From the IMG/VR virus record IMGVR_UViG_3300032214_000566, positions 1-64,000 of that record: DNA of 64,000 nt; one strand, written 5' to 3'. Below are positions 1 through 64,000 of the stretch, one piece after another. The translations under genes were made by a program, and so were the position numbers. The notes under the pieces are model-generated. The model searched no databases. It saw only the letters and a program-made list of their open reading frames with translations, and was not told the origin of the DNA. Numbering within the stretch: position 1 is the first letter of the stretch; every line of letters starts with the position of its first letter. The stretch comes from a virus.

Positions 1-8
1 CCCTTTTG

Positions 9-82
9 TACACTCTACAGGGATCGAACCTGTGACCTGTTGTATGTAAGACAACCGCTACTACCATCTGAGCTAAGAGTGC
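9..82 (-). tRNA. tRNA-Val (anticodon TAC)
   Basis: The minus strand folds as a cloverleaf. The acceptor pairs GCACTCT with AGAGTGT, and the anticodon stem GTTGT/ACAAC encloses the loop CTTACAT, giving anticodon TAC. A standard T-loop (GGTTCGATCC type) is present. CCA is not encoded. It is the last member, in transcription order, of a six-tRNA cluster. Confidence 0.93.
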
Positions 83-151
83 TTGTTTTAGTTTTACAGA
101 ACAAAAGTAACCATTTTTTGGTACATATCGCTCAGTTTTACTAAATTTTTG

Positions 152-227
152 TGTCCCCGACAGGACTCGAACCTGTGACTCCCTCATTAAAAGTGAGGTG
201 CTCTAAAACCAACTGAGCTACGAAGAC
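152..227 (-). tRNA. tRNA-Lys (anticodon TTT)
   Basis: Cloverleaf on the minus strand. The acceptor pairs GTCTTCG with CGGGGAC using two wobble pairs. The anticodon stem CCTCA/TGAGG encloses CTTTTAA, so the anticodon is TTT. The T-arm CAGG-TTCGAGT-CCTG is intact and CCA is not encoded. Confidence 0.94.
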
Positions 228-231
228 GTTG

Positions 232-305
232 TCTAAGTGACAGGGATCGAACCTGCGACCTGAGAGTCCCAAACTCCCCGCTCTCCCAAACTGAGCTACA
301 CCTAG
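232..305 (-). tRNA. tRNA-Pro (anticodon TGG)
   Basis: Cloverleaf on the minus strand. The acceptor pairs CTAGGTG with CACTTAG. The anticodon stem GGGAG/CTCTC encloses TTTGGGA, so the anticodon is TGG. Only 4 nt separate it from the tRNA-Lys, consistent with one polycistronic tRNA precursor. A TGG tRNA-Pro would serve the proline-threonine-rich fibre repeats at 46-57 kb, where Pro demand is very high (inference). Confidence 0.92.
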
Positions 306-311
306 ATATTG

Positions 312-400
312 TGGAGGAGAGAGCGGGATTCGAACCCGCGGATCCGTGAAGATCTCCGGTTTTCAAGACCGGTGCAATAAACCAACTCTACCATCTCTCC
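312..400 (-). tRNA. tRNA-Ser (anticodon TGA)
   Basis: A class II tRNA of 89 nt with a long variable arm. The anticodon stem CCGGT/ACCGG encloses CTTGAAA, so the anticodon is TGA. The acceptor pairs GGAGAGA with TCTCTCC. Unlike its neighbours, a 3' CCA appears to be encoded. Confidence 0.94.
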
Positions 401-406
401 TTATTG

Positions 407-477
407 TTGTTCTCCAGGGACTCGAACCCCAATTCTACGGACCAAAACCGCATGTCCTGCCATTAGACGAGAGAACA
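407..477 (-). tRNA. tRNA-Gln (anticodon TTG)
   Basis: Cloverleaf on the minus strand with acceptor TGTTCTC/GAGAACA. The anticodon stem TGCGG/CCGTA encloses TTTTGGT, so the anticodon is TTG. The T-arm GGGG-TTCGAGT-CCC is present. CCA is not encoded. Confidence 0.92.
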
Positions 478-514
478 ATAATGAAACCAATATGTCAAAG
501 AACTTTTTCTTTTG

Positions 515-587
515 AGGTCTCTATCAGGTTCGAACTGATGACTCCGGGTTACAAAGCCGGGATATTACCAAACTATACTAAGAGACC
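515..587 (-). tRNA. tRNA-Thr (anticodon TGT)
   Basis: Cloverleaf on the minus strand with acceptor GGTCTCT/AGAGACC and T-stem ATCAG/CTGAT. The anticodon is TGT. The top pair of the anticodon stem (31-39) is a C-C mismatch, leaving a four-pair CCGG/CCGG helix, which is slightly unusual but tolerable. It is the first tRNA of the cluster in transcription order. Confidence 0.88.
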
Positions 588-601
588 GATTTTTTGGGTA
601 T

Positions 602-632
602 AAAAAAACCCGAACTTGTTTTGAGTTCGGGT
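602..632 (-). terminator. Intrinsic terminator before the tRNA cluster
   Basis: On the minus strand a 9-bp perfect stem ACCCGAACT/AGTTCGGGT with a 7-nt loop is followed by seven T. It closes the short transcription unit at about 820-633 and insulates the tRNA cluster, so the tRNAs need a promoter or processing between 588 and 602, or readthrough. Confidence 0.9.
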
Positions 633-666
633 CTTATATTTCTTTTATATATTTAAGTTAAATCTA

Positions 667-777
667 TCAACTCATAAATGAAAATGCCCTACTATGCGAT
701 TTAAGCGTTCTATAGCTATTAAACGACCACTGTGTGCTCGGATTACAAATGACCATATGTTGTTGAGTTGTTTTCAT
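667..777 (-). CDS. Possible 36-aa peptide in a short transcription unit
   Basis: An ATG-to-TGA frame of 36 codons (MKTTQQHMVICNPS...), ending 35 nt before a strong terminator and starting about 40 nt below a host-type promoter. No family is recognised. The same stretch has an outer CAACTC/GAGTTG pairing and internal complementarity, so the unit may encode a small RNA rather than a peptide. The promoter and terminator make the transcript more certain than the coding call. Confidence 0.35.
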   Translation of the reverse strand: MKTTQQHMVICNPSTQWSFNSYRTLKSHSRAFSFMS

Positions 778-821
778 CTTGTTATAAATATATCGTTGTT
801 CTTAAAAATTCAATTCTTTTA

Positions 822-851
822 CAAATATAAGTACTTTTTTCTAATTAACAA
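822..851 (-). promoter_or_regulatory. Bacteroidota-type promoter of the 820-603 unit
   Basis: On the minus strand CTTG is followed after 19 nt by TATATTTG. This matches the Bacteroidota primary-sigma consensus (TTTG, 19-21 nt, TAnnTTTG). It faces the terminator at 602-632. Confidence 0.7.
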
Positions 852-865
852 GTACTTTTTTAAAA

Positions 866-1363
866 TTATTTCACTTGGAATGCACTTTTTACAATTTTTT
901 TGGTCTTAACCGCATCTTCATAGTTCCCAATTACAACACCGTCTTTGATTGTAAATGCGTGTCCGCTAACCAACACAAAAAAAGTTCCTTCAGGATTTTG
1001 TTTAATGAAGGTACCCACTGTCATCTGTCTTTTAACCTTTTCACCTTTTACTTTAACCTCATATACTAATGTCTTAAAATTTGACCCTTCTATCTTTTTA
1101 CCAATACTCTTAACTTTCTTATGGTTAACTTGAGTATTGTTCTCAACCATTTTATTTAAAGTCAGTACCGTTCCGTAAGTTCCTTGACGGTCTTTTCTTC
1201 CAAACTTCTCTTTAACGTAGGTATGAGCCTTGTCATAAGACACTTCAAATGCCGATGCAAATGCTCTTACAACACAATCGTTAGTTTCTGATTTCGCAAT
1301 TACAGAATCCGTATAACCTTTAATTGCTTTTGATGTGGCTTCGTATGGTAGTTTGTTTTTCAT
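866..1363 (-). CDS. Papain-like cysteine peptidase-like protein
   Basis: About 165 residues from the ATG at 1363 (MKNKLPYEAT). The residues NDCVVRAFA near position 30 and VSGHAFTI near 135, followed by GNYED, look like the Cys, His and Asn/Asp of a compact papain/C39-type fold as found in small phage cysteine-protease-like proteins. Family-level function (peptidase, deubiquitinase-like or inactive) cannot be decided by eye. The longer frame up to 1378 would start inside the promoter box, so the internal ATG is preferred. The host-type box TATATTTG sits 4 nt before this ATG, suggesting a leaderless mRNA. Confidence 0.6.
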   Translation of the reverse strand: MKNKLPYEATSKAIKGYTDSVIAKSETNDCVVRAFASAFEVSYDKAHTYVKEKFGRKDRQGTYGTVLTLNKMVENNTQVNHKKVKSIGKKIEGSNFKTLVYEVKVKGEKVKRQMTVGTFIKQNPEGTFFVLVSGHAFTIKDGVVIGNYEDAVKTKKIVKSAFQVK

Positions 1364-1367
1364 ATCA

Positions 1368-1375
1368 CAAATATA
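1368..1375 (-). promoter_or_regulatory. TATATTTG box 4 nt upstream of the 866-1363 gene
   Basis: Matches the host -7 element TAnnTTTG and ends 4 nt before the ATG at 1363. Since the -7 box is centred about 7 nt upstream of the start site, transcription would begin at or next to the start codon. Confidence 0.65.
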
Positions 1376-1432
1376 CAAAAAATTTTGAATTCAAAAAAAC
1401 CTAATAATATTTTTTGGTGTGATTTTTATCTT

Positions 1433-1440
1433 TACATTTG
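1433..1440 (+). promoter_or_regulatory. TACATTTG box for the plus-strand secreted-protein gene
   Basis: A TAnnTTTG match 19 nt upstream of the ATG at 1460. A TTG lies 16 nt further upstream, closer than the usual 19-21 nt, so the -33 element is uncertain. Confidence 0.5.
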
Positions 1441-1459
1441 TAGAAATAACACGAACACC

Positions 1460-1876
1460 ATGAAAATACTTTCTTTAACTTTAGGTCTTTTATTATCTTC
1501 TTTAAGTTTCAGTCAACAAATTATTATCCATGTCTTTGAGAAGCAAGAAATGGTTTCCTTTCATAAAACAACATTGGATTCGGTAATTTCTAATCCCGAT
1601 TATATTAATGAGATTGATAACTCACACACAAGATACGTTTTAGATTTGAATGAAAAAACTTCAAGTTATTCGTATGACAGTTCAAAAATAAGTGTCCTAC
1701 CAATTGATTACGAAAATTATGGTGAGGGTATATTAAAAGTTAGAATCCTTGAAGATGGGTTTGACTATGGTCTTATAATTAACACAAAAGATGAGACCGT
1801 TTTATGGTATTGGTTTACAGATTATCAAACAACGGTTAGGAAAATATCAAAATGTTATTTTGAAAAGGTCTCTTAA
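1460..1876 (+). CDS. Secreted protein with N-terminal signal peptide (moron-like)
   Basis: About 138 residues. The chosen start MKILSLTLGLLLSSLSFSQQ gives a classic Bacteroidota signal peptide (basic start, leucine-rich core, cut before Gln) with no lipobox Cys. The mature part is acidic and Tyr-rich, ends in KCYFEKVS, and matches no family I recognise. The longer frame from 1385 would hide the signal peptide and is rejected. The gene lies on the opposite strand to its neighbours with its own promoter-like box and terminator, the usual layout of a moron gene expressed independently of the lytic programme. It may alter the host envelope (inference). Confidence 0.7.
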   Translation: MKILSLTLGLLLSSLSFSQQIIIHVFEKQEMVSFHKTTLDSVISNPDYINEIDNSHTRYVLDLNEKTSSYSYDSSKISVLPIDYENYGEGILKVRILEDGFDYGLIINTKDETVLWYWFTDYQTTVRKISKCYFEKVS

Positions 1877-1907
1877 CAAAAAACCCCATCTTTTCAGGTG
1901 GGGTTTT
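1877..1907. terminator. Terminator between convergent genes
   Basis: CCCCATC/GGTGGGG stem with a 6-nt loop, flanked by A-runs and T-runs on both sides, so it can end the plus-strand gene at 1876 and also act on the minus-strand gene ending at 1915. Confidence 0.85.
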
Positions 1908-1914
1908 TAATTAT

Positions 1915-2421
1915 TTATTTTTGAGTTGGTGCTGGTTTATATGTACCTACGGTTATTTCACACATAAAATTGAATTCAGAACCCCCCTTATTACCCGTCT
2001 CAGTATTAGGTTTTCTGGTTGGATAAACCAAATAATTAGAATTGGCAGCTACCGATTGTAGACCTTTATTTTTTAAAGTGTTTAATGCTGAGATTAATTG
2101 AGCATTACCTTTTAATAATATCGATCCGGTAATGGTTTCACCAACCAATTTTTGATTTGTAAAAACATTAGAAATACTAACACCTCCAATGGTCATTGAT
2201 ACTACAATTCCGGTGTATTCTTGAGCCGCCTTATTACCTAAACCCCCAAGAACAAAATTGGCAAGTCCGTTTGACATTACATTACCTTGGGCATCAATGG
2301 GTAAGTTAATTGTTATAGGTTTACATTGACCTGTCTGTTCGGTTAAATATTGTTTTGATGTAGCATTTTGGTGCATTTCCAAAATTCTACCCTTTTCTTC
2401 TTCAGAGATTAAAAACTTCAT
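1915..2421 (-). CDS. Tagged phage protein of unknown function
   Basis: 168 residues. The N-terminus carries the long form of the recurring tag: ISEEEKGRILEMH, then ATSKQYLTE at about residue 28, matching the tag of the gene at 3810 (ITEEERSRIL...ATKKQYIKE). Cleavage after LTE would release a mature domain of about 140 residues rich in Gly, Asn and Thr and ending in a beta-rich segment (FNFMCEITVGTYKPAP). The fold is not recognised. By analogy with T4 internal head proteins I infer a head-packaged protein. A TATTTATA box lies 32 nt upstream. Confidence 0.75.
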   Translation of the reverse strand: MKFLISEEEKGRILEMHQNATSKQYLTEQTGQCKPITINLPIDAQGNVMSNGLANFVLGGLGNKAAQEYTGIVVSMTIGGVSISNVFTNQKLVGETITGSILLKGNAQLISALNTLKNKGLQSVAANSNYLVYPTRKPNTETGNKGGSEFNFMCEITVGTYKPAPTQK

Positions 2422-2453
2422 AATCTTTGTGTTTTAATTTTTATTATTTAAAA

Positions 2454-2461
2454 TATAAATA
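2454..2461 (-). promoter_or_regulatory. TATTTATA box upstream of the 1915-2421 gene
   Basis: A sense-strand TATTTATA 32 nt before the ATG, a member of the box family described in the findings. Confidence 0.45.
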
Positions 2462-2472
2462 TATTGATAAAC

Positions 2473-2503
2473 AAAAAAGGTACCGATTACTCAGTACCTT
2501 TTA
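2473..2503 (-). terminator. Terminator after the tRNA-like gene
   Basis: AAAAGGTAC/GTACCTTTT stem, perfectly paired, with a 10-nt loop followed by a T-rich tail on the minus strand. It lies 10 nt beyond the 3' end of the tRNA-like gene at 2513. Confidence 0.8.
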
Positions 2504-2512
2504 ATTTTTTAC

Positions 2513-2583
2513 GGGTCGTAATGGGGATCGAACCCATGGCACGTCTAATAAAAGATTGCTCTGCCAGCTGAGCTACACGACCC
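2513..2583 (-). tRNA. tRNA-like gene with His-type acceptor and a shortened anticodon arm
   Basis: The acceptor (GGTCGTG/TACGACC), D-arm (GCTC/GAGC) and T-arm (ATGGG-TTCGATC-CCCAT) are intact. An extra G pairs with C73, the hallmark of tRNA-His. Between the D- and T-stems there are only 19-20 nt where 21-22 are expected, and no five-pair anticodon stem can be formed. The best pairing is TCT/AGA around TTTATT. The anticodon is therefore not assignable. Either the gene is decayed or the RNA has an atypical role. Confidence 0.6.
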
Positions 2584-2639
2584 ATAATTTTTTGTGTTAA
2601 GGTAAACCTAAAAACACAACATCAATTAACCTACTTTAA

Positions 2640-2765
2640 TCATAATTCATTTAAATCAGAATATAAAGCCTCTTTTTCTTCATATTCAAACATTTCTTTC
2701 ATAAACTGAAAAAAATCTTCAGAATTAATAAACTCATAATGCTCTTGTTCAAAAACGTCTCCCAT
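2640..2765 (-). CDS. Small acidic protein (41 aa)
   Basis: ATG-to-TGA frame of 41 codons, strongly acidic and aromatic (MGDVFEQEHYEFINSEDFFQ...). It is back-to-back with the plus-strand HNH gene at 2804. The sequence is that of a soluble small phage protein, but no family is recognised. Confidence 0.55.
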   Translation of the reverse strand: MGDVFEQEHYEFINSEDFFQFMKEMFEYEEKEALYSDLNEL

Positions 2766-2791
2766 AACTAGATTTTTTGTTTCTATCCATA

Positions 2792-2799
2792 TATTTATA
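2792..2799 (+). promoter_or_regulatory. TATTTATA box 4 nt before the HNH gene
   Basis: TATTTATA on the plus strand, ending 4 nt before the ATG at 2804. It is one of seven identically spaced boxes and the only plus-strand one, which shows the motif follows gene orientation. Confidence 0.6.
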
Positions 2800-2803
2800 G
2801 TAT

Positions 2804-3166
2804 ATGGAAAATAAAGTTTGTACTCAATGCGGTGAATTAAAATCTATAAATGATTTTTACAAAAAAAAGGGGTTCAATAATCCTCAATCAAAATGTAAAT
2901 CATGTTTTAATAAATACTGTGTCGATAGATGGGTAAATAAAAAAATAAGTTACATCATCTATAAAGGTTCTGAATGTGTTGACTGTGGTTTATCATACCC
3001 AAAAGAACCCTATGTAATATTTGATTTTCATCATCGTGACCCAAATGTTAAGGAATTTGATTGGTCAAAGCTCAGATTAAAATCGGAATCTAAAATAAAA
3101 GAGGAGATTGACAAATGTGACCTCCTCTGTTCTAATTGTCATAGGAAAAAACATTTCCTTTTGTAG
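2804..3166 (+). CDS. HNH endonuclease (homing-type)
   Basis: 120 residues. An N-terminal zinc knuckle (C6-x2-C9, C31-x2-C34) is followed by an HNH core: CVDCG (58-62), FDFHHRDP (74-81) and CSNCHRKKH (109-117). These are the metal and catalytic residues of free-standing HNH nucleases that nick or cut DNA and spread between phages. It lies on the plus strand inside a minus-strand tRNA region, and its TAG stop overlaps the 3' end of tRNA-Arg, a common site for homing-endonuclease insertion. Confidence 0.85.
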   Translation: MENKVCTQCGELKSINDFYKKKGFNNPQSKCKSCFNKYCVDRWVNKKISYIIYKGSECVDCGLSYPKEPYVIFDFHHRDPNVKEFDWSKLRLKSESKIKEEIDKCDLLCSNCHRKKHFLL

Positions 3167-3237
3167 TCCCGCCAGGATTCAAACCTGGAATCTACTCATT
3201 AGAAGTGAGTTGCATTATTCAATTATGCTACAGGACC
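3164..3237 (-). tRNA. tRNA-Arg (anticodon TCT)
   Basis: Cloverleaf on the minus strand. The anticodon stem ACTCA/TGAGT encloses CTTCTAA, so the anticodon is TCT. The acceptor GGTCCTG/CGGGACT has wobble pairs, and the T-arm is CCAGG-TTTGAAT-CCTGG. It decodes AGA, the natural Arg codon of an AT-rich genome. Confidence 0.9.
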
Positions 3238-3243
3238 ATATCA

Positions 3244-3420
3244 TTAAACTTTCTTAACTTCGTATTTGTGACCTGAATCTGTGTTGGTATTGAAGATGTT
3301 GACCATCTCCTGTGCTTTATCTTTATTATCAAATTCCCAAACTTCACCTTGTGTGTCTAACATAATCACAGGTAGAACTCGATTGTTCGAGGTTTTTACG
3401 TGTTTTACAATTACATACAT
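3244..3420 (-). CDS. Small protein (58 aa), hypothetical
   Basis: ATG-to-TAA frame (MYVIVKHVKTSNNRVLPVIM...) with normal codon use and a compact alternating pattern typical of small alpha/beta phage proteins (LDTQGEVWEFDNKDKAQEMV). It begins just below an ATATATATTTG host-type box at about 3431-3442 and ends 7 nt before tRNA-Arg. No family recognised. Confidence 0.7.
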   Translation of the reverse strand: MYVIVKHVKTSNNRVLPVIMLDTQGEVWEFDNKDKAQEMVNIFNTNTDSGHKYEVKKV

Positions 3421-3458
3421 ATCCTTTGTTTTTACAAATATATATAATTTATTTTAAA

Positions 3459-3492
3459 TAAAAAACCCCCCAATTAAAAAAAGGAGGGTTAT
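3459..3492 (-). terminator. Terminator of the 3511-4985 gene group
   Basis: On the minus strand AACCCTCC/GGGGGGTT with an 11-nt T-rich loop, followed by TTTTAT. It lies just after the stop at 3511. Confidence 0.8.
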
Positions 3493-3510
3493 AAATTATT
3501 TTTTATTATT

Positions 3511-3807
3511 TTATTTTCCAATTATTAAATTATCTAAATCAATTCCACCATGTTTCATCTTATCCTCAACCTCATCGTACATAAACGATTTAACAACCGC
3601 AGTGATTGATTGTTCTGATTGAGCAATCTTTGTCTCCATCCAATCTTCCAATTGGTCTCCTTCTTCCATTATTTCCCACATTTTATAAGCCAAAGTTGCA
3701 ATTGTAAACAATTGTTGTTTTGCCATGTAGGAACCTTCCTGGTTCTCTTCTTTTAGTTGTCTTACAACATCCTCTAATTGTTTCTCTGTGATTATAATCT
3801 TACTCAT
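3511..3807 (-). CDS. Hypothetical protein with possible N-terminal tag
   Basis: 98 residues, acidic and helical. It begins IIITEKQLEDVVRQLKEEN, resembling the ITE-x-L-x-x-(I/V)-V-R tag of the gene at 40721, with LKE as a possible processing site. The remainder is a helical domain (FTIATLAYKMWEIMEEGDQLEDWMETK, read in pieces) of unknown function. It sits 2 nt after the gene at 3810, so the two are co-transcribed. Confidence 0.65.
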   Translation of the reverse strand: MSKIIITEKQLEDVVRQLKEENQEGSYMAKQQLFTIATLAYKMWEIMEEGDQLEDWMETKIAQSEQSITAVVKSFMYDEVEDKMKHGGIDLDNLIIGK

Positions 3808-3809
3808 AA

Positions 3810-4142
3810 TTAATAGTTCTCTGAAGATCTCTCTTCTTCACCTTTTATTTCATTTTTTAATATACCTATATAAGATTCTAACTCTGAAATGGTATGTTTT
3901 AATCTTTCAATTCTTTCTTCTGAACTTAATTTTTTAAACCCTTGTTCTCTTTTATAGTAAGGCATTGTTACATCTCTTAAATCTGCATAAAAATTAGGTT
4001 TTTCTTCTACATCAATTTCAACATCATCTGTTGGTGACCCGTACATATCATCTTCTTTGATGTATTGTTTTTTTGTTGCAATGATATGGTGATTAAGAAT
4101 TCTACTTCTTTCTTCTTCCGTTATAATGAAACTTTTATTCAT
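3810..4142 (-). CDS. Tagged phage protein of unknown function
   Basis: 110 residues. The first 30 residues are the long tag: IITEEERSRILNHH, then ATKKQYIKE, nearly a paralogue of the tag at 1915-2421, with IKE as the predicted cut. The mature part is acidic with a C-terminal coiled coil (SSEERIERLKHTISELESYI). The fold is unknown. It probably travels with the 3511 gene. A TATTTATA box lies 14 nt upstream. Confidence 0.7.
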   Translation of the reverse strand: MNKSFIITEEERSRILNHHIIATKKQYIKEDDMYGSPTDDVEIDVEEKPNFYADLRDVTMPYYKREQGFKKLSSEERIERLKHTISELESYIGILKNEIKGEEERSSENY

Positions 4143-4156
4143 AGTCTGTTTTTTTA

Positions 4157-4164
4157 TATAAATA
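4157..4164 (-). promoter_or_regulatory. TATTTATA box upstream of the 3810-4142 gene
   Basis: Sense-strand TATTTATA with a 14-nt leader to the ATG at 4142. Confidence 0.45.
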
Positions 4165-4169
4165 TTATA

Positions 4170-4985
4170 TTACCATGTTCTACATGCCCAATATCTTGGT
4201 TTCCATCTTGGTCCAGGATTATCACAATTGTGTCTTGCTCTAAATGATCGTCTACGTTCAGGATTGTTCTTTTTGATAACCATTCTTTTTCCTTTTGCCG
4301 ATTTACCACCGAACCCGAAGTTTACTTTAACAACCTTACCTTTATCGTTTTTAACGTACACCTTGAACTTTTTAATGTCTCCTTGCATAATCTTACCAAG
4401 TTGAACTTTTCGTCCCTGATACTCCGCCTCATTCAACATTGAAGTTGGTTTGATTGAGGTTTTTTGAACTATTCCATATACATCTTCGTATATAGTCGTC
4501 TCATCCATTTCTTCATCTTTTGAAAAATCCAAATAGACTCCAATGAAATCATTCAAATCCATTATAATTCTTTCTTTGTTCAATTGTCTTCTTTGGTCAT
4601 TCACTACACTAGATTCAACATCCGTTTTGAGGTATTTAGAAAACAAACTTTTTAATTTTTTTAACAACTTAAGCCTATCTTCATTGTCAAATTCTGGAAC
4701 TCCTCTTTCATTATCTTTTTGGAAATCTTCCTCAACGTCAAACTCATCATAATCCTTATCTAACTCTAAGTGGATGTATTCAAGAATGGTACCCATTATG
4801 TTTCTTCTATTTTCGAATATAGTTTTTTCATCGTATTTACTTATCCTTCTTAAAAAAACTCTAATAGATGTCATTAATTTTTTAAGTTCCTGTGTAGCAT
4901 CGATATCACGACGATACTCAGGTAACTCGTGACGCAAATAACCATCTTCCAATAAAACCTTTCTGATAATACTTGTTAAATCCAT
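4170..4985 (-). CDS. Tagged protein with Cys/Trp-rich basic C-terminus
   Basis: About 271 residues from ATG 4985. It starts MDLTSIIRKVLLED, a short amphipathic helix ending in LLE, the T4-type prohead protease site. The middle is a long acidic helical region (LKKLKSLFSKYLKTD...). The C-terminus is very basic and ends with a distinctive RARHNC...PGPRWKPRYWACRTW motif holding two Cys and several aromatic residues, possibly a small metal- or nucleic-acid-binding knot. The longer frame to 5132 would run through a terminator and hairpins and is rejected. The TATTTATA box 4 nt before the ATG supports this start. Confidence 0.75.
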   Translation of the reverse strand: MDLTSIIRKVLLEDGYLRHELPEYRRDIDATQELKKLMTSIRVFLRRISKYDEKTIFENRRNIMGTILEYIHLELDKDYDEFDVEEDFQKDNERGVPEFDNEDRLKLLKKLKSLFSKYLKTDVESSVVNDQRRQLNKERIIMDLNDFIGVYLDFSKDEEMDETTIYEDVYGIVQKTSIKPTSMLNEAEYQGRKVQLGKIMQGDIKKFKVYVKNDKGKVVKVNFGFGGKSAKGKRMVIKKNNPERRRSFRARHNCDNPGPRWKPRYWACRTW

Positions 4986-4989
4986 ATGA

Positions 4990-4997
4990 TATAAATA
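4990..4997 (-). promoter_or_regulatory. TATTTATA box 4 nt before the 4170-4985 gene
   Basis: Reads TATTTATA then TCAT then ATG on the coding strand. One of the strict-spacing set. Confidence 0.6.
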
Positions 4998-5012
4998 TAT
5001 GGTATAATAAAA

Positions 5013-5036
5013 AAAGGTGGAATCTCTTCCACCTTT
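5013..5036 (-). terminator. Intrinsic terminator
   Basis: Perfect 10-bp stem AAAGGTGGAA/TTCCACCTTT with a 4-nt loop and a run of T on the minus strand. It ends transcripts coming from 5098-5364 before the next gene. Confidence 0.9.
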
Positions 5037-5100
5037 ATAGGGTCGACATTGAATGTCAACGCTCCACCACTTTGTTTTTAAGATGCAAACAAAGAAACTA
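5037..5100 (-). other. Two extra hairpins between a stop codon and its terminator
   Basis: On the minus strand CTTTGTTT/AAACAAAG (8 bp) and GACAT/ATGTC follow the stop of the 5098 gene and precede the terminator. They may be a structured 3' UTR or a small RNA processed from it. Confidence 0.35.
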
Positions 5101-5364
5101 TCCTTCAAGTTTTGATTTAGCAACAACAACATCAGCCATCGTTACGTCTTTTGTATTACCCAAAACTAAACTTTCTTTTAACATAACACTTGGGACATGG
5201 ATTAAAAAGTCTTTACCATTAAAAGTAGTAAAGTCATTACCTAACGCCAATGCGGTATGAATCATTTTTAAAAATATTTTAAATTGTGTTTCATCAACAA
5301 ACGTTTCGTTGATTAACTCCCCATACTTTGGGTGAACAAGTAATATGTGTTTAACTGATACCAT
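5098..5364 (-). CDS. Hypothetical protein (88 aa)
   Basis: MVSVKHILLVHPKYGELINE..., a compact soluble alpha/beta protein with normal composition and no transmembrane segment or tag. No family is recognised. It has its own host-type promoter box 18 nt upstream and a structured 3' end with a strong terminator, so it appears to be a single-gene unit. Confidence 0.65.
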   Translation of the reverse strand: MVSVKHILLVHPKYGELINETFVDETQFKIFLKMIHTALALGNDFTTFNGKDFLIHVPSVMLKESLVLGNTKDVTMADVVVAKSKLEG

Positions 5365-5382
5365 TTTCCCTTATTGTTTCTA

Positions 5383-5390
5383 CAAATATA
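5383..5390 (-). promoter_or_regulatory. TATATTTG box upstream of the 5098-5364 gene
   Basis: TAnnTTTG host-type -7 element with an 18-nt leader to the ATG at 5364. Confidence 0.6.
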
Positions 5391-5407
5391 AAAAGATTAT
5401 TTTAAAA

Positions 5408-5791
5408 TTACAAATAACCCCAAGTAATTTTTTTAATAACAACTTGGTCAATGTTGTTTAATGCGAAATATTTTAACTCATCGTTGATTGGTTTTTCCAT
5501 TTTATTTCTGTAAAACCTATTAGCAGTTCTTGGGTTTCTTTTACAATAACTTGTCGACCATGTGTATCCGTTATATTTCATGTCAACAATTACGTCAAAC
5601 TCATATATGTAACGTCTTTGGTCATAGTAATCATTATAAGGGTGTTCATATTTTCTAATGTTTGTGATTTTGAAAACCGCATTTTCCAATTCACTCCAAT
5701 TATATAATTTCTCCATAGGTAAAATACCCTTTAATAAGTATTTTTTAATTATCGATATTTGTTTGTCTTTTACCAATTTCCCTTTTTCCAT
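5408..5791 (-). CDS. Hypothetical protein (127 aa)
   Basis: Basic, Tyr-rich protein (RKYEHPYNDYYDQRRYIYEF near the middle) with no recognised family. TATCTTTG ends 4 nt before the ATG at 5791, so that start implies a leaderless mRNA. A second ATG at 5716 (MEKLYNWSEL) would leave a leader and remains possible. Confidence 0.65.
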   Translation of the reverse strand: MEKGKLVKDKQISIIKKYLLKGILPMEKLYNWSELENAVFKITNIRKYEHPYNDYYDQRRYIYEFDVIVDMKYNGYTWSTSYCKRNPRTANRFYRNKMEKPINDELKYFALNNIDQVVIKKITWGYL

Positions 5792-5795
5792 ACCA

Positions 5796-5803
5796 CAAAG
5801 ATA
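5796..5803 (-). promoter_or_regulatory. TATCTTTG box 4 nt before the 5408-5791 gene
   Basis: Host-type TAnnTTTG with the recurring 4-nt gap to ATG. Confidence 0.6.
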
Positions 5804-5844
5804 TATAAAAAAATGAATTACGCAAAAAACTTTATAAAATAATT

Positions 5845-6462
5845 TTACCTAGACCAATAACCGTCACCCCAATTGTCTTCAGTCCACCAATCTTCTCTCA
5901 AAATAAATCCCTGTGTTGAAAGGAATTCACATAGTTCTTGTAGTGTTGGGCAACCTTCATACATTTCCAAATTATTAATCTCACAAAAAATATGGTCAAT
6001 ATTATTTAAAGTTTTTATTGAACCTTTTAATACTTCCAACTCAAATCCTTGGACATCAACCACTAAGACGTTCGCCCCTGTAATGTTAAAATGGTCTAAA
6101 GTTTTTATCTCCAAATAATCTGATTGCTCAAAATGAATGTTTGGATATTGTTCGAGATGTTTTTTTGGTTTACTAAATGATGCACTTTCACCCCTATTTT
6201 CATTTTCAGTCCATATCTGTTTCATTTCATTTTTTGAACCTAAACCATTATTATAAAAATGATTATTTGGTTTTTCCCCCAAATTATTTAATAACATTTT
6301 ATAAATGTCTCTTTGTGGTTCAAACCAATGAATGGGTATGTCCTTAAAAAATGTGGTCTGATATTCTTCGTACTCACCACCATCGTGAGCACCTACGTGG
6401 ATTATTCCCTTAACATTTGAGAAATCGTACTTATGTATGTAATTATATATTCCTATTATCAT
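5845..6462 (-). CDS. FkbM-type SAM-dependent methyltransferase
   Basis: 205 residues. IIHVGAHDG (20-28) is the SAM-binding motif I as written in FkbM-family enzymes (DVGAnxG). HWFEPQ follows as the acidic end of strand 2, and ANVLVVDVQGFELEVLKG is the diagnostic (DxQGxE-x-x-VLKG) FkbM segment. Family members methylate hydroxyl or sugar groups, often in glycan or natural-product pathways. In this phage a link to the fibre glycosylation genes at 47.6-51.8 kb is plausible but unproven. It is the last gene before the giant RNA terminator. Confidence 0.88.
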   Translation of the reverse strand: MIIGIYNYIHKYDFSNVKGIIHVGAHDGGEYEEYQTTFFKDIPIHWFEPQRDIYKMLLNNLGEKPNNHFYNNGLGSKNEMKQIWTENENRGESASFSKPKKHLEQYPNIHFEQSDYLEIKTLDHFNITGANVLVVDVQGFELEVLKGSIKTLNNIDHIFCEINNLEMYEGCPTLQELCEFLSTQGFILREDWWTEDNWGDGYWSR

Positions 6463-6489
6463 GTTTTAATTATAGTGAAGTTTTCGCAT

Positions 6490-6518
6490 AAAAAAAGGGA
6501 TCGATTCACATCGTCCCT
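6490..6518 (-). terminator. Terminator of the giant non-coding RNA
   Basis: Minus strand GGGA-CGAT, loop GTGA, ATCG-(A)-TCCC with a single bulge, followed by seven T. It fixes the 3' end and strand of the RNA described next. Confidence 0.88.
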
Positions 6519-7440
6519 AAATTTTTTTTAACTTAATAAGTTGTACCTAAAAAGAACGCTGAGATTACACGTTTCAGTGAGAAAACTTTAGAAGGATTAT
6601 TGGTTCCCTTCGTATCCACCATCTTTTGAATGGTATTCCTCAGTGACGATTATTTAGGTGAATCACTCCTTGAGGTAACAGTTACTCTCTTATTACTTGA
6701 CTCTCTTCGAGGATGCCTCCCCAACTCTTCCTTGCGGGAATAGAGGTGTTTGGTAAGAATATCGTCAAACTTGCGGTTTAATCGATGCAATGAACGGCTC
6801 ATTACTATGTAGTCACCTTTCACTGTTACCTGACGGACACTTTTGCTTTACGTTATATCATGAATTTTACTTCCTAATTGTAAAATAAAGTTTTTGTGTC
6901 GTGGATTGGAGAAGTAGTGGTCCGTCACGGGCTTCGCTATCTTTTGAACAACGAAATACTCAACTACTCCTTGAAATGTCCCCATTTCCATATTTTAAGA
7001 CCACTTCGAGATTAATCCCTTGGTAGAGATTTATCAAGGACAATGTCAGCACCACCTGTTTGTTGTCATACCTTTCGGTTTTAAGTACCCTTTGATATTG
7101 GAACACGCAATTATGAAATCGGATAACTTCATTTTTTGCAATATTCCTACGGGTTATTCCTATTGGTGTTCCCACCTCAATCAGACGACCCACATCGCCA
7201 AATCACTTAACCAGTTTCCCTACAGCGTTGCCCTCGGTACTCAAGGTTAAGCGGTATCCCGCTTGTATACTCGACCTCGATTACTCAAGGCGCAAACCCA
7301 ACACACTAGAGGGTTCACTTTATCCTACTTTCGTAGTTTATTTTATGGACTATATACGGCCCAAGATCTTCATGTTAACACTTTAAAGAAAGGGGGGTTA
7401 ATCTCTCACTTATCTTTGTTAATCACTTCAATCGATTATA

Positions 7441-7456
7441 ATTTCAAAGAACTTTT
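7441..7456 (-). promoter_or_regulatory. boxA-like antitermination element
   Basis: AAAAGTTCTTTGAAAT close to the 5' end of the giant RNA resembles the GTTCTTTGA boxA-like leader element that I associate with Bacteroidota rRNA operons, where NusB/S10 binding keeps untranslated RNA free from Rho. Such an element would explain how about 980 nt can be transcribed without translation. Confidence 0.45.
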
Positions 7457-7478
7457 CGGACTTTTCCGATTTGTTTTA

Positions 7479-7509
7479 CAAAGTTACGATATTTGTTTTG
7501 TTATATCAA
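7479..7509 (-). promoter_or_regulatory. Bacteroidota-type promoter of the giant RNA
   Basis: On the minus strand TTG (7507-7509), 20 nt, TAACTTTG (7479-7486). It has the spacing and sequence of the host primary promoter, and no coding start follows it. Confidence 0.8.
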
Positions 7510-7527
7510 GTACTTTGTGAACTTTTT

Positions 7528-7674
7528 TTAATTTTTTTCTATGAATACACTTTTGGTACCATAAAAATCAGCTCGGATTTCAGCATACACCACACTTGGT
7601 GTGTAATACTTTCTCCCGTTTTGATCAACGTAATAGAAAATAAAATTTTCAATTACTTCAGTTCCTTCACTCAT
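7528..7674 (-). CDS. Small protein (48 aa), hypothetical
   Basis: ATG-to-TAA frame (MSEGTEVIENFIFYYVDQNG...) with a beta-strand-like pattern (KYYTPSVVYAEIRADFYGTK) and normal phage codon use. It ends 19 nt before the giant-RNA promoter. The 178 nt upstream to the next gene hold only AT-rich sequence and one small hairpin (TTAGGA/TCCTAA at 7713-7728). No family recognised. Confidence 0.6.
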   Translation of the reverse strand: MSEGTEVIENFIFYYVDQNGRKYYTPSVVYAEIRADFYGTKSVFIEKN

Positions 7675-7852
7675 ATTTAGAGTTTTAAACGGTTAATAAA
7701 TAAGGTTAGTTATTAGGACGTTTCCTAATTGTTTAACAAATCTAATACTAATATTTCGATTTGTCAAATTTATAATAAAAAATTTGTTTGATTTTTTTGT
7801 TAATAGTAATAAATATACCGTAATACACCAAAAAACAAAGAAAAATTAAAAA

Positions 7853-10087
7853 TTAATTAAAAAAAGTATCAGTTAATTCATTATTAACGTCAATCTCATC
7901 TAATTTATCCTCTAACCATTCCGCAAATGATTCTTTGCTACTAAAAATTGTTTTTACGTCATCGTGTTTCTTAACCGGTATTTCAACAACCTTGGTTGCT
8001 CCATTCAAATAATGTGATCCACTATTTTTCTTACAGAATTTAACCTTACCGTTATCGCCAATTAAAATTAAATCATGTACAATACCATCACAATCAATAC
8101 CGTTACCAGGTACGATAATATATTCCATATCTTTAAATGGTGAGTAATCCCTATAACCATCAACATGTGGTATCATTTCTTCATCACCCACTTCTTCATT
8201 AATTTTACCACCCCAATTTTCTGAAGGTTGTTCTAAGTCAGGTTGTAATCTATAGTCAGTTGTTAACTCCTCACCCTCTTCTATGTCTCTAGAAGCAACT
8301 AAGAATCTTTGTTTACCGTCAACCAATTCATTGTGACAATTTGGATCATCGCTGTGATTATGTAGTTTACCAAGTTCCGTGAATTCGTACTTATTACCTA
8401 ACTCTATTATATTATGTAATAAACCAACAACATCACCCTTTTTCATTTTTTTATTGGCGAACACACCTTTTCCTTGTATTTTACTATCACCCACTAAATA
8501 TTTACCATCTTTTTTTACACTTTCAGTAACTGTTTGAGTGTTCGCAATTTCCGATTTTAAAACTTTAACAAATTCTTCCTGTATCGCTTTAGTTAATTGT
8601 ACATAACTTGTTATTTGTTCAGGATTAATCGCTTGTGGTTGTGCACCTTCTTTCTCTATCTGCTTCATAGCCGCAAGAATTTGTGGTTCAGATAGCCTTT
8701 TATACTTCGCCAATTTAGATTTAATATCGTTAACGAAGTTATTACTACCTTTATATTCACTAATCGCAGCTAACCTATTGTCATCATAAACAACCGGTTC
8801 CTCTTTTTTATTTCTATACAGGTAACTTATTCCTGAAATATTTGTAATACACTTATGTCCTCCAGAATTTGCTTGAATAACGTCCCACCCATTAACTGTA
8901 ATTCTATCTAATAAATCCTTTTGTTTTGTCGTTAGATTTCTATATAGTTTTTGAGATATGTTACCAATAATTGATAATAACTTTTCATCGGCGTTAACTT
9001 TAAAAGACTCTCTGTTACCATATATAGCAACTAAATCTTTCAATGTGAATCCAACTGATTCGTATTCCGCCTCAAATTCCGATACTCTTTTAAGTGTTCC
9101 AAAAGTAATTTTCATACCTTTTAAATCACTTTCAAATTTAGATAAAACAACATTCTTCATTTCACCTAAATCCACACCTTTTAATGCTCTATCCTCTTTA
9201 AAAGGATTACAAGATGCTTGGACTAAACCTAAAGGCCAAGCAATCACAATAAAGTCAGCATCAGGATTATTTTTAAATGGTGTGTACCTATCATAAGAAC
9301 CAGGTTTAATCATCGACCCACCACCATATTGTACAATGATATTACCCTCTAATCTTACATTTGGATTAACTTTTTGTTTTTCAATGTAATTAGCCTGATT
9401 TTGAACCAACTCTTCAGGTGTTGCATATCCTTTCGTTGATATTTGTTTTTTAATGTTATTTAAAATACTTAAAAGAGATGGTTGAGCACCTAATACAATT
9501 TGTTCTAAAAATTCAGGTTTGTTTTTAAATGCCAATAATAATTTATTGGTAACCAATCCCATTACAAACTTATTATCTCTTAAACTACTATCTTTATCAA
9601 AATTAAGTAGGTAATTCATTACCATTTCAGGTGTGATCTTATTTACTGCAAAATTAGCAGAGTCGACAGTTGATATAATATTAATGTCTTCTGTTGGGAA
9701 TATCTCTTTTGGTGAAACCACTTGTGATATTGTTTCGACATTGGATCTAGATGGTCTAAAGTTTGTTGAGGTCTCGGGCTCAACACCTGCTTGTGTGTCG
9801 TGGTGGTCTGTATGAATAACAAACATCGGTTTTCCATGTGCAAAATCAACAAGAACCGGCATCACATCACCACTAGCATCTGGTTTTTTAATTGAGAACT
9901 CCTTATCTCCGTATTGGATTATTTCGGCATCTACTACTTTAATACCATAATTTTCTAAATAATTTTTCATACCAATAGCGGTAGTAACACCGTCTAAATC
10001 TTGGTGGAAATAAATTTTAGCTTTTTTATATCTTTTAGCAAGTTCGTTAATATTCCTTATACCCGACTCGTTTAATAATTTTCTCAT
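7853..10087 (-). CDS. DHH phosphoesterase / SET-domain methyltransferase fusion, tagged
   Basis: About 744 residues from ATG 10087. MRKLLNE is a minimal tag (LNE cut). Residues about 25-420 are a RecJ/NrnA-like DHH phosphoesterase: FHQDLDG (metal aspartates), VDFAHG, HTDHHDT (DHH motif near 95), TVDSANF, and a DHHA1-type SGGHK segment near 410. Residues about 530-626 form a SET domain: KGVFA, HNHSDDPNC (NHS-x-PN motif) and EEGEELTTDY (pseudoknot ELxxDY). SET enzymes methylate protein lysines using SAM. A C-terminal 100-residue tail has no known domain. The GTG at 10105 is possible, but the TATTTATT box 3 nt before 10087 favours the ATG. I know of no such fusion. Confidence 0.85.
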   Translation of the reverse strand: MRKLLNESGIRNINELAKRYKKAKIYFHQDLDGVTTAIGMKNYLENYGIKVVDAEIIQYGDKEFSIKKPDASGDVMPVLVDFAHGKPMFVIHTDHHDTQAGVEPETSTNFRPSRSNVETISQVVSPKEIFPTEDINIISTVDSANFAVNKITPEMVMNYLLNFDKDSSLRDNKFVMGLVTNKLLLAFKNKPEFLEQIVLGAQPSLLSILNNIKKQISTKGYATPEELVQNQANYIEKQKVNPNVRLEGNIIVQYGGGSMIKPGSYDRYTPFKNNPDADFIVIAWPLGLVQASCNPFKEDRALKGVDLGEMKNVVLSKFESDLKGMKITFGTLKRVSEFEAEYESVGFTLKDLVAIYGNRESFKVNADEKLLSIIGNISQKLYRNLTTKQKDLLDRITVNGWDVIQANSGGHKCITNISGISYLYRNKKEEPVVYDDNRLAAISEYKGSNNFVNDIKSKLAKYKRLSEPQILAAMKQIEKEGAQPQAINPEQITSYVQLTKAIQEEFVKVLKSEIANTQTVTESVKKDGKYLVGDSKIQGKGVFANKKMKKGDVVGLLHNIIELGNKYEFTELGKLHNHSDDPNCHNELVDGKQRFLVASRDIEEGEELTTDYRLQPDLEQPSENWGGKINEEVGDEEMIPHVDGYRDYSPFKDMEYIIVPGNGIDCDGIVHDLILIGDNGKVKFCKKNSGSHYLNGATKVVEIPVKKHDDVKTIFSSKESFAEWLEDKLDEIDVNNELTDTFFN

Positions 10088-10090
10088 ATT

Positions 10091-10098
10091 AATAAATA
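10091..10098 (-). promoter_or_regulatory. TATTTATT box 3 nt before the DHH-SET gene
   Basis: Reads GTATTTATT-AAT-ATG on the coding strand. A member of the strict-spacing set. Confidence 0.58.
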
Positions 10099-10107
10099 CA
10101 ACCACAT

Positions 10108-10137
10108 AATAAAAAATCCCACATTACTGTGGGATTT
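10108..10137 (-). terminator. Terminator overlapping the end of the 10124 methyltransferase
   Basis: AATCCCACA/TGTGGGATT with a 4-nt loop and TTTTTATT on the minus strand. The stop codon at 10124 lies inside the hairpin. Confidence 0.88.
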
Positions 10138-10972
10138 CATTTATCACCTCTAAAGTCTTAAAGTATTCAATTCTACTTTCAGCGATTTGTTTATAATTAG
10201 GACTTAATTCAATACCTAACCATCTACGTTCAAGCATTTGTGCCGCCACTAAACTTGTTCCACTACCAGCAAATGGGTCTAAAACTACATCGTTCTTGTA
10301 GGATAATATTTTAATCGCCTTGGTGGGGATGTCCATCGAGAACGTTGCCTTGGTGAGTGATTTAGTATCTGCAAAGTAATTCCACTGGCCAAACACAAGT
10401 TCCATAAACTCTTTCTTATCAGTCTCTTCATAAACTATTTTTTTCTTTAATGTCCCATCTTCCTGTTCAATGTCGGTTGGAACTCCTAACCACTGTGGTT
10501 CTCCTTTAACTTTTTTAATATGATGTTTTTTATAAGCTAAAATCACACATTCTTTTGGGTTATAGATATATGGGCTAGATGGTGACATCCATGAACCCCA
10601 CGCGGTTGTTTTACTTCTATGTGGTGATTGTTCTTCGAGGTCAACGATACCAAAGAATCCATACCCAATCTCTTTCATAATTTGCCACATTTCAGAGACA
10701 AAGAAAATTCTTCCTCCCTTTTTTTGTCTGTTAATCTCATAAGGAATGTTAAGGGCAATTCTACCATCATCCTTTAATAATCTATATGCTTCACTTAACC
10801 AATTTTTGGCAAACTCCACATACTCGCTGAATTCAACGTCATCTTCGTGAACATCGTAAGCTATTCCTACACCATAAGGTGGTGATGTAACTATTAGGTC
10901 CACAGATCCTTCCGGTAATGTTTTCATTACTTCAGTACAATCTCCATTTATTATTTTTCCTGTTTCTATCAT
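10124..10972 (-). CDS. DNA methyltransferase, N4-cytosine/N6-adenine type
   Basis: 282 residues. The catalytic TSPPYGVG lies at 29-36 and the SAM-binding VVLDPFAGSGTSLVAA near the C-terminus, with an N-terminal GDCTEVMKTLP segment. The order motif IV before motif I is that of the beta class. RRWLGIELSPNY is the typical end of this fold. It modifies DNA in a sequence-specific way. No nuclease gene adjoins it, so it looks like an orphan methylase, perhaps protecting phage DNA from host restriction. Confidence 0.93.
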   Translation of the reverse strand: MIETGKIINGDCTEVMKTLPEGSVDLIVTSPPYGVGIAYDVHEDDVEFSEYVEFAKNWLSEAYRLLKDDGRIALNIPYEINRQKKGGRIFFVSEMWQIMKEIGYGFFGIVDLEEQSPHRSKTTAWGSWMSPSSPYIYNPKECVILAYKKHHIKKVKGEPQWLGVPTDIEQEDGTLKKKIVYEETDKKEFMELVFGQWNYFADTKSLTKATFSMDIPTKAIKILSYKNDVVLDPFAGSGTSLVAAQMLERRWLGIELSPNYKQIAESRIEYFKTLEVINEIPQ

Positions 10973-10983
10973 TTCCTAATTAA

Positions 10984-11190
10984 TTACGCTATTGTTTCTA
11001 AATAATCCCACACTTCATTTGAAAACTCTTCAAACATGTCTCCATCCTCATCATTTGATAAATCAACAATGAATTCATCGACACAAAAGTCTACAATTAT
11101 TTCGTGAACTTCACCTAATGTTTGTTCGTCATTTTTTAACCCCTCATACTGATTAAGGATTTGATTTTTTTGTTCTTCCGTTAATTTCAT
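10984..11190 (-). CDS. Small acidic protein (68 aa)
   Basis: MKLTEEQKNQILNQYEGLKN... is strongly acidic (EFIVDLSNDEDGDMFEEFSN) and helical, with no membrane segment. No family recognised. It overlaps the next upstream gene by 4 nt and so is translationally coupled within the 10984-13351 operon. Confidence 0.65.
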   Translation of the reverse strand: MKLTEEQKNQILNQYEGLKNDEQTLGEVHEIIVDFCVDEFIVDLSNDEDGDMFEEFSNEVWDYLETIA

Positions 11191-11402
11191 TTTTTATAAT
11201 TAATTTTTGTTTTATTTCCCTCCAAATTTGAATATGCATCACAATTTGAATTTTTTTTGGTTTTACAACTAAATAAAGACATTAATAAACTAATTAAAAT
11301 AGCAATAACTATAGTTTTCATTGTATACATAAAAATTTTATTGTTTCTTTCAACCTGTTGTTTTGACCTACCTTGGTAGTCGTCTTGATTCCATTCTTCC
11401 AT
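11187..11402 (-). CDS. Small membrane or lipoprotein (71 aa, or about 44 aa)
   Basis: From the ATG at 11402 it has a polar 24-residue N-terminus followed by one hydrophobic segment. From an internal ATG at 11321 it reads MKTIVIAILISLLMSLFSC, a clean lipoprotein signal with lipobox LFSC, then KTKKNSNC. The first start is coupled to the upstream gene (3-nt gap), the second makes an outer-membrane or periplasmic lipoprotein. Phage lipoproteins often block superinfection or act as o-spanins (inference). Both starts may be used. Confidence 0.6.
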   Translation of the reverse strand: MEEWNQDDYQGRSKQQVERNNKIFMYTMKTIVIAILISLLMSLFSCKTKKNSNCDAYSNLEGNKTKINYKK

Positions 11403-11404
11403 AG

Positions 11405-11800
11405 TTAAATTGCCTGTGCTATTATTTGTGCTAATTTATACCCTGTGAATGCACCTATTGCTGCCGAACCCGGTAAAACAATAAATTTACCCAACATAGT
11501 TTCATACTTCTTCCTATTAACAATATAAGAAATTAATATATAATAGACAATATAGTTCATTAAAACTAAAAAGTCTAGTTCTTTTGCGGCAAAAACAACT
11601 ATTGAATTGCCGAGAAACCCCCACATAAAGTTAATGAAGGTTTCACGGATTAATTCGTTTGGCGTTGTAATCGCGTCTAATACGTTTATTTCCTTATCTA
11701 ATCCTGTTTTACTTTTCAAGGGTTTCGATGTGGTGTTGGAGGTACCAGAGTGCCTTTCTGAGGTCTTCAAGCTCCTTGTCTTTTCCTTTTTTTCCTGCAC
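11405..11800 (-). CDS. Membrane protein (up to 131 aa)
   Basis: The C-terminal 80 residues hold three hydrophobic stretches (FMWGFLGNSIVVFA, FLVLMNYIVYYILISYIV, and a Gly/Ala-rich GSAAIGAFTGYKLAQIIAQAI), reminiscent of a small holin-like or phage inner-membrane protein. The first 30 residues overlap the DUF3310 gene by 92 nt and are low-complexity, so a TTG near 11718 (LKSKTGLDKE) is a likely alternative start. Confidence 0.6.
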   Translation of the reverse strand: MQEKKEKTRSLKTSERHSGTSNTTSKPLKSKTGLDKEINVLDAITTPNELIRETFINFMWGFLGNSIVVFAAKELDFLVLMNYIVYYILISYIVNRKKYETMLGKFIVLPGSAAIGAFTGYKLAQIIAQAI

Positions 11801-11921
11801 GTGATATATATTTTACTGTGTTTCCTAAACTAAATCCTAACTCCCAAGCATCAATTACTTTGATTGCTTCATATGGATTATCTTGCCCACCATAATGTTG
11901 TGGATGATTAACTTGTTCCAT
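11709..11921 (-). CDS. DUF3310 family protein
   Basis: 70 residues. NHPQHYGG near the start, then AIKVIDAWELGFSLGNTVKYI and ISRAGKKGKDKELEDLRKA, then LWYLQHHIE, a full match to the DUF3310 (SaV1-like) signature seen in many phages, where it occurs alone or fused to nucleotide-metabolism domains. Function is not settled. It abuts glnA with 1-nt overlap. Confidence 0.9.
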   Translation of the reverse strand: MEQVNHPQHYGGQDNPYEAIKVIDAWELGFSLGNTVKYISRAGKKGKDKELEDLRKALWYLQHHIETLEK

Positions 11922-13051
11922 TATTCTTCTCTATATTCTTTTAATAATTCATCATTAGAAATTGTTCTGTATTTTTCACTTAATCCTGACACATTTACAT
12001 TAGAATTCATATTCATCTTAATTTCTAATATTTCTTCAGCAGTATCCAATGATTTTGAAACTTCTTTAATGATTTTATATGGATCTGCGTTCGAACCCGG
12101 TCTTCTATCTTCAACATAACCTTTCCATTCTTTTGCCGTGTCCTGTGGAACTCTGATGGATGCTCCCCTATCAGATACACCCCAACTGAATTTATCGATA
12201 GATTGTGTCTCAAACCCACCAGTCAATCTTAAATGATTGTTTGACCCATATGCGTTTATGTGTTCTTCATGTCTTGATGCGAATGAATTAAAAATCGCCA
12301 TGAAATAATCGTACCCACCTTTGTCTCTCATTTTATCGTTTGAGAAGTTGGCATGTAATCCTGAACCATTCCATTCTCCGTGGGTAAGTGGTTTAGGGTG
12401 TAAATCGATATGGTAGTTATAGTTCTCTGAAATCTTGTACAAGAAATATCTACTCATCCATAGATCATCACCACCTTTTAATTTACCTTTTGAAAACACT
12501 TGGTATTCCCACTGACCTAATGCAACTTCCGCATTTGTTCCTGTGATATCAATACCATATTCCAAACACATATTTAAATGGTCTTCAACAAAATTACGAC
12601 CAACAACATTATGACCTACACCACAGTAATACTCACCTTGACCTTTAAGGATGTTTCTTTTGTGTCCTAAAATACCTCCGTTAATTTCTTCACGGATAAA
12701 ATACTCTTGTTCAAAACCAAACCAAAGACCTTCTTCTTCTTCATTTAATTTTGCCCTCATGTTAGATTCATGTGGTTTACCATCTGAATCCATAACCTCA
12801 CATAAAACATACACGGTACTGTTATGTAATGGGAATCCTTCTTTTGTGTAAACTCTAACTGGTTTTAATATTCTATCGGAATTTCCAGTATCTGCCTGAT
12901 TTGTTGATGACCCATCAAAATTCCAAACCGGTAACTTACAATCCTGTACTCTGTTTTTTATTGATTCGTAGTCTACGATCTTAACTTTACTTCTTAAATT
13001 TGGTTCAGGCTTATATCCATCAAGCCAAACATACTCTAACTTAACTTTCAT
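11921..13051 (-). CDS. glnA: Glutamine synthetase (type II, GSII-like)
   Basis: 376 residues, the usual length of the compact GSII family rather than the roughly 470-residue GSI. It makes glutamine from glutamate, ammonia and ATP. Signature segments are all present: WNFDGSST (43-50), FGFEQEYF (111-118, metal glutamates), GTNAEVALGQWEYQ (171-184), NGSGLHANFS (228-237, ATP-site His), NNHLRLTGGFET (271-282), RGASIRVP (295-302) and EDRRPGSNADPY (314-325). It is therefore probably active. It overlaps its operon neighbours by 1 and 4 nt. A phage glutamine synthetase could relieve nitrogen limitation or feed nucleotide synthesis. Confidence 0.96.
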   Translation of the reverse strand: MKVKLEYVWLDGYKPEPNLRSKVKIVDYESIKNRVQDCKLPVWNFDGSSTNQADTGNSDRILKPVRVYTKEGFPLHNSTVYVLCEVMDSDGKPHESNMRAKLNEEEEGLWFGFEQEYFIREEINGGILGHKRNILKGQGEYYCGVGHNVVGRNFVEDHLNMCLEYGIDITGTNAEVALGQWEYQVFSKGKLKGGDDLWMSRYFLYKISENYNYHIDLHPKPLTHGEWNGSGLHANFSNDKMRDKGGYDYFMAIFNSFASRHEEHINAYGSNNHLRLTGGFETQSIDKFSWGVSDRGASIRVPQDTAKEWKGYVEDRRPGSNADPYKIIKEVSKSLDTAEEILEIKMNMNSNVNVSGLSEKYRTISNDELLKEYREE

Positions 13052-13230
13052 TTGTTTTCTATTATATATTGGATTATTTGTTCCTTAGGTTTTCCTTGAT
13101 TGTATAGACGGTAAACGTCTCTTGAGAATTGGTCAGTGGTCAAGACAGCATCAGCATCAAGGTAATCCATGATTCTATCTACGTTTTTAAGTATGTGTTC
13201 TTTACAAAGAAACCTTTTGTTGAACCCCAT
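13048..13230 (-). CDS. Hypothetical protein (60 aa)
   Basis: MGFNKRFLCKEHILKNVDRI..., a helical soluble protein (MDYLDADAVLTTDQFSRDVY) overlapping glnA by 4 nt (ATGA), so translationally coupled to it. No family recognised. A role next to glutamine synthetase is only suggested by position. Confidence 0.65.
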   Translation of the reverse strand: MGFNKRFLCKEHILKNVDRIMDYLDADAVLTTDQFSRDVYRLYNQGKPKEQIIQYIIENK

Positions 13231-13351
13231 TTTTCTCTTCTTTAATTTTTTTTACTCCGTTAATAAACTCTCTAACTTTTTTACCTAACTCCATATCGTT
13301 TGGATATTCTTTTATCAGGTCTTTTATTACTTGGTATACGTCTAATTCCAT
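13202..13351 (-). CDS. Small protein (49 aa)
   Basis: ATG-to-TAA frame MELDVYQVIKDLIKEYPNDM..., Lys/Glu-rich and helical. Its last 29 nt overlap the start of the 13048-13230 gene in another frame. It is the first gene of the glnA operon if real. The short length and overlap limit confidence. Confidence 0.5.
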   Translation of the reverse strand: MELDVYQVIKDLIKEYPNDMELGKKVREFINGVKKIKEEKNGVQQKVSL

Positions 13352-13371
13352 AATATTTAAAAATTAATTAT

Positions 13372-14121
13372 TTAATACTTCTTTGTCAAATTTTTATTCT
13401 TAATTAATTTAGATTGAGCCATATAATTCATCACTTTTCTTTTAGCAAGTGGTAAAATGGTTTCTTTAAATGGAAATTGTTCTGTGTGGTGAATTTTAAA
13501 TACTATTAAATTTTTATGTACTTCAGTATCATTTATATTTTTTATCAATGGTCTTTTAACATTTAAAAGTTTTTCTTCAAACTCATATTCTTCACATTCA
13601 CATATTTTTTTAATTGAGCATTTTGTTTCAACAACCCCCTTTTTAATCGGTTTAATAATAAATTCATAAAGGTGAGTCTTTTCATTATTTTTGATAAAAA
13701 ATAATCCTTGTTTTGGTTCTACATTTTTAGAATTTTGTATAGGTTCGATAGAAATCGAGTCGTTAGCAACATCCCATAATGCCTTTGCTTGGTTAAAAAA
13801 ATCTTTGATTTTATCGGTAGAATATAAACAAACTTTATAAATTTCTAATATTTCTTCTTGAGTAAATAATGGTAAATTATTAGCCATTAAATCTGATATT
13901 AATATCTCATCGTCAGGTTCTTTAAGAACTCTGTTAAGGGTTAAGTATTGTCCTTTTTCGGTAATTAACCCAATACTTGCTAAGTGTAAAGAAATTTGTT
14001 GGAAATTGGGGTATAACTTCAAATTTTGAAGTTGTTTATCCATTTTTTGTAAGAAATCTAAAAGTACGTATTGTTTATGTTCAAAATCAATAGGTTCTTG
14101 GAATACCCAATCAGTGTTCAT
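13372..14121 (-). CDS. Hypothetical protein (249 aa)
   Basis: Soluble protein with an N-terminal helical half, a CSIKKICECEEYEFEEK segment near residue 170 that could bind metal, and a very basic C-terminus (KSKLIKNKNLTKKY-like) that could bind nucleic acid. No family recognised and no tag at the N-terminus (MNTDWVFQEP). Confidence 0.7.
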   Translation of the reverse strand: MNTDWVFQEPIDFEHKQYVLLDFLQKMDKQLQNLKLYPNFQQISLHLASIGLITEKGQYLTLNRVLKEPDDEILISDLMANNLPLFTQEEILEIYKVCLYSTDKIKDFFNQAKALWDVANDSISIEPIQNSKNVEPKQGLFFIKNNEKTHLYEFIIKPIKKGVVETKCSIKKICECEEYEFEEKLLNVKRPLIKNINDTEVHKNLIVFKIHHTEQFPFKETILPLAKRKVMNYMAQSKLIKNKNLTKKY

Positions 14122-14169
14122 TAATGTTTTTAAATAAAAATAAGGACTTTTTATAAAAGTGTAAATAAA

Positions 14170-15336
14170 TTAGTTGTATCTCATTACGTGATACCATACC
14201 CCATTTACCTTATATTCACTCATTGACCCGTCATAACTACCAAGTATTTCGCCAGGTTCAGCATTATTTGATAACTCCTCGATGACTGCCTCCATATCAA
14301 TAAAATCCATAATGAATTTATCATCAAATCCCATATCTTTTAACCAACTAGAAAAATTATAAGAAGCGTCGTTAACCAATACCTTTACTGTGTTGTCTAT
14401 CTCCTCATCACTATAATAACCTTGAGGGTCGTCTGTTATGTCTTCAATAAGGGTGTCTAAATCATCTATTTCTGATTCAATTTCCCTACGTTGGTCATCG
14501 GGAAGAGTTTCATTTTTTAATCTATAGGTTAGTTTATCGATTTTTGTTTTATAAATTTGTACGTATTTTTCTTGTTGGCTAGATAATTCTTTTGTAACAT
14601 CATAACTTTCTGGATCCCCTCCAACCACATCGTAATAAAAATCGTATAACCATCTCTCAACATAATCTTCATTTAAATTATTTTCAAAGACATACTCGGG
14701 AGCAACCTCATACCCAAGATCATCTATTTGACCCTCTATTGCTTCTCTTACTGCAGTATCTAACTGGTCACTACTATAAACAACATATTCTTGTTTATAA
14801 CTATCGTCACCTAACCACGTAAACATAGACCCACCATAATGACTATAAGGCTCCATAAATAAAAAATATTTATCTTCTATTTTTTCTTCACCATTTTCAT
14901 CTTCATATACTTGTGGGATATCTTCATCGACTAAATAATCATAAACGGCTTCACTTTCGTTCCCATCTTTAGTGTTTTTAGTTACATCCCATGCGTTGGT
15001 TTGTCTTAATCCGTCAAGTTCGTTTAATTTTTTTTGTGTTTTTTTCTTTTCTTCTATGGTATGCATAAAACTACCATGATAATTAAATCTACCACTAACT
15101 TTCTCTTGGTCAAAATAATCAACTGATGACCATGAAATGTCTAAATTACCATTAACATATGAAATGACATTTAAATTTTTAATGTCTTTAGCCCCATTTA
15201 AATTTAAATCACCATCAATGATAATTTGTTTACCTCGATATTGTGGGAATTTTAAAATGGCCGCAACATCACCGTTAGCATATTTTAACAAATCAATAAA
15301 CTCTTCCGGTTCTATTTTTACACTATTTTCATCCAT
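14170..15336 (-). CDS. Acidic protein with beta-repeat N-terminus (388 aa)
   Basis: The N-terminus has short repeats of the kind IIDGDLNLNGAKDIKNLNVI...NGNLDISWSSV, like the coil-forming leucine-rich or pentapeptide-like ladders of many phage proteins. The C-terminal two thirds are very acidic and Tyr-rich (VAPEYVFENNLNEDYVERWL) with a helical middle (DDQRREIESEIDDLDTLIED). No catalytic motif is seen. The start at 15336 is fixed by a TATTTATA box 4 nt upstream. Confidence 0.72.
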   Translation of the reverse strand: MDENSVKIEPEEFIDLLKYANGDVAAILKFPQYRGKQIIIDGDLNLNGAKDIKNLNVISYVNGNLDISWSSVDYFDQEKVSGRFNYHGSFMHTIEEKKKTQKKLNELDGLRQTNAWDVTKNTKDGNESEAVYDYLVDEDIPQVYEDENGEEKIEDKYFLFMEPYSHYGGSMFTWLGDDSYKQEYVVYSSDQLDTAVREAIEGQIDDLGYEVAPEYVFENNLNEDYVERWLYDFYYDVVGGDPESYDVTKELSSQQEKYVQIYKTKIDKLTYRLKNETLPDDQRREIESEIDDLDTLIEDITDDPQGYYSDEEIDNTVKVLVNDASYNFSSWLKDMGFDDKFIMDFIDMEAVIEELSNNAEPGEILGSYDGSMSEYKVNGVWYHVMRYN

Positions 15337-15340
15337 ATTT

Positions 15341-15348
15341 TATAAATA
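15341..15348 (-). promoter_or_regulatory. TATTTATA box 4 nt before the 14170-15336 gene
   Basis: Reads TATTTATA-AAAT-ATG on the coding strand. Confidence 0.6.
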
Positions 15349-15403
15349 TCCCAAATTAACAATTGATTATTATAAATACACTAATAAAATTGATATTATA
15401 AAA

Positions 15404-15411
15404 TATTTATA
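15404..15411 (+). promoter_or_regulatory. TATTTATA box for the plus-strand genes at 15442
   Basis: Plus-strand TATTTATA with a 30-nt leader to the ATG at 15442. It is divergent from the minus-strand box at 15341. Confidence 0.45.
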
Positions 15412-15441
15412 TAACAAATAAACTTATTAAAACTTTCTATC

Positions 15442-15573
15442 ATGGGATGCGGATGTAAAAAAAACCAAGCGCCACAACAACCACCACAAGAACAACCACA
15501 AACACAACAAGTTAATGAGTCAGTTAAAACTGCGGTAACTAAAATTGTTGAAAAATATTACAGCAAAAAGTAA
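15442..15573 (+). CDS. Small Cys/Gln/Pro protein (43 aa)
   Basis: ATG-to-TAA frame MGCGCKKNQAPQQPPQEQPQ followed by a helical VNESVKTAVTKIVEKYY tail. The MGCGC start and Gln/Pro linker recur in small phage proteins in my experience, but the function is unknown. The tail resembles the amphipathic tags found on other proteins here. Together with the next gene it forms a plus-strand island. Confidence 0.65.
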   Translation: MGCGCKKNQAPQQPPQEQPQTQQVNESVKTAVTKIVEKYYSKK

Positions 15574-15640
15574 TAACTATTTAACCTATTTTTTATTTTA
15601 ATTAAGATTAATAAAAATAAACTTAATTAAAAAAATTCGT

Positions 15641-16528
15641 ATGGTTACATCTGAGGTTTACAATTTTCTTGACGGAAAAAACCTATGTAATATTTTTGCA
15701 ACTATTATTGTAAATAAAATCAATGAAACATTTCCTAACGCTAAGACAGAAATCACTGTAATTAACGTTAGGAATTTTTTTATTATAAAAGGTAGAACTA
15801 ATTCTGACCAAGTATTAATAATTTCCGATTTATTTCAGGAATTTACAAATAAATACAATGAGGAATTATCTAACACAATTAGAGTTATTGATACCATTCT
15901 TTATAATGTGGAATTTACTCCATCACCAATAAACATTTCATATGATTCTAATAAGAAAATATTTAAAGAAGAATTAATAAGTCAAAATTTCGTTAATTCA
16001 CATATTAAAGATAATTTATATTTTAATTTAAAAATTGAAGGTTCGAGTAATTTAATTTATTTTGATTGTTCAACTGAAGATACGAATAAAGTATTTTCAA
16101 TTTTAGAATCCAAATACCCTGAATATCATGTAGTAAAGAGTGACTTTTCTCAGGAAATTTATGTCTCAGACAGATATTATGGTTTATCAAATCATGGTGA
16201 GAAATTATACCATATATTATTAAGATACATAACACATCACCTTTTCACTTTAGGGATTAGCAAAGAATTAAATATTAAATTAATGTCTTCAGTTAAAATA
16301 GAAGACATGGATAATAATAATACGGAATTTATTATAACTAATGATAACCATATGGTTAAGACCGAATGGTTGGAGTCTTTAATATTAGATATATTCCCAT
16401 TTACACAAGAAGAACTTAAAGAATCGTTTGACTTAAGTTCGTATAACCCTATAGATGAGATAATATTATCTGAAAATATTTTACCTTGGGAAAAGTTAGA
16501 CAGAGTTAAAGATATAGTATTAATCTAA
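15641..16528 (+). CDS. Hypothetical protein (295 aa)
   Basis: MVTSEVYNFLDGKNLCNIFA..., an Asn/Ile/Asp-rich soluble protein with alternating strands and helices. No motif recognised. It overlaps the convergent glutaredoxin gene by 9 nt at its 3' end. Very low GC even for this genome. Confidence 0.7.
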   Translation: MVTSEVYNFLDGKNLCNIFATIIVNKINETFPNAKTEITVINVRNFFIIKGRTNSDQVLIISDLFQEFTNKYNEELSNTIRVIDTILYNVEFTPSPINISYDSNKKIFKEELISQNFVNSHIKDNLYFNLKIEGSSNLIYFDCSTEDTNKVFSILESKYPEYHVVKSDFSQEIYVSDRYYGLSNHGEKLYHILLRYITHHLFTLGISKELNIKLMSSVKIEDMDNNNTEFIITNDNHMVKTEWLESLILDIFPFTQEELKESFDLSSYNPIDEIILSENILPWEKLDRVKDIVLI

Positions 16529-16807
16529 CAAATAAGACTTAACCATTTCCACACCTTCATAAATGTCTTGAAAATCTCTGTCAGGGGCGAGTAACTTAAT
16601 GTTACTCGTCTTTTCATTTTTATCTATAGTTAATAACATCATAGCAGGAATAAATTCATTTTCAGTCAACTCAACAAATTGATTATATTCTTCCTCATTT
16701 TCATGGATATCTCTTTCGATGTAATCTATATTATTTTTTTTAAATTCTTCTTTAATTGAAGTACAGAAAGGACATCCCTTCATCGTAAAAAGTACTGTTA
16801 CTTTCAT
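16520..16807 (-). CDS. Glutaredoxin
   Basis: 95 residues with KGCPFC at 10-15 (redox CxxC), followed by the typical helix, DYIERDIHEN strand and a FIPAMML cis-Pro-type segment. Glutaredoxins supply electrons to ribonucleotide reductase or reduce disulphides. T4-type phages often carry one for nucleotide synthesis. Overlaps 16804 by 4 nt, so coupled. Confidence 0.9.
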   Translation of the reverse strand: MKVTVLFTMKGCPFCTSIKEEFKKNNIDYIERDIHENEEEYNQFVELTENEFIPAMMLLTIDKNEKTSNIKLLAPDRDFQDIYEGVEMVKSYLLD

Positions 16808-17145
16808 ATTTTATCTATTGTGTAAAATTTATTTAATCCGGATAATAATAATTTTATACTATCCACATCCAATGTTAAAATAAATAGTTTATATGAGGTT
16901 TCATTTACTATTTTTTCAAAATACACCAAAACCTCATTACCACCCCATTTTACAGTTCCGGAAATGTAATTAAATTCACCATCATAAATGGTTGATGACC
17001 AAAGTACTTTATTCTTAGTAATTAAAATGTTTAAACCATCTTTTGTAATGTTTCTAGTTCTAATAATGTTCGGATATATTTCCGTTTTAAAATTGTTTTT
17101 AAAAGTATTAAAAACGTGGTCAGGTATTATTTTATCTTTATCCAT
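16804..17145 (-). CDS. Hypothetical protein (113 aa)
   Basis: MDKDKIIPDHVFNTFKNNFK... is a small beta-rich protein (KNKVLWSSTIYDGEFNYISG) with no recognised family. It is in one run with PcfJ-like and glutaredoxin genes (9-nt and 4-nt junctions). Confidence 0.65.
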   Translation of the reverse strand: MDKDKIIPDHVFNTFKNNFKTEIYPNIIRTRNITKDGLNILITKNKVLWSSTIYDGEFNYISGTVKWGGNEVLVYFEKIVNETSYKLFILTLDVDSIKLLLSGLNKFYTIDKI

Positions 17146-17154
17146 ATTATATAA

Positions 17155-18906
17155 TTATGGTAAATCATCAAACCATTCATCAAAATCTCTAACGGGCACT
17201 TCATTATATTCAACAAGTTCATCCTGCCAATATGATAGTTCAGGCGTATATGTATCCCAACGAGGTGTCATCGCAATCACTTTAGTTCCTTCATGTTCTA
17301 AACTTCTGAATGTCGACTCTTGCTCGATAACTTTACCACTACGGTATTTTTTAACCAATTTTGGTAATTTTAACGTTCCCAATTTATACAAAAGATTGAT
17401 GTTTGCAAGTTGGATTTTAGCAACCTGTGAGAATTCCGGTGACGGCATCTCATTAAACTTCGCTCTTTCTTGAACATTCAATATTTCATTATGTCTGTAT
17501 TGATACTCAACTGTGATTCTTTCATCTCCATAAGTTGCCCCTTTACGTATTGAGAATATCAAACACTCGGGTCTCTCAGCATAAGTCCTAACACAATTTC
17601 GTTGGTGTTGTGATTCTTTTTCGTAGTCCGATGTTTTACGAAGAAGTATCGGATAATACGTTTCACCTTCGTGTTCGATTGGTGTTTCTAAACTATCTAC
17701 ATCACCATAAAATCTTTCAACCTCACCTTTTCTGTATGATTGTAAAAGACGACTAAACTCCTCGTGTTCTAAATTAAAACTACTCATGTTTGTGAATTTT
17801 AATTTCACATCCTCACCTAAATTTGATAACTCTCGTTTCATATCTAAGTGGTCAAGTAATGTACTCCATTTATAACCATCAAAATATGGTATCAAATCTA
17901 AAATTCTATCTTTTTCTTTTGGTGTTAAAGGAATTAATGATCTACCGATGTAATGGTTGGGGTAATTGTACTTATCTGAGTAAAAACATTCATAATATCT
18001 ACCCATCTTATTCATTTCCATTGATTTACTAAACTCATCGGTAGTATAATATTCATCAAAAACTTTGTTTTCAATTTTGTTAAATTTATCAATACCCAAA
18101 AGATTATATGCGATATACAATCTGTCGAAATCAACCCATTCCATCTCATTGAAAATCTGTTTAACTTTAGACCCTTTGAGTTTTAGTTTATCCATCGCAG
18201 TGTCAACCAAGTTCATATCAAACTTCTTCAATTCTTTTTTAGAAAAGAAAACACCTGTGAATTTTCTCCAATTGTTTGGAATCTTAATACCGTTAACTAA
18301 ATAGAAAGTTAAACTATAAAATGACCTCATACAGTCCCACTGAAAGTTTTGTGGGTTTTCAATTCCCATTCTGTCCCAAATCTTTTCTAAGAAAAAATAA
18401 AGGTACTGGTCCACACCAACATTATTATCAATTCTAAGATTTCTTAAAAAACTTTCAATTGCGAAGTATGTTGGGTTCACTTTCATACTTCTTCCAATAA
18501 CTTGTTTCTTTTTGGTTGAGAATGTTCCTGAGTAAAACATTTTCTTTTTGAAGTTGAATGTAAGATAGTTTGTGACTTTTCTTTCTGTAAAGTATCTTGA
18601 CCCTACTTTTCTATCTTTTATGTGAAATTGGAACTTAATTGATATTTTATCATCACCCTCTTCTATAAACAATCTTTTTCTATCAAAATGGACTGATGCA
18701 AATGGATTTCCAAAATGTTTAACAAACCCCTCTTCAGTGTAGGTTTGGACATCAGAAAAGAACCTATCTTTCTTTTTTGTTTCAACGTACAAACCTAAGA
18801 CATGTCTATCTTTTTGATTTATATCGCAATAATTAAGATATAAACTAGTTCTATAGTTTTTAATCTCAACAAACTTATGAAATGTTTTACCTTCTACTTC
18901 TAACAT
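17155..18906 (-). CDS. PcfJ-like protein
   Basis: 583 residues from ATG 18906 (MLEVEGKTF). The C-terminal region contains the PcfJ hallmark: KESQHQRNCVRTYAERPECL, then IFSIRKG and RITVEYQYR, as in the PcfJ-domain proteins of conjugative elements and many phages, whose biochemical role is unknown. The N-terminal 350 residues are basic and helical. The start at 18921 is a TTG lying in the promoter and is rejected. TATCTTTA ends 4 nt before 18906. Confidence 0.82.
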   Translation of the reverse strand: MLEVEGKTFHKFVEIKNYRTSLYLNYCDINQKDRHVLGLYVETKKKDRFFSDVQTYTEEGFVKHFGNPFASVHFDRKRLFIEEGDDKISIKFQFHIKDRKVGSRYFTERKVTNYLTFNFKKKMFYSGTFSTKKKQVIGRSMKVNPTYFAIESFLRNLRIDNNVGVDQYLYFFLEKIWDRMGIENPQNFQWDCMRSFYSLTFYLVNGIKIPNNWRKFTGVFFSKKELKKFDMNLVDTAMDKLKLKGSKVKQIFNEMEWVDFDRLYIAYNLLGIDKFNKIENKVFDEYYTTDEFSKSMEMNKMGRYYECFYSDKYNYPNHYIGRSLIPLTPKEKDRILDLIPYFDGYKWSTLLDHLDMKRELSNLGEDVKLKFTNMSSFNLEHEEFSRLLQSYRKGEVERFYGDVDSLETPIEHEGETYYPILLRKTSDYEKESQHQRNCVRTYAERPECLIFSIRKGATYGDERITVEYQYRHNEILNVQERAKFNEMPSPEFSQVAKIQLANINLLYKLGTLKLPKLVKKYRSGKVIEQESTFRSLEHEGTKVIAMTPRWDTYTPELSYWQDELVEYNEVPVRDFDEWFDDLP

Positions 18907-18910
18907 AGAA

Positions 18911-18918
18911 TAAAGATA
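18911..18918 (-). promoter_or_regulatory. TATCTTTA box 4 nt before the PcfJ-like gene
   Basis: Near match to the host TAnnTTTG -7 box, with the recurring 4-nt gap. Confidence 0.5.
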
Positions 18919-18923
18919 CAAAA

Positions 18924-18950
18924 AACCCCCGACTTATTCAACCGGGGGAT
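18924..18950 (-). terminator. Terminator after the 18967 gene
   Basis: CCCCCG/CGGGGG with an 11-nt loop followed by TTTTTTG on the minus strand. The T-run also carries the PcfJ promoter just downstream. Confidence 0.8.
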
Positions 18951-18966
18951 ACATAATTTTTTTTAA

Positions 18967-19254
18967 TTAATTCAATGAGATTATTCCCATGTGATGTTCC
19001 ATAAATGGTGTGACCGCTGCGGTGATTTGTTTTTTGTTTTTATCAGTATTCATTTCAACCAGCAAATCAATCATTTGTTTTCTTGTTGGGGCTATTTCTT
19101 TTTCTTCTGATAGATTTTTTTCAGCCAATTTTTTAATCTCAGAAAAAAAATCATCAGAATTGGTGTTTCCAATAAGTATTTTTAACTGGTCTGGATTTTT
19201 TTTAAAAAACCCTTTAAAATTGTTCATGTAAATTTCAATATCAACGTTTCCCAT
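18967..19254 (-). CDS. Hypothetical protein (95 aa)
   Basis: MGNVDIEIYMNNFKGFFKKN..., a helical basic protein (PTRKQMIDLLVEMNTDKNKK) with no recognised family. It is a single-gene unit with a TATATTTG box at 19274 and a terminator right after the stop. Confidence 0.65.
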   Translation of the reverse strand: MGNVDIEIYMNNFKGFFKKNPDQLKILIGNTNSDDFFSEIKKLAEKNLSEEKEIAPTRKQMIDLLVEMNTDKNKKQITAAVTPFMEHHMGIISLN

Positions 19255-19273
19255 AATTCATAATTTAACAAGA

Positions 19274-19281
19274 CAAATATA
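19274..19281 (-). promoter_or_regulatory. TATATTTG box upstream of the 18967-19254 gene
   Basis: Host-type TAnnTTTG with a 19-nt leader. Confidence 0.55.
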
Positions 19282-19296
19282 ATAAATTACAATGAA

Positions 19297-20664
19297 TTAT
19301 ACAAATAAATGTACTTCATCCGCATCTATTTTTGATTGTAAACTTTTTGGAACTGCTCTTTGATTACTTCCTTTAAGATTCACAACGGAAAGTCTTGGCA
19401 TACTACCAATACATTCAGGTAACGCCTGTAAATTAGGGTTTTCAGGTAACGACAAGAATTGTAGTTTCTGTAAGTTACAAATGGATTCAGGAATCGAAGC
19501 AACACATCCAACTAAGTGAATAGCGGTAAGGTCTTTAAAATTACCAATAGATGCCGGAATATTTAAATCTAATTTTGACCCTGATTTAGCAATAAACTCA
19601 AGTCTTTGGATAGTTTCCGGTAATGTTTCAAAAAATTCATCGAATCCGTAAAGTGCAATGAACTTAGATGAAGAATCACCAGGATAGTTAACAGTCACTT
19701 TTTTACCTTCATTCGCAGTTAAACCTTTCATGAATTGTGGTTTGAAATATTCTTTCATTCCTTCTTCATTTGTGTTTAAGAAATCAACCAAATCAATTTG
19801 TCTATCCGATGGATCCATGAACTGATTAGATGGGAAGTGGAATTGGTAACGAAGTGCCGGAAGTCCGGAAACATCACCGTATTCTTTGTCTCCTGTATGT
19901 TTTTGACCTCTATTTGGAATTACGACATATAATGGTCCGTCCTTAATGTAACGATCAAACCAAGTAAGACCAGGCGATGATGTACACCATCTTGTTTCAC
20001 CTTTACCGGGTTCTTGATATGAACCACCGTAGAAACACGCAGCATCCTTACCTAATTGACCTTTATCTTCAATTTTAGCAATAGTCCAATCTTGTCCACG
20101 ATAAACAATCTCAGCACCCGGGTGTTGGTATGTTTTTGACGCTTCTTTTTTCTCGGTTGCAGTTGCTTTAGTTTTTTCTAAACTGAAGTCTTTAACTTGG
20201 TCATATAGTGTTGACGGTGTTAATTTGTTAATGTCTCTCGCCTCTTGTGGTAAACGATTCTTAAATCTTTCAAATTTTTGTAAGTCACCTGTAACTTTAT
20301 ATAAATCCTCCAAGAACAAATCTTGGTATTCTTTCATTGCTTGTTTGTATTGTCCCGATTTTGGGTCAGATACTTTTAATGGGTGGTCAGCAGGTAAAAC
20401 CGGTGTAGTAAAGTTTTTCAATATCCATTGAGCATATTTACCAATCTTAACCTTTTCCATATCTTCAGGTCTGATTTCATCAATATCTTTCCCTTCAGGA
20501 AATCTTGATGTGGGGTCAGCGGCGATTAAAGCAACTAACGTTTCAAAAGGCATCATTCCTTTCAACCCTTTTTCTTTCGGTTTTACAAATTTGTCAAATA
20601 AAACTTGAAATCTTGAGCTCTCAATAATCAAGTCTTTAAGTATGTTGGTAAATCTAATAGCCAT
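19297..20664 (-). CDS. Tagged leucine-rich-repeat protein
   Basis: 455 residues. MAIRFTNILKDLIIESSRF is an amphipathic tag ending in the LxE-type site IIE. The middle holds a conserved phage module (GETRWCTSSPGLTWFDRYI, then ARYQFHF-like and QFMDPSDRQIDLVDFL). Residues about 345-450 are leucine-rich repeats: IPASIGNFKDLTAIHLVGC, IPESICNLQKLQFLSLPEN, LPECIGSMPRLSVVNLKGS. Such LRRs mediate protein-protein binding and occur in bacterial effectors, including ubiquitin-ligase types, though no catalytic Cys domain is visible. A head-packaged binding protein is my inference. Confidence 0.82.
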   Translation of the reverse strand: MAIRFTNILKDLIIESSRFQVLFDKFVKPKEKGLKGMMPFETLVALIAADPTSRFPEGKDIDEIRPEDMEKVKIGKYAQWILKNFTTPVLPADHPLKVSDPKSGQYKQAMKEYQDLFLEDLYKVTGDLQKFERFKNRLPQEARDINKLTPSTLYDQVKDFSLEKTKATATEKKEASKTYQHPGAEIVYRGQDWTIAKIEDKGQLGKDAACFYGGSYQEPGKGETRWCTSSPGLTWFDRYIKDGPLYVVIPNRGQKHTGDKEYGDVSGLPALRYQFHFPSNQFMDPSDRQIDLVDFLNTNEEGMKEYFKPQFMKGLTANEGKKVTVNYPGDSSSKFIALYGFDEFFETLPETIQRLEFIAKSGSKLDLNIPASIGNFKDLTAIHLVGCVASIPESICNLQKLQFLSLPENPNLQALPECIGSMPRLSVVNLKGSNQRAVPKSLQSKIDADEVHLFV

Positions 20665-20681
20665 TGTCGTATGTTTTATAA

Positions 20682-20689
20682 TATAAATA
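20682..20689 (-). promoter_or_regulatory. TATTTATA box upstream of the LRR gene
   Basis: Sense-strand TATTTATA with a 17-nt leader to the ATG at 20664. Confidence 0.45.
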
Positions 20690-20714
20690 TTACAAAGTTA
20701 AGAAAAATATTGAA

Positions 20715-21554
20715 TTAGTAGTTCATAATAAGGAGTTCTTCTCCCATATTTTGTTTTGTTCCCTTCTTAGCCGCTGCAGCCTTTGCAAACTCTTTTTTAA
20801 CCCAAGTGTACTGACCTTCAGGGAACCATTCATGTAAAAGGTCAAAATCGTAGTAAGATAGACTAAATTTACCTTTAACTTCTTTCAACACGTTAGCTAA
20901 TCTTTCATGGTCTTCTCTATCAAAATCATGGTTTGAGTAGTAGTTTTCAGTCTTCCAATAAGGTGGGTCCAAATAGATATAAGTGGTTGGTGAATCGTAC
21001 TTTTCTATCACGTCAGCAAAGTCCATATTCTCAACTTCGGTAATTCTTAAAAAATGTTCAACCCAATCAGGTTTAGATAGTTTGTCTCTGAATGTAAGGT
21101 ACTTTGATTTGTACTTACCTTTAAGGTCAATAAATGAACTTGTTTCGGGTTTACTACCACTAAATACTTGCGTAATAACATAAACATATTTAGCAGCAAT
21201 TTCGTAATCGCCAGGTTCTACGCTGAAACCTTCAGCGAATATTTCAGCCTGAAACCTTACAAATTGTTCTTTATAAATTTCAGGAGTAACTTCCTCACCA
21301 TATTTTTGACATTCAATGTTATTGATTGCCTTTAATAATTCACTTGGGTTCTGTATACACTTAAATAGGTTATAATTAAGTGGGTTAAAGTCGTTGTAAA
21401 CCACTTTTTTAAGATTAGGGTACTGTTTCAAGTCCATATTAAAGAAACACCAAAACATTCCACCGAATGTTTCAACATACGTTTCCATATCTTTATCATA
21501 GAAAGGGACTATCCACTTTCCAATTTTACTTTTACCTCCGATGTATGATAGCAT
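20715..21554 (-). CDS. DNA adenine methylase, Dam-like (D12 class)
   Basis: 279 residues. LSYIGGKSKIGKWI at the N-terminus and YVETFGGMF form the SAM site, and TYIYLDPPYWKTENYY near residue 195 is the catalytic DPPY. The order motif I before DPPY is that of alpha-class N6-adenine methylases such as Dam and T4 Dam. This is the second of three DNA methylases in the window. No partner nuclease adjoins it. Confidence 0.94.
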   Translation of the reverse strand: MLSYIGGKSKIGKWIVPFYDKDMETYVETFGGMFWCFFNMDLKQYPNLKKVVYNDFNPLNYNLFKCIQNPSELLKAINNIECQKYGEEVTPEIYKEQFVRFQAEIFAEGFSVEPGDYEIAAKYVYVITQVFSGSKPETSSFIDLKGKYKSKYLTFRDKLSKPDWVEHFLRITEVENMDFADVIEKYDSPTTYIYLDPPYWKTENYYSNHDFDREDHERLANVLKEVKGKFSLSYYDFDLLHEWFPEGQYTWVKKEFAKAAAAKKGTKQNMGEELLIMNY

Positions 21555-21603
21555 ATTTTTTTATGTAAAGTTAATTGTTTTTTGTTTATATGTCAAACTA
21601 TAG

Positions 21604-21611
21604 TATTTATC
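21604..21611 (+). promoter_or_regulatory. TATTTATC box for the plus-strand gene at 21630
   Basis: Plus-strand TATTTAT(C) with an 18-nt leader to the ATG. Confidence 0.4.
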
Positions 21612-21629
21612 ATTATAAAAAATATAACA

Positions 21630-21788
21630 ATGGGAAAAGAAAAGGCAACAGAAGTTACAGGATGTAACACATGTAAAGGTGGATTATCTTTCAAACAAAA
21701 ATGGATTTTAGTATTAGCAGCATACATGTTTGGTGCTACCATATACTCAACTATCGAATTAGTTAAGTACCTCTCCAATTTGTTCTAA
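21630..21788 (+). CDS. Small membrane protein with Cys knuckle (52 aa)
   Basis: MGKEKATEVTGCNTCKGGLS followed by one membrane segment (WILVLAAYMFGATIYSTIELV). CNTC could bind metal. The ATG at 21630 is chosen over the upstream frame start because it follows the leader. It overlaps the convergent dnaJ gene by 30 nt. Function unknown. Confidence 0.65.
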   Translation: MGKEKATEVTGCNTCKGGLSFKQKWILVLAAYMFGATIYSTIELVKYLSNLF

Positions 21789-22742
21789 AACCTCTTTAAT
21801 TTTTTCTTGGTTCTTGATTTCTTTTTTTGTGACAAATATTTTCACATAAAAATCACCTGGTCCATCATTAAATTTATATCCTTTATTTTTAACCCTTAAA
21901 GGAGTTTCAGTATCGAACCCGTCAGGTAGTTTTATTTTTAAATTGCCTTCAGGGTGTGTAACTTCAATTTGCTCGTCAAGTAACATATCCACAGGACTTA
22001 TTCTTTTATTTAATATCAAATCTCTACCATGTTTTTCGTAGTTATCCTTTTTTACCATATTGATTTTTAATATTAAATCTCCAACCATTTTAGTTGGTGG
22101 GTTATAGTCTCCTTTACCCGCAACTCTCATAAAATCACCATCATCAACATTTGATGGTATGGAAACTGATATTTTCTCAACTTTTTGAGTCATTCCAACT
22201 CCATGACATCCTCCACATCTATTAGTGATAGTACTACCACCTCCATGACATTCGGGACATTGTGTTTGTATATTATGAACAAACATTCCAGTACCAAATC
22301 TTTGGATTATGAACCCGTTACCTTTACACGTATTACAAACTTTTCTATCCCCGCCATTACCATTACAAGTAACACAACATTCCGTTGCGTTGTAATCTAA
22401 AATTTTATTAAAACCAAAGAATGATTCTACTGGTGTTATTTCAACATTTATAACCTTATCAGGGGCCTTTTGTCTTCTCATCTGACCACCACCATTAAAG
22501 TGGTTGAATATGTCATCAAAACCCATACCACCACCAAAAGGGTTGTTTCTTCGATTATTGTATTCGTTTCTCTTGTTTTCGTCGCCAATGTTCTCGTAAG
22601 CCTCAGTTATATCTTTAAACTTTTCTTCTCCGTTTGGGTTTACATCCGGGTGAAATTGTTTACTCAATTTTCTATATGCTTTTTTTATTTCATCAGCAGA
22701 CGCGTTTTCGTTTACGCCTAAAATTTCATAATAGTTTTTCAT
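21759..22742 (-). CDS. dnaJ: DnaJ (Hsp40) co-chaperone
   Basis: 327 residues. It has a J-domain with HPD at 31-33, a Gly/Phe-rich linker (NNPFGGGMGFDDIF), four zinc motifs (CVTCNGNG, CNTCKGNG, CPECHGGG, CGGCHGVG) and a C-terminal substrate-binding domain. This is the complete type I DnaJ layout, slightly shorter than the roughly 375 residues of host proteins. It stimulates DnaK ATPase. No dnaK is present in the window, so it presumably redirects host DnaK. It is back-to-back with 22741. Confidence 0.95.
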   Translation of the reverse strand: MKNYYEILGVNENASADEIKKAYRKLSKQFHPDVNPNGEEKFKDITEAYENIGDENKRNEYNNRRNNPFGGGMGFDDIFNHFNGGGQMRRQKAPDKVINVEITPVESFFGFNKILDYNATECCVTCNGNGGDRKVCNTCKGNGFIIQRFGTGMFVHNIQTQCPECHGGGSTITNRCGGCHGVGMTQKVEKISVSIPSNVDDGDFMRVAGKGDYNPPTKMVGDLILKINMVKKDNYEKHGRDLILNKRISPVDMLLDEQIEVTHPEGNLKIKLPDGFDTETPLRVKNKGYKFNDGPGDFYVKIFVTKKEIKNQEKIKEVLEQIGEVLN

Positions 22743-23385
22743 GTCTAATAACTACTTAATTGTTTTATTTAAAAATAAGATAAAAAGAAAGATTATCAAA
22801 TCATATTCTACGGAAAAAAACGCACTTGTCAAGTTTAAAGAATTGATAAAAAAAAATGATGAGGTTCTTTTTGAAAAGAGGGTGGAAAATGCTTGTGATG
22901 TGAATTTTGAAGTTGGTTTGTTAACTAATAAAATTAAAACTCAAAAAAGTTTATTCATTGTCGATTCCATTGGGAGGAATAACCCGGTAAATTTGGAAAA
23001 TCCTGATTATGTATTTTTAGATATTAAACCTTATAAGGTAGAGGAGACGGTCTTTGATTGGCAAAGACAAGAAAAGATAACAATAGATAGGTTATTAAGG
23101 TTATATTGTAAGAAAAAGGACTTTAAAAGTATTTTTACCCTACATAATAAGTTATGTATACAAGTAGAATTGGATGTTAGTCTATTTTCACTAAAGGATA
23201 GTGATGAATCTGAAAGATTATTAGAAGTTTTAGAAAATTATTTCAGGGATAATGGTCGTACTGATGCTATGTTCATAAAGGACGTATCGTCCGCACAAAG
23301 AAAATGGATATATCAAACTTTAGAAGATAAAGGGTTTGATAAAAAACGATTATATCGTTTGAAGACTACTTTTTCGAAAAGGTAA
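22741..23385 (+). CDS. Hypothetical protein (214 aa)
   Basis: MSNNYLIVLFKNKIKRKIIK... is basic, with a C-terminal helical region (VSSAQRKWIYQTLEDKGF). No motif recognised. It is divergent from dnaJ with a 2-nt overlap of the two start codons, and its end overlaps the convergent gene at 23366 by 20 nt. Confidence 0.68.
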   Translation: MSNNYLIVLFKNKIKRKIIKSYSTEKNALVKFKELIKKNDEVLFEKRVENACDVNFEVGLLTNKIKTQKSLFIVDSIGRNNPVNLENPDYVFLDIKPYKVEETVFDWQRQEKITIDRLLRLYCKKKDFKSIFTLHNKLCIQVELDVSLFSLKDSDESERLLEVLENYFRDNGRTDAMFIKDVSSAQRKWIYQTLEDKGFDKKRLYRLKTTFSKR

Positions 23386-23587
23386 AGTCAACGTTACCTA
23401 TTGATACCACACATTTGGTATCTTGTGTTCTGTTATTTAAATTTCTCATTAAACTAGAAAAGGTGTCGTCATCCAACAACACCTTAACTTCAGTTTGTCC
23501 ATTCGATAAAAATGAATCCTCAATGATCTCGACAGCTTTAGCTAATTTTGTTAATTCATCCCTAAAGTTCTCAATATTCTTTCCCAT
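23366..23587 (-). CDS. Hypothetical protein (73 aa)
   Basis: MGKNIENFRDELTKLAKAVE... has an N-terminal helix then a beta-rich half (SLMRNLNNRTQDTKCVVSIG). No family. Overlaps the upstream gene by 37 nt, so part of the 23366-25074 run of small genes. Confidence 0.6.
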   Translation of the reverse strand: MGKNIENFRDELTKLAKAVEIIEDSFLSNGQTEVKVLLDDDTFSSLMRNLNNRTQDTKCVVSIGNVDFTFSKK

Positions 23588-23763
23588 AAACTATACTTCT
23601 TTTCAACCAAATCATTATTAACGATTTGACTTTGTTTGTATTTTTTTATCTCCTCAGAGATAGACTTTTTATAGTCTTCGTTTTGTTTTTCAGAAAGTTT
23701 TCTTTCTTCATTAAGCTGGTTCAGATGTTTTTGCATCTCCCCCGTCGACATCTTGTGGTTCAT
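23551..23763 (-). CDS. Small coiled-coil protein (70 aa)
   Basis: Lys/Glu/Gln-rich coiled coil (EMQKHLNQLNEERKLSEKQN...). An internal ATG at 23751 (MSTGEMQKH) is as likely a start. The C-terminus SLWERILRTLGMN is amphipathic. No function recognised. Confidence 0.6.
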   Translation of the reverse strand: MNHKMSTGEMQKHLNQLNEERKLSEKQNEDYKKSISEEIKKYKQSQIVNNDLVEKKYSLWERILRTLGMN

Positions 23764-24145
23764 TACTCATCAATTTTGTTAGTTCTTCCATGTCAAACTT
23801 TAACCCCTTAAGGCTATCTAAGTTCTCACTTTCAAAAATACTTTTCAATTCTTGTACCTTACTCTTAAATAGTTTTTCTTTCTCTTCTCTTTCTATATTT
23901 GTCTTAATAATAAAGTCCAAAGTTTCTTCAACAACATCTAAAAGTTCTTTTTTGTTTTCACAAACAAATGAACTCACAATTTTTCCATCTTGAGATTCAT
24001 TTTGTAAGAATTCAACACCATCTGGTGCCTTTTTTAACATAACCCAACTAGTAGGGAATGTCATATCTAAACTTACGTAGTTTTTAAGAACTCTTACAGA
24101 TTTTAAATATTTAGATGTTTTGTTTATAAATTGGCTATAAATCAT
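23711..24145 (-). CDS. Hypothetical protein (144 aa)
   Basis: N-terminal basic beta region (VRVLKNYVSLDMTFPTSWVM) followed by a long acidic coiled coil and a Asp/Gly-rich tail (EPQDVDGGDAKTSEPA). Looks like a structured phage protein with an assembly coil. No family recognised. Confidence 0.66.
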   Translation of the reverse strand: MIYSQFINKTSKYLKSVRVLKNYVSLDMTFPTSWVMLKKAPDGVEFLQNESQDGKIVSSFVCENKKELLDVVEETLDFIIKTNIEREEKEKLFKSKVQELKSIFESENLDSLKGLKFDMEELTKLMSNEPQDVDGGDAKTSEPA

Positions 24146-24148
24146 TTT

Positions 24149-24340
24149 TTACAGATATATTAAATAAGTTATTATGTATGCTAGAAAAACACCATTAAGT
24201 ATAGTTTCTCTCGTTTCAATTTCTAATGGTTTAGGTGGTGTTGATAAAAACGACCTAAAGAAATTTATAATCAATCTAAGTATGACTAAAATTGAGAACA
24301 CGAATAAAAACCCCAATACAGGTTGAATTAAATTAAGCAT
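24149..24340 (-). CDS. Small membrane protein (63 aa)
   Basis: Two hydrophobic segments (LGFLFVFSILVILRLIINFF and GVFLAYIITYLIYL) separated by a short polar loop. It overlaps the histone-like gene by 8 nt. Could be a holin-like protein, but nothing specific supports this. Confidence 0.65.
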   Translation of the reverse strand: MLNLIQPVLGFLFVFSILVILRLIINFFRSFLSTPPKPLEIETRETILNGVFLAYIITYLIYL

Positions 24341-24515
24341 CTTTTTCTGTTTTACTATGAGTTAAAATTTCACCTCTAAGTTTTTGAACTGCGTTTTTTA
24401 ATTCTTGAGAAACTTTTCTCGCTCTAACACCTGCAGATTTATTACCCGCATAAAATTTTGTCGTATCTACTGACAATGTTTCAACCAATGTTTTAATTTG
24501 TTCTAATGTTTCCAT
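24333..24515 (-). CDS. Histone H1-like protein (Hc1 family)
   Basis: 60 residues: METLEQIKTLVETLSVDTTK, then FYAGNKSAGVRARKVSQELK and NAVQKLRGEI. This closely follows the small histone H1-like proteins widespread in Bacteroidota (pattern FY-x-G-N-K-x-AG-x-RARK-x-xQE-x-K), which bind and compact DNA. In a phage it could condense phage or host DNA or be a decoy chromatin protein. The basic C-terminal tail of longer members is absent. Confidence 0.82.
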   Translation of the reverse strand: METLEQIKTLVETLSVDTTKFYAGNKSAGVRARKVSQELKNAVQKLRGEILTHSKTEKDA

Positions 24516-24582
24516 TTTTTTTAAATTATTTTTTTATTTTATTTAACAATAAAACCTTTACCAGAATATGTAAATAACCTTT

Positions 24583-25074
24583 TTACATTATTTTTAAAGA
24601 TCTTTCCAATACTTTATATATGTCCGTGAAGATTTCAATATCTGATTTAGTTTTTTTTCCACCATTATCAAATAACTGTGTGAAGAACTCATTGATGGTG
24701 TCTTTAACTTTTTGGTCTGGTTGGTTATAAAAAACCTCAAAGAAAAATGATTCGAAAAACTCAGAGTCTGACTCATTAAATTTAAAATCGATGTTTTCTT
24801 TATTAAAGTTTTCTATTGTTTTATTCCAACACCATTTAAAGTGTTCTTTCTTTTGTTGGTCTGTCATTCCAACTCTCGTTTCTTTATTATCTGAGAAATC
24901 ATCACCCAAATACGTTTCTTTTAAAAGTATTAGAAATGAGAAACAAAAATCTCTAAATAATTCTGTAAGTTCAGGGATGATATTATTAGCCAAATACCAA
25001 GCAGTTATATCCTCTTGGTTCATGGGTTTGGCCAGCCAATCAAAAAAACGACCCATATTACTATTAGTTTCCAT
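24583..25074 (-). CDS. Hypothetical protein (163 aa)
   Basis: Phe/Trp-rich, helical and acidic (FKFNESDSEFFESFFFEVFY). Starts METNSNMGRFFDWLAKPMNQ. No membrane segment or motif recognised. It is the most upstream gene of the 23366-25074 run and is preceded by the stop of the EF-hand gene 42 nt away. Confidence 0.66.
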   Translation of the reverse strand: METNSNMGRFFDWLAKPMNQEDITAWYLANNIIPELTELFRDFCFSFLILLKETYLGDDFSDNKETRVGMTDQQKKEHFKWCWNKTIENFNKENIDFKFNESDSEFFESFFFEVFYNQPDQKVKDTINEFFTQLFDNGGKKTKSDIEIFTDIYKVLERSLKIM

Positions 25075-25116
25075 TGTCTAATAGTAATATGGGTCTATTT
25101 AAAATTGTAGATTAGA

Positions 25117-26301
25117 TTATTGTGTTTTTTGAGTATAAGTTAAAATATTTTTCATTCTTGTAATTTCACTTAATACTTGTTCACTTTCTTTAGATTCTAA
25201 ATTTAACATAATTTTAGAAGCCTTATCAACCTTATTACCTGAAGTGTCATTACTAATTGGTTGTGGGGCTTTATTGTATGCCTTCTTTTTAAGTTTTGAT
25301 AATAAATTATCTTTTCTAATTTCGTTTCTTTTTTTATTGTTCGGTGTTTCTACAGCATTTGCCCAATCAGGGTTATTACCTGTTCTTGACGAACCAACAA
25401 TATTGTCACTCACCCAATCCTCATCAGGATGTATTTCATCGTAGTCAATATTCTCTAATGCTGCTGCGGTAAAGTTTTCAACATACTCTTCAACAGCATT
25501 TGAAGCTTTGTATGCCATTTTTTCCATTTCTTCCAATTCACCGTTACCAGCCGGGAAATGTTTTGGATTCATTTCATATTCACCTTTAGACATATCTTTA
25601 AGATATTCTTTCATTTTTTTAACAACATCTTTAATGTGGTCATCATTCTCTTTTTTAGATTTACCTAAAGAAGATTTCAATACATTCTGAGCACTTACAG
25701 ATTTACCTTTTTTCTTTTCTTCTAATACGATGTTTTCAATTATATCGATAATCTCATTCTCAGTGAATAAAAATGTTTCTTCATTGTTCAATTCCAATTC
25801 GTAAACTTCAGACTCTTCTCTTCTTAAAATTTTAAAGTCTTCTCTGTCGATTCTTCCGTTTTTATTTTTATCGATTTTACTTTGGTTTCCGTGCAATTTT
25901 TCTTCTAATTCAGTTTCATTATAGTCACCACATTCAACACATTCGGCTTCCTCCATTTCAAAATCATTCCATTCAGATTCCTCATCATCTAACTCAGAAT
26001 CGATAACATCATTTTCAACGTCATCAATACCTCTAAGTAATCTTTCAACGTCTTCAATTGACATTTTCTTAGGTAATTTTTTATTACCAAATCTTGGGTG
26101 TCCGTCATCCATACCACCTAACTCTTCAAGTGGTTGTTCATATGTGTTTCCACACTCCGTACACTCACCTTCATAAACCATACCTCCACATTCACAAGTT
26201 TCACCGTGTGATTCAAACAACTTATTTTTAACTTCTGAGATTCTACCTGAAATCTCTTCAGATAACACTCTATTTACTATTTTCATTATTTCTTTGTCCA
26301 T
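25117..26301 (-). CDS. Tagged protein with zinc ribbons and an EF-hand loop
   Basis: 394 residues. MDKEIMKIVNRVLSE is a tag ending in LSE. Residues about 33-55 hold CECGG...GECTECG, a zinc ribbon, and CVECGDY near 125 a further Cys pair. LHGNQSKIDKNKNGRIDRED (about 133-152) is a calcium-binding EF-hand loop (D-x-N-x-N-G-x-I-D-x-x-D). The rest is Glu/Lys-rich coil. A metal-responsive head-packaged or structural protein is suggested. The TATTTATT box 4 nt upstream fixes the start. Confidence 0.78.
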   Translation of the reverse strand: MDKEIMKIVNRVLSEEISGRISEVKNKLFESHGETCECGGMVYEGECTECGNTYEQPLEELGGMDDGHPRFGNKKLPKKMSIEDVERLLRGIDDVENDVIDSELDDEESEWNDFEMEEAECVECGDYNETELEEKLHGNQSKIDKNKNGRIDREDFKILRREESEVYELELNNEETFLFTENEIIDIIENIVLEEKKKGKSVSAQNVLKSSLGKSKKENDDHIKDVVKKMKEYLKDMSKGEYEMNPKHFPAGNGELEEMEKMAYKASNAVEEYVENFTAAALENIDYDEIHPDEDWVSDNIVGSSRTGNNPDWANAVETPNNKKRNEIRKDNLLSKLKKKAYNKAPQPISNDTSGNKVDKASKIMLNLESKESEQVLSEITRMKNILTYTQKTQ

Positions 26302-26305
26302 AACT

Positions 26306-26313
26306 AATAAATA
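26306..26313 (-). promoter_or_regulatory. TATTTATT box 4 nt before the 25117-26301 gene
   Basis: Reads TATTTATT-AGTT-ATG on the coding strand. Confidence 0.6.
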
Positions 26314-26322
26314 TCTTTAATT

Positions 26323-26928
26323 TTACAAATTATCATTTATCACCATTAATAAGATGTTTTTTATTTCTGTTTCACTTAATCCTGTCTTAACTGATACATT
26401 ATAAATTGCCTCTTTCATTGGTGATTTTCTTTTTTTGCTTACATTTTTTTTCTCCCCTTTACGTAAATTAAGAGCATTAATGTCTCCTTGATTACAGTAA
26501 GGGAATGTTTTACATTTCTCTTTAACTGAGACAAAATCTCCTCCTGGAATTTGTGTACTTCTCCATGAACTTCCTTTCCCCCTTAACGTATTACCTTTCA
26601 TATTAACATCTTGGAACCCCGGAGCATCGTACGCACCAACAGAACCAGATCCAGTGGCTTCTGTGAATTCACCCTCCTCAGTTGCTTCTATTTTTTTAGA
26701 ACAAACACATTTAGATTTTACTCTATCACAAGAATCACAATACTCTTCTTCTCTAACCTCTTTAACTTTTGGTCTTTTGTATTCACTCCTCGCAACGTCA
26801 TCTTTAGCAAACATACTAAACGCAGGACCGGTATATCCACCAGCAGAAGATGCTCCTGTGGCCTCTTTTGGTTCTGACATTTCTTTAAATGCCTCACTCA
26901 CGATAAAATCAATATATTTTTTGTCCAT
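26323..26928 (-). CDS. Tagged protein with duplicated EATG motif and Cys cluster
   Basis: 201 residues. MDKKYIDFIVSEAFKEMSE is a tag-like helix (MSE site). It is followed by EATGASSAGGYTGPAF and, about 70 residues later, EATGSGSVGAYDAPGF, an internal duplication. Between them CDSCDRVKSKCVCSKK is a probable metal knuckle. The C-terminus is basic, then a helix (VKTGLSETEIKNILLMVIN). Function unknown. It forms a pair with 25117. Confidence 0.7.
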   Translation of the reverse strand: MDKKYIDFIVSEAFKEMSEPKEATGASSAGGYTGPAFSMFAKDDVARSEYKRPKVKEVREEEYCDSCDRVKSKCVCSKKIEATEEGEFTEATGSGSVGAYDAPGFQDVNMKGNTLRGKGSSWRSTQIPGGDFVSVKEKCKTFPYCNQGDINALNLRKGEKKNVSKKRKSPMKEAIYNVSVKTGLSETEIKNILLMVINDNL

Positions 26929-27176
26929 TATTTTAAATTTTTAATAGTATTTTCCCATGTTGATTTTTTAGCCCATAGAAAATAATAGAATTCAACAAAA
27001 GCCTTTCTAATGAAGTCATTAATATCACCTCTAAGCTTTCCTGACTTCATATCTTTTTTAATTTTATCAATTAATTGGTCCTCAAATTTTTTAACCGTAG
27101 TCGCCTGTAGAAAATCTTTTATTTCTTTTCTTACTAAAGTTTCAATTTCTTTTTTGTCTTGTTGTGAAATAGCCAT
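26928..27176 (-). CDS. Hypothetical protein (82 aa)
   Basis: MAISQQDKKEIETLVRKEIK..., a Lys/Asp-rich helical protein with an aromatic end (FVEFYYFLWAKKSTW). The start and stop codons overlap both neighbours by 1 nt, so it is tightly coupled within the lysis-like cluster. No family assigned. Confidence 0.68.
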   Translation of the reverse strand: MAISQQDKKEIETLVRKEIKDFLQATTVKKFEDQLIDKIKKDMKSGKLRGDINDFIRKAFVEFYYFLWAKKSTWENTIKNLK

Positions 27177-27586
27177 TATTTAGAAATTGAAAATATAGTT
27201 AATGTTGTCAATAATGCTCCTCCAATTATTGAAAAGAGTGTGTTTTTTGTTTTTAACTTTCTCACTTCTTTGGATAACTCTTTGTTTTGTTCTTCTACTA
27301 TTGCGAATTTTTCCTTTTCTTTTCCGATTATAAGTTCGTAGTTTTTCTCTTTTTGTTCCATTGTGGTGATAATACCCTGTTGTACATTAACTTTCTTTTG
27401 TGTTTCGGATAACTCAATAACTGTCAATTTGTGAACCGCAGTTAACGAATCTAAACGATTAAGGTCTAACGCCATTTGTTTTGCCGCTTTATATGGGATA
27501 CAAATTGTTGTTGTATCTACATATCCTTTTTGTGAAAATGCCATTATTGGTAAAACCATTAATAACATAAAAAGTAATTTTCTCAT
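27176..27586 (-). CDS. Signal-peptide coiled-coil protein with C-terminal TM (spanin-like)
   Basis: 136 residues from ATG 27586 (MRKLLFMLLMVLPIMAFSQK), a typical Bacteroidota signal peptide. A periplasmic coiled coil (LSETQKKVNVQQGIITTMEQ...) follows, ending in one membrane helix (LFSIIGGALLTTLTIFSI). With the next gene it looks like a membrane-bridging spanin pair, acting last in lysis. The start at 27622 would mask the signal peptide. Confidence 0.62.
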   Translation of the reverse strand: MRKLLFMLLMVLPIMAFSQKGYVDTTTICIPYKAAKQMALDLNRLDSLTAVHKLTVIELSETQKKVNVQQGIITTMEQKEKNYELIIGKEKEKFAIVEEQNKELSKEVRKLKTKNTLFSIIGGALLTTLTIFSISK

Positions 27587-27587
27587 T

Positions 27588-27938
27588 TTAGTAATTATAT
27601 CTTTCGTGAAATAGTTTATCAATTTCGGATGGTTTCATTCCTGAAATCTTCTCACCTTGTTCTTTATAATATTCTTTAACAATTACCTTTTGATTTTGAA
27701 CTTTATCTATAGTTGAGTCAATATGTCGTAATTCTTTTTTATAACCTTCTATCTGTTTATCTAATTTTTTTTGATTTTCAATTAACAAGTTAATGTCCTT
27801 ATCTAATTGTTCTAATTTATATTTATTCAACTCCGACATCTCAGGTTTTGGGGTTAACATAAAAATAATAAGGTATAATAAAACTATACCACCGATAATA
27901 CCAACAAAAAGTTTCCAATATTTTTTAATGAATTCCAT
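27588..27938 (-). CDS. i-spanin-like protein
   Basis: 116 residues: one N-terminal membrane anchor (LFVGIIGGIVLLYLIIFML) followed by a periplasmic coiled coil (LEQLDKDINLLIENQKKLDK...). This is the topology of Rz-type inner-membrane spanins. It is adjacent to the signal-peptide coiled-coil gene, and the endolysin-like gene lies one gene upstream. Sequence families of spanins are too diverse to confirm by eye. Confidence 0.6.
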   Translation of the reverse strand: MEFIKKYWKLFVGIIGGIVLLYLIIFMLTPKPEMSELNKYKLEQLDKDINLLIENQKKLDKQIEGYKKELRHIDSTIDKVQNQKVIVKEYYKEQGEKISGMKPSEIDKLFHERYNY

Positions 27939-27939
27939 A

Positions 27940-28476
27940 TTACTCCTCTTCAGTTTGTTTAGTTTTCTTTCTAAGTGATATCACTTTAGCCCATTTTGAT
28001 TTGAATTTTTCCTCAAAAGAAGTTAATTTACCTATAAGGTCAACCAAAGTTTGGTCTAATTTTATCATATCACCGTTGATGTATACTCCATTTTCTTCAC
28101 CAATTGAGTAGAAAAACTCAATGTCTGCGTCTAAAATTTTACCACTCCATTGTGCTGAATTTTCGTAAACATTTAACACCCCAAAGTCAGAAAGGTCCGA
28201 TACGTCAGTAACAAACTCATCCATAGTTTCCTGAAATGATTGTTTCTCATCTGTGGTCAACTGTAAATCTTTTTTATCTTTACCGTGAAGAGTTAATAAT
28301 CCACCAGATATTCTATATGTTTTACTTTTGTCTTTTTTAACCTCATCAGGGTTAATTTCTGTCTCATCATCTTCAATTCTATCTTCAATGCTTTTTGCCA
28401 AATTATTAACGGTAGCCTGTTCCATTAACATTTTAGATCTTTTAAGAAGTGATTTTATCTCGTCGTAACTATTCAT
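27940..28476 (-). CDS. Tagged hypothetical protein (178 aa)
   Basis: MNSYDEIKSLLKRSKMLMEQ resembles the short tags with an LME site. The rest is an acidic alpha/beta domain (YRISGGLLTLHGKDKKDLQL...) ending in a basic tail. It overlaps the amidase-like gene by 4 nt. Function unknown. Confidence 0.66.
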   Translation of the reverse strand: MNSYDEIKSLLKRSKMLMEQATVNNLAKSIEDRIEDDETEINPDEVKKDKSKTYRISGGLLTLHGKDKKDLQLTTDEKQSFQETMDEFVTDVSDLSDFGVLNVYENSAQWSGKILDADIEFFYSIGEENGVYINGDMIKLDQTLVDLIGKLTSFEEKFKSKWAKVISLRKKTKQTEEE

Positions 28477-29084
28477 AATTTAATTAATTCTTGTAAAAGT
28501 TTAAAATCAAATGAAGGATTAACGTCTTTATTTGAAAAGTCAAAATTACTTTTAGAGACCACACCTTTAAAATTTTCAACACCATCCTGTTTAACATTAT
28601 TACCTAAACAGTTTTTAGGAATTTTAAATTCATCACAAAGTTCAACGATTAGTTTTGATAAACTTTTCATTTGTTCTTCATTGTATGGGTCCCAAAAAAA
28701 ATTATCTCTCCATTTTTTTTCGTAAACCTTTTGTTTATAAATATCACCAATCCAATTAACGTACGAATTTTCTAAAGGGTTTTTTTTCAACCACCCATAA
28801 TTCTCCATACAAATTATAATTGAGTACTTATCAACCATTTCGTCACACATAAATTTTGAGTATTTTTCTGGCGGAATAATCTTAAACACCTCACCCTCTT
28901 TATTAATTACGTAATTTGGTAAGTAAGGATTTTTTTTATTGTATCGGTATCTTAAAGAATTAATATAATCTCTATGATTTCTTTTTGTTTCCGCAAGAAT
29001 TATTTGTCTTTTTTTCTTATTTTCACCAAGAGAATTAAATTCTATTGATTCTGAAAGATTTTTGGTTTCCTTCTCTATTAACAT
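28473..29084 (-). CDS. N-acetylmuramoyl-L-alanine amidase-like endolysin
   Basis: 203 residues. YVINKEGEVFKIIP, IIICMENYGW, SKLIVELCDEFKIP and GVVSKSNFDFSNKDVNPSFDF follow the Amidase_2 (T7 lysozyme/PGRP) order. The second and third zinc ligands are not obvious (the usual GHxD stretch reads SNFD), so activity is uncertain. It would cleave peptidoglycan crosslinks during lysis. The spanin-like genes downstream and membrane protein upstream support a lysis cluster. Confidence 0.7.
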   Translation of the reverse strand: MLIEKETKNLSESIEFNSLGENKKKRQIILAETKRNHRDYINSLRYRYNKKNPYLPNYVINKEGEVFKIIPPEKYSKFMCDEMVDKYSIIICMENYGWLKKNPLENSYVNWIGDIYKQKVYEKKWRDNFFWDPYNEEQMKSLSKLIVELCDEFKIPKNCLGNNVKQDGVENFKGVVSKSNFDFSNKDVNPSFDFKLLQELIKL

Positions 29085-30186
29085 AGGATAGTCTTTTGGG
29101 TGGTGTAACCAATTCAGGTTCCGGTGTTATTGCTTCTTCAGTAATATCCTCAGGTACGGATTCCTCGACAACCTCCTCACCATTATTTACTTCTGTAACT
29201 TCTTCATTCTCCTTAGAGTTATTGTAATGTTGTTCTAAAAATTTTTCAAGTAAACTTAACTCTTCTTCAGTTGGTGAGATTGGTTTTTCCGTATTAATAA
29301 CTTCTTGTAGTTCTATTTTACCCGCTTCTTTACTTAATTCATCAATATCAACTTGGGGGGTGACTTGGGGGGTGTGATCTTCTTTTTTTCTACCGTTTTT
29401 AAACGCTTGATTAGTGGCAATCACCAATGTAATCGCAAGTGGGTCGAATACAAATATTAGAAGTAAGATGAATAAGTTAGCAACTTTTTTAACATCCCAT
29501 CCAGATATTTCACTTATGTATTTAATAGCTCCTAACTCACTCCCTTCAAGTTCTGCAGATTCCATATCAAGTATTTCTATATCCAATTTTGTGATACTAT
29601 CATTCATGCCATCAATACGAGTTGCAATTTTGTCTCTATTTTCTGTTGTGAGTTTTAATTGTTCTTCAAATGATTTACGATTGGCATTATTCGCCTTTGT
29701 GATAAGTTGACCTGTTTGTCTATCAACCGATTGTGTTGTAGTATTGTTAGATAACCCATCTCGTAATTTTGATATGTCCTTATCTAAAACGTCTTTTTCT
29801 TTTTGAAGTTCTAACTTAATTTCATCGAAACGGCCCTTTTTAACCTCAATGTTTTTAATTTTTTTGTTATTGATTTCAAGTTTTGCAATATTTCCCTGAA
29901 ACCCTGTACTTAATAAACCATATATTCCAAGTGAGGTTATTAACGATAAAGTAACGAGAGCAATTGTAAGGTATAGTTTTAAAACCCCATAGGTTACTTT
30001 CCATTTATCGTGTAAGTAAGTCGCAATTGCAATCTTTGATATCTCTAAGAAACTTCCCATAATGATTACAGGTAGGGCAACTCCGACAAACACGACAGAT
30101 AATCCAACAACACTATAATATGCGGCAGTTCCCGATAATCCAAGAGCGCAAAATAATAAAAACCAAGGTAAAAAATTTTCTTTCAT
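29035..30186 (-). CDS. Multi-spanning membrane protein with central coiled coil
   Basis: 383 residues. Three membrane helices at the N-terminus (FLPWFLLFCALGLSGTAAYY, VGVALPVIIMGSFLEI, LYLTIALVTLSLITSLGIYG), a coiled coil of about 130 residues, a fourth helix pair (LFILLLIFVFDPLAITLVIA), then a Glu/Pro-rich tail. Similar proteins occur in marine T4-type phages with unknown role. It overlaps the amidase-like gene by 50 nt. A holin or envelope-remodelling role is inference. Confidence 0.7.
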   Translation of the reverse strand: MKENFLPWFLLFCALGLSGTAAYYSVVGLSVVFVGVALPVIIMGSFLEISKIAIATYLHDKWKVTYGVLKLYLTIALVTLSLITSLGIYGLLSTGFQGNIAKLEINNKKIKNIEVKKGRFDEIKLELQKEKDVLDKDISKLRDGLSNNTTTQSVDRQTGQLITKANNANRKSFEEQLKLTTENRDKIATRIDGMNDSITKLDIEILDMESAELEGSELGAIKYISEISGWDVKKVANLFILLLIFVFDPLAITLVIATNQAFKNGRKKEDHTPQVTPQVDIDELSKEAGKIELQEVINTEKPISPTEEELSLLEKFLEQHYNNSKENEEVTEVNNGEEVVEESVPEDITEEAITPEPELVTPPKRLSYVNREGNQKSFRINRI

Positions 30187-30215
30187 ATTTCTAAACTATA
30201 GTAAATAAATAGTGA

Positions 30216-30752
30216 TTATAAATAAATAACTAATATACTATTGTCTTTACGGGATTCTAATCTAACTCTTGTTGATTTTTTTTCTTCATCTTCAGTTTTC
30301 AAAAACTGACCGTCTTTTGAAAATGCTGAAGTTATTATATAGAAAAAATTACCTTCTTTTTTTAATAACACTTCAATGTAAGAAAAAACATCATTATCTT
30401 CATTATCTTTTCTTTTTTTTACAAATATGATTTGTTTGTTTTCGGGATTTTCATCTTCAAAAGAATAATAAATTTTCATTAAATTACTTTCAAAAAAATC
30501 CTTTACCATCATATCAGGAACTGCAATTCTTGGTGGTTTTTGAAACTTAGACCTTCTGGTTTCTAAATATTCATTGTACATATCAACCAAATCATCATAG
30601 CTTTGGTTTCCAAATCTTTCAACTCGTTGGTGTTTTGTTGATAACAACTGAATCAACTTTTTATCAATGATATTAGAAAATAAAACTGTAGGTCTGTATT
30701 GTTTACCTCGATTCTCCAATATAACTTTTGTTAGTTGATTTAATAGTTTCAT
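30216..30752 (-). CDS. Tagged hypothetical protein (178 aa)
   Basis: MKLLNQLTKVILENRGKQYR from ATG 30752 is a clear tag with the ILE site. The mature region is basic and beta-rich (KKRKDNEDNDVFSYIEVLLK, NFFYIITSAFSKDGQ). No family recognised. The longer frame to 30899 would read through a terminator and a small-RNA locus, so it is rejected. TATTTATA lies 4 nt before the ATG. Confidence 0.72.
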   Translation of the reverse strand: MKLLNQLTKVILENRGKQYRPTVLFSNIIDKKLIQLLSTKHQRVERFGNQSYDDLVDMYNEYLETRRSKFQKPPRIAVPDMMVKDFFESNLMKIYYSFEDENPENKQIIFVKKRKDNEDNDVFSYIEVLLKKEGNFFYIITSAFSKDGQFLKTEDEEKKSTRVRLESRKDNSILVIYL

Positions 30753-30756
30753 ATTA

Positions 30757-30764
30757 TATAAATA
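30757..30764 (-). promoter_or_regulatory. TATTTATA box 4 nt before the 30216-30752 gene
   Basis: Reads TATTTATA-TAAT-ATG, immediately after a terminator, so it must act as an independent promoter for this gene. Confidence 0.65.
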
Positions 30765-30765
30765 C

Positions 30766-30798
30766 AAAAAGGGTGAGAAAACTCCCACCCTTTTAATT
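30766..30798 (-). terminator. Terminator of the small-RNA unit
   Basis: AAAAGGGTG/CACCCTTTT stem with a 10-nt loop and T-rich flanks on both strands. It ends the transcript from the promoter at 30910. Confidence 0.88.
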
Positions 30799-30905
30799 TT
30801 TCCGTATCGATTTGAGGATTTTAAACCCGACACACTAACCGCGGTGTCACGACGACTTACGACCCAAGGAGTAAGCTTCCCGTTCTTTGTGTTAATCACA
30901 TTGAC
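30768..30905 (-). ncRNA. Putative small RNA (about 135 nt)
   Basis: Bracketed by a near-perfect host promoter and a strong terminator, with no start codon in a useful frame. Two 5-bp hairpins with 10-nt loops are visible, CTTAC/GTAAG (30856-30875) and GACAC/GTGTC (30829-30848), before the terminator hairpin. GC content is higher than the flanks. It lies just upstream of the sigma-factor gene's 3' end region and next to a tagged gene. No known RNA family recognised; it is not a tRNA. Confidence 0.62.
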
Positions 30906-30909
30906 AATA

Positions 30910-30939
30910 CAAATATATATATTTTATTTGAATTACCAA
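30910..30939 (-). promoter_or_regulatory. Bacteroidota-type promoter of the small RNA
   Basis: On the minus strand TTTG (30937-30940), 19 nt, TATATTTG (30910-30917), an exact match to the host consensus. Confidence 0.78.
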
Positions 30940-30947
30940 AACTATTA

Positions 30948-31763
30948 TCACATATATTCAAACAAATCTGAACATTCATTTCTTAATTTACGAAGTGCCT
31001 TTTCTTTAATCTGACGAACACGTTCTTTTGTTAAGGAAAAATCGGAACCAATATCTTCCAATGTACGTGGTGTGCCGGTAATTCCATAGTAATCTTCTAC
31101 TATCATACGTTCTCTCTCGTCAAGGACCGACATAATCCCCATCATTTTTTCTTTTAATACGTCCTGTGTTGAGAATACTTCGTCGGGTGATTCGACATTT
31201 TCATTTTTAATGATGTCAATTAGTGTGTCTCCGTCTTCATTGATGTGCATATCCAAGTCAATCATTCTTGGTAGGTTTGCGAATTTGTCTGACAAATCTT
31301 TGCTCGTCTTTTCATTTTCACGTTTTTCTTTTTGCATGTCTTGTACAACGTTGACCGGGAGACGGATGGTACGTGAATTATCATTTAATGATTGTAAAAT
31401 AGATTGTTTAATCCACCAAACAGCATATGAAATAAATCTGTTTTTCTTTGACCAATCAAAGTTCTTAATGGCCTTCATCAAACCAAAATTACCTTCAGCA
31501 ATTAAGTCTGATAAATCAACTCCTTGATTTTGGTATTTTTTAGCAACTGTAATAACGAAACGTAGGTTACCTTCTAACATTTCTTTCTGAATCGCATCGA
31601 TTTCTCTTTGTGAGCAATCTTCCGATATGATTCTTTCAGCTAACACCTTTTCTCTTTCAGGTGTCATAACTTTTAATTTTCTAATATCCTTTAAATAAAT
31701 TTGAATTTCATCCTGATTTAAAGGGTTAGTTGATTTGATTTCCTCCATTTTTTCTCGTTCCAT
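30948..31763 (-). CDS. Phage sigma-70 family RNA polymerase sigma factor
   Basis: 271 residues. Region 1.2 (IQIYLKDIRKLKVMTPERE), 2.1-2.2 (NLRFVITVAKKYQNQGVDLS, DLIAEGNFGLMKAIKNFD), 2.3-2.4 (RFISYAVWWIKQSILQSL), 3 (RTIRLPVNVVQDMQ) and 4 (TLEDIGSDFSLTKERVRQIK) are complete. It is thus a full group 2-type sigma close to Bacteroidota RpoD, unlike the short T4 gp55. It probably directs host polymerase to phage promoters. A second ATG at 31748 (MEEIKST) is possible. The gene overlaps its upstream neighbour by 38 nt. Confidence 0.95.
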   Translation of the reverse strand: MEREKMEEIKSTNPLNQDEIQIYLKDIRKLKVMTPEREKVLAERIISEDCSQREIDAIQKEMLEGNLRFVITVAKKYQNQGVDLSDLIAEGNFGLMKAIKNFDWSKKNRFISYAVWWIKQSILQSLNDNSRTIRLPVNVVQDMQKEKRENEKTSKDLSDKFANLPRMIDLDMHINEDGDTLIDIIKNENVESPDEVFSTQDVLKEKMMGIMSVLDERERMIVEDYYGITGTPRTLEDIGSDFSLTKERVRQIKEKALRKLRNECSDLFEYM

Positions 31764-32325
31764 AATTGTCTAAAATTTGTTTTTCTCTTTCTGTTAATGA
31801 CTCTACTCCTTCTTCTGATATTCTATCTAATATTTCATCTACACTAGGTTCTTTTTGTTTTTCTTCCTCTTTTTTAAAAAAGTTTGGATCCATAATTGGA
31901 AATAACATATGAAACATGTTATCCATTTCTTTTTTATTTGTTTTTACACTTATCTCATTTATCTCTATACTTCCAGTCTTATTCTCTGTTTTTTCTCCGT
32001 CAATATTTAAAAATTCTTTCTTAAGTTTTCTGTCCATTTTGATATCAAAACTTTCACCAACCTCAACTAAAAAATATTGTTCGGTGATATCATTTAATAC
32101 CATATCAACATACTCTTTTAAATTAAAGAACGTCTCTCCACTTCTAAAATGACATACCATACCAAATTCTCCGTAGTTAAACTTTAAAAACTTTGAGCTT
32201 ACGACACTTATTAATTGATACGAGATTTCATCCGCGAAGGTTTCAGTTAAGGAAAAATCACCAAACAAAAATAACATATATCTTTTATCTAATGACTCCA
32301 TTTTTTCTTTATTCTCTCTTCCCAT
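31726..32325 (-). CDS. Hypothetical protein (199 aa)
   Basis: MGRENKEKMESLDKRYMLFL..., soluble alpha/beta domain (FKFNYGEFGMVCHFRSGETF) followed by an acidic helical tail (PSVDEILDRISEEGVESLTE) ending near the sigma gene start. Its coupling to the sigma gene suggests a possible sigma partner or anti-sigma, but no motif shows this. Confidence 0.68.
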   Translation of the reverse strand: MGRENKEKMESLDKRYMLFLFGDFSLTETFADEISYQLISVVSSKFLKFNYGEFGMVCHFRSGETFFNLKEYVDMVLNDITEQYFLVEVGESFDIKMDRKLKKEFLNIDGEKTENKTGSIEINEISVKTNKKEMDNMFHMLFPIMDPNFFKKEEEKQKEPSVDEILDRISEEGVESLTEREKQILDNYGTRKNGGNQIN

Positions 32326-32364
32326 AAATATTTCTTAAAACTGTTTTACAAATATAATATAAAT

Positions 32365-32892
32365 TTAAATACCTATGTGGCTAATTGGGAATTTGTCGAA
32401 ATAATATTTAAACCCTTCTCTATCTAAGTATTTTTTTACGGTGTCGTATTTTTTTTTTAGGAACCAATCACTAAGTAAGTAGAAATAATCAATATCATAA
32501 CCCAAACCTTCACATAATGTTGTCAAAACATAGTGTTTGTAATGTGCGGTCTCAATTTTTTCGTCAGCCGATCCAGGCCCCTTTTGAAATTTGTCATCAC
32601 CAAAATAAATTTTATTTGTTTGGTAATTTACAAAAACTACATCAGGTAATAATTGTTTTGAAATCCTATCTTTCCAATTAATCCCCTTTGGTGTTAAAAA
32701 TTTTTTATAGAACGAGTGTTTTGGGCAGTATAATCCGATTAAAGTCCCATTTTTAAAAACTTCATTATTTTTGTTTACCTCCACACCATCAACATTTTCA
32801 AGTGCACTTAATAAATTCATTTTTTTTTCAAATGCTAAACCATTTTTGTTTGTATTTGAACCTCCTCCGTGTTTATTTCCTTTTCTTCCCAT
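32365..32892 (-). CDS. PD-(D/E)xK restriction endonuclease-like protein
   Basis: 175 residues. LLPDVVF (81-87) and IYFGDDKFQ (95-103) supply P83-D84 and D99/D100-x-K101, a PD-(D/E)xK catalytic core. KFQKGPGSADEKIETAHYK after it is the segment typical of restriction-type nucleases (K-Q-x-x-GSADEK). E22 lies in a leading helix. It stands directly after a DNA methyltransferase gene (25 nt) with its own TATCTTTG box, an R-M gene arrangement. Specificity unknown. Confidence 0.78.
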   Translation of the reverse strand: MGRKGNKHGGGSNTNKNGLAFEKKMNLLSALENVDGVEVNKNNEVFKNGTLIGLYCPKHSFYKKFLTPKGINWKDRISKQLLPDVVFVNYQTNKIYFGDDKFQKGPGSADEKIETAHYKHYVLTTLCEGLGYDIDYFYLLSDWFLKKKYDTVKKYLDREGFKYYFDKFPISHIGI

Positions 32893-32899
32893 AACACTA

Positions 32900-32907
32900 C
32901 AAAGATA
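32900..32907 (-). promoter_or_regulatory. TATCTTTG box between methylase and nuclease genes
   Basis: Host-type -7 box 7 nt before the nuclease ATG, which would allow separate expression of the nuclease from the methylase. Confidence 0.5.
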
Positions 32908-32917
32908 ATGAACATTA

Positions 32918-33727
32918 TTAACTTCCCAAAGAATCTGACGTAATTTTTATTCTTTCATTACATATATCCACATATTCTTTTGAAATTTCACTACCAATAT
33001 AGTCCCTATTCATTAAAATACACATTTTAGCAACAGTGCCAGAACCAATAAATGGGTCATATATTAAATCCCCTTCATTGGTCCACGTATTAATGTGGTC
33101 CCTAACCAACTCTTCAGGAAAAATCGCTGGATGTTTATGTGCTATCTTATCTTTAGATGCGAATCCACCACCATTAACGTACCTCCAAATATTATTTCTA
33201 GGACTAAAATCAGGAACAGGTTTAATATTACCAACCTCAACTAATTGCTCGTTTTCACCAATACGTTTAGTATTTTTACCCCAATTTGTATGACCTGCCC
33301 ATTTATTTGGTTTATCACAAATAAGATTTGCAGTTTTAGGTTTTCCTTTAGAAAAGACAAACATATACTCAAATATTTGAGTGTACCGATTACTCTTAGC
33401 ACTTGATGGATATGAACTTGAATTTTTTTCATATATCATAGTGTCATGTAATAAAAATCCAGCATCCATAAATTTTAACGCTTGTCTAAAACTAGTACCA
33501 CTCTCGGACCCTTTAATTACTTGGTCATTTACAACCCAAACAACCACACCACCTTTCTTTGTGGTGCGGTAAAGTTCAGGTGCTAATTTATCTATATCAA
33601 ATGAAAATCCATTATACTTTCTAATGTCATCATAGGGTGGTGATGTTATCACCATATCGTAATAATCATCAGACATTTTAGATAAAGTTTCTAAATTATC
33701 TTCCAAATATATATTATTTTTTTCCAT
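32918..33727 (-). CDS. DNA methyltransferase (beta class) of a putative R-M system
   Basis: 269 residues. VITSPPYDDI (26-35) is motif IV, and LIYDPFIGSGTVAKM near 235 is motif I, with DYIGSEISKEYVDI closing the fold. The order is that of N4-cytosine/N6-adenine beta-class enzymes. The nuclease-like gene follows 25 nt downstream. It would methylate its recognition site to protect phage DNA. Confidence 0.93.
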   Translation of the reverse strand: MEKNNIYLEDNLETLSKMSDDYYDMVITSPPYDDIRKYNGFSFDIDKLAPELYRTTKKGGVVVWVVNDQVIKGSESGTSFRQALKFMDAGFLLHDTMIYEKNSSSYPSSAKSNRYTQIFEYMFVFSKGKPKTANLICDKPNKWAGHTNWGKNTKRIGENEQLVEVGNIKPVPDFSPRNNIWRYVNGGGFASKDKIAHKHPAIFPEELVRDHINTWTNEGDLIYDPFIGSGTVAKMCILMNRDYIGSEISKEYVDICNERIKITSDSLGS

Positions 33728-33749
33728 ACTTAATTATAGGTGATAGTCA

Positions 33750-36155
33750 CTAACTAATCAATTTCGATATGTTATTTTCTTTTGTGATTTTAACAGTTGA
33801 GTCAGCCCATTGCGAAACTAAAGGCGAGTGGGTTATAACAAAGATTTTTTCAAAATATTCTTTAATCTTAACAAAGAACTCATAAACCATATCCAAGTTA
33901 TCGTTACTTATTTTTCCAAATACCTCATCAAAAACGATCACATTTGGTTTTGGTAAACTACATATCTTACTTAGTACTGAACGTAATGCCAACGACGCTA
34001 TTGTTTTCTCATAACCACTACCAGAAACCATTAGTTTTTCTACACCACTACTATTATCAACCATCATGAATTCAACCTCATTCTTATCGTTAATTCTAAT
34101 TTCTAATTTGAAGTAACAAGAATCCTCCATCAATCTTTGTAATTCAGAGTTTATTAATGGCATCATGGTTTTCATTATAATTTTAGAAACACCGTTCTTA
34201 CCATAAGCCTCCAAATAAATTTTATAAATCTTTTCTTTTTCCTCCTCCTCTTTGATCTTAACAATTAATTTTTCATTATTTGTTATCTTTTCTTCTTTAG
34301 ATTTAATCTCATACTCGTTGGCAGATATTACATTGTTTTTGGTTCTTTTCAAGTTATCCAATTCATCTAATCTTAAATCAGCCTTAATTAACATGGAATC
34401 AATTTGTTGATTCTGTTTAATCTTATCTTGAATCTCTTCGTATCGTTTTAACTTATCTTTTAATGCTCCGATTTTTAAATCACACGACTCGATTGATAAC
34501 TCATATTTTTCTTTGATTAATTTGTTTTTTTCATATTCATCAAATTCTTTTTTAAGTTGTACGAACGATTGTTCTTTGTTGGATAAAACCGTCATTAACC
34601 CTTCTTTTTCATCTTTCTGTTGGGTATATCCATCAAGTTCAGCTATTTTAGCATTTGTAATTGCCGCATTCATTAACTCGATACCACAGTGTTCACACTT
34701 GATTCCACCTTCAACAGATGACTTCAATTTTTTAATAGATGATATTTCAGTATCAATTCTAACAACGTCTTTGTAGACTTCATTATACTCTTCTTTAATC
34801 TTGTCGTGTTCTTCTTCTTTATAAAATTCAGAAGGTTCAACAACTTTCAATTCATTAATTTTCGAAATAAAACCAGATTTATTATACTCAATACCTTTAA
34901 TTTCTTCTTCGGTGTTCGTTGGGTTAAGTACCGCAATTTCTTGGTCAATATCGGAATGTTTTTTCTTTAACATATCGTCACGATATTCTTTCCCTTTTAA
35001 AATCTTTTCATCGATATCAGTTAACTCTTGTTTAACCTCATCAATTTGGGTGTTTAACTCTACAATCTTATTTTTTAAATCTTCATTATCCCCCTTTAAT
35101 TGTTCAGAAGAATAAACGTTAGACATCTTTGATTTTGAAAATTCAGAATAAACTTCTTTCGCAGTTTCCTCTTTAGTTTTTAAAAACTCTAATCCCATGA
35201 ATCTCGATAATACCTGACCTCTCGCTGTTGGTTTTGCCTCTAACAATTCTTCAAGGTTTGTTGCAGTTGTTAAGATTGTCATTAGGAAGTCCTCTTTGGT
35301 ACCAATAGACGTTTTAATGAACGCTTCAGTCTCTCTTCGTTGTTCTCCTTGAAAGTTCTGTAAACTACCGTCAGACAACTTCTTAAAGAAGTCTAATTCA
35401 GTTTTAACGTTCCAATCACCCTTTTTGGATAACTTTCTTTCAATCGTTCTAATGATAATATAATCCTCACCATCGATTGTTACTTCACCTTTTACAGTTA
35501 CTTTGTTTTTGTCCGTAAATCTGTTGAATATCTCTTCCGCCTTTGTAGTTTTAGTCGTTTCATTAAAGAAAAGAAACATTAATAAATCTACCGATAATAC
35601 TGTCTTACCACCAAAGTTTGGTGGGTTGGATTCAATAACAACAATACCATTAAGATTATCAAAATCCAATCTTTGGTTTTCGCCATATGATAAGAAATTG
35701 GAAAATTCTATGTTTCTGATATACCACTTTTTAAATTGTGTTGATTCTTCTTGTTTTTCGAGCATTTTATTTTCAACCATACGGTTGATAGATAAAATAT
35801 TTTCGTGATAGTTCTCATAACCTTTAGATTCTAAAAACTTTTTAAGAAGGTCTAATTGGTAGTTTGCATCTGAAATGTTTACAGACACATCAATGCTTTG
35901 CATCGTGTCTTTTTCGACATTCTTTACTTTTGTCAAGACATTAACATTAGTAGTATTATACTTCTTTTGGAAGTAATGTTTCACACTTTTGATTTTGTCT
36001 TGTGTGAAATTTTCAGGCAAATCTTCCCACACAACCTGAACAGTTGGGTTTTCAAATTTAGAAAAATCCAATTCTTTAATCATAATTTCGTAGTTAAATG
36101 GTTTACTCTCCTTGAACAGATCCAACTGGTTCTGCGGTATCTTCAGATACTTCAT
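33750..36155 (-). CDS. Rad50/SbcC-type recombination ATPase (T4 gp46-like)
   Basis: 801 residues. N-terminal ATPase half with FLSYGENQRLDFDNLNGIVV and a P-loop written PPNFGGKT (first Gly replaced by Pro), two long coiled coils, a zinc hook CEHC near residue 485, then the C-terminal half with signature VSGSGYEKTIASLALRS and Walker B NVIVFDEVFG. With the gp47-like nuclease it forms the complex that resects DNA ends for recombination-dependent replication. The length fits SbcC/gp46 proteins (about 560-1000 residues). Confidence 0.95.
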   Translation of the reverse strand: MKYLKIPQNQLDLFKESKPFNYEIMIKELDFSKFENPTVQVVWEDLPENFTQDKIKSVKHYFQKKYNTTNVNVLTKVKNVEKDTMQSIDVSVNISDANYQLDLLKKFLESKGYENYHENILSINRMVENKMLEKQEESTQFKKWYIRNIEFSNFLSYGENQRLDFDNLNGIVVIESNPPNFGGKTVLSVDLLMFLFFNETTKTTKAEEIFNRFTDKNKVTVKGEVTIDGEDYIIIRTIERKLSKKGDWNVKTELDFFKKLSDGSLQNFQGEQRRETEAFIKTSIGTKEDFLMTILTTATNLEELLEAKPTARGQVLSRFMGLEFLKTKEETAKEVYSEFSKSKMSNVYSSEQLKGDNEDLKNKIVELNTQIDEVKQELTDIDEKILKGKEYRDDMLKKKHSDIDQEIAVLNPTNTEEEIKGIEYNKSGFISKINELKVVEPSEFYKEEEHDKIKEEYNEVYKDVVRIDTEISSIKKLKSSVEGGIKCEHCGIELMNAAITNAKIAELDGYTQQKDEKEGLMTVLSNKEQSFVQLKKEFDEYEKNKLIKEKYELSIESCDLKIGALKDKLKRYEEIQDKIKQNQQIDSMLIKADLRLDELDNLKRTKNNVISANEYEIKSKEEKITNNEKLIVKIKEEEEKEKIYKIYLEAYGKNGVSKIIMKTMMPLINSELQRLMEDSCYFKLEIRINDKNEVEFMMVDNSSGVEKLMVSGSGYEKTIASLALRSVLSKICSLPKPNVIVFDEVFGKISNDNLDMVYEFFVKIKEYFEKIFVITHSPLVSQWADSTVKITKENNISKLIS

Positions 36156-36342
36156 TAGTTACTGTTTCTTCAACAACATTATTTTCTGTTTCTGCAGACA
36201 TTTTAGAAAACTCTTCTCGTAATTTTTCCATTTGTTCTGTCATAGCCTCATTCCACTGTTTAGAAATAAAGTTTTTTTCTTGTTGTAATCTTCTGTTTCT
36301 TTTTTCCACTTTTGCTCTATGAGCCTTTGCTGCTTTTCCCAT
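36103..36342 (-). CDS. Small coiled-coil protein (79 aa)
   Basis: MGKAAKAHRAKVEKRNRRLQ, then an acidic coil and Val/Glu tail (ENNVVEETVTNEVSEDTAEP). Basic head plus acidic tail. It overlaps the gp46-like gene by 53 nt. No family recognised. Confidence 0.65.
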   Translation of the reverse strand: MGKAAKAHRAKVEKRNRRLQQEKNFISKQWNEAMTEQMEKLREEFSKMSAETENNVVEETVTNEVSEDTAEPVGSVQGE

Positions 36343-36356
36343 TTTATTATTATTTG

Positions 36357-36710
36357 TTATTTATTACTCGGTCTATTTTCTTCGAACCACTCTATTATCG
36401 CATTGATTCCCCATACAAATCCAGCACTTAACATTCCATCATAAAATACTGATAAAAATTTATTAAGTCCAATAAACTCAGTGTTTGGTGAAAAATAAGC
36501 CAAAGATAAAAAGAATCCGACCCATGTTGATGTACATAACATACATTTAATTAATGATGACACAAACGAAAACACGGGAGTTAATAAAAATAACCCAACC
36601 CCTGGTTGTGCGTTTTTGTGTATCCAATTTCTCAATCCATTAAAAATTGATCCATATACTAAAATTGTCGTCATTCCATAGGCTACGACTGCCCAAATTA
36701 ATAAATTCAT
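36357..36710 (-). CDS. DUF1360-like membrane protein (117 aa)
   Basis: Four hydrophobic segments. The segment KCMLCTSTWVGFFLSLAYF resembles the DUF1360 signature (C-x2-C-x-GFW-x-G), found in small phage and bacterial membrane proteins of unknown function. The first segment is LLIWAVVAYGMTTILVYG. Confidence 0.65.
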   Translation of the reverse strand: MNLLIWAVVAYGMTTILVYGSIFNGLRNWIHKNAQPGVGLFLLTPVFSFVSSLIKCMLCTSTWVGFFLSLAYFSPNTEFIGLNKFLSVFYDGMLSAGFVWGINAIIEWFEENRPSNK

Positions 36711-36712
36711 AA

Positions 36713-37372
36713 TTATCTGTATAAATCATCGTTTAGGTTAGAACCTCCATGAAACCTAGCCTTCGTTGTATCCACCGGTTTATTTTGTTCTAACAATTGT
36801 TTATTTAATTCTTCGTTTTTGTTTTTTAAATCCCTAATCTCAGACATTAAATTTTGGATAGTTTGTTGTAACATATTTAGCTTATTATTTGTTACAGGTA
36901 TATCTAAAGTTCGTCTAAGTTCATCTAGTTCAACATCCTTTTTAGCTATTCTATTTTGGAAAATATTTTCCATTTCTAAGGTTTTAGTGGAAAATTCTTC
37001 TCTAATTATACCGATTTCGGTCGTTTTAGTAGAAATCTCTTGGTCCAACTGTTGTATTTTTAACAACAACTCATTTAGTTGAGTATCATCAGAGGTATAG
37101 ATTATTTTCTCAACCTCCTTTATAACTTCAACAGGAACTTCCTTAATAATCTCAACTATTTTCTCAACCTCTTTGATGACTTCAACAGGAACTTCCACAG
37201 TAACTTCCCCTCTAACTTCCCCACCTAATAGACCGTACTTCTTAATATTAAATCCTTCTTGGAAACACTTATACATAAACTCATCGATATTTTCAATATC
37301 ATTTAGTTTACAATATTCGGTCACAGATTGTATTGTACTATTATTAAAGATTTTTGAGTCTTTCTGTTCCAT
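36713..37372 (-). CDS. Coiled-coil protein with VPVEVIKEV repeat (219 aa)
   Basis: From ATG 37372 (MEQKDSKIFNN). Residues about 55-95 contain tandem VPVEVIKEVEKI units, three to four copies, a repeat typical of phage coil proteins. A long coiled coil follows, ending in GGSNLNDDLYR. Starting here overlaps the gp47-like gene by 29 nt. The longer frame from 37402 is less likely. Confidence 0.68.
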   Translation of the reverse strand: MEQKDSKIFNNSTIQSVTEYCKLNDIENIDEFMYKCFQEGFNIKKYGLLGGEVRGEVTVEVPVEVIKEVEKIVEIIKEVPVEVIKEVEKIIYTSDDTQLNELLLKIQQLDQEISTKTTEIGIIREEFSTKTLEMENIFQNRIAKKDVELDELRRTLDIPVTNNKLNMLQQTIQNLMSEIRDLKNKNEELNKQLLEQNKPVDTTKARFHGGSNLNDDLYR

Positions 37373-38123
37373 TTTCAATGTCCTCGAATGATTTAATTTC
37401 AAACTTTAAAAAAGGTTTAGGGTTATCTAAATCAACATATGAATAATCTTTGGTTTCAACCTCATAAACCCCATATCCGTGTCTACCAATACTTTCACCA
37501 ATGTTGTTTTGAATTGTAGACCCAATCATATAACCTTTACCTCCTTTGATTTGAAACTCGGCTCGTTTGTGGATGTCTCCACATAATACAGTCTCTAATC
37601 CGTCAAACTTTTCAATCTCATAAGCCTCGTCCCCAAACTCAAATCCAAGGTCGGTCTTTAAACCCGATATCGGTCCGTGAAATAAACCAATACGTCTACC
37701 CTTCGCTTCCGTGATATCTGGCGGTATATTCCCCTGATATTGTGAATACACACACCAACTCACGTTATCATCCTCATATACCCCTCTATCTCTATAATAA
37801 ACAATATTTGGATTATTTAATGAGTTAATAATCGGTGTTAACGCATCCAATCTTTCAGTATTGTTTACTAAAAAGTCGTGATTACCAGGAATGATGATTG
37901 TTTTAGCGATAGATGAACATTCGGTTAAAATCCAAGCAACAAACTCAATTAACTCAGGTGTCATTTGATTTTTAGAATGGACTAAATCACCGGTGAAGAT
38001 AATTCTATCAGGACCTAATTCTTTCCATTGTTCTATTCCCTGTTCTAATATTGAACGGTATAAATCATGGTCTTTATATAATCTGACATGTAAATCAGAA
38101 AAATGTACTAGTTTCTTAATCAT
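37344..38123 (-). CDS. SbcD/Mre11-type nuclease (T4 gp47-like)
   Basis: 259 residues. Metallophosphoesterase motifs in order: HFSDLHVR, IIFTGDLVHS, IIPGNHDFL, IGLFHGPI, LCGDIHKRAEF. It provides the metal-dependent exo/endonuclease of the gp46-gp47 complex. It lies 1.2 kb upstream (in transcription order) of the gp46-like gene, separated by three small genes, unlike the tight T4 pairing. Confidence 0.94.
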   Translation of the reverse strand: MIKKLVHFSDLHVRLYKDHDLYRSILEQGIEQWKELGPDRIIFTGDLVHSKNQMTPELIEFVAWILTECSSIAKTIIIPGNHDFLVNNTERLDALTPIINSLNNPNIVYYRDRGVYEDDNVSWCVYSQYQGNIPPDITEAKGRRIGLFHGPISGLKTDLGFEFGDEAYEIEKFDGLETVLCGDIHKRAEFQIKGGKGYMIGSTIQNNIGESIGRHGYGVYEVETKDYSYVDLDNPKPFLKFEIKSFEDIENGTERLKNL

Positions 38124-38367
38124 TTAAATTTTCTTTTGTTCCACAGTATACTTCATATGGAGGTTTGTAAGGGTTAATTTCATTTGGAAAAGGGTTTATT
38201 GGAAGTGTTGGTACCCAATCGGTTCGTTTTAACGTCCCAATTTCAGGTTCATCCTTAACCTCTTTCATTTTCTCTAAAATTAGGTCAACTTCTTCCCGTC
38301 TATATTGTGTCCAATGTCTATTAGTTACAAATCCATCTAACCAATAATAAAATTCTTTATACGTCAT
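38116..38367 (-). CDS. Hypothetical protein (83 aa)
   Basis: MTYKEFYYWLDGFVTNRHWT..., Trp/Tyr-rich with a Pro-rich C-terminus (PTLPINPFPNEINPYKPPYE). It overlaps both neighbours by 4-8 nt, so it is coupled to the gp47-like gene. No family recognised. Confidence 0.66.
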   Translation of the reverse strand: MTYKEFYYWLDGFVTNRHWTQYRREEVDLILEKMKEVKDEPEIGTLKRTDWVPTLPINPFPNEINPYKPPYEVYCGTKENLND

Positions 38368-38510
38368 ACTAATTCTCTACTATATAAGTTAGCCAATATA
38401 ATTCTCGCAAGTTTAAATTCTTTAGCCCTATTCAATCTTAAACCAAATGCTAATGAAATATTTTTAAGATGTGGATATGCCTCAGTTAATGTCATTTTAC
38501 CTATTTCCAT
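38364..38510 (-). CDS. Small protein (48 aa)
   Basis: ATG-to-TGA frame MEIGKMTLTEAYPHLKNISL..., a helical basic protein. Its TGA stop overlaps the next ATG (ATGA) and its ATG lies 1 nt after the stop of the zinc-ribbon gene, the tight spacing of a real operon member. Confidence 0.62.
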   Translation of the reverse strand: MEIGKMTLTEAYPHLKNISLAFGLRLNRAKEFKLARIILANLYSRELV

Positions 38511-38511
38511 T

Positions 38512-38724
38512 TTAATCGAATAATACAAAATCTTCATTCATGTGACCACAACTATTACACATGTAAGTTGGGAAAGGTACGATAGTATCTTCGTGACTTC
38601 CTGTTAATAACTTAGGTACTTTCTTTAAAAGTACTACTTCTTTGAAGTATTTAGACCCACAATCACTACACGTAATAGTTTCTTGTTGTCTTAAATCGAT
38701 TTTTGGTTTGATAATATCGTCCAT
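38512..38724 (-). CDS. Zinc-ribbon protein (70 aa)
   Basis: CSDCGSKYF near residue 19 and CNSCGHMN near 55, two CxxC knuckles of a zinc ribbon. Such small phage ribbons often act in transcription or as nucleic-acid binders. It lies in the replication operon. Confidence 0.78.
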   Translation of the reverse strand: MDDIIKPKIDLRQQETITCSDCGSKYFKEVVLLKKVPKLLTGSHEDTIVPFPTYMCNSCGHMNEDFVLFD

Positions 38725-38725
38725 A

Positions 38726-38818
38726 TTATTTTATGATGTAGTTTATTGTTAATTTAATAGGTAATAAATGGTCCCAACTTGACGTTGTTGTCCATGTAGG
38801 TGTAATTGTTACTTCCAT
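38726..38818 (-). CDS. Possible 30-aa peptide
   Basis: ATG-to-TAA frame MEVTITPTWTTTSSWDHLLP... in the gap between the zinc-ribbon and RecB-like genes. The stop lies 1 nt before the next gene's ATG, which supports it, but it is too short to be sure. Confidence 0.35.
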   Translation of the reverse strand: MEVTITPTWTTTSSWDHLLPIKLTINYIIK

Positions 38819-38840
38819 AATGTAGTATAATAGTTTTAGT

Positions 38841-39698
38841 TTATTTAGTCAAATATTGTTTAATATCCATGTTAAGAATTGTGTCAAACACTTCTTTCGG
38901 TATTCTATATTCCACGAATTCCATCTCATCGGTTAAGTGGACAATAACCCCACCAAAGAATTTAAGATCATCATATTTCGTCCCTTCCAACATTTTTAAC
39001 AATAACTTCGCATAAAACGGAAGTTGGGTGTAGTAGTGCCCAAGTGCGTTATTTGGTAACTTTTCAAAAGGTTTTTTCATCGGTTTTGTGAAACTATTGG
39101 TCTCCATGTTTTTTGGTTTGTTAGTTTTCCAATCGGTCACCACAAACCCAAACCCATTTTTTTGTTTATTAAACATTAACCAAAATTTATCGGGTTGTCC
39201 GGTATACCCGAGTTCGGGATGACCTAATACCATCTCAGTATCTAATAAAACAGCACCTCTTTCTTCCATCAATGATAAGAAATTTTTACCCGCCTTAATC
39301 ATTCTATCACCTTTCATTGTCATTTCAAGGTCACATTCATAAACAGGTTGTCTTACCTCTTTTTTTACATCAAATCTTTTTAAAGTTTCGGTTTCAAGTT
39401 CAAAATGGACTCTACTCCCCATGTTTGTTGAAGTTGTACCTGCCCTCGCCCATTCTTCCATCAGTTGTTGAGCCTCGTATGGGTCACCTTTCGCCTTCCT
39501 ATATGCAGCCTCTTCGGTTGGGAACTCGTCGTAAAATAATTTCATCACTTTTGATACTGAAGGAAAGTCAGACCTAACAGTCCCATCCAAATCCTTCATT
39601 GTATATTTGTGAGCTTCCTCCTCGAAAGTTAATTCTAACTCTTTTTGTTTTTCAGATATTATTCCCCTTATCTCTTCCGCAATCTTTTTTAAATTCAT
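38841..39698 (-). CDS. RecB/Cas4-type PD-(D/E)xK nuclease
   Basis: 285 residues. GSRVHFELE near 110 (the GxxxH motif), ELGYTGQPDKFW near 168 (PD), VTDWKTNKP near 190 (DxK) and HYYTQLPFYAKLL (Q-x3-Y motif) give a complete RecB-family nuclease core. Similar phage enzymes act as exonucleases in recombination or nucleotide salvage. It overlaps the primase by 4 nt. Confidence 0.88.
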   Translation of the reverse strand: MNLKKIAEEIRGIISEKQKELELTFEEEAHKYTMKDLDGTVRSDFPSVSKVMKLFYDEFPTEEAAYRKAKGDPYEAQQLMEEWARAGTTSTNMGSRVHFELETETLKRFDVKKEVRQPVYECDLEMTMKGDRMIKAGKNFLSLMEERGAVLLDTEMVLGHPELGYTGQPDKFWLMFNKQKNGFGFVVTDWKTNKPKNMETNSFTKPMKKPFEKLPNNALGHYYTQLPFYAKLLLKMLEGTKYDDLKFFGGVIVHLTDEMEFVEYRIPKEVFDTILNMDIKQYLTK

Positions 39699-40615
39699 TC
39701 TTTTATCTCCTCGTAATATTTTTCTATGTCACCTTTAAGGTCACAGACATCTTTATCTTTTGGTAGTCTTACCAATCTCACTCTATTGTAGAGTGCACCA
39801 CCATTTAGTTTATCGAATAGTTTTTTTGCATCGTCGTACGCATCCCCATCTAAACAAACTATTATATTCTTTTTAGCCTTAGTGTATAACTTTTCCCATA
39901 AATTATCATTTATGTATTTCCCTAATAAACATATTGAATTTTCTAAAAAGAAACTATCAAATACACCCTCAACAAGATATATGTCTTTTTTCCAATCGAT
40001 TAAACTTTCATTAAAAATTAAGAAGTCTTTTGCTGCTTCGGGGTTTTTGTATTTTAACTTTGACCTTGGGTTCCAAGATCTAGATACGAAAAAGTTTAAT
40101 TCACCCTTTTTATTGAATGACGGTACAATTATCCTTCCGGAATACTCACCCTCAATACATAAACCTATTTGGTATTTTTCAATTATTTCGTCGGTAATAC
40201 CTCGTTTTTTAAGATAGTTATACGCCTCTTTTCTTGGTATATGAAGTGGGTGTATCTCTTCAAACTTTTTAAACTCTTTCGGTAGTTGTAAAGGTTTGTA
40301 TATTTTTTCTTTTTTTTCGTAATCGTCGGGTCTTATTAATTTATAAACTTTCTTATCCTTTTTAGAACCGTATTTATCAATTAATTTACCTAAATGTCCG
40401 TGAGTTCCGTGTGTTTCGGCACATGCCCAACACTTGTAAACGTGTTGTTGGAAGTTAATCTCTAAATTACCTTTACCATCCGTTTTACTCAATCCTTTTA
40501 TATCGTAAGAGCAGACTGGACAGTCCACAGACATTTGTCCGCTAGACTCGTTCACACTCTTCGGTTCACCGAACATAGTAATCAATAAATCAACCAATAG
40601 GGATTCTTCTTTCAT
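39695..40615 (-). CDS. DNA primase (T4 gp61-like; zinc finger + TOPRIM)
   Basis: 306 residues. A zinc finger C32-x2-C35...C62-x2-C65, then a helical linker and a TOPRIM domain with IYLVEGVFD near 206 (catalytic Glu) and IIVCLDGDAYDDA near 250 (metal DxD). No helicase is fused. It makes RNA primers for lagging-strand synthesis. TATCTTTT lies 4 nt before the ATG, with a 22-bp inverted repeat just upstream. Confidence 0.93.
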   Translation of the reverse strand: MKEESLLVDLLITMFGEPKSVNESSGQMSVDCPVCSYDIKGLSKTDGKGNLEINFQQHVYKCWACAETHGTHGHLGKLIDKYGSKKDKKVYKLIRPDDYEKKEKIYKPLQLPKEFKKFEEIHPLHIPRKEAYNYLKKRGITDEIIEKYQIGLCIEGEYSGRIIVPSFNKKGELNFFVSRSWNPRSKLKYKNPEAAKDFLIFNESLIDWKKDIYLVEGVFDSFFLENSICLLGKYINDNLWEKLYTKAKKNIIVCLDGDAYDDAKKLFDKLNGGALYNRVRLVRLPKDKDVCDLKGDIEKYYEEIKE

Positions 40616-40619
40616 ATCT

Positions 40620-40627
40620 AAAAGATA
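40620..40627 (-). promoter_or_regulatory. TATCTTTT box 4 nt before the primase gene
   Basis: Near match to TAnnTTTG with the recurrent 4-nt gap. Confidence 0.5.
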
Positions 40628-40649
40628 CGAATTTTAAAGGGAATGTCAA

Positions 40650-40671
40650 TTATCGGTATATTGACCGATAA
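40650..40671. repeat. Inverted repeat upstream of the primase promoter
   Basis: TTATCGGT, 6 nt, ACCGATAA: perfect 8-bp arms. It lies about 22-44 nt upstream of the TATCTTTT box where a -33 element or operator would be, so it may bind a dimeric regulator. It has no T-run on either side strong enough to call it a terminator. Confidence 0.5.
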
Positions 40672-40674
40672 ATA

Positions 40675-40701
40675 AAAAACCCCACAGTTTAGTGTGGGGT
40701 T
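40675..40701 (-). terminator. Terminator of the 40721 gene
   Basis: AACCCCACA/TGTGGGGTT with a 6-nt loop followed by a T-run on the minus strand, directly after the stop codon at 40721. Confidence 0.88.
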
Positions 40702-40720
40702 CCATATTAAAATTTATTTT

Positions 40721-41176
40721 TTACTGTAAATATAAAGTCGCTCTACATTGAACTTGGTACCTTTCTTTTTTACCATCTGTATAAATGAATACGGGTACAT
40801 CGTAATTTATTACTCCATTTTGGTCAGGTCTAGTTGTTGTACCACCCTGTACCATTTTCGCCCTTACTTTAAGAGGAAAACTTTGTCCTGGTGCCAGAGT
40901 AATAGGTAATTTAGTGTCTACCATCATATTATCACTACTTGGTACAATTTTTTTAATTGTAAGTGGTCCTTGTCCTGAATTTTTTAAAGCTTTAAAATTA
41001 AACTCTACAGTATCTCCCCAACTTACAGTTTTTTCACCTAATTGACTTACCAATACCCCTGTTAATGGACCACCTGCTGCCGCTGGAGCACTTGCGGTTA
41101 CTTCTTCTTGTTCCGCAATAACTCTTCTAACGATACGAGTTAAGTCTGACTCTGTTAATCTAACTATTCTTTTCAT
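40721..41176 (-). CDS. Tagged DUF1573-like (Ig-fold) protein
   Basis: 151 residues. MKRIVRLTESDLTRIVRRVI is the clearest tag (site IAE at 20-22), followed by an Ala-rich linker. The mature region VSWGDTVEFNFKALKNSGQG, LTIKKIVPSSDNMMVD and LAPGQSFPLKVRAK follows the DUF1573/ASH-type Ig fold common in Bacteroidota. A self-contained unit: TATTTATT box 27 nt upstream, terminator after the stop. Possibly an abundant head or internal protein. Confidence 0.78.
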   Translation of the reverse strand: MKRIVRLTESDLTRIVRRVIAEQEEVTASAPAAAGGPLTGVLVSQLGEKTVSWGDTVEFNFKALKNSGQGPLTIKKIVPSSDNMMVDTKLPITLAPGQSFPLKVRAKMVQGGTTTRPDQNGVINYDVPVFIYTDGKKERYQVQCRATLYLQ

Positions 41177-41203
41177 ATTAATACGTTTCTTTTTTTATTT
41201 ACT

Positions 41204-41211
41204 AATAAATA
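41204..41211 (-). promoter_or_regulatory. TATTTATT box upstream of the 40721 gene
   Basis: Sense-strand TATTTATT with a 27-nt leader to the ATG. Confidence 0.45.
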
Positions 41212-41238
41212 CCAACCAATATTGAAAAATAAAAAAAA

Positions 41239-41844
41239 TTACCAAATGTTTTGTTCTTTCATATGTCCCAAGACACAAGTATAAGAATCAGCCATATCAA
41301 AACATTCTTTTTTAAGGGTATTATTTTTGGTGTATAACCAATTTATTTGAGGTTCTTTATCTGAAACCCTTTTCCAAATGAGTTCTTTTTTGTCGATGTC
41401 TTTTGGTAGTCCACCAAATAGAACATATTTGTCTTTATCATTTTTTTGAATTAAGTCTGGCCAAGCAAACTTTCTTGAATTGTATGTTGAAATATATGAA
41501 GGTATAATTCCTAATATGTCATAAATTGATTTAGTAATCATTGAATTATATCTTAATAGTACTCCAACCGTCCACACATTATTAGAATTCAATAGTGGTT
41601 CTTCTATAACCACTTTAGTGATGCCTAAATTCCTATATCCCTCCAATTTCTCTTCAAAGGCAACAACCTTTAATAATAACTCTTCAATTTTATCTTCAGG
41701 TTTTGGTTTAATTACCGGTGAGAAGTGAGTTAATTCTAATAATTCTTTTGTTTGAATATCAAACAAACTCCACCCAATTGTTTTAGTTGAAATATCTAAT
41801 CCCAACACTTTCGGTGAGTTTTTAAAATCTTGCTTTTGTGACAT
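41239..41844 (-). CDS. RuvC-like Holliday junction resolvase
   Basis: 201 residues with VLGLDISTKTIGWSLF (first Asp near 16), KVVIEEPLL (Glu near 83) and KECFDMADSYTCV (C-terminal Asp near 188), the acidic triad order of the RuvC/RNase H fold. It would resolve branched DNA before packaging, replacing the T4 endonuclease VII (gp49), which is of a different fold. Confidence 0.85.
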   Translation of the reverse strand: MSQKQDFKNSPKVLGLDISTKTIGWSLFDIQTKELLELTHFSPVIKPKPEDKIEELLLKVVAFEEKLEGYRNLGITKVVIEEPLLNSNNVWTVGVLLRYNSMITKSIYDILGIIPSYISTYNSRKFAWPDLIQKNDKDKYVLFGGLPKDIDKKELIWKRVSDKEPQINWLYTKNNTLKKECFDMADSYTCVLGHMKEQNIW

Positions 41845-41850
41845 AATTAA

Positions 41851-44061
41851 TTAAAAATCCAATTTAACAGGATACTGCTGAATACCTTGTCGTTTTTCAG
41901 GTGACTGTATCTTAGATACAACCATAAGCTCTTTTTCATCGTTGTAAAGAGCAACTTCCGACACATAAGGAGCTGACCCATCCCAAGTTGGGTTAGTAGA
42001 ACTTAAAAATTGAGTTTGTCCTAAATTACACAGATAATTCATTACATAGATAGTTGCTTGTATGTCAGTTTGTATCGCACCGTAGAAATAATATTCACCC
42101 CCAAAGTTTAGTGTCACCCCACTATTTGCCGGTGTAGGTAATGTAATATAATTATTCAAATTATATATCGAAGCATTATCATACATATCTTTAGTGATTT
42201 GTATTGTAGTACCTGTCAAACCTGTTACAGTTAATTTACCATTTAATGTTGATGCCGATAATTGTGACATAACATCAATTTCTTTCCATAGTGTTGGATT
42301 AGGTCTTGTGGTACCACTTGATACTTTTTGAACTAATACCTTCATCTCATTCGCAGTATACCCTGTAGGTATCGTTGGGTTGCCTGACACTAAGAAAGGA
42401 AACTCACTACCAAATTTTAAAAATATATTATAGGTTGGTTGCGTAGGGTCTAAAAGACTCGGTGTTAATTTAGTATAATAATTACAGTGTAGTGAATTAG
42501 TAAACGCGCTGTTATTGAATCTATACGTCACAAAAACGGACTCAGTATTTGCACTTAACAAACCTTCGTCTTCACCCATAACTCCGTCACACGCATTCGG
42601 TATGATTGTACCAACTTTAGGTGCCGGTAAGGTCCATGAACGATTAGATTTATAATTCAATGCCGCAATTATTTCGTCATCATCAAATATCACCATTTTA
42701 TAATCAGGGAAAACTTTACCAACTCTACTAGGGTACCCATTACCGTTAACGTGAGTATCCCATAAATTATAATATCTTAATCCAGGATTATTAAATTTAA
42801 CATCCTTTTTAGACTGTATATAATAAGGTTGGAATAAATCAACCTGTGTAAATCCACTTGGGTCTGTGTAAAAATCTTCACCAATAGTTGCATTAGTGTT
42901 CTTGTGCCACATCAACCAAGGAATACTTAATTTAAAGTTTCTTGCCTGTCCGGTCGCACCAGGATCAGCAGAATCATATTCTTGTTGTGCAAATTTTTCT
43001 CCATAGAAATTATCAATTGCTTGGTTAGTATAATGAATAATTGCTATAGATTTTTGGTCACTCGGACTTAATACTATATTTTGGTCCATTGAATTAGTAA
43101 AATAAACCGATCCCGTATCAACTTGACCATCATTGGATTTATACCCAAAATATTCTTTTGAACCTGTATATCCTGTTGATTTATAATAATTATAATCTAA
43201 AACTTGGTTCGAGAAGACACCCGCCGGAGACTCAGTCCAAGGAATATTCATATTCCATACTTTAACATCCGATTGGGAGACATCACAATTTGTTTCATAA
43301 TTAAATACGTTTGTTGCCCAATACAATTGTGGTGTTACCGAATCATACAATGCGGTCATACCCGAAGGGTAGAATAAAATATTGGAATAACCTGAATACC
43401 CCATAGACTGGAAGTTAGGTAATTGTCTATCGACTTGTATCGTCACTGTAGATGCGGTTGATGTGTTACCCGTGATACCAACAACGACATAAGTGAACAT
43501 AGGAGCATTACCACTTAAAGGAGTGATTGAATTTGTTGTGAACAGAGTCAATATCATTCCAGGTGTTACGGTTCCAGAAACAGAAGGGTTAATTGAATTA
43601 CTACTAATCACAAATGTAGTACCTGAGCTTAATCCACTATTCGCGACATTAAAATTAGGATTAATAGTGTATGATGACGAGGTATACGCACTAAAATTAA
43701 ATGTGTTTGCGGTTGACCCCGTAAAAAATCCTCTTGGTGCTGCAGAATTAAAGATATTATCAACAAAAGACGCATCATAAGGAATACCATAAGTAGTTCC
43801 TGAAGTTGAGTCTAAGAATAATGGGTATTTAACATGGTGTCTATTTTTTTCAGGTACCGGTGTTAAATTCTGAGCATTGTATTGTGGTGACAACACGTTT
43901 AATTGTGATGGAACCATATTGTTAACACAACCATAACAAACTTCACTATCACCTATCTGAAAATATGCGATATTGAATTTTCCTTGCGACATTTTTTTTC
44001 TTGCCGCATCCGTAAGTATTGTACTTATTAATGGTCCTGTTGTTTTATTTATGTATGACAT
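41851..44061 (-). CDS. Large virion (baseplate/tail) protein, 736 aa
   Basis: Begins SYINKTTGPLISTILTDAAR. Highly Asn/Ser/Thr/Tyr-rich, with long beta-type stretches and few charged residues, as in phage tail or baseplate proteins. A C-terminal segment contains YFYGAIQTDIQATIYVMNYL. No enzymatic motif. It opens the structural module, and the TATTTATA box lies 4 nt before its ATG. Confidence 0.7.
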   Translation of the reverse strand: MSYINKTTGPLISTILTDAARKKMSQGKFNIAYFQIGDSEVCYGCVNNMVPSQLNVLSPQYNAQNLTPVPEKNRHHVKYPLFLDSTSGTTYGIPYDASFVDNIFNSAAPRGFFTGSTANTFNFSAYTSSSYTINPNFNVANSGLSSGTTFVISSNSINPSVSGTVTPGMILTLFTTNSITPLSGNAPMFTYVVVGITGNTSTASTVTIQVDRQLPNFQSMGYSGYSNILFYPSGMTALYDSVTPQLYWATNVFNYETNCDVSQSDVKVWNMNIPWTESPAGVFSNQVLDYNYYKSTGYTGSKEYFGYKSNDGQVDTGSVYFTNSMDQNIVLSPSDQKSIAIIHYTNQAIDNFYGEKFAQQEYDSADPGATGQARNFKLSIPWLMWHKNTNATIGEDFYTDPSGFTQVDLFQPYYIQSKKDVKFNNPGLRYYNLWDTHVNGNGYPSRVGKVFPDYKMVIFDDDEIIAALNYKSNRSWTLPAPKVGTIIPNACDGVMGEDEGLLSANTESVFVTYRFNNSAFTNSLHCNYYTKLTPSLLDPTQPTYNIFLKFGSEFPFLVSGNPTIPTGYTANEMKVLVQKVSSGTTRPNPTLWKEIDVMSQLSASTLNGKLTVTGLTGTTIQITKDMYDNASIYNLNNYITLPTPANSGVTLNFGGEYYFYGAIQTDIQATIYVMNYLCNLGQTQFLSSTNPTWDGSAPYVSEVALYNDEKELMVVSKIQSPEKRQGIQQYPVKLDF

Positions 44062-44065
44062 AATA

Positions 44066-44073
44066 TATAAATA
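44066..44073 (-). promoter_or_regulatory. TATTTATA box 4 nt before the 41851-44061 gene
   Basis: Reads TATTTATA-TATT-ATG on the coding strand. It links the box family to virion (late) genes. Confidence 0.62.
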
Positions 44074-44089
44074 TCATTTTATTGGTTTA

Positions 44090-45715
44090 TTATCCCGTTG
44101 ATTGAGTTGATGATGTCGGAGCTAAAATACCCGTCTTAGTTATACTAAATGTTATTGGCGTTACATTCACATTTAACGTCTCACAAATAGTCTGATTACT
44201 CAATGTTACATTAGTAATCGAAATAGTATTATTTATCGTACCTGTTGGTGCACAACTTGTGGATCCATTAGCCACGACTACAGTCGAAACAACAGTCCCT
44301 TTAACCGTACCGACACCAATAATTTTAGCACTATATGTTCTTGTTATCGCACTTGTAACATAATTAGAATAATTCAATGTTGCACTACATGCGGTTGTTG
44401 TTGACGCAGATGTTGTGGATAAAGTAGTACCACTAATATATGTACCCCCTCCTGTTGTTCCCGTAGAAGACGTATTAGTTGTTGTTGCTTGGACACTTCC
44501 ATTACCTCTCACAACGTTAGTTATATGTGTGATATCAAACGTCAAAGTTTTTCCAACAGGTAAAGATGGGGTTACCGATACCTCCCACACAAAAGATTTA
44601 CTTAATGTGGTATTACTATTGGTAATTACGGTACCATTAGCCGGAACTAAATTTAAATTAATACTATAATTACTAACATTTGTGAGTGATTGTAAATTCA
44701 CGACATTCGCAGACACATTCCCAATAATATCTTGTACATATACGGTATATAACCCTGAAGGTAAATTTGTAAAAGTGTTCGATATTTGATAAGATGCTGA
44801 GTTATTATTTAATGCGTATTCATATGGAGGTGTACCTCCAATTACGTTAGTAACCTGTATTGTACCATTTTGTGCAACATCACAACTAGGAACATTACTA
44901 GTTATTATTGCAGATATCGAATCTTGACAATCACCTAAACTTAAAGTTACAGGTTGGTTTGAACCGGCGACTGTCCACGCACCAATAGGTGGGCTAACAG
45001 CCGATTGTAGAACAGGAGTACCTTGGAAATTTGGGCCCCAGTTAGTTATATTCCACATAGTTGTTCCCGTATTGAAATATATTGTTCTACTCGGACTTGA
45101 CCCCGTCCAAGACGGATACCCATTAAAAGTCGAAGCAGAATAAAACTGATATTGCCATTGGGTGTTGTTAAAGAATGTGGTTAAACACATACCTGAAACA
45201 TTTAATAATTCAGGAACCGTAGGTATACACTCTATACATGTGTCGAATGGTCCTGTTACCGTAGTTGCAGTATAATTGTAATATGTTTGTGCCGTATATA
45301 ATAACACACCGTTACTTATCCAACATCCACTTTGTAAATTTAAAGAGTATATTGTATTGGCAGAAAATTGATTCTCCATATCCGCCAAATAATACAAGAA
45401 CGAACCTGGCGACGTACAACTTTCAAACTCCTCGAGATAGAAAGTAACGTTTCCAACTGTACACGTTGTTGTTCCGGTAAAATCACCATAATAATCAACC
45501 ACTGTTGCGGTATAATCACCAACTTGTAGATTAGTTAAATTTTGACTATTAGATCCATTACTCCAAGATATTGAATATGGTGGAGTTCCTCCTGTTATTA
45601 CTAAACTTATTCCACCGTCGTTTGTAAATGGTGTGTAAGCATCAATTACCGAACACTCAACTCCCATCGGGAATAGAGTTATAATTTCACATGTATTACC
45701 ACTGTATGCTGGCAT
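44090..45715 (-). CDS. Fibre/adhesin protein with SprB-like repeats (541 aa)
   Basis: Contains GGTPPYSISWSNGSNSQNLT and NLQVGDYTATVVDYYGD, the SprB-repeat pattern of flavobacterial gliding adhesins, and later GGTPPYEYALNNNSASYQIS with LPSGLYTVYVQDI. The C-terminal 200 residues are Thr/Ser/Val-rich. Probably a distal tail-fibre component that binds host glycans or surface adhesins. Confidence 0.76.
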   Translation of the reverse strand: MPAYSGNTCEIITLFPMGVECSVIDAYTPFTNDGGISLVITGGTPPYSISWSNGSNSQNLTNLQVGDYTATVVDYYGDFTGTTTCTVGNVTFYLEEFESCTSPGSFLYYLADMENQFSANTIYSLNLQSGCWISNGVLLYTAQTYYNYTATTVTGPFDTCIECIPTVPELLNVSGMCLTTFFNNTQWQYQFYSASTFNGYPSWTGSSPSRTIYFNTGTTMWNITNWGPNFQGTPVLQSAVSPPIGAWTVAGSNQPVTLSLGDCQDSISAIITSNVPSCDVAQNGTIQVTNVIGGTPPYEYALNNNSASYQISNTFTNLPSGLYTVYVQDIIGNVSANVVNLQSLTNVSNYSINLNLVPANGTVITNSNTTLSKSFVWEVSVTPSLPVGKTLTFDITHITNVVRGNGSVQATTTNTSSTGTTGGGTYISGTTLSTTSASTTTACSATLNYSNYVTSAITRTYSAKIIGVGTVKGTVVSTVVVANGSTSCAPTGTINNTISITNVTLSNQTICETLNVNVTPITFSITKTGILAPTSSTQSTG

Positions 45716-45727
45716 TCTTATTAATTT

Positions 45728-45946
45728 TTAGTATACTTGGCAAAAAGTGCAACCACTTGAGCCATATAATTTTATTGCGTATTGTGTGGCAACCTCATAC
45801 ACCGTTGGTAACACAAAACTGTGTGGTAATGTGTTAATCGTATCAATGTATTGACAAGACGCACTATCGTCACAACTGTCACATATCCATAGATTTAGTG
45901 GTGTTGTTGCTCCGGTTATTGATTGTATTGTTACTTGTGTACTCAT
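45728..45946 (-). CDS. Small Cys-rich virion-associated protein (72 aa)
   Basis: MSTQVTIQSITGATTPLNLW, then ICDSCDDSASCQYID and a terminal GSSGCTFCQVY. It shares the pattern 'xI.I..ITG.T.P...WICD...C' with the 55841 gene and the start of the 51834 gene, so these are copies of one small domain (fibre cap or connector). Confidence 0.65.
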   Translation of the reverse strand: MSTQVTIQSITGATTPLNLWICDSCDDSASCQYIDTINTLPHSFVLPTVYEVATQYAIKLYGSSGCTFCQVY

Positions 45947-45950
45947 ATTT

Positions 45951-47567
45951 TTAACAGTTGCCGTTTACTCTACATAAAAGTGTTATTTCACCACTCGTAT
46001 CAACTTTATATACATAACCACCGTACTTGATATAATCCTCAACTATTGGTTTTGTAAGTGATGAATCTTGGTAAATAAAGACACCATCAACTAAAGATGT
46101 ACTACTAACTGAAGTGTAGAATGTTAAATCAACCCCACCGTCTGTTAATTGACAAACAGGACAGGAAACACTAAAACCACCTTGACCATTCCAAACATTA
46201 TATGATGGTGTAGGTGTTGGGGTCGGTGTTAAGCAATTTAAACAAGTACCATATGTTGTTGCGGTAGTTGCGGTAAATATTGGTTGGTTAGACCATCTAT
46301 ATTCAGGAGATGGGTAATAATTCACAAAACTACCGATATATGTATAACATCCAATAGTTTGGTCTTTTATCACATCACCCACAACAATATTACGTGGTGG
46401 GTATTCATCTTGAATTATCATCAAATTAGAATCACAAGCAGTAAATACAAATTGAGTATTAGGAGAATAAAATACTGTTGGTGTTGGTGTTGGACTTGTG
46501 GTTGGTGTTGGTGTTGGACTTGAAGTAGGTGAAGGTGTTGGTGTTGGTGTAATACAAACATTACATCCTGAATACACCTGAACAACTGAATTTAAATATC
46601 CACTAGCACTTCCTGTACTCTCACTTATATATGTCACACATTTTGGTAAATTATCTATCACCGCTTGGAATGTTGTTCCTGTATTTAAAGGAGTGGTTCC
46701 ACTTATTATTGGTCCTCCAACATAGTAAAAACTTCCATCATTACAATCCTGTAAAACTTTAATTGTTGGGCAATTAAAATTACCACTTTCAATCACAAAC
46801 GTCACGGTCTCACCAGTAATTGAGTACCCATAAGCAGGTGTCGGTGTAGGGGTAGGACTTGGGGTTGGTGTTGGTGTAGTATAGGCACTAAAGGTAATCG
46901 TTGCGGTAAATACGCAAGGGGTTGGAGTTGGTGATGGGGTAGGAGTCGGAGTTGGTGTTGAAGTTGGTGTAGGGGTAGGGGTTGGAGTATCAAAATTACA
47001 ATCCAAAATAACATCGAAATCCAAACTACTACATGGATCAGGTGTCGGGGATGGTGTTATACAACTACCCGTATATTGTATGGTTTCACTTAAATCGGGA
47101 CAATATGAACTAGTTGGTTCTGAACCGAAAAAATAACAAGTTCCTGTCAATGAACTACTTAAACACCATTTAATATTATTATAGAATATGTATCCACTAG
47201 TTGTTCCTGTCCAATATGGGTATCCATTATGTTCTCCAGCAACCACATAGTTACCACTATACCCACTGTAAGCATCATTATTAATATCAACACAAATTTG
47301 ATTACTACATGACGATCCGGTAAATGACAAACAAGTACTCGTATTACAATCTGCCTGTAACGTATAAACCCCACTAAGTGAAATAAATTGTATTGGTGTA
47401 AATCCTGTGGTATAAGCGGAAACTATTTCATAACATCCGTCAGGAACAACTGAGTCACCTGAGAATGAGAATACAGACCCAACCGATGAGGTGTATGCCC
47501 AACTAGCACCTGTATAGGTATATTGGTAAGCGGGGTAATTACAACCTTCAAATAATATATTTGCCAT
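45951..47567 (-). CDS. Fibre protein with proline-threonine repeats (538 aa)
   Basis: Three (PT)n or (TPTPSP)n blocks separate Cys-rich beta domains (each with C-x2-C-type pairs, such as ISCPVCQLTDGGVDLTF near the end). The mucin-like blocks probably form extended, possibly glycosylated stalks. It ends 4 nt before the upstream gene of the small Cys-rich protein. A TATTTATA box lies 18 nt upstream. Confidence 0.72.
   Translation of the reverse strand: MANILFEGCNYPAYQYTYTGASWAYTSSVGSVFSFSGDSVVPDGCYEIVSAYTTGFTPIQFISLSGVYTLQADCNTSTCLSFTGSSCSNQICVDINNDAYSGYSGNYVVAGEHNGYPYWTGTTSGYIFYNNIKWCLSSSLTGTCYFFGSEPTSSYCPDLSETIQYTGSCITPSPTPDPCSSLDFDVILDCNFDTPTPTPTPTSTPTPTPTPSPTPTPCVFTATITFSAYTTPTPTPSPTPTPTPAYGYSITGETVTFVIESGNFNCPTIKVLQDCNDGSFYYVGGPIISGTTPLNTGTTFQAVIDNLPKCVTYISESTGSASGYLNSVVQVYSGCNVCITPTPTPSPTSSPTPTPTTSPTPTPTVFYSPNTQFVFTACDSNLMIIQDEYPPRNIVVGDVIKDQTIGCYTYIGSFVNYYPSPEYRWSNQPIFTATTATTYGTCLNCLTPTPTPTPSYNVWNGQGGFSVSCPVCQLTDGGVDLTFYTSVSSTSLVDGVFIYQDSSLTKPIVEDYIKYGGYVYKVDTSGEITLLCRVNGNC
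46475..46551 (-). repeat. (Pro-Thr)n coding minisatellite
   Basis: Repeats of the GGTGTTGGT-type hexamer unit, encoding TPTPTP and SPTPTP blocks in the 45951-47567 gene. The units differ at synonymous sites, so it is not a simple recent slippage array. Confidence 0.8.
46837..46989 (-). repeat. (Pro-Thr)n coding minisatellite, two blocks
   Basis: Two runs of PTPTPTP-type codons separated by CVFTATITFSAYTT. Same unit as at 46475 and in the 51834 and 56121 genes. Confidence 0.8.
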
Positions 47568-47585
47568 GTAGGATTAACTTTATTA

Positions 47586-47593
47586 TATAAATA
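47586..47593 (-). promoter_or_regulatory. TATTTATA box upstream of the 45951-47567 gene
   Basis: Sense-strand TATTTATA 18 nt before the ATG. Confidence 0.42.
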
Positions 47594-47622
47594 ATCAATT
47601 ATTCATTTTATTAAATAATTTA

Positions 47623-48420
47623 TCATAAGAATAACTCAATATATTCTCTCCACTCACACTTTATTAAATTATATAACTCAGGTTGTTTAGTATATGTAAA
47701 ATCAAACATCTTTTCATCGCTACCAACATAACCATTTGAAATGGCGTCAAGTGTTACATTTTTGAATGTTTCACATACTTCTATGACCCTATGTTTTGGT
47801 ACGAATAATGACCCTCCTTGTATGAATCTTGTTTGTGACAATGCGTGGAATTCCGCATCCTCGAATCTTACGTAATCGTGATGAGAGAAAAACGTAACTT
47901 TATCATTGTCTAACGAATTAATCTTATCTAAATTTGGCCATTTTACATTTTTTTTAGGGTGGTCATCTCTAATCACACCTGCATCCGCCCAAACATATAA
48001 ATCAGCATCAAATAACCCCTTTTTAAATGAATCCAAAATATAAAATAACTTACTAAACATCACAACATTATATAATGGTTTAATCATTTCTGGTACGTCA
48101 AAATGTATTTTCTTTTTAAATTCATCACTAGACATTAATTTATCCAATGGTTCAAAAAATGTTTTATACCCCTCTATTTCTTCTAATGGTTGTACAATCA
48201 TAATCGTCTTTTCTAAATTGGGGTCAACCTCTTTTCTGAATTCTAAAATTTGTTCTTTAAATTTTTCTTCTGTATAGATTATTAGATTAGTATCTAAAAA
48301 TAGAATACTCCTCATCCACCAAATATATGTGTGGTATGACATCGTGTAATTGTCCCATTTATCTCTACCTATATCAAATAGTGCTGTTACTATTGCTGTT
48401 TTTTTTATATCCATTCCCAA
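47623..48420 (-). CDS. HtrL/YibB-type glycosyltransferase-like protein
   Basis: 265 residues. TAIVTALFDIGRDKWDNY, LDTNLIIYTEEKF, and DADLYVWADAGVIRDDHP follow the HtrL/YibB family linked to lipopolysaccharide or surface-glycan synthesis. WADAGVIRDD supplies DxD-type acidic residues. It is the last of five consecutive sugar-transferase-like genes in the fibre module. Confidence 0.8.
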   Translation of the reverse strand: MGMDIKKTAIVTALFDIGRDKWDNYTMSYHTYIWWMRSILFLDTNLIIYTEEKFKEQILEFRKEVDPNLEKTIMIVQPLEEIEGYKTFFEPLDKLMSSDEFKKKIHFDVPEMIKPLYNVVMFSKLFYILDSFKKGLFDADLYVWADAGVIRDDHPKKNVKWPNLDKINSLDNDKVTFFSHHDYVRFEDAEFHALSQTRFIQGGSLFVPKHRVIEVCETFKNVTLDAISNGYVGSDEKMFDFTYTKQPELYNLIKCEWREYIELFL

Positions 48421-49151
48421 TTTATTTTCATATGTTTATGTTGTATATCCACTTGATTAACGTCGAATAAATCTGAAGTATTATCAGATTTAATTAACGT
48501 ATTAAGTTTAAATCCGTACTTATTTAACATTGTCGGCACAAAACCCTCAGAGTAACCATGTAACCCTTGTTCGTGTATCTCTAATAGTTTTTTCATCGCT
48601 TTATTTGAAAATCTATTAGTTGGGAAAAATGAACCGAATTTTTCATTTACATCTTCAGGTAATAAATCCCCATCACCAGGAAATCTTTCAAACCACATAT
48701 GTTGTGATGTTGTTCTATTATCCAATTTTGGTATATTTTCTTGGGAAATAACATTTTCATTTTTAAAAATAAAGTACCCTAAGAAATCCGAGTCGTCCTT
48801 ATCGGTACCTTCAAAAAATAAATTCCAATCTTTCATTTTCACATCATCATCAAAAAACCAATAGTAATCGTAATTTGGGTGGTCAATATAAAAATTTAAC
48901 ATCCTAAGGTGAGCATAAAACCATATAATATTTCTATTCCCGTAAGAGTTCCAATAATGTTTTTTACTAACATCACCATAAAATTTTAATCTATCTCTTA
49001 ATTCTTTTTCGGTATATGTAAAACCAAGATTAAATGTCGAATCTTTACTGATATCCGAAATCCAAGTTATTTCTTTTGGGAAGTTTCTCCAATGGTTTGC
49101 ATACGCAGGGTACACATCAGGTGTTGTACAAACACAATAAACACTATTCAT
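48405..49151 (-). CDS. GT-A-type glycosyltransferase-like protein (248 aa)
   Basis: YYWFFDDDVKMKDW near residue 100 is a DxD-like nucleotide-sugar metal motif in a GT-A fold context, with the upstream NIIWFYAHLRMLNFY helix. Overlaps its neighbours by 16 and 8 nt. Substrate unknown. Confidence 0.7.
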   Translation of the reverse strand: MNSVYCVCTTPDVYPAYANHWRNFPKEITWISDISKDSTFNLGFTYTEKELRDRLKFYGDVSKKHYWNSYGNRNIIWFYAHLRMLNFYIDHPNYDYYWFFDDDVKMKDWNLFFEGTDKDDSDFLGYFIFKNENVISQENIPKLDNRTTSQHMWFERFPGDGDLLPEDVNEKFGSFFPTNRFSNKAMKKLLEIHEQGLHGYSEGFVPTMLNKYGFKLNTLIKSDNTSDLFDVNQVDIQHKHMKINWEWI

Positions 49152-49962
49152 ATTCTTTTGTTATAATTTCATTCCATTCAGGGATTCTATTGAATTGGTG
49201 AACAATATCATAAACTTCTCCCTTATGATTGTAAAGTTTATTATCTTTAAGATAGGGTATACCCCCGTATCTATTTGTTAATGTATTTTTAAATCCCCAT
49301 GATTCAAAAAATTGTGTCGGTCCCCCAACTGCACAATGTAATGTCCAACCCTCATCAAAAGAGAAAATTTTCAATCTATCAATCTCATTTTTTGCAATCA
49401 TTATTATCAAAGCAGCTTGGTCTTTTATGTTGTGGGAGTTATTACTATTCTCACACATATCATTTAATTTAGTATACACCTTTATTAAAGATTCTTTTCT
49501 ACCACCAATAACTCCTGAACATATAATGTCATGAGTTCTACAAATTTCTAAATCTTCAGGAAAAACTTTAGCAATTACATCACCATTCCATGGTTCTTCA
49601 TTTATTCTTAATCCTTCAGACCCGACAAATACATCATACTCATCTTCCATTTTAATAAACGGGTCCGATTGGAACGCAACATCAAATACGTCAGTTACCA
49701 TAAATAAATCGTAATCTGATTCTGTAATAAAATCTAATGTGTGTTTAAGTCTTTTGTTATTAATATACCACGTATCTTCAACCGTTACCGGAATTGGTAT
49801 TATACCCAATTCGTGACATATTTGTATTTCATCGTCATTAGTATTGGCACAAAGTAAAACAACGTCCCCATTAGTGTGTTTTTTAAAACTATGTGACCAC
49901 ACTTTAATTTTATTTATATTCTTACTTATATTGTTAGATAACCCAACTAAAACTTTTTTCAT
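49144..49962 (-). CDS. Glycosyltransferase-like protein (272 aa)
   Basis: KVWSHSFKKHTNGDVVLLCA with YDLFMVTDVFDVAFQSDPF near 95-113, a DxFD motif of GT-A enzymes, followed by a LTNRYGGIPY segment and NHKGEVYDIVHQFNRIPEW near the end. Related to bacterial and metazoan surface-glycan transferases of unclear specificity. Confidence 0.68.
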   Translation of the reverse strand: MKKVLVGLSNNISKNINKIKVWSHSFKKHTNGDVVLLCANTNDDEIQICHELGIIPIPVTVEDTWYINNKRLKHTLDFITESDYDLFMVTDVFDVAFQSDPFIKMEDEYDVFVGSEGLRINEEPWNGDVIAKVFPEDLEICRTHDIICSGVIGGRKESLIKVYTKLNDMCENSNNSHNIKDQAALIIMIAKNEIDRLKIFSFDEGWTLHCAVGGPTQFFESWGFKNTLTNRYGGIPYLKDNKLYNHKGEVYDIVHQFNRIPEWNEIITKEYE

Positions 49963-49965
49963 ATT

Positions 49966-50538
49966 TTAACAATTATAAAGAGTTATCTCCATTTCCTCAT
50001 TGAATCCGAAAATACTTGGCCATAAGTACTCTATCATCCAGTTATTGTGTGAAACAATTTCTGTGGTGGTTATCGTACTTTGTAGTTTTTCGTAAAATTC
50101 TTTAGGATTTTTAAGTATTAATTCTTTAGCTAATATTGATTGTGTACCTGCAATAAATTTTATAGGCATCGTAATTTCAATATTATTCGCCTTAGCGTAT
50201 TCAATAGATTGGTTAATAATATCGTCACCATCTCTTACATATGTAATACCCAAAGGATAATATTTTAACTGACTATTAAAATTATTTACCTTATCTAAAA
50301 ATGAAGGACAATGGTCAAAGGGGTTATCTTGAGTGAAACAAACAAAATCAGGTAGGTTATCATAATTTCTTATTATATAATCAAAATAAACAATAGCATC
50401 ATAACCAACATTAGGAAAATTCAATTCGAACTTATCGTTGTTTTTAGGGTTTTTATTATATACAATGTATGGGTAATTTAAATTTTTAGTCCATTCCAAA
50501 TCTTCTTGGAAATGACAAATAACAACAACTAAATTCAT
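49966..50538 (-). CDS. DUF3431-like protein (190 aa)
   Basis: VVVICHFQEDLEWTKNLNYP, NVGYDAIVYFDYIIRNYDNL and FTQDNPFDHCPS match the DUF3431 family (E-D-L-x-W, NVG-x-x-x-YL, Q-x-x-PFDH), found with glycosyltransferases and thought to act on sugars or polysaccharides. Confidence 0.76.
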   Translation of the reverse strand: MNLVVVICHFQEDLEWTKNLNYPYIVYNKNPKNNDKFELNFPNVGYDAIVYFDYIIRNYDNLPDFVCFTQDNPFDHCPSFLDKVNNFNSQLKYYPLGITYVRDGDDIINQSIEYAKANNIEITMPIKFIAGTQSILAKELILKNPKEFYEKLQSTITTTEIVSHNNWMIEYLWPSIFGFNEEMEITLYNC

Positions 50539-51788
50539 TTTTTAAATTTTTCTTCTATTTTATCACACCAACCTTTAGAAGTTGAAAAGGGCCATAAGAC
50601 CCACGAGTGCGGTGTTTCCGCAGTTTGGAATGTTCTACATATTTCGATTTTGGTTCCTTCTGTTTCTAAGATCCTTTTAATCTCATTTCCATCAGCATCT
50701 TGTCTAAAGATGGTCTCACCACCTTCTCTATGAAATGCAACCACCCAAAACTCATAATCATTTTCAGGTAATTGGTCTTTACCCAAACTAAAACACTTAG
50801 TTACCTCTTTAGTGAAACTATCTATCCACTCCTCCTCATTTCGATAATCATAAGGGTTCGGAGGGTAGTTCTTTTGTAAAGTATAATCCTGAACTGACCT
50901 TTTTTCGAATAACAATCCTGAATAAATTTCATAGTCTCTTAAGGTTCTTTCAGTACCAAAACCATATTTACCAACATGACCTTCTTGGTCTAAACCATCC
51001 ATACCAAAAAGTTTTCTATTTAATAAGTGTGATGAATCATTTTTTAAATGCCATTCTTTGTCATCATCCCATTGTTTTGTTCTACCATTTCTAGTATATT
51101 CATGCCAAACCACAACTCTATGTGGATGAAATAAATCATATCCATGAGTGAAAGCCCTAACGGCTATTGATATCTCTTCTCCATGAAAGTAAAATTCAGG
51201 ATTATGTTGTACTTCTCTTGAGAATTGACCTAATGTGAAACAAAAGTGGGCAGAATAAAATCTTGACGGTACGGGCATGTTTATTTCTTCCCAATTAGGT
51301 ATCGTTTCAGGTAAGAAGAAAACCGCCCCCTCAGGTATAAATTTATCAAAAGCCATTCTCCAAGGTACTTGTACCCTTCCATGAGGGTCATTTTGTGGAT
51401 TATACGATGGTACGTAAGACGTTAATAAGGGTTTTGGAATACCCATATCTTTTAATTGGTTTAACATATTAATCAATGTTTCATCCCAATTTTTTTCAAA
51501 TCTCATATGAGAGTCTATTTGAAGGGTGTACTCCTCGTCATTATATAATTGTTGTATTTGGTGTCTAGCCCAACATGCCCCCTTAGATTCTTGATGTGGG
51601 ATATTAAGTACTTTAAACCTTTTGTCATCATCATATTCCGATAAATCATCGAAAGTATCGTCAGGGTGATATTGTTTTGCAATAGCAAAGACTAAATTTT
51701 CGGGGTATTTTGCATTTTCAATACAGCTCTTAATTGTTGGTTTTAATTCAGGATCACGGTACGATGCAATTTGGATAAAAATCTTCAT
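50535..51788 (-). CDS. GlcNAc-transferase-like protein (417 aa)
   Basis: FIQIASYRDPELKPTIKSCI, GACWARHQIQQLYNDEEYTL, QIDSHMRFEKNWDE and HEYTRNGRTKQWDDD follow the N-acetylglucosaminyltransferase family that includes the Skp1 hydroxyproline GlcNAc-transferase. QIDSH holds the metal-binding acid. Given the Pro/Thr-rich fibres alongside, O-linked protein glycosylation is the most attractive role (inference). Confidence 0.85.
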   Translation of the reverse strand: MKIFIQIASYRDPELKPTIKSCIENAKYPENLVFAIAKQYHPDDTFDDLSEYDDDKRFKVLNIPHQESKGACWARHQIQQLYNDEEYTLQIDSHMRFEKNWDETLINMLNQLKDMGIPKPLLTSYVPSYNPQNDPHGRVQVPWRMAFDKFIPEGAVFFLPETIPNWEEINMPVPSRFYSAHFCFTLGQFSREVQHNPEFYFHGEEISIAVRAFTHGYDLFHPHRVVVWHEYTRNGRTKQWDDDKEWHLKNDSSHLLNRKLFGMDGLDQEGHVGKYGFGTERTLRDYEIYSGLLFEKRSVQDYTLQKNYPPNPYDYRNEEEWIDSFTKEVTKCFSLGKDQLPENDYEFWVVAFHREGGETIFRQDADGNEIKRILETEGTKIEICRTFQTAETPHSWVLWPFSTSKGWCDKIEEKFKK

Positions 51789-51825
51789 TTTATTTTTATT
51801 TAAAAAGTAATAAAATGGTTGGTTA

Positions 51826-51833
51826 AATAAATA
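51826..51833 (-). promoter_or_regulatory. TATTTATT box upstream of the glycosyltransferase operon
   Basis: Sense-strand TATTTATT (the coding strand reads AGTATTTATTTAACC) 37 nt before the ATG at 51788, the first gene of the five-gene run. Confidence 0.42.
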
Positions 51834-53072
51834 CTATATGAATGCGGTTGTCACACTGCCAGGACTTTGTGTAGTGTACCCATAAGCTCTAGGGGTTGTT
51901 TGTAATAAAGTTATCGCATAAGGAGAAGTTTCATTAATTCGATATAAATTACCATTACTATCCATAATATGTATCTTATTTTCGTAACCAACAATACCAA
52001 TAGGTGTCGTCACTGAAGCTGAAATGTCAATTTCAAAATCTAATGTTGAACTTGCAGAATACACATATTGTTGTATATAACTTCCATCACCGTTACTACC
52101 TAACACTATAAAGTCACCTGTAGTTGATAATGCTATATCGTATATCAATGGGTTACCGGAAAACGCACCTGCCAATGAGGTTATTTTAGTATATGTGGCA
52201 GCACTTGACCCGATACCTACTTCAAATATCTGAGTTTCACCATCTCCCGAAACATAAAGACTGGCAATCAATCTTCCATCATTAAATGCCTCTAATCCTT
52301 GTCTACTATTATATGTTTGATAATTAGAAATTGCTCTATTATATGTTGCAACAACAGGTGATAATGTCAGATCCCATTCATCTATTGCCCCGTCAGGCGG
52401 GTTAATCCAAAACTTATCGGAGGTATTCGCAATAGACCCCACTTGAGTAAATCCTGATAATGTTATAGGTCCGGTTTCAGTATTGGTTCCAACATCATAT
52501 ACGTAATAGTCATCAACATCAAAATCCTTAGCAATTACAAATTTAGGGTCGGTTGTTGGTGTAGGTGTTGGCGTTGGACTAGTTGTTGGTGTAGGAGTTG
52601 GTGTTTTTGTTGGGGTTGGAGTAGGACTTGTTGTTGGTGTAGGAGTTGGTGGGATAGGTGTTGATGTTGGGGTCGGAGTAGGGCTCGTTGTTGGTGTAGG
52701 CGTTGGTGGAATAGGCGTTGGTGTTGGGGTAGACGTAGGGCTAACTGTTGGCGTTGGTGTAGGACTAACTGTTGGCGTTGGTGTAGGGCTGATAGTCGGG
52801 CTTGGGGTCGGTGTAGGTGTAGGGCTGATGGTCGGTGTTGGTGTCGGGGCAGGAATACAAATTTGATTTTGCGTAAAAATACATCCATTTGTGTCGACCA
52901 ATTTTAAACCAACATAATAATAGTTAGGGAAAAAATAATCAGTATCCACCACAACTGTAGGTGGTATTTGACAACTACCTGATATTAAAAAGCAAGACGT
53001 ATATCCAGTATCACATAAAAATACATCATATGGACTTGTTCCACTTGTTACACCAGTTATTTGTATTATCAT
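51834..53072 (-). CDS. Fibre protein: Cys domain, long PT stalk, beta-propeller-like head
   Basis: 412 residues. The N-terminal 90 residues are the WICD/FLCD-type small domain ([20 protein letters not shown]), residues about 78-190 are pure Pro/Thr/Ser repeats with some [11 protein letters not shown] units, and the C-terminal 220 residues form a repeat-rich beta domain ([20 protein letters not shown]...), probably a receptor-binding head. The PT stalk is the longest in the window. Confidence 0.74.
52547..52851 (-). repeat. (Pro-Thr/Ser)n coding minisatellite
   Basis: About 300 nt of GTTGGTGTAGG-like units with several distinct variants, encoding roughly 100 residues of PT, SPT and PPT repeats. 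Synonymous variation and some irregular units (GGGATAGG, encoding PIP) show it is old, not a fresh expansion. Confidence 0.85.
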
Positions 53073-53078
53073 CTATTT

Positions 53079-55832
53079 TTATAATTCTTGTACATTTAAA
53101 GTTGGTGCTGTTGATTCCCCAAATTTAATACTACCACCACTTATCTCATTAGCCTTTAAATAGTACGTATATGTTCCAGCGGCAGGCGCATCTATATAAC
53201 TCATACCAAATGGTGTGTTTTCACTTGCGGCACTACCTTCAGTATGCACAATAGCCCCAAGTTGTGTAGAGTCTCTCCAAAATTGTAATTTACACCAATA
53301 ACCAGCACCTGTATTTTCAGCATCTCCATAAGCACTTATTCTAACAGGATTACCATATGTCGTTATAGTAGTACTAAGTATTGTTTGTGGGCCCCCACTT
53401 GCTGATAATGTGACGGAAGCCCCTCCACCAACTTGTGAATAGTTAATACTACTTTTTACTCTACCAGTTACTGTTAAATTACCCGCATCTGTTAAACTAA
53501 GTAAAGTACTATTATATGCGTTATTAATAATTTCAAAACTACCAAAAATATCCGTTCTAAATGTTTTAGATGGTGTTGTTGCACCAGCTGCCGTGTTAGT
53601 TACTCTAATAAAATCAGTATAACCCGTACCTCCAATAGTTCCACTACCACTAAACGTTAATAATGCGGTTGTTGAATTTCCACTTGTTGTTATGGTACCT
53701 TTAGTTCCTGTTATCTTATTACTATTACCATTAAACGTTGTTGCCGATATGTCATTACCAATTATAGTTGACCCGGTTATTGCACCATTTGTGGTTATTT
53801 GAGAACCAACAATCTCACCTTTGGCCGTTATAAACGACGTTATACCACCTATTGCGTTTATCCCTTCAAATAAATTTGTTGAGATGTCAGGGTTACCTGT
53901 GCCATTTTTAATTGAGAATGCACCTATACCTGATGTCGTTATAATTTCAGGGTCTGCTGAATTGTCGTATGCCTGTTGTAATGTTGTTGTTGATAAACCA
54001 CCTGAACCTCCAAGTAACTCACCAAATTTAGATACTTGCGTAAATACAGCATCATCAACATCAGTTAAATCCGTTGCTCCGTCTTTAACCGTCAATAAAC
54101 CAATTAATATTCCGTTTGCTAAGTTATTGGGATAAACCACAAAAATCTCACTCTGGATTGCGGCTATCGCCTTTGCTAAAGTTGGGTAATACGATTGTCC
54201 ATATTGTATTCTAACAAGTCCTGTTGGGAATTGATAAATTCTTTGTGTCGTGTAGTTTCCTGTACCAGGCACCGCAGTAACAACTCCACCAACATCATAA
54301 TTTGTTGTGTCGATTGTTGTTGTATTAGTAAATGTTCCACCCGTTTGTGTTCTATATTGGAAAGTTGTTGGTGAGGTTCCTGATAAATTAACATTATTTG
54401 GTGATAATTGATTTGTTGACCAATTAATTCCGTTACCCCATAATGTGCCCGCGGATTTATCAATATTTAAATTAACTCCGTTTGCAGATACAATAACACC
54501 ATCATTAATTAAATTTATTGGGTCCCACAAATCACGAAGTGCCGACATTGGTGACACGTCATAATCAACCGTATTATTAACATTTTGTATTGTTGTTCTA
54601 TTAGGGTGAACTACTTTACCTAAATAAATGTTTTCTCTTCTTTGTTGTGATGTTGGAAATGTTCCTTGTTGGAATACTGTTCCTCCACTATTAACTAATA
54701 TATAAGTTGAGTCAGATAATGATATCCCTGTGATTGAATATGCCGTATTTCCCGTGTATATAATATTTCTAACACTAGGTAATGTTGCAAATTCATATGT
54801 ATTTGATACAATCCATCCTCTCATTGGTGAAATTGAAATTGTTGTACCTGACGTGTAAGTTAAACCTGTAAATTCGTATGTCCCTGTTGAAATAACATTA
54901 CCTTCAAGGATATTTCTTTCAATGTCGGTTAACGAAAGATTAATATCTTCATTGTTAATATTAACATATATGGCACCTATTGTTGTCCCCGATTTTAAAG
55001 TGTACCCAATTTCATTTGTTCTCGCACTGAAAGCCAAGGAAGACGTTGTTGTTACATAACCACCTGGTATTGTGTCCGATAAATATATAATACCACCGGG
55101 AGTATTTGAAACCGTAACTCCGCTTAATACCCCATTATTAATTGTGTATCCCGTTTGACCATTTAATATGTCATTTTCAATAAGTCCAATAACTTGATTG
55201 TTACCAGATTTAGACGCAATCGCCAATTGTACTGATGGTGTAATATTAGACGAACTAACTAATTTAACAGCACTACCTTTAAGTAAGGTGACACCCGTTT
55301 CATTAATAACCGTTGTTCTTAAAATACCAAGGTCATTTGACGGAGATATTCCACTTGTCCCCGCAGAACCTGATGTTCCGCTAGTTCCTGAAGATCCCGA
55401 CGTACCTGATGTACCACTTGTTCCTGAAGATCCTGACGTACCGTTAGCTCCTGATGTTCCACTAGTTCCTGACGATCCTGACGTACCGTTAGCTCCTGAT
55501 GTTCCACTAGTTCCTGACGAACCTGATGATCCTCTAGTCCCTGAAGTACCGCTAGTTCCTGATGAACCTGAAGCTCCCGTAACACCTGATGAACCTGATG
55601 AACCTGATGAACCTCTAGTACCTGAAGTTCCACTACTACCTGATATTCCACTTGTTCCTGAAGACCCATTAGTACCTGTACCCCCACTTATCGATGCGGT
55701 TACAGATGAAAAATAAATAGCACTTGTTACACCAGTTACTTCATTCGTATAATCAACTATAACCATTATACTATTAGGTGACCCCGAACCAATAAATGGT
55801 AGTTGTGATATTCTTGAATCTTGTTGTGACAT
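53079..55832 (-). CDS. Collagen-like tail-fibre protein (917 aa)
   Basis: After about 52 residues a run of roughly 110 residues in Gly-x-Ser/Thr triplets (GTSGSSGTSGTSGANGTSG...) forms a collagen-like trimeric shaft with no proline. Two beta-rich domains follow, and the C-terminal 120 residues (SINYSQVGGGASVTLSASGG...) end in a Gly/Ser-rich receptor-type domain. In phages such shafts connect tail to receptor-binding tips. Confidence 0.82.
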   Translation of the reverse strand: MSQQDSRISQLPFIGSGSPNSIMVIVDYTNEVTGVTSAIYFSSVTASISGGTGTNGSSGTSGISGSSGTSGTRGSSGSSGSSGVTGASGSSGTSGTSGTRGSSGSSGTSGTSGANGTSGSSGTSGTSGANGTSGSSGTSGTSGTSGSSGTSGTSGSAGTSGISPSNDLGILRTTVINETGVTLLKGSAVKLVSSSNITPSVQLAIASKSGNNQVIGLIENDILNGQTGYTINNGVLSGVTVSNTPGGIIYLSDTIPGGYVTTTSSLAFSARTNEIGYTLKSGTTIGAIYVNINNEDINLSLTDIERNILEGNVISTGTYEFTGLTYTSGTTISISPMRGWIVSNTYEFATLPSVRNIIYTGNTAYSITGISLSDSTYILVNSGGTVFQQGTFPTSQQRRENIYLGKVVHPNRTTIQNVNNTVDYDVSPMSALRDLWDPINLINDGVIVSANGVNLNIDKSAGTLWGNGINWSTNQLSPNNVNLSGTSPTTFQYRTQTGGTFTNTTTIDTTNYDVGGVVTAVPGTGNYTTQRIYQFPTGLVRIQYGQSYYPTLAKAIAAIQSEIFVVYPNNLANGILIGLLTVKDGATDLTDVDDAVFTQVSKFGELLGGSGGLSTTTLQQAYDNSADPEIITTSGIGAFSIKNGTGNPDISTNLFEGINAIGGITSFITAKGEIVGSQITTNGAITGSTIIGNDISATTFNGNSNKITGTKGTITTSGNSTTALLTFSGSGTIGGTGYTDFIRVTNTAAGATTPSKTFRTDIFGSFEIINNAYNSTLLSLTDAGNLTVTGRVKSSINYSQVGGGASVTLSASGGPQTILSTTITTYGNPVRISAYGDAENTGAGYWCKLQFWRDSTQLGAIVHTEGSAASENTPFGMSYIDAPAAGTYTYYLKANEISGGSIKFGESTAPTLNVQEL
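55349..55680 (-). repeat. Collagen-like Gly-x-x coding repeat
   Basis: 9-nt units of the TCC-TGA-AGT type, encoding Gly-Thr-Ser, Gly-Ser-Ser or Gly-Ala-Asn triplets, with two near-identical 54-nt blocks (55430-55510 region). Confidence 0.85.
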
Positions 55833-55840
55833 AAATTTTT

Positions 55841-56119
55841 TTACAAAATAATTTTATAACCGTTTTCTTGTAATAAAAAGAAACCGTTCTCTTGTAATAA
55901 ATAGTATATTGGGCAACTTACTAATTGGAAAAATTCACAATTAGTTGAATCAATTACTTTGACCATTAGAACTTCAGCGGTTTGGAATAAAGGACTTAGT
56001 GTAAATGTACCTCCAGAAGTTCCAATATTTTGACAGTTGTTACCATTCTCGTCACATATAAAAAACGTATACGGCGGGGTACCTCCTGTTTCACCTGTGA
56101 TTATTAAGTAACTACCCAT
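55841..56119 (-). CDS. Small Cys-containing fibre domain (92 aa)
   Basis: SYLIITGETGGTPPYTFFIC, then DENGNNCQNIGTSGG and a tail of two near-identical peptides, LLQENGFFLLQENGYKIIL. This is the same small domain as in 45728 and the start of 51834, with an SprB-like GGTPPY start. Probably a connector or tip adaptor. Confidence 0.68.
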   Translation of the reverse strand: MGSYLIITGETGGTPPYTFFICDENGNNCQNIGTSGGTFTLSPLFQTAEVLMVKVIDSTNCEFFQLVSCPIYYLLQENGFFLLQENGYKIIL

Positions 56120-56120
56120 T

Positions 56121-58790
56121 TTAACAAGTGAACTTTGTGATTATTATACCATCCCCGTCTACTTGTACAACATTTCTTGTAGTTATTGGACAACTATTTG
56201 ATAAATAGATTCTTGCCCATCCGCCATTTTTAGGGTCTAAGTTAGTACCAACATATCTAGTCGTTAATGTCGGATTAGTGTAAACAACATTACCTAAATT
56301 AATTGTGGCTCCTGTAGTATATAATTGAACATTACATGGTGAGTCAATACAAATATCTTCATCTGCAGTGTTATAATATTCTCCATTAGTATACCAAGCA
56401 ACACCAGCATAAGTTGGAGTTGGTGTAGGTGTTGGTGTAGGAGTTGAACTAATAGTTGGTGTAGGAGTTGGGGTTGGTGTCATTGTAGGAGTTGGGGTTG
56501 GTGTTTTAATTTGGTCGCAACTTATATCATAAGTTATAGATAATTCCAATTTAAAATAGTTATTACCCATTTGGTCACAATCACAAACTATGATTAATAC
56601 ATTATTTAATACATTAACCGTATATGATGTGATTTGTGGAATACTTCCTAATATGGTTTCTATCGCTCTTTGCCAAGCTCCGTCATCACTGTATATAAAG
56701 TTTTGAGTTGTTGCGGAACCATTTATCGTAAAGACCGCCTCTAAAACCGCAGTATTTAAAATACAATTAGTATATCCCGTAGTTAAATCAATAAATCCTT
56801 CATTTAACATTTTAGAAATCGATCTCTTAGTTCCTGAAGTATTAACAAAAGTTTTATTAAATATATTGTATCTTGACCTACCCGATACTATTACTTGATT
56901 ACATGTTATTGTAAAAGGCCAATAATTAGTACAACCGTCACTATCAGTAATAGTTACATCATATGTCCCACCTGAAAGACCTGTTACAGTACTTCCCGTA
57001 CTCCCTGATGGTGTATTATCAGACCAATTATATGTGAATGGTGGTGTGCCTTCAAAAATAGTTACAGTTGCTACACCATCATTAGCATTTTTACATTCTG
57101 TTTTAGTAAGTGTGGTTGATAAACTGCCACTTAAGGGTACGTTCAAATTTAAAGACACCGTACAATTTTCAGAATCGGTAACTTGTAATATATAATCACC
57201 AGGAGTTAAATAATTAAATGTGTAGGAACTAAACGGCACATCAATTAAATTTTGTCCATTACTTAAAACATAATCCAAAGGAGCGGTATACCCCGTACCA
57301 ACTTCAACCGATATTACTCCGTTTGGTGACCCGCAAGAAGATGGTGTTGTTGTGGCTGTTAAATTAAATTTATCAACAGCACTTATTTCAATCGTTTCTG
57401 TGTAAAGACAACTACTTGATTGTCCTGAAATTTTTAATAAATAAGTATCAGAGACTAAATTACCGAACGTTACATTTTGATTTTGAGTGTATTCCTCATA
57501 AACAACATTCGTATTTTGACCCGATAATGAGTATAAATAAAATCCATATAACCCAGTAATTGTTGTTTTTAAAGATGCGTTGTTTTTACTACAAATAGAG
57601 TTTGTTATTACATTTTTGACATCCCTAAAACCATTTACAGTATTAAGTGTTGTTAAAATATTTAAAGTACAGAAATTAGCATCTTTTACCAAAATAGAAT
57701 AGTCCCCACTTGGTAATCCACTTATCGTGAAAGTGTCTGATAGTGTAACTCCAAAGTTACCAGATGACGCAGAATAATAGAAAGGTACTGTACCACCCGT
57801 TAAAGTTATCTCTATTTGGCCGTTACTATCAAAACAACTTGGTGTTGTGTTATTTATTAACCCAATACCTAATTGTTCGGCGGACCCGACATAACTGGAT
57901 TTTGTTACACCACAACCTTTAACATCAGTCACAGTTACTGAGTATTCACCAATAGTTAACCCTGTTATTGTTTGACCTGTATTTCCATTAGACCATAAAT
58001 ACGTATAAGGACCGACACCTGTAATACCAGTCACCGCCAATTTACCCGTATCCAATAAACATCTCGATGTATCAACTTTCCATAGACCAAAATCAAGTTC
58101 AGTACTCGCCGAAATAACCACATTTTCAGTTCTTGCTGTTGTAATACTATCATCCGATATTAAAACGTAATAAATACCCTCATCTAACTCTGTAAAGGTA
58201 TATGGGAATGTTTCAGCTGTCTCAATTAATAATAATGATTCATCTTTATATAATAATAAATCATATGGTGGGAAAAGTGACGTACCACTAACAGTTAGGT
58301 ATCCATTTGTTAACCCACAATTGGTCCCGTTAGCGTCTATAATATTGCCTTCATTACAAGTCCCGACAGCAATATTGATGTATGTTTCGGCGTTTTGATA
58401 ACCTAAAGTATCATTTAACCTAAACACATATGTCGTGGCACTAAGACCGGTATATGTAATTTCAGTAGTACCTGTTTGTGTACTTAATCCGTGACCAATA
58501 GGGTATATAGGGTCAACCGTGTACGGTGGATAACCACCTGTTGGGTTTATGACTATAGTTCCCGTCGGTGAGTCACACGTACCCGTTACGGTAAAATAAT
58601 ACCCAATAACAGGTAAATCAATACAGTTAGACGTACAAGTACTTCCAGAGTCAATAACTACGTTTACAACACTTCCGGAATATGATTGATTAAGACATAC
58701 GGTTTCTCCGGAAGATACACCAACTCTAGCAACCCCACAACAATCTATATAAGAGTAAACACCATTAGTATATCCAGTAATACAAGCCAT
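56121..58790 (-). CDS. Giant SprB-repeat fibre protein (889 aa)
   Basis: At least seven SprB-type units of about 70-75 residues, each with GGTPPY/GGYPPYTV-like starts, LSGGTYDVTITDSDGC or LPSGDYSILVKDANFC, and paired Cys, followed by a (PT)n block near 795-825 and a C-terminal Cys-rich tip. SprB is the gliding adhesin of flavobacteria, so the phage carries a mimic. Confidence 0.82.
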   Translation of the reverse strand: MACITGYTNGVYSYIDCCGVARVGVSSGETVCLNQSYSGSVVNVVIDSGSTCTSNCIDLPVIGYYFTVTGTCDSPTGTIVINPTGGYPPYTVDPIYPIGHGLSTQTGTTEITYTGLSATTYVFRLNDTLGYQNAETYINIAVGTCNEGNIIDANGTNCGLTNGYLTVSGTSLFPPYDLLLYKDESLLLIETAETFPYTFTELDEGIYYVLISDDSITTARTENVVISASTELDFGLWKVDTSRCLLDTGKLAVTGITGVGPYTYLWSNGNTGQTITGLTIGEYSVTVTDVKGCGVTKSSYVGSAEQLGIGLINNTTPSCFDSNGQIEITLTGGTVPFYYSASSGNFGVTLSDTFTISGLPSGDYSILVKDANFCTLNILTTLNTVNGFRDVKNVITNSICSKNNASLKTTITGLYGFYLYSLSGQNTNVVYEEYTQNQNVTFGNLVSDTYLLKISGQSSSCLYTETIEISAVDKFNLTATTTPSSCGSPNGVISVEVGTGYTAPLDYVLSNGQNLIDVPFSSYTFNYLTPGDYILQVTDSENCTVSLNLNVPLSGSLSTTLTKTECKNANDGVATVTIFEGTPPFTYNWSDNTPSGSTGSTVTGLSGGTYDVTITDSDGCTNYWPFTITCNQVIVSGRSRYNIFNKTFVNTSGTKRSISKMLNEGFIDLTTGYTNCILNTAVLEAVFTINGSATTQNFIYSDDGAWQRAIETILGSIPQITSYTVNVLNNVLIIVCDCDQMGNNYFKLELSITYDISCDQIKTPTPTPTMTPTPTPTPTISSTPTPTPTPTPTYAGVAWYTNGEYYNTADEDICIDSPCNVQLYTTGATINLGNVVYTNPTLTTRYVGTNLDPKNGGWARIYLSNSCPITTRNVVQVDGDGIIITKFTC
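56411..56505 (-). repeat. (Pro-Thr)n coding minisatellite
   Basis: Encodes TPTPTPTMTPTPTPTP-like residues near the end of the 56121-58790 gene, with the same units as the other fibre genes. Confidence 0.75.
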
Positions 58791-58810
58791 AATTTTTTAA
58801 TTTTTTTTAT

Positions 58811-61801
58811 CTAAGAACACTCTACACTAACGTCGATAGAAATGTCTAAGTTTAATGTGTTATTCATAAAATCATCATAACAAGTAGTGTTGTAAATAGT
58901 TAGAACACCACCCACAAATGAGTAATCTAATCCTTGTTGGTATAAAGTCGATAATGACGAGTCAATGGCATTTATTACCATATCATAAGTTAAAGATGAC
59001 CCATCTAACTGACTCAAGGCGTTTGTACCGTCACCAATAAAGAATTGTTGATTAATTAATGTTTGTTCAACACCTGTTATATTATTAATCATAGATAGCT
59101 CAACATACCAAGTCGATACTACCGTATTGTTATTACATTGTGCAGGGTCTATACCTTGTCCAACGATTGTATTATATATTTCAGTACCTAAAATAGTTAT
59201 AGGGTCAAAGAAAGGTAAAGTACTTGTTATTGATTGGTCATTACAATCTAAAGCACCTGCGGAACCTTCAAATGAAGACGTAATTTCAGGATTAGGTCCG
59301 ATATCAGTACACCCTCTTTGTCTTTTCCATGCCACTTTTTGTCTATGGAATATAGAATTATCCATTTTTTGACCTGTGTTCCATATTGTGGTTGCAGGTA
59401 CGAATTGTTCTGTTAATCTAACCCAATAATCACCAAGACCCAACGTATAATCTATCATTTTTTGATAGGTAAAGTCATTAAATGGTAAGGTCGTGTTTTG
59501 AGTAGTTTCTAAATACTTCCAAAAAATATATTGTAAGGTTGGATATCCACCTGTTTTACCGTCAAAAATATATTGTCTATTTCTAACATTAATTAAATTA
59601 TTATAGAATGACTGTGCAAACTCCAAGAATGTTTTTTGATTTGGTTTAGGATTAATGTATGTCCAATCAACATTACCAGGTGATGGGTATGGTGATGTAA
59701 GTCCTGTGTTTGGTATAGGATAACCATATTTAGAGGACATCTCCCATATATCATATGTAATACCTTGACCCATGTTAAGGTATAATTCCATATTTTTAAC
59801 GTTAATCGCTAAACTATCATTTTCAATTAAATAATTTGTTTCAGATAAATTTTGAGTACTTTTTCTTTTACCCACATCTTCAACTTTCCAAGATTTTACA
59901 TTGTCTATTGTTCTGGTTAACCCATAACCTAAATCTAAAAAAGGAAACTTAATGTACCTATCCAAATACTCTTGACCGTATGTGAATGGTAATAGTTGTG
60001 AACTAAATACAGGTATTTGTGAATTAAGTTCAGATGTTGAAAATTGTATAACTTCAGGTGATCTATGCTCGGGAGTCGCCTCAAACCAACCCGCACCTTT
60101 TTGGAAAAAATAATCCTCCGTGAACACGGGACTTTCAGGATACCCATCAAGTAATGAAATAGCATAATCAGCAAGTGTAGTTCCAACTGACACTAATCTA
60201 GAATTAGCAGTAAATCCTGTATATGTTACACCTTGTATTGAGAATGTGTTTGCAGTATCATAAGATGTTATCTTATCTATTTTAGTTCCTCCAGAAATTT
60301 GAGCAAATTGATTAGTAAATTCGTCTACTGAAATTTTTTGGTCAGCAATATAGATATACTCATTGAACTCTATTAGTTGCTCGGGAGCACCTATTAACCT
60401 TAGAATATATTCTATAGATTGTCTTGTACCTTTTGATTTATAAAGGAATGCAGAATTTAAAATTAGATTTCTAAAATACTGATAATTAATCTCAGCAGGT
60501 GTTTGTTCTTTAGATTGACCAGGATATATCACATCATTAGTTGTGGTATATATTGTGTTTAATAAATCGTCATTCGTGATTGGTGAAATTGCAGTTTTCC
60601 AACCTAAAGTTTCCGCCAAATTTGAGAGTAACTCCGATGGTATATCATTACCCACAATATAATTAACCGAATTCATGTTCGCTAATGAGTCTATAAATTT
60701 CTTGGTCTCGTCAAAACTTCTACCATAAATCTGTAAAACCTTTTCAATTTTTTGGTCAGGTGTGTCGAACTCTTTTAAACTTCCTGAAGTTAAAAATCTA
60801 CTTAATAAATTTGTTTTATATTCATCAAGTTTTTCGGCAATTGTTTGTATATTTGTTAAATAATTATCAAAGTTAGCCGTAGAAATGTCTAAATTCCAAA
60901 AACCATCAGTTTGCCAAGTTAATAATTTGGTTATCATAATGTAGTTACCGTCACTGTCGTAGTCAGGGTATTGGAACTTAGATGTGTATTTAGGATAAAC
61001 GTTTCTATTTAAAATGTAATCTTCAACCTCATCAAATGAGTCTTGGAATATCTGTTCAGTAACTAAATTATTAGGTTTTAATAAAATAGATTGTACTGTA
61101 TTTGATGACGTAAACGGTTTCCCTTCAACGATTATATTAATCGTACCAGCAGTTAATGATGTTGTAGGTTCAAAATCCGTTATTTTATATTCCGTTGTTA
61201 AGTCATTAGTATATAACGAATAACTTCTAAAATATGTCGTTAAATTTCTGTATTTATTAACTTTATACGGTCTTACCTGAATGTTAAGTGTCGCGTTTGT
61301 AGTATAATCAATATCAAAAGGATTTTTAAAAAATTGTACATCAACATCAAAAGAAGTTTCATTTTCAACCGGATCGTAAACAATATTAAATGCGGTATAT
61401 CCCGTACTCAAACTATAATTCTGTTGGTCTATTTGTATTGCCGCAGGAAAATTATTAATTACTTTAGTTATGGATGCCGATAATCTTTTTTGTAATGAAC
61501 CATAAAGAGAAAAACTTGTAATTTGTGCTAAATCAAAATTAGGGTAAACTTTAAAGTTTTTTTCTATTATTTTTTTAGCTTCAGCAACATCAGTTATATT
61601 TAAAGTATCTAACGTATAGGGATCAGAAAACACACCAGTGTCAAATGTTCTATCTATTTTTTCGTATATAGCACTTGTAAATTGAAAATTACCTTGTGTC
61701 AGACCTCCTCCATTAACGACTTGGAACCCTACCAAATCATCGGAAAACGTACCTGACCCTACAGGTGCCGGTGATGGACATATGTATTTAGTAACTGCCA
61801 T
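58811..61801 (-). CDS. Large tail/baseplate protein with P2 gpI-like segment (996 aa)
   Basis: DIPSELLSNLAETLGWKTAI followed by NLILNSAFLYKSKGTRQSIE and YILRLIGAPEQLIEFNEY matches the gpI-type baseplate signature (L-x-x-LA-x-x-LGW ... KGT-x-x-SI-x-x-IL-x-x-G). The rest is Tyr/Asn/Thr-rich and beta-type. It would sit at the baseplate rim where fibres attach. Confidence 0.76.
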   Translation of the reverse strand: MAVTKYICPSPAPVGSGTFSDDLVGFQVVNGGGLTQGNFQFTSAIYEKIDRTFDTGVFSDPYTLDTLNITDVAEAKKIIEKNFKVYPNFDLAQITSFSLYGSLQKRLSASITKVINNFPAAIQIDQQNYSLSTGYTAFNIVYDPVENETSFDVDVQFFKNPFDIDYTTNATLNIQVRPYKVNKYRNLTTYFRSYSLYTNDLTTEYKITDFEPTTSLTAGTINIIVEGKPFTSSNTVQSILLKPNNLVTEQIFQDSFDEVEDYILNRNVYPKYTSKFQYPDYDSDGNYIMITKLLTWQTDGFWNLDISTANFDNYLTNIQTIAEKLDEYKTNLLSRFLTSGSLKEFDTPDQKIEKVLQIYGRSFDETKKFIDSLANMNSVNYIVGNDIPSELLSNLAETLGWKTAISPITNDDLLNTIYTTTNDVIYPGQSKEQTPAEINYQYFRNLILNSAFLYKSKGTRQSIEYILRLIGAPEQLIEFNEYIYIADQKISVDEFTNQFAQISGGTKIDKITSYDTANTFSIQGVTYTGFTANSRLVSVGTTLADYAISLLDGYPESPVFTEDYFFQKGAGWFEATPEHRSPEVIQFSTSELNSQIPVFSSQLLPFTYGQEYLDRYIKFPFLDLGYGLTRTIDNVKSWKVEDVGKRKSTQNLSETNYLIENDSLAINVKNMELYLNMGQGITYDIWEMSSKYGYPIPNTGLTSPYPSPGNVDWTYINPKPNQKTFLEFAQSFYNNLINVRNRQYIFDGKTGGYPTLQYIFWKYLETTQNTTLPFNDFTYQKMIDYTLGLGDYWVRLTEQFVPATTIWNTGQKMDNSIFHRQKVAWKRQRGCTDIGPNPEITSSFEGSAGALDCNDQSITSTLPFFDPITILGTEIYNTIVGQGIDPAQCNNNTVVSTWYVELSMINNITGVEQTLINQQFFIGDGTNALSQLDGSSLTYDMVINAIDSSLSTLYQQGLDYSFVGGVLTIYNTTCYDDFMNNTLNLDISIDVSVECS

Positions 61802-62709
61802 TAACTAATTATGTTTGTAAAGTTTTTACTGAAGTCTATATTAGTACCTCTATCTTGTCTAACCTCATACAATAATTCATTAAAGTTATCTCTAACTTCA
61901 AATAAGTTATATTGTTTATAAATGTTACCCGCAGTATCATATAACGTATATACACCATCATCAATACTTTTAGTTTGGTTACCATAAAGGGCAATTGCTA
62001 ACGTATCAATATCATAATTAGATATTTGAATATCCAAAGTAACAGGATTAAAGAATGTGTTAGTAATAATAATATTTTGATTTGGTTGTCCAATAAATGG
62101 TGTCGCATTTGGTTTATTCGTAGGTGATGATGATGGTGATAAAGTACAAAATACTAAATTACTTGACCCTTCAGTATACCTATAACGAATAGTTTTTTGT
62201 GATGTATTTGTTTGGTTAGTTACAACAGGTTCGCAGAAAAATGCAGAAGTCACTATTCTAAAAAAATTAGGTATTTTTGTTCCGTCTGAATTTAAATACT
62301 CAACTCTAAACCCAACAAGACCTTGGTTAACGAATTTATTCCTATATTGTTGTGGTACATTATTAACGTCTATCACTATACCTTTAACATTCGGTAAAGC
62401 AGATAAAACCCCACAATCGGTAATTTTAGTTCTAATCTCAGCAGGTCTAACATACAACGTATATATACCAACAGCATTAAACTCAGTTGCCGGTAATTTG
62501 AGGTTGTACAAACCACCTAATATTTCAACATTTTTTTTACCACCAGTAGAATCATTATGATAATATGGTGTAAGTAATGTTGCCGCATTTAATTTTTTAA
62601 GTGTAAAATTAGTGGTTACGTCTCGGGAAGGAGTATAATGTAATATAATCTCCACATCCTGTGGTGAAACGTCCGCTGGTCTTACTGTTCCGTATGCTCC
62701 TAAAGCCAT
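61801..62709 (-). CDS. Tail/baseplate protein (302 aa)
   Basis: MALGAYGTVRPADVSPQDVE is a tail-protein-like start, with a 40-residue charged segment near IEILHYTPSRDV and a beta-rich C-terminus. A 1-nt overlap with the upstream 996-aa gene implies co-translation. Its TATTTATA box lies 12 nt upstream, so it may be a promoter-proximal late gene. Confidence 0.65.
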   Translation of the reverse strand: MALGAYGTVRPADVSPQDVEIILHYTPSRDVTTNFTLKKLNAATLLTPYYHNDSTGGKKNVEILGGLYNLKLPATEFNAVGIYTLYVRPAEIRTKITDCGVLSALPNVKGIVIDVNNVPQQYRNKFVNQGLVGFRVEYLNSDGTKIPNFFRIVTSAFFCEPVVTNQTNTSQKTIRYRYTEGSSNLVFCTLSPSSSPTNKPNATPFIGQPNQNIIITNTFFNPVTLDIQISNYDIDTLAIALYGNQTKSIDDGVYTLYDTAGNIYKQYNLFEVRDNFNELLYEVRQDRGTNIDFSKNFTNIIS

Positions 62710-62721
62710 TTGTTTTTTATT

Positions 62722-62729
62722 TATAAATA
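62722..62729 (-). promoter_or_regulatory. TATTTATA box upstream of the 61801-62709 gene
   Basis: The site is a full palindrome (TATTTATAAATA), so it reads in both directions, with the ATG of the minus-strand gene 12 nt downstream. Confidence 0.45.
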
Positions 62730-62744
62730 GTTTATGACACTTTT

Positions 62745-63827
62745 TTAAGCAGTGTTAATTTTATAATATCCGTAACCATATTTAACAAGGTCACCTATAT
62801 TATCCACTTCATTAAGTCTTTGTAAAGGCTCAAAAGCCGAATACTGACCTCTTTCAACAACAATATCCGATTGTACTTCAGGATCCATTACAAAATCCAA
62901 CAAATATTCATTTTTAGTCAATGCTGAAACCACAATATCATTATCTGTAATTCCTGAAGACCCAACAACATAATATGTTTTCCCGTCATTGGTGTCAAAG
63001 TACTCAATGTTATTAATAGTATACGCAGTATATTCATTTGTAATTTGACTAACATAACCTATAGAACCATTTGATAGTGACATGATATAACCGACTGTGA
63101 ATGGTTGTGGTCCCCATCTTCTTAATAATTCTAATTGTGAATTAGTATATCCAGAAACAGGGAATGGGATAGTTGTATATGTACTTGATATCTGTGATTG
63201 TACATTATTTTCAGAGTCACCTGTAAAGATAAAATCTAAACTTAATTGTGTCCCTGACCAACTACCTCCTTGTGGTGTGAAAGTTATCCCACCTAATGGG
63301 TTGGTTATTGTTATACCTGTAAATGGTACTGAAACCGGTTTTTGGACCGTAGTTGTACCCCAAATATTTGTTTGTGATAAAGTTATTGTATAATTTTCAG
63401 GGTTAGACGCATAGATATGACTTTGGATTGTATTACCTAAAGTTAAACTAGGTCCTGTAGATCCGTCACCCCAATTAATTACGTATTCAGATTGTTGTAA
63501 ATAATTTTGGAAATTGTAACTGGCAGTATTATAGACATATACTTTATATTGGTTAATCGGGTCTCCTGATATTACGAAGTTAGTTACAACATCTATTTGG
63601 TCAATATACCCATCAAATGTAGAATAATAACCAATATCATTAATGTTTTGTGTAAACATAATAGGTATCGTTAATCCCGTTAATAACGAACCCCCATTTG
63701 TACCACCGCTAAGGACGTAACTTAATCCTGAATAAACATCAAACGTATTTGTTTGGTATGTCTCTAAGAACAAGTCGTCATTTAAAACTTCCGGTGAAAT
63801 TACTATATTTATTTTTTCAGGTGTCAT
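62745..63827 (-). CDS. Tail protein with PKD-like domain (360 aa)
   Basis: EYVINWGDGSTGPSLTLGNT and IYASNPENYTITLSQTNIWG match the PKD pattern (x-WGDGS ... Y-x-x-PG-x-Y-x-V-x-L). The domain is followed by beta-rich repeats (SYTPF-like) and a C-terminal YGYGYYKI. A fibre or baseplate attachment role is likely. Confidence 0.72.
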   Translation of the reverse strand: MTPEKINIVISPEVLNDDLFLETYQTNTFDVYSGLSYVLSGGTNGGSLLTGLTIPIMFTQNINDIGYYSTFDGYIDQIDVVTNFVISGDPINQYKVYVYNTASYNFQNYLQQSEYVINWGDGSTGPSLTLGNTIQSHIYASNPENYTITLSQTNIWGTTTVQKPVSVPFTGITITNPLGGITFTPQGGSWSGTQLSLDFIFTGDSENNVQSQISSTYTTIPFPVSGYTNSQLELLRRWGPQPFTVGYIMSLSNGSIGYVSQITNEYTAYTINNIEYFDTNDGKTYYVVGSSGITDNDIVVSALTKNEYLLDFVMDPEVQSDIVVERGQYSAFEPLQRLNEVDNIGDLVKYGYGYYKINTA

Positions 63828-64000
63828 TAAGGATTAACATATTCGTACCATTTTATCGGGGAATTAACAGTTCCCACTCTTGTAAGATTACCCACTTGAG
63901 GTTCATAAAAAACCTCATACTCAAAGGTCCCATAATTTAACTTATATTTGTAATAGAATGTTTTTTGTTTGTCTACGTTAAATCTTGATGCACCTGTAAA
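63827..64000 (-). CDS. Partial gene running off the right end
   Basis: An open frame of 57 codons with no start in the window, ending in TAA at 63827-63829, which overlaps the next gene's ATG by 1 nt. The residues (FYYKYKLNYGTFEYEVFYEP, then VGTVNSPIKWYEYVNP) look like the C-terminus of another virion protein. Confidence 0.8.
   Translation of the reverse strand, partial: FTGASRFNVDKQKTFYYKYKLNYGTFEYEVFYEPQVGNLTRVGTVNSPIKWYEYVNP

Follow-up and report, generated by a model that had tools for sequence, protein, structure and literature searches.

The locus addressed here lies between positions 6490 and 7474 of a 64,000-nt stretch of viral DNA (IMG/VR record IMGVR_UViG_3300032214_000566, positions 1 to 64,000; hereafter, the window). 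A first-pass annotation, made from the sequence alone, had described it as a structured noncoding RNA and had left its family open between GOLLD, ROOL, and a new class. The question it raises is which RNA is encoded and in what kind of phage. GOLLD is among the very few natural RNAs known to form protein-free cages. According to the analyses below, the minus-strand interval 6490–7474 is, with high confidence, a complete GOLLD from a large freshwater phage that probably infects Bacteroidota.

Relatives were collected from IMG/VR by means of motif patterns and the neighboring DHH-SET gene, and GOLLD was confirmed in many of the records. It was carried by 34 of the 37 records having the conserved motif, and by 18 of 38 and 12 of 20 further records, mostly picked via the DHH-SET gene. 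More than 100 related GOLLD loci were gathered in this way, many of them in large phages. The results are based on an alignment of 44 sequences, on 34 sequences for the 5′ domain, on 97 distinct cores, and on 102 loci for the promoter. The conserved motif, searched as an exact and strict pattern, was absent from a genome collection of 84,980 species; GOLLD was not found in the six Bacteroidota genomes in which it was sought, and a search for plasmid copies yielded none.

Family Identity and the Conserved 3′ Domain

The proposed Infernal check with Rfam models gave a match to GOLLD (RF02032) at 6971–6556 of the minus strand, with 323.9 bits against a gathering cut-off of 150 and an E-value of 5.3e-92 (cmscan, Rfam 15). 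As the match spans the full model (positions 1–416 of 416), the interval 6556–6971 was assigned to the 3′ domain of GOLLD, its universally conserved half. The size of the RNA and its phage and tRNA context had suggested either GOLLD or ROOL; the first was borne out (E 5e-92), whereas the Rfam covariance models gave no match to ROOL even at E ≤ 1. At this threshold, the only hits reported for the window RNA were GOLLD and a sub-threshold sRNA match. The latter, to FopS at 6487–6559, scored 23.2 bits against a cut-off of 56, comprised the terminator region alone, and was rejected.

Two hairpins sharing a CGCAA loop had been noted at 6728–6740 and 6767–6779. Both are present, with CCGCAAG loops, at 6725–6742 and 6765–6782 of the minus strand, and both are part of the Rfam GOLLD consensus. 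The twin CGCAA loops were kept in most of the 44 relatives, with stems that vary; the exceptions were UCCCAAG, at the 6765–6782 hairpin, and loops of the GUCGAA type. In the hairpin at 6705–6725 (minus strand, GGCA loop), the central GC was kept among the 44 relatives, again with a varying stem. This GC-containing loop and the A-rich loops are conserved among relatives, and the hairpin is a candidate for the self-kissing loop L21a described for GOLLD (PMC12286853), under a putative mapping of positions to env-38 numbering.

Within the 3′ domain, a variable linker (6848–6909, minus strand) showed low conservation in the 44-sequence alignment; it is unpaired in the Rfam consensus and its alignment confidence is low. 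In the solved GOLLD homologue, the linker is disordered and located within the cage (PMC12286853). None of the 97 distinct cores was overlapped by a tRNA, and none was found in the window linker.

The 5′ Domain, Its Covariation, and Possible Domain Exchange

The 5′ domain (6972–7358, minus strand) lies outside the Rfam model and comprises about 20 helices with covariation support. Its consensus fold, obtained from 34 related phage RNAs, contains 107 pairs, 71 of which showed compensatory changes on both sides, and 97.7% of the 5′ domain cells were paired. None of 500 shuffles reached any measure of this pairing, and no slid control came near, so that the suggested test for covariation came out clearly positive.

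A covariance model built from the first 217 positions of the domain scored 181.8 bits upstream of GOLLD in the 634-kb uncultured phage LR745206 and 67.0 bits (E 3e-17) upstream of that in Acinetobacter phage Ab15; it also matched in most other collected GOLLD loci. Like other members of the family, the window RNA thus has a 5′ domain that precedes the 3′ domain as a separate and less conserved unit. In the GOLLD cage, cap and ring are formed by the two domains (PMC12286853). Since homologues of its 5′ domain lie upstream of other GOLLDs, the window RNA, as judged from sequence homology, carries both the cap- and the ring-forming domain.

The distances between relatives in the 5′ and 3′ domains agreed only loosely (Spearman 0.32). 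Loci L069 and L086, for example, were 7.8% apart in the 5′ domain and 34% apart in the 3′ domain, and other such pairs exist. Discordant distances are the pattern expected of modular exchange and suggest that the cage domains have been exchanged between phages, which would accord with the separate GOLLD domains seen by cryo-EM.

The same independent divergence, together with the known lower conservation of GOLLD 5′ regions (PMC12286853), could also be read to mean that the GOLLD 3′ domain is linked here to another type of 5′ domain than the one in env-38, in which case the cage cap would differ. However, the same 5′ domain was found in phages that differ widely, one of them gammaproteobacterial, which suggests a common type and makes a distinct one improbable. 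A GOLLD composed of both family domains is the reading followed below.

Predicted Transcription Unit, Neighborhood, and Coding Potential

The predicted primary transcript of the GOLLD gene is about 985 nt long (6490–7474, minus strand), as supported by the promoter, the terminator, the Rfam match, and covariation in both halves. A promoter of the Bacteroidota sigma-A type was read directly at 7479–7509 of the minus strand, with TTG (7509–7507), a 20-nt spacer, and TAACTTTG (7486–7479). The start was predicted near 7474 from the position of TTG-N20-TAACTTTG, because the −7 box TAnnTTTG, the flavobacterial sigma-A consensus, sits at −12 to −5 (PMC9723704). The intrinsic terminator (6490–6519, minus strand) consists of the GC-rich hairpin AGGGACGAT-GTGA-ATCGATCCC followed by seven T residues, the last at 6490. 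It was not called by a simple terminator scanner and was read directly from the sequence; a hairpin and T-run, varied in sequence, follow the RNA in nearly all relatives. Both elements had been named in the first-pass annotation and were confirmed, the promoter also by its recurrence in relatives. The statement that they face each other was loosely worded, as both are oriented in the same direction on the minus strand.

The claim of a structured noncoding RNA of about 980 nt was likewise upheld: the predicted fold was better than that of 20 out of 20 dinucleotide shuffles (z = −3.35). The 5′ leader (7359–7474, minus strand) was poorly conserved in the 44-sequence alignment and contains a short hairpin near its start, also present in the whole-RNA fold. 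The whole-RNA fold also placed columns 31–37, at the 5′ end, in a long-range pairing with columns 807–813 of the 3′ domain; this pairing hardly varied and was dropped.

Upstream of GOLLD, on the same strand, lie a 48-aa ORF (7674–7528) and the gene of a 750-aa DHH-SET protein (10105–7853), whose DHH-like N-terminal part remained below the Pfam cut-off and whose SET domain is near the C-terminal part. The DHH-SET gene is the 5′ neighbor of GOLLD in many relatives, and relatives of its product are numerous in large lake phages. The 48-aa ORF has its own promoter-like site, TTG-N20-TAGATTTG, at 7767–7737 of the minus strand. Downstream, an ORF for an FkbM-type methyltransferase starts 28 nt past the terminator. 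Eight tRNA-like genes share the strand of GOLLD, the nearest 3.3 kb downstream: an array of six tRNAs (8–587), a lone tRNA-Arg(tct) (2512–2583), and a tRNA-like gene of 40.5 bits with an unclear anticodon (3163–3237). The locus, contained in an IMG/VR virus record with tRNAs downstream, fits a family that is encoded by phages or prophages and often located near tRNAs.

A tRNA was present within 3 kb in 36 of the 97 distinct related cores. In 13 relatives (L276, L278, L279, L306, L280, L319, L267, L316, L330, L288, L307, L268, and L271), a tRNA-Met(CAT) gene begins 9–25 nt 3′ of the core. Because of this short distance, GOLLD and tRNA-Met probably form one transcript there, processed at the 5′ end of the tRNA. 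Unlike in these relatives, the window GOLLD ends at its own terminator.

The same-strand methyltransferase ORF just past the terminator would also suit a cis-acting leader or antisense element regulating its neighbors, namely this gene and the 48-aa ORF upstream. Yet the RNA's own promoter and terminator are kept in relatives, the downstream content varies (including the 13 cases of tRNA-Met), and an elaborate fold of about 985 nt far exceeds what a leader needs. Such a role is considered very unlikely.

A protein-coding signal, named in the first-pass annotation as the finding that would speak against an RNA gene, was absent. No gene extends across 6490–7474; the longest same-strand ORF (77 aa, 7193–6960) was intact in only 16 of the 44 relatives, and five further candidate ORFs were intact in 1–7 of the 44. 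No excess of substitutions at third codon positions was found for the ORFs of the interval among the 44 relatives. With ORFs of 41–77 aa that are not conserved and with compensatory pairs instead of third-position bias, there is hardly any chance that the interval is a degenerate protein-coding region. The chance of a giant structured RNA of a new class, with no relationship to GOLLD or ROOL, is equally negligible: the 5′ half (6972–7474) does lie outside every Rfam model, but the full-length GOLLD match of the 3′ half excludes such a class. The window RNA has both GOLLD domains and is not a new class, because its 5′ domain is homologous to the region upstream of other GOLLDs, in the 634-kb phage as well as in the Acinetobacter phage.

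Promoter Recurrence and Host Inference

Of 102 related GOLLD loci, 84 carried a TTG-N20-TAnnTTTG promoter 440–660 nt upstream of the core, compared with 0.1 expected from shuffles. In the window, a Shine–Dalgarno-like site was detected for only 1 of 36 large genes, and Bacteroidetes naturally lack such sites (PMC6847099). The Bacteroidota-type promoter together with the near absence of Shine–Dalgarno sites strongly indicates a host among the Bacteroidota. The phage-encoded glutamine synthetase (13051–11921, minus strand) has its nearest bacterial relatives mostly in Bacteroidota (about 50–54% identity); as these are mostly, and not only, Bacteroidota, it was set aside as a weak host marker. 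The structural protein at 61801–58811 had no relative among deposited phages and gave no host clue. The phage also encodes a sigma-70 family factor of 271 aa (31763–30948, minus strand), which may itself read TAnnTTTG promoters.

Between the promoter boxes at 7509–7479 (minus strand), the spacer contains the dyad GATAT-N10-ATATC, and related GOLLD promoters carry GACA...TGTC, GTCT...AGAC, or GATA...TATC. The dyad arms tended to covary: for 46 unique promoters, 1000 arm shuffles reached the values of the three inner pairs in 2, 0, and 4 cases, respectively. When near-duplicates were removed (20 promoters left), the covariation was weaker, with 124, 9, and 42 of 1000 shuffles reaching them. The dyad may be an operator. 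That it is a lineage-specific operator, placing GOLLD of Bacteroidota phages under a dedicated, co-evolving phage regulator, is a speculative and rather doubtful extension.

Probable Cage Assembly and Possible Function

GOLLD cages are homo-oligomers held together by kissing loops and A-minor contacts. GOLLD env-38 was resolved by cryo-EM as a 14-mer cage with D7 symmetry, and GOLLD RNA rises during lysis (PMC12286853). By analogy, the window RNA likely assembles into the 14-subunit cage. Transcription by a host-type sigma-A polymerase, or with the phage sigma factor encoded at 31763–30948, would yield a free-standing RNA of about 985 nt ended by the intrinsic terminator. Each of the two domains would fold on its own, and loop contacts between copies would close them into an RNA cage resembling the env-38 14-mer, with the variable linker inside.

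Published proposals for the cargo include tRNAs, ribosomes, metabolites, and stress proteins. The RNA could act as an abundant accessory cage during infection, holding or sequestering tRNAs or ribosomal particles; such translation-related cargo is the best guess as to content and benefit to the phage, and a tentative one. The benefit may be conditional, since GOLLD in a Lactobacillus brevis prophage is dispensable for phage production, as quoted in PMC7567579.

Comparison with Known GOLLD Members

With the lake and marine GOLLD members, including env-38, the window RNA shares the whole 3′ domain, the twin GCAA loops, the variable linker, a separate 5′ domain, the phage and tRNA context, and a length of about 800–1000 nt. 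In contrast, it differs in its probable Bacteroidota phage host and sigma-A promoter, its length of about 985 nt, a linker without tRNA, and a terminator, not a tRNA, directly after the RNA. ROOL is also a giant phage RNA near tRNAs that forms an RNA cage (8-mer), but it shows no sequence or model match to the window RNA.

The GOLLD family itself, partly defined by lake sequences, was already known. A survey (Nature 2025) counted 806 nonredundant GOLLDs, and names beginning with Bacteroid- were absent from its main text. The first-pass annotation had regarded a member from a Bacteroidota phage as notable. The origin is supported by the promoter and translation signals, whereas the notability is less than claimed, because the family is partly lake-defined, a related copy is deposited (LR745206), and the window GOLLD belongs to a large set, with dozens more in IMG/VR. 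The new elements are the probable host group, the promoter and ends, the covariation of the 5′ domain, the suggested domain swapping, and the possible covarying promoter dyad. A probable host phylum, a promoter, and a terminator can now be given for many lake GOLLDs, and more than 100 relatives have been collected, together with the 5′ domain, which lies outside the Rfam model. Expression, knock-out, and cage-assembly tests are thus possible in genetically tractable flavobacteria.

Of the deposited phages, LR745206 has a 3′ domain of 287 bits in addition to its 5′ domain, and one of its genes codes for a DHH relative of the protein encoded next to the window GOLLD. It differs in that no TTG-N20-TAnnTTTG match occurs in the 750 nt upstream, tRNAs adjoin GOLLD, and the DHH gene is located elsewhere in the genome; GOLLD is unannotated there. 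Phage Ab15 also has both domains (218.9 bits for the 3′ domain), but its GOLLD is strongly diverged, lies within a tRNA array, lacks such a promoter, and belongs to a phage of a gammaproteobacterial host. The Ab15 copy (L150, 4907–5269) is unannotated as well, and small ORFs are annotated over it as "hypothetical protein". Similar unannotated GOLLD matches were observed by blastn in Acinetobacter phages AM24 and Herod.
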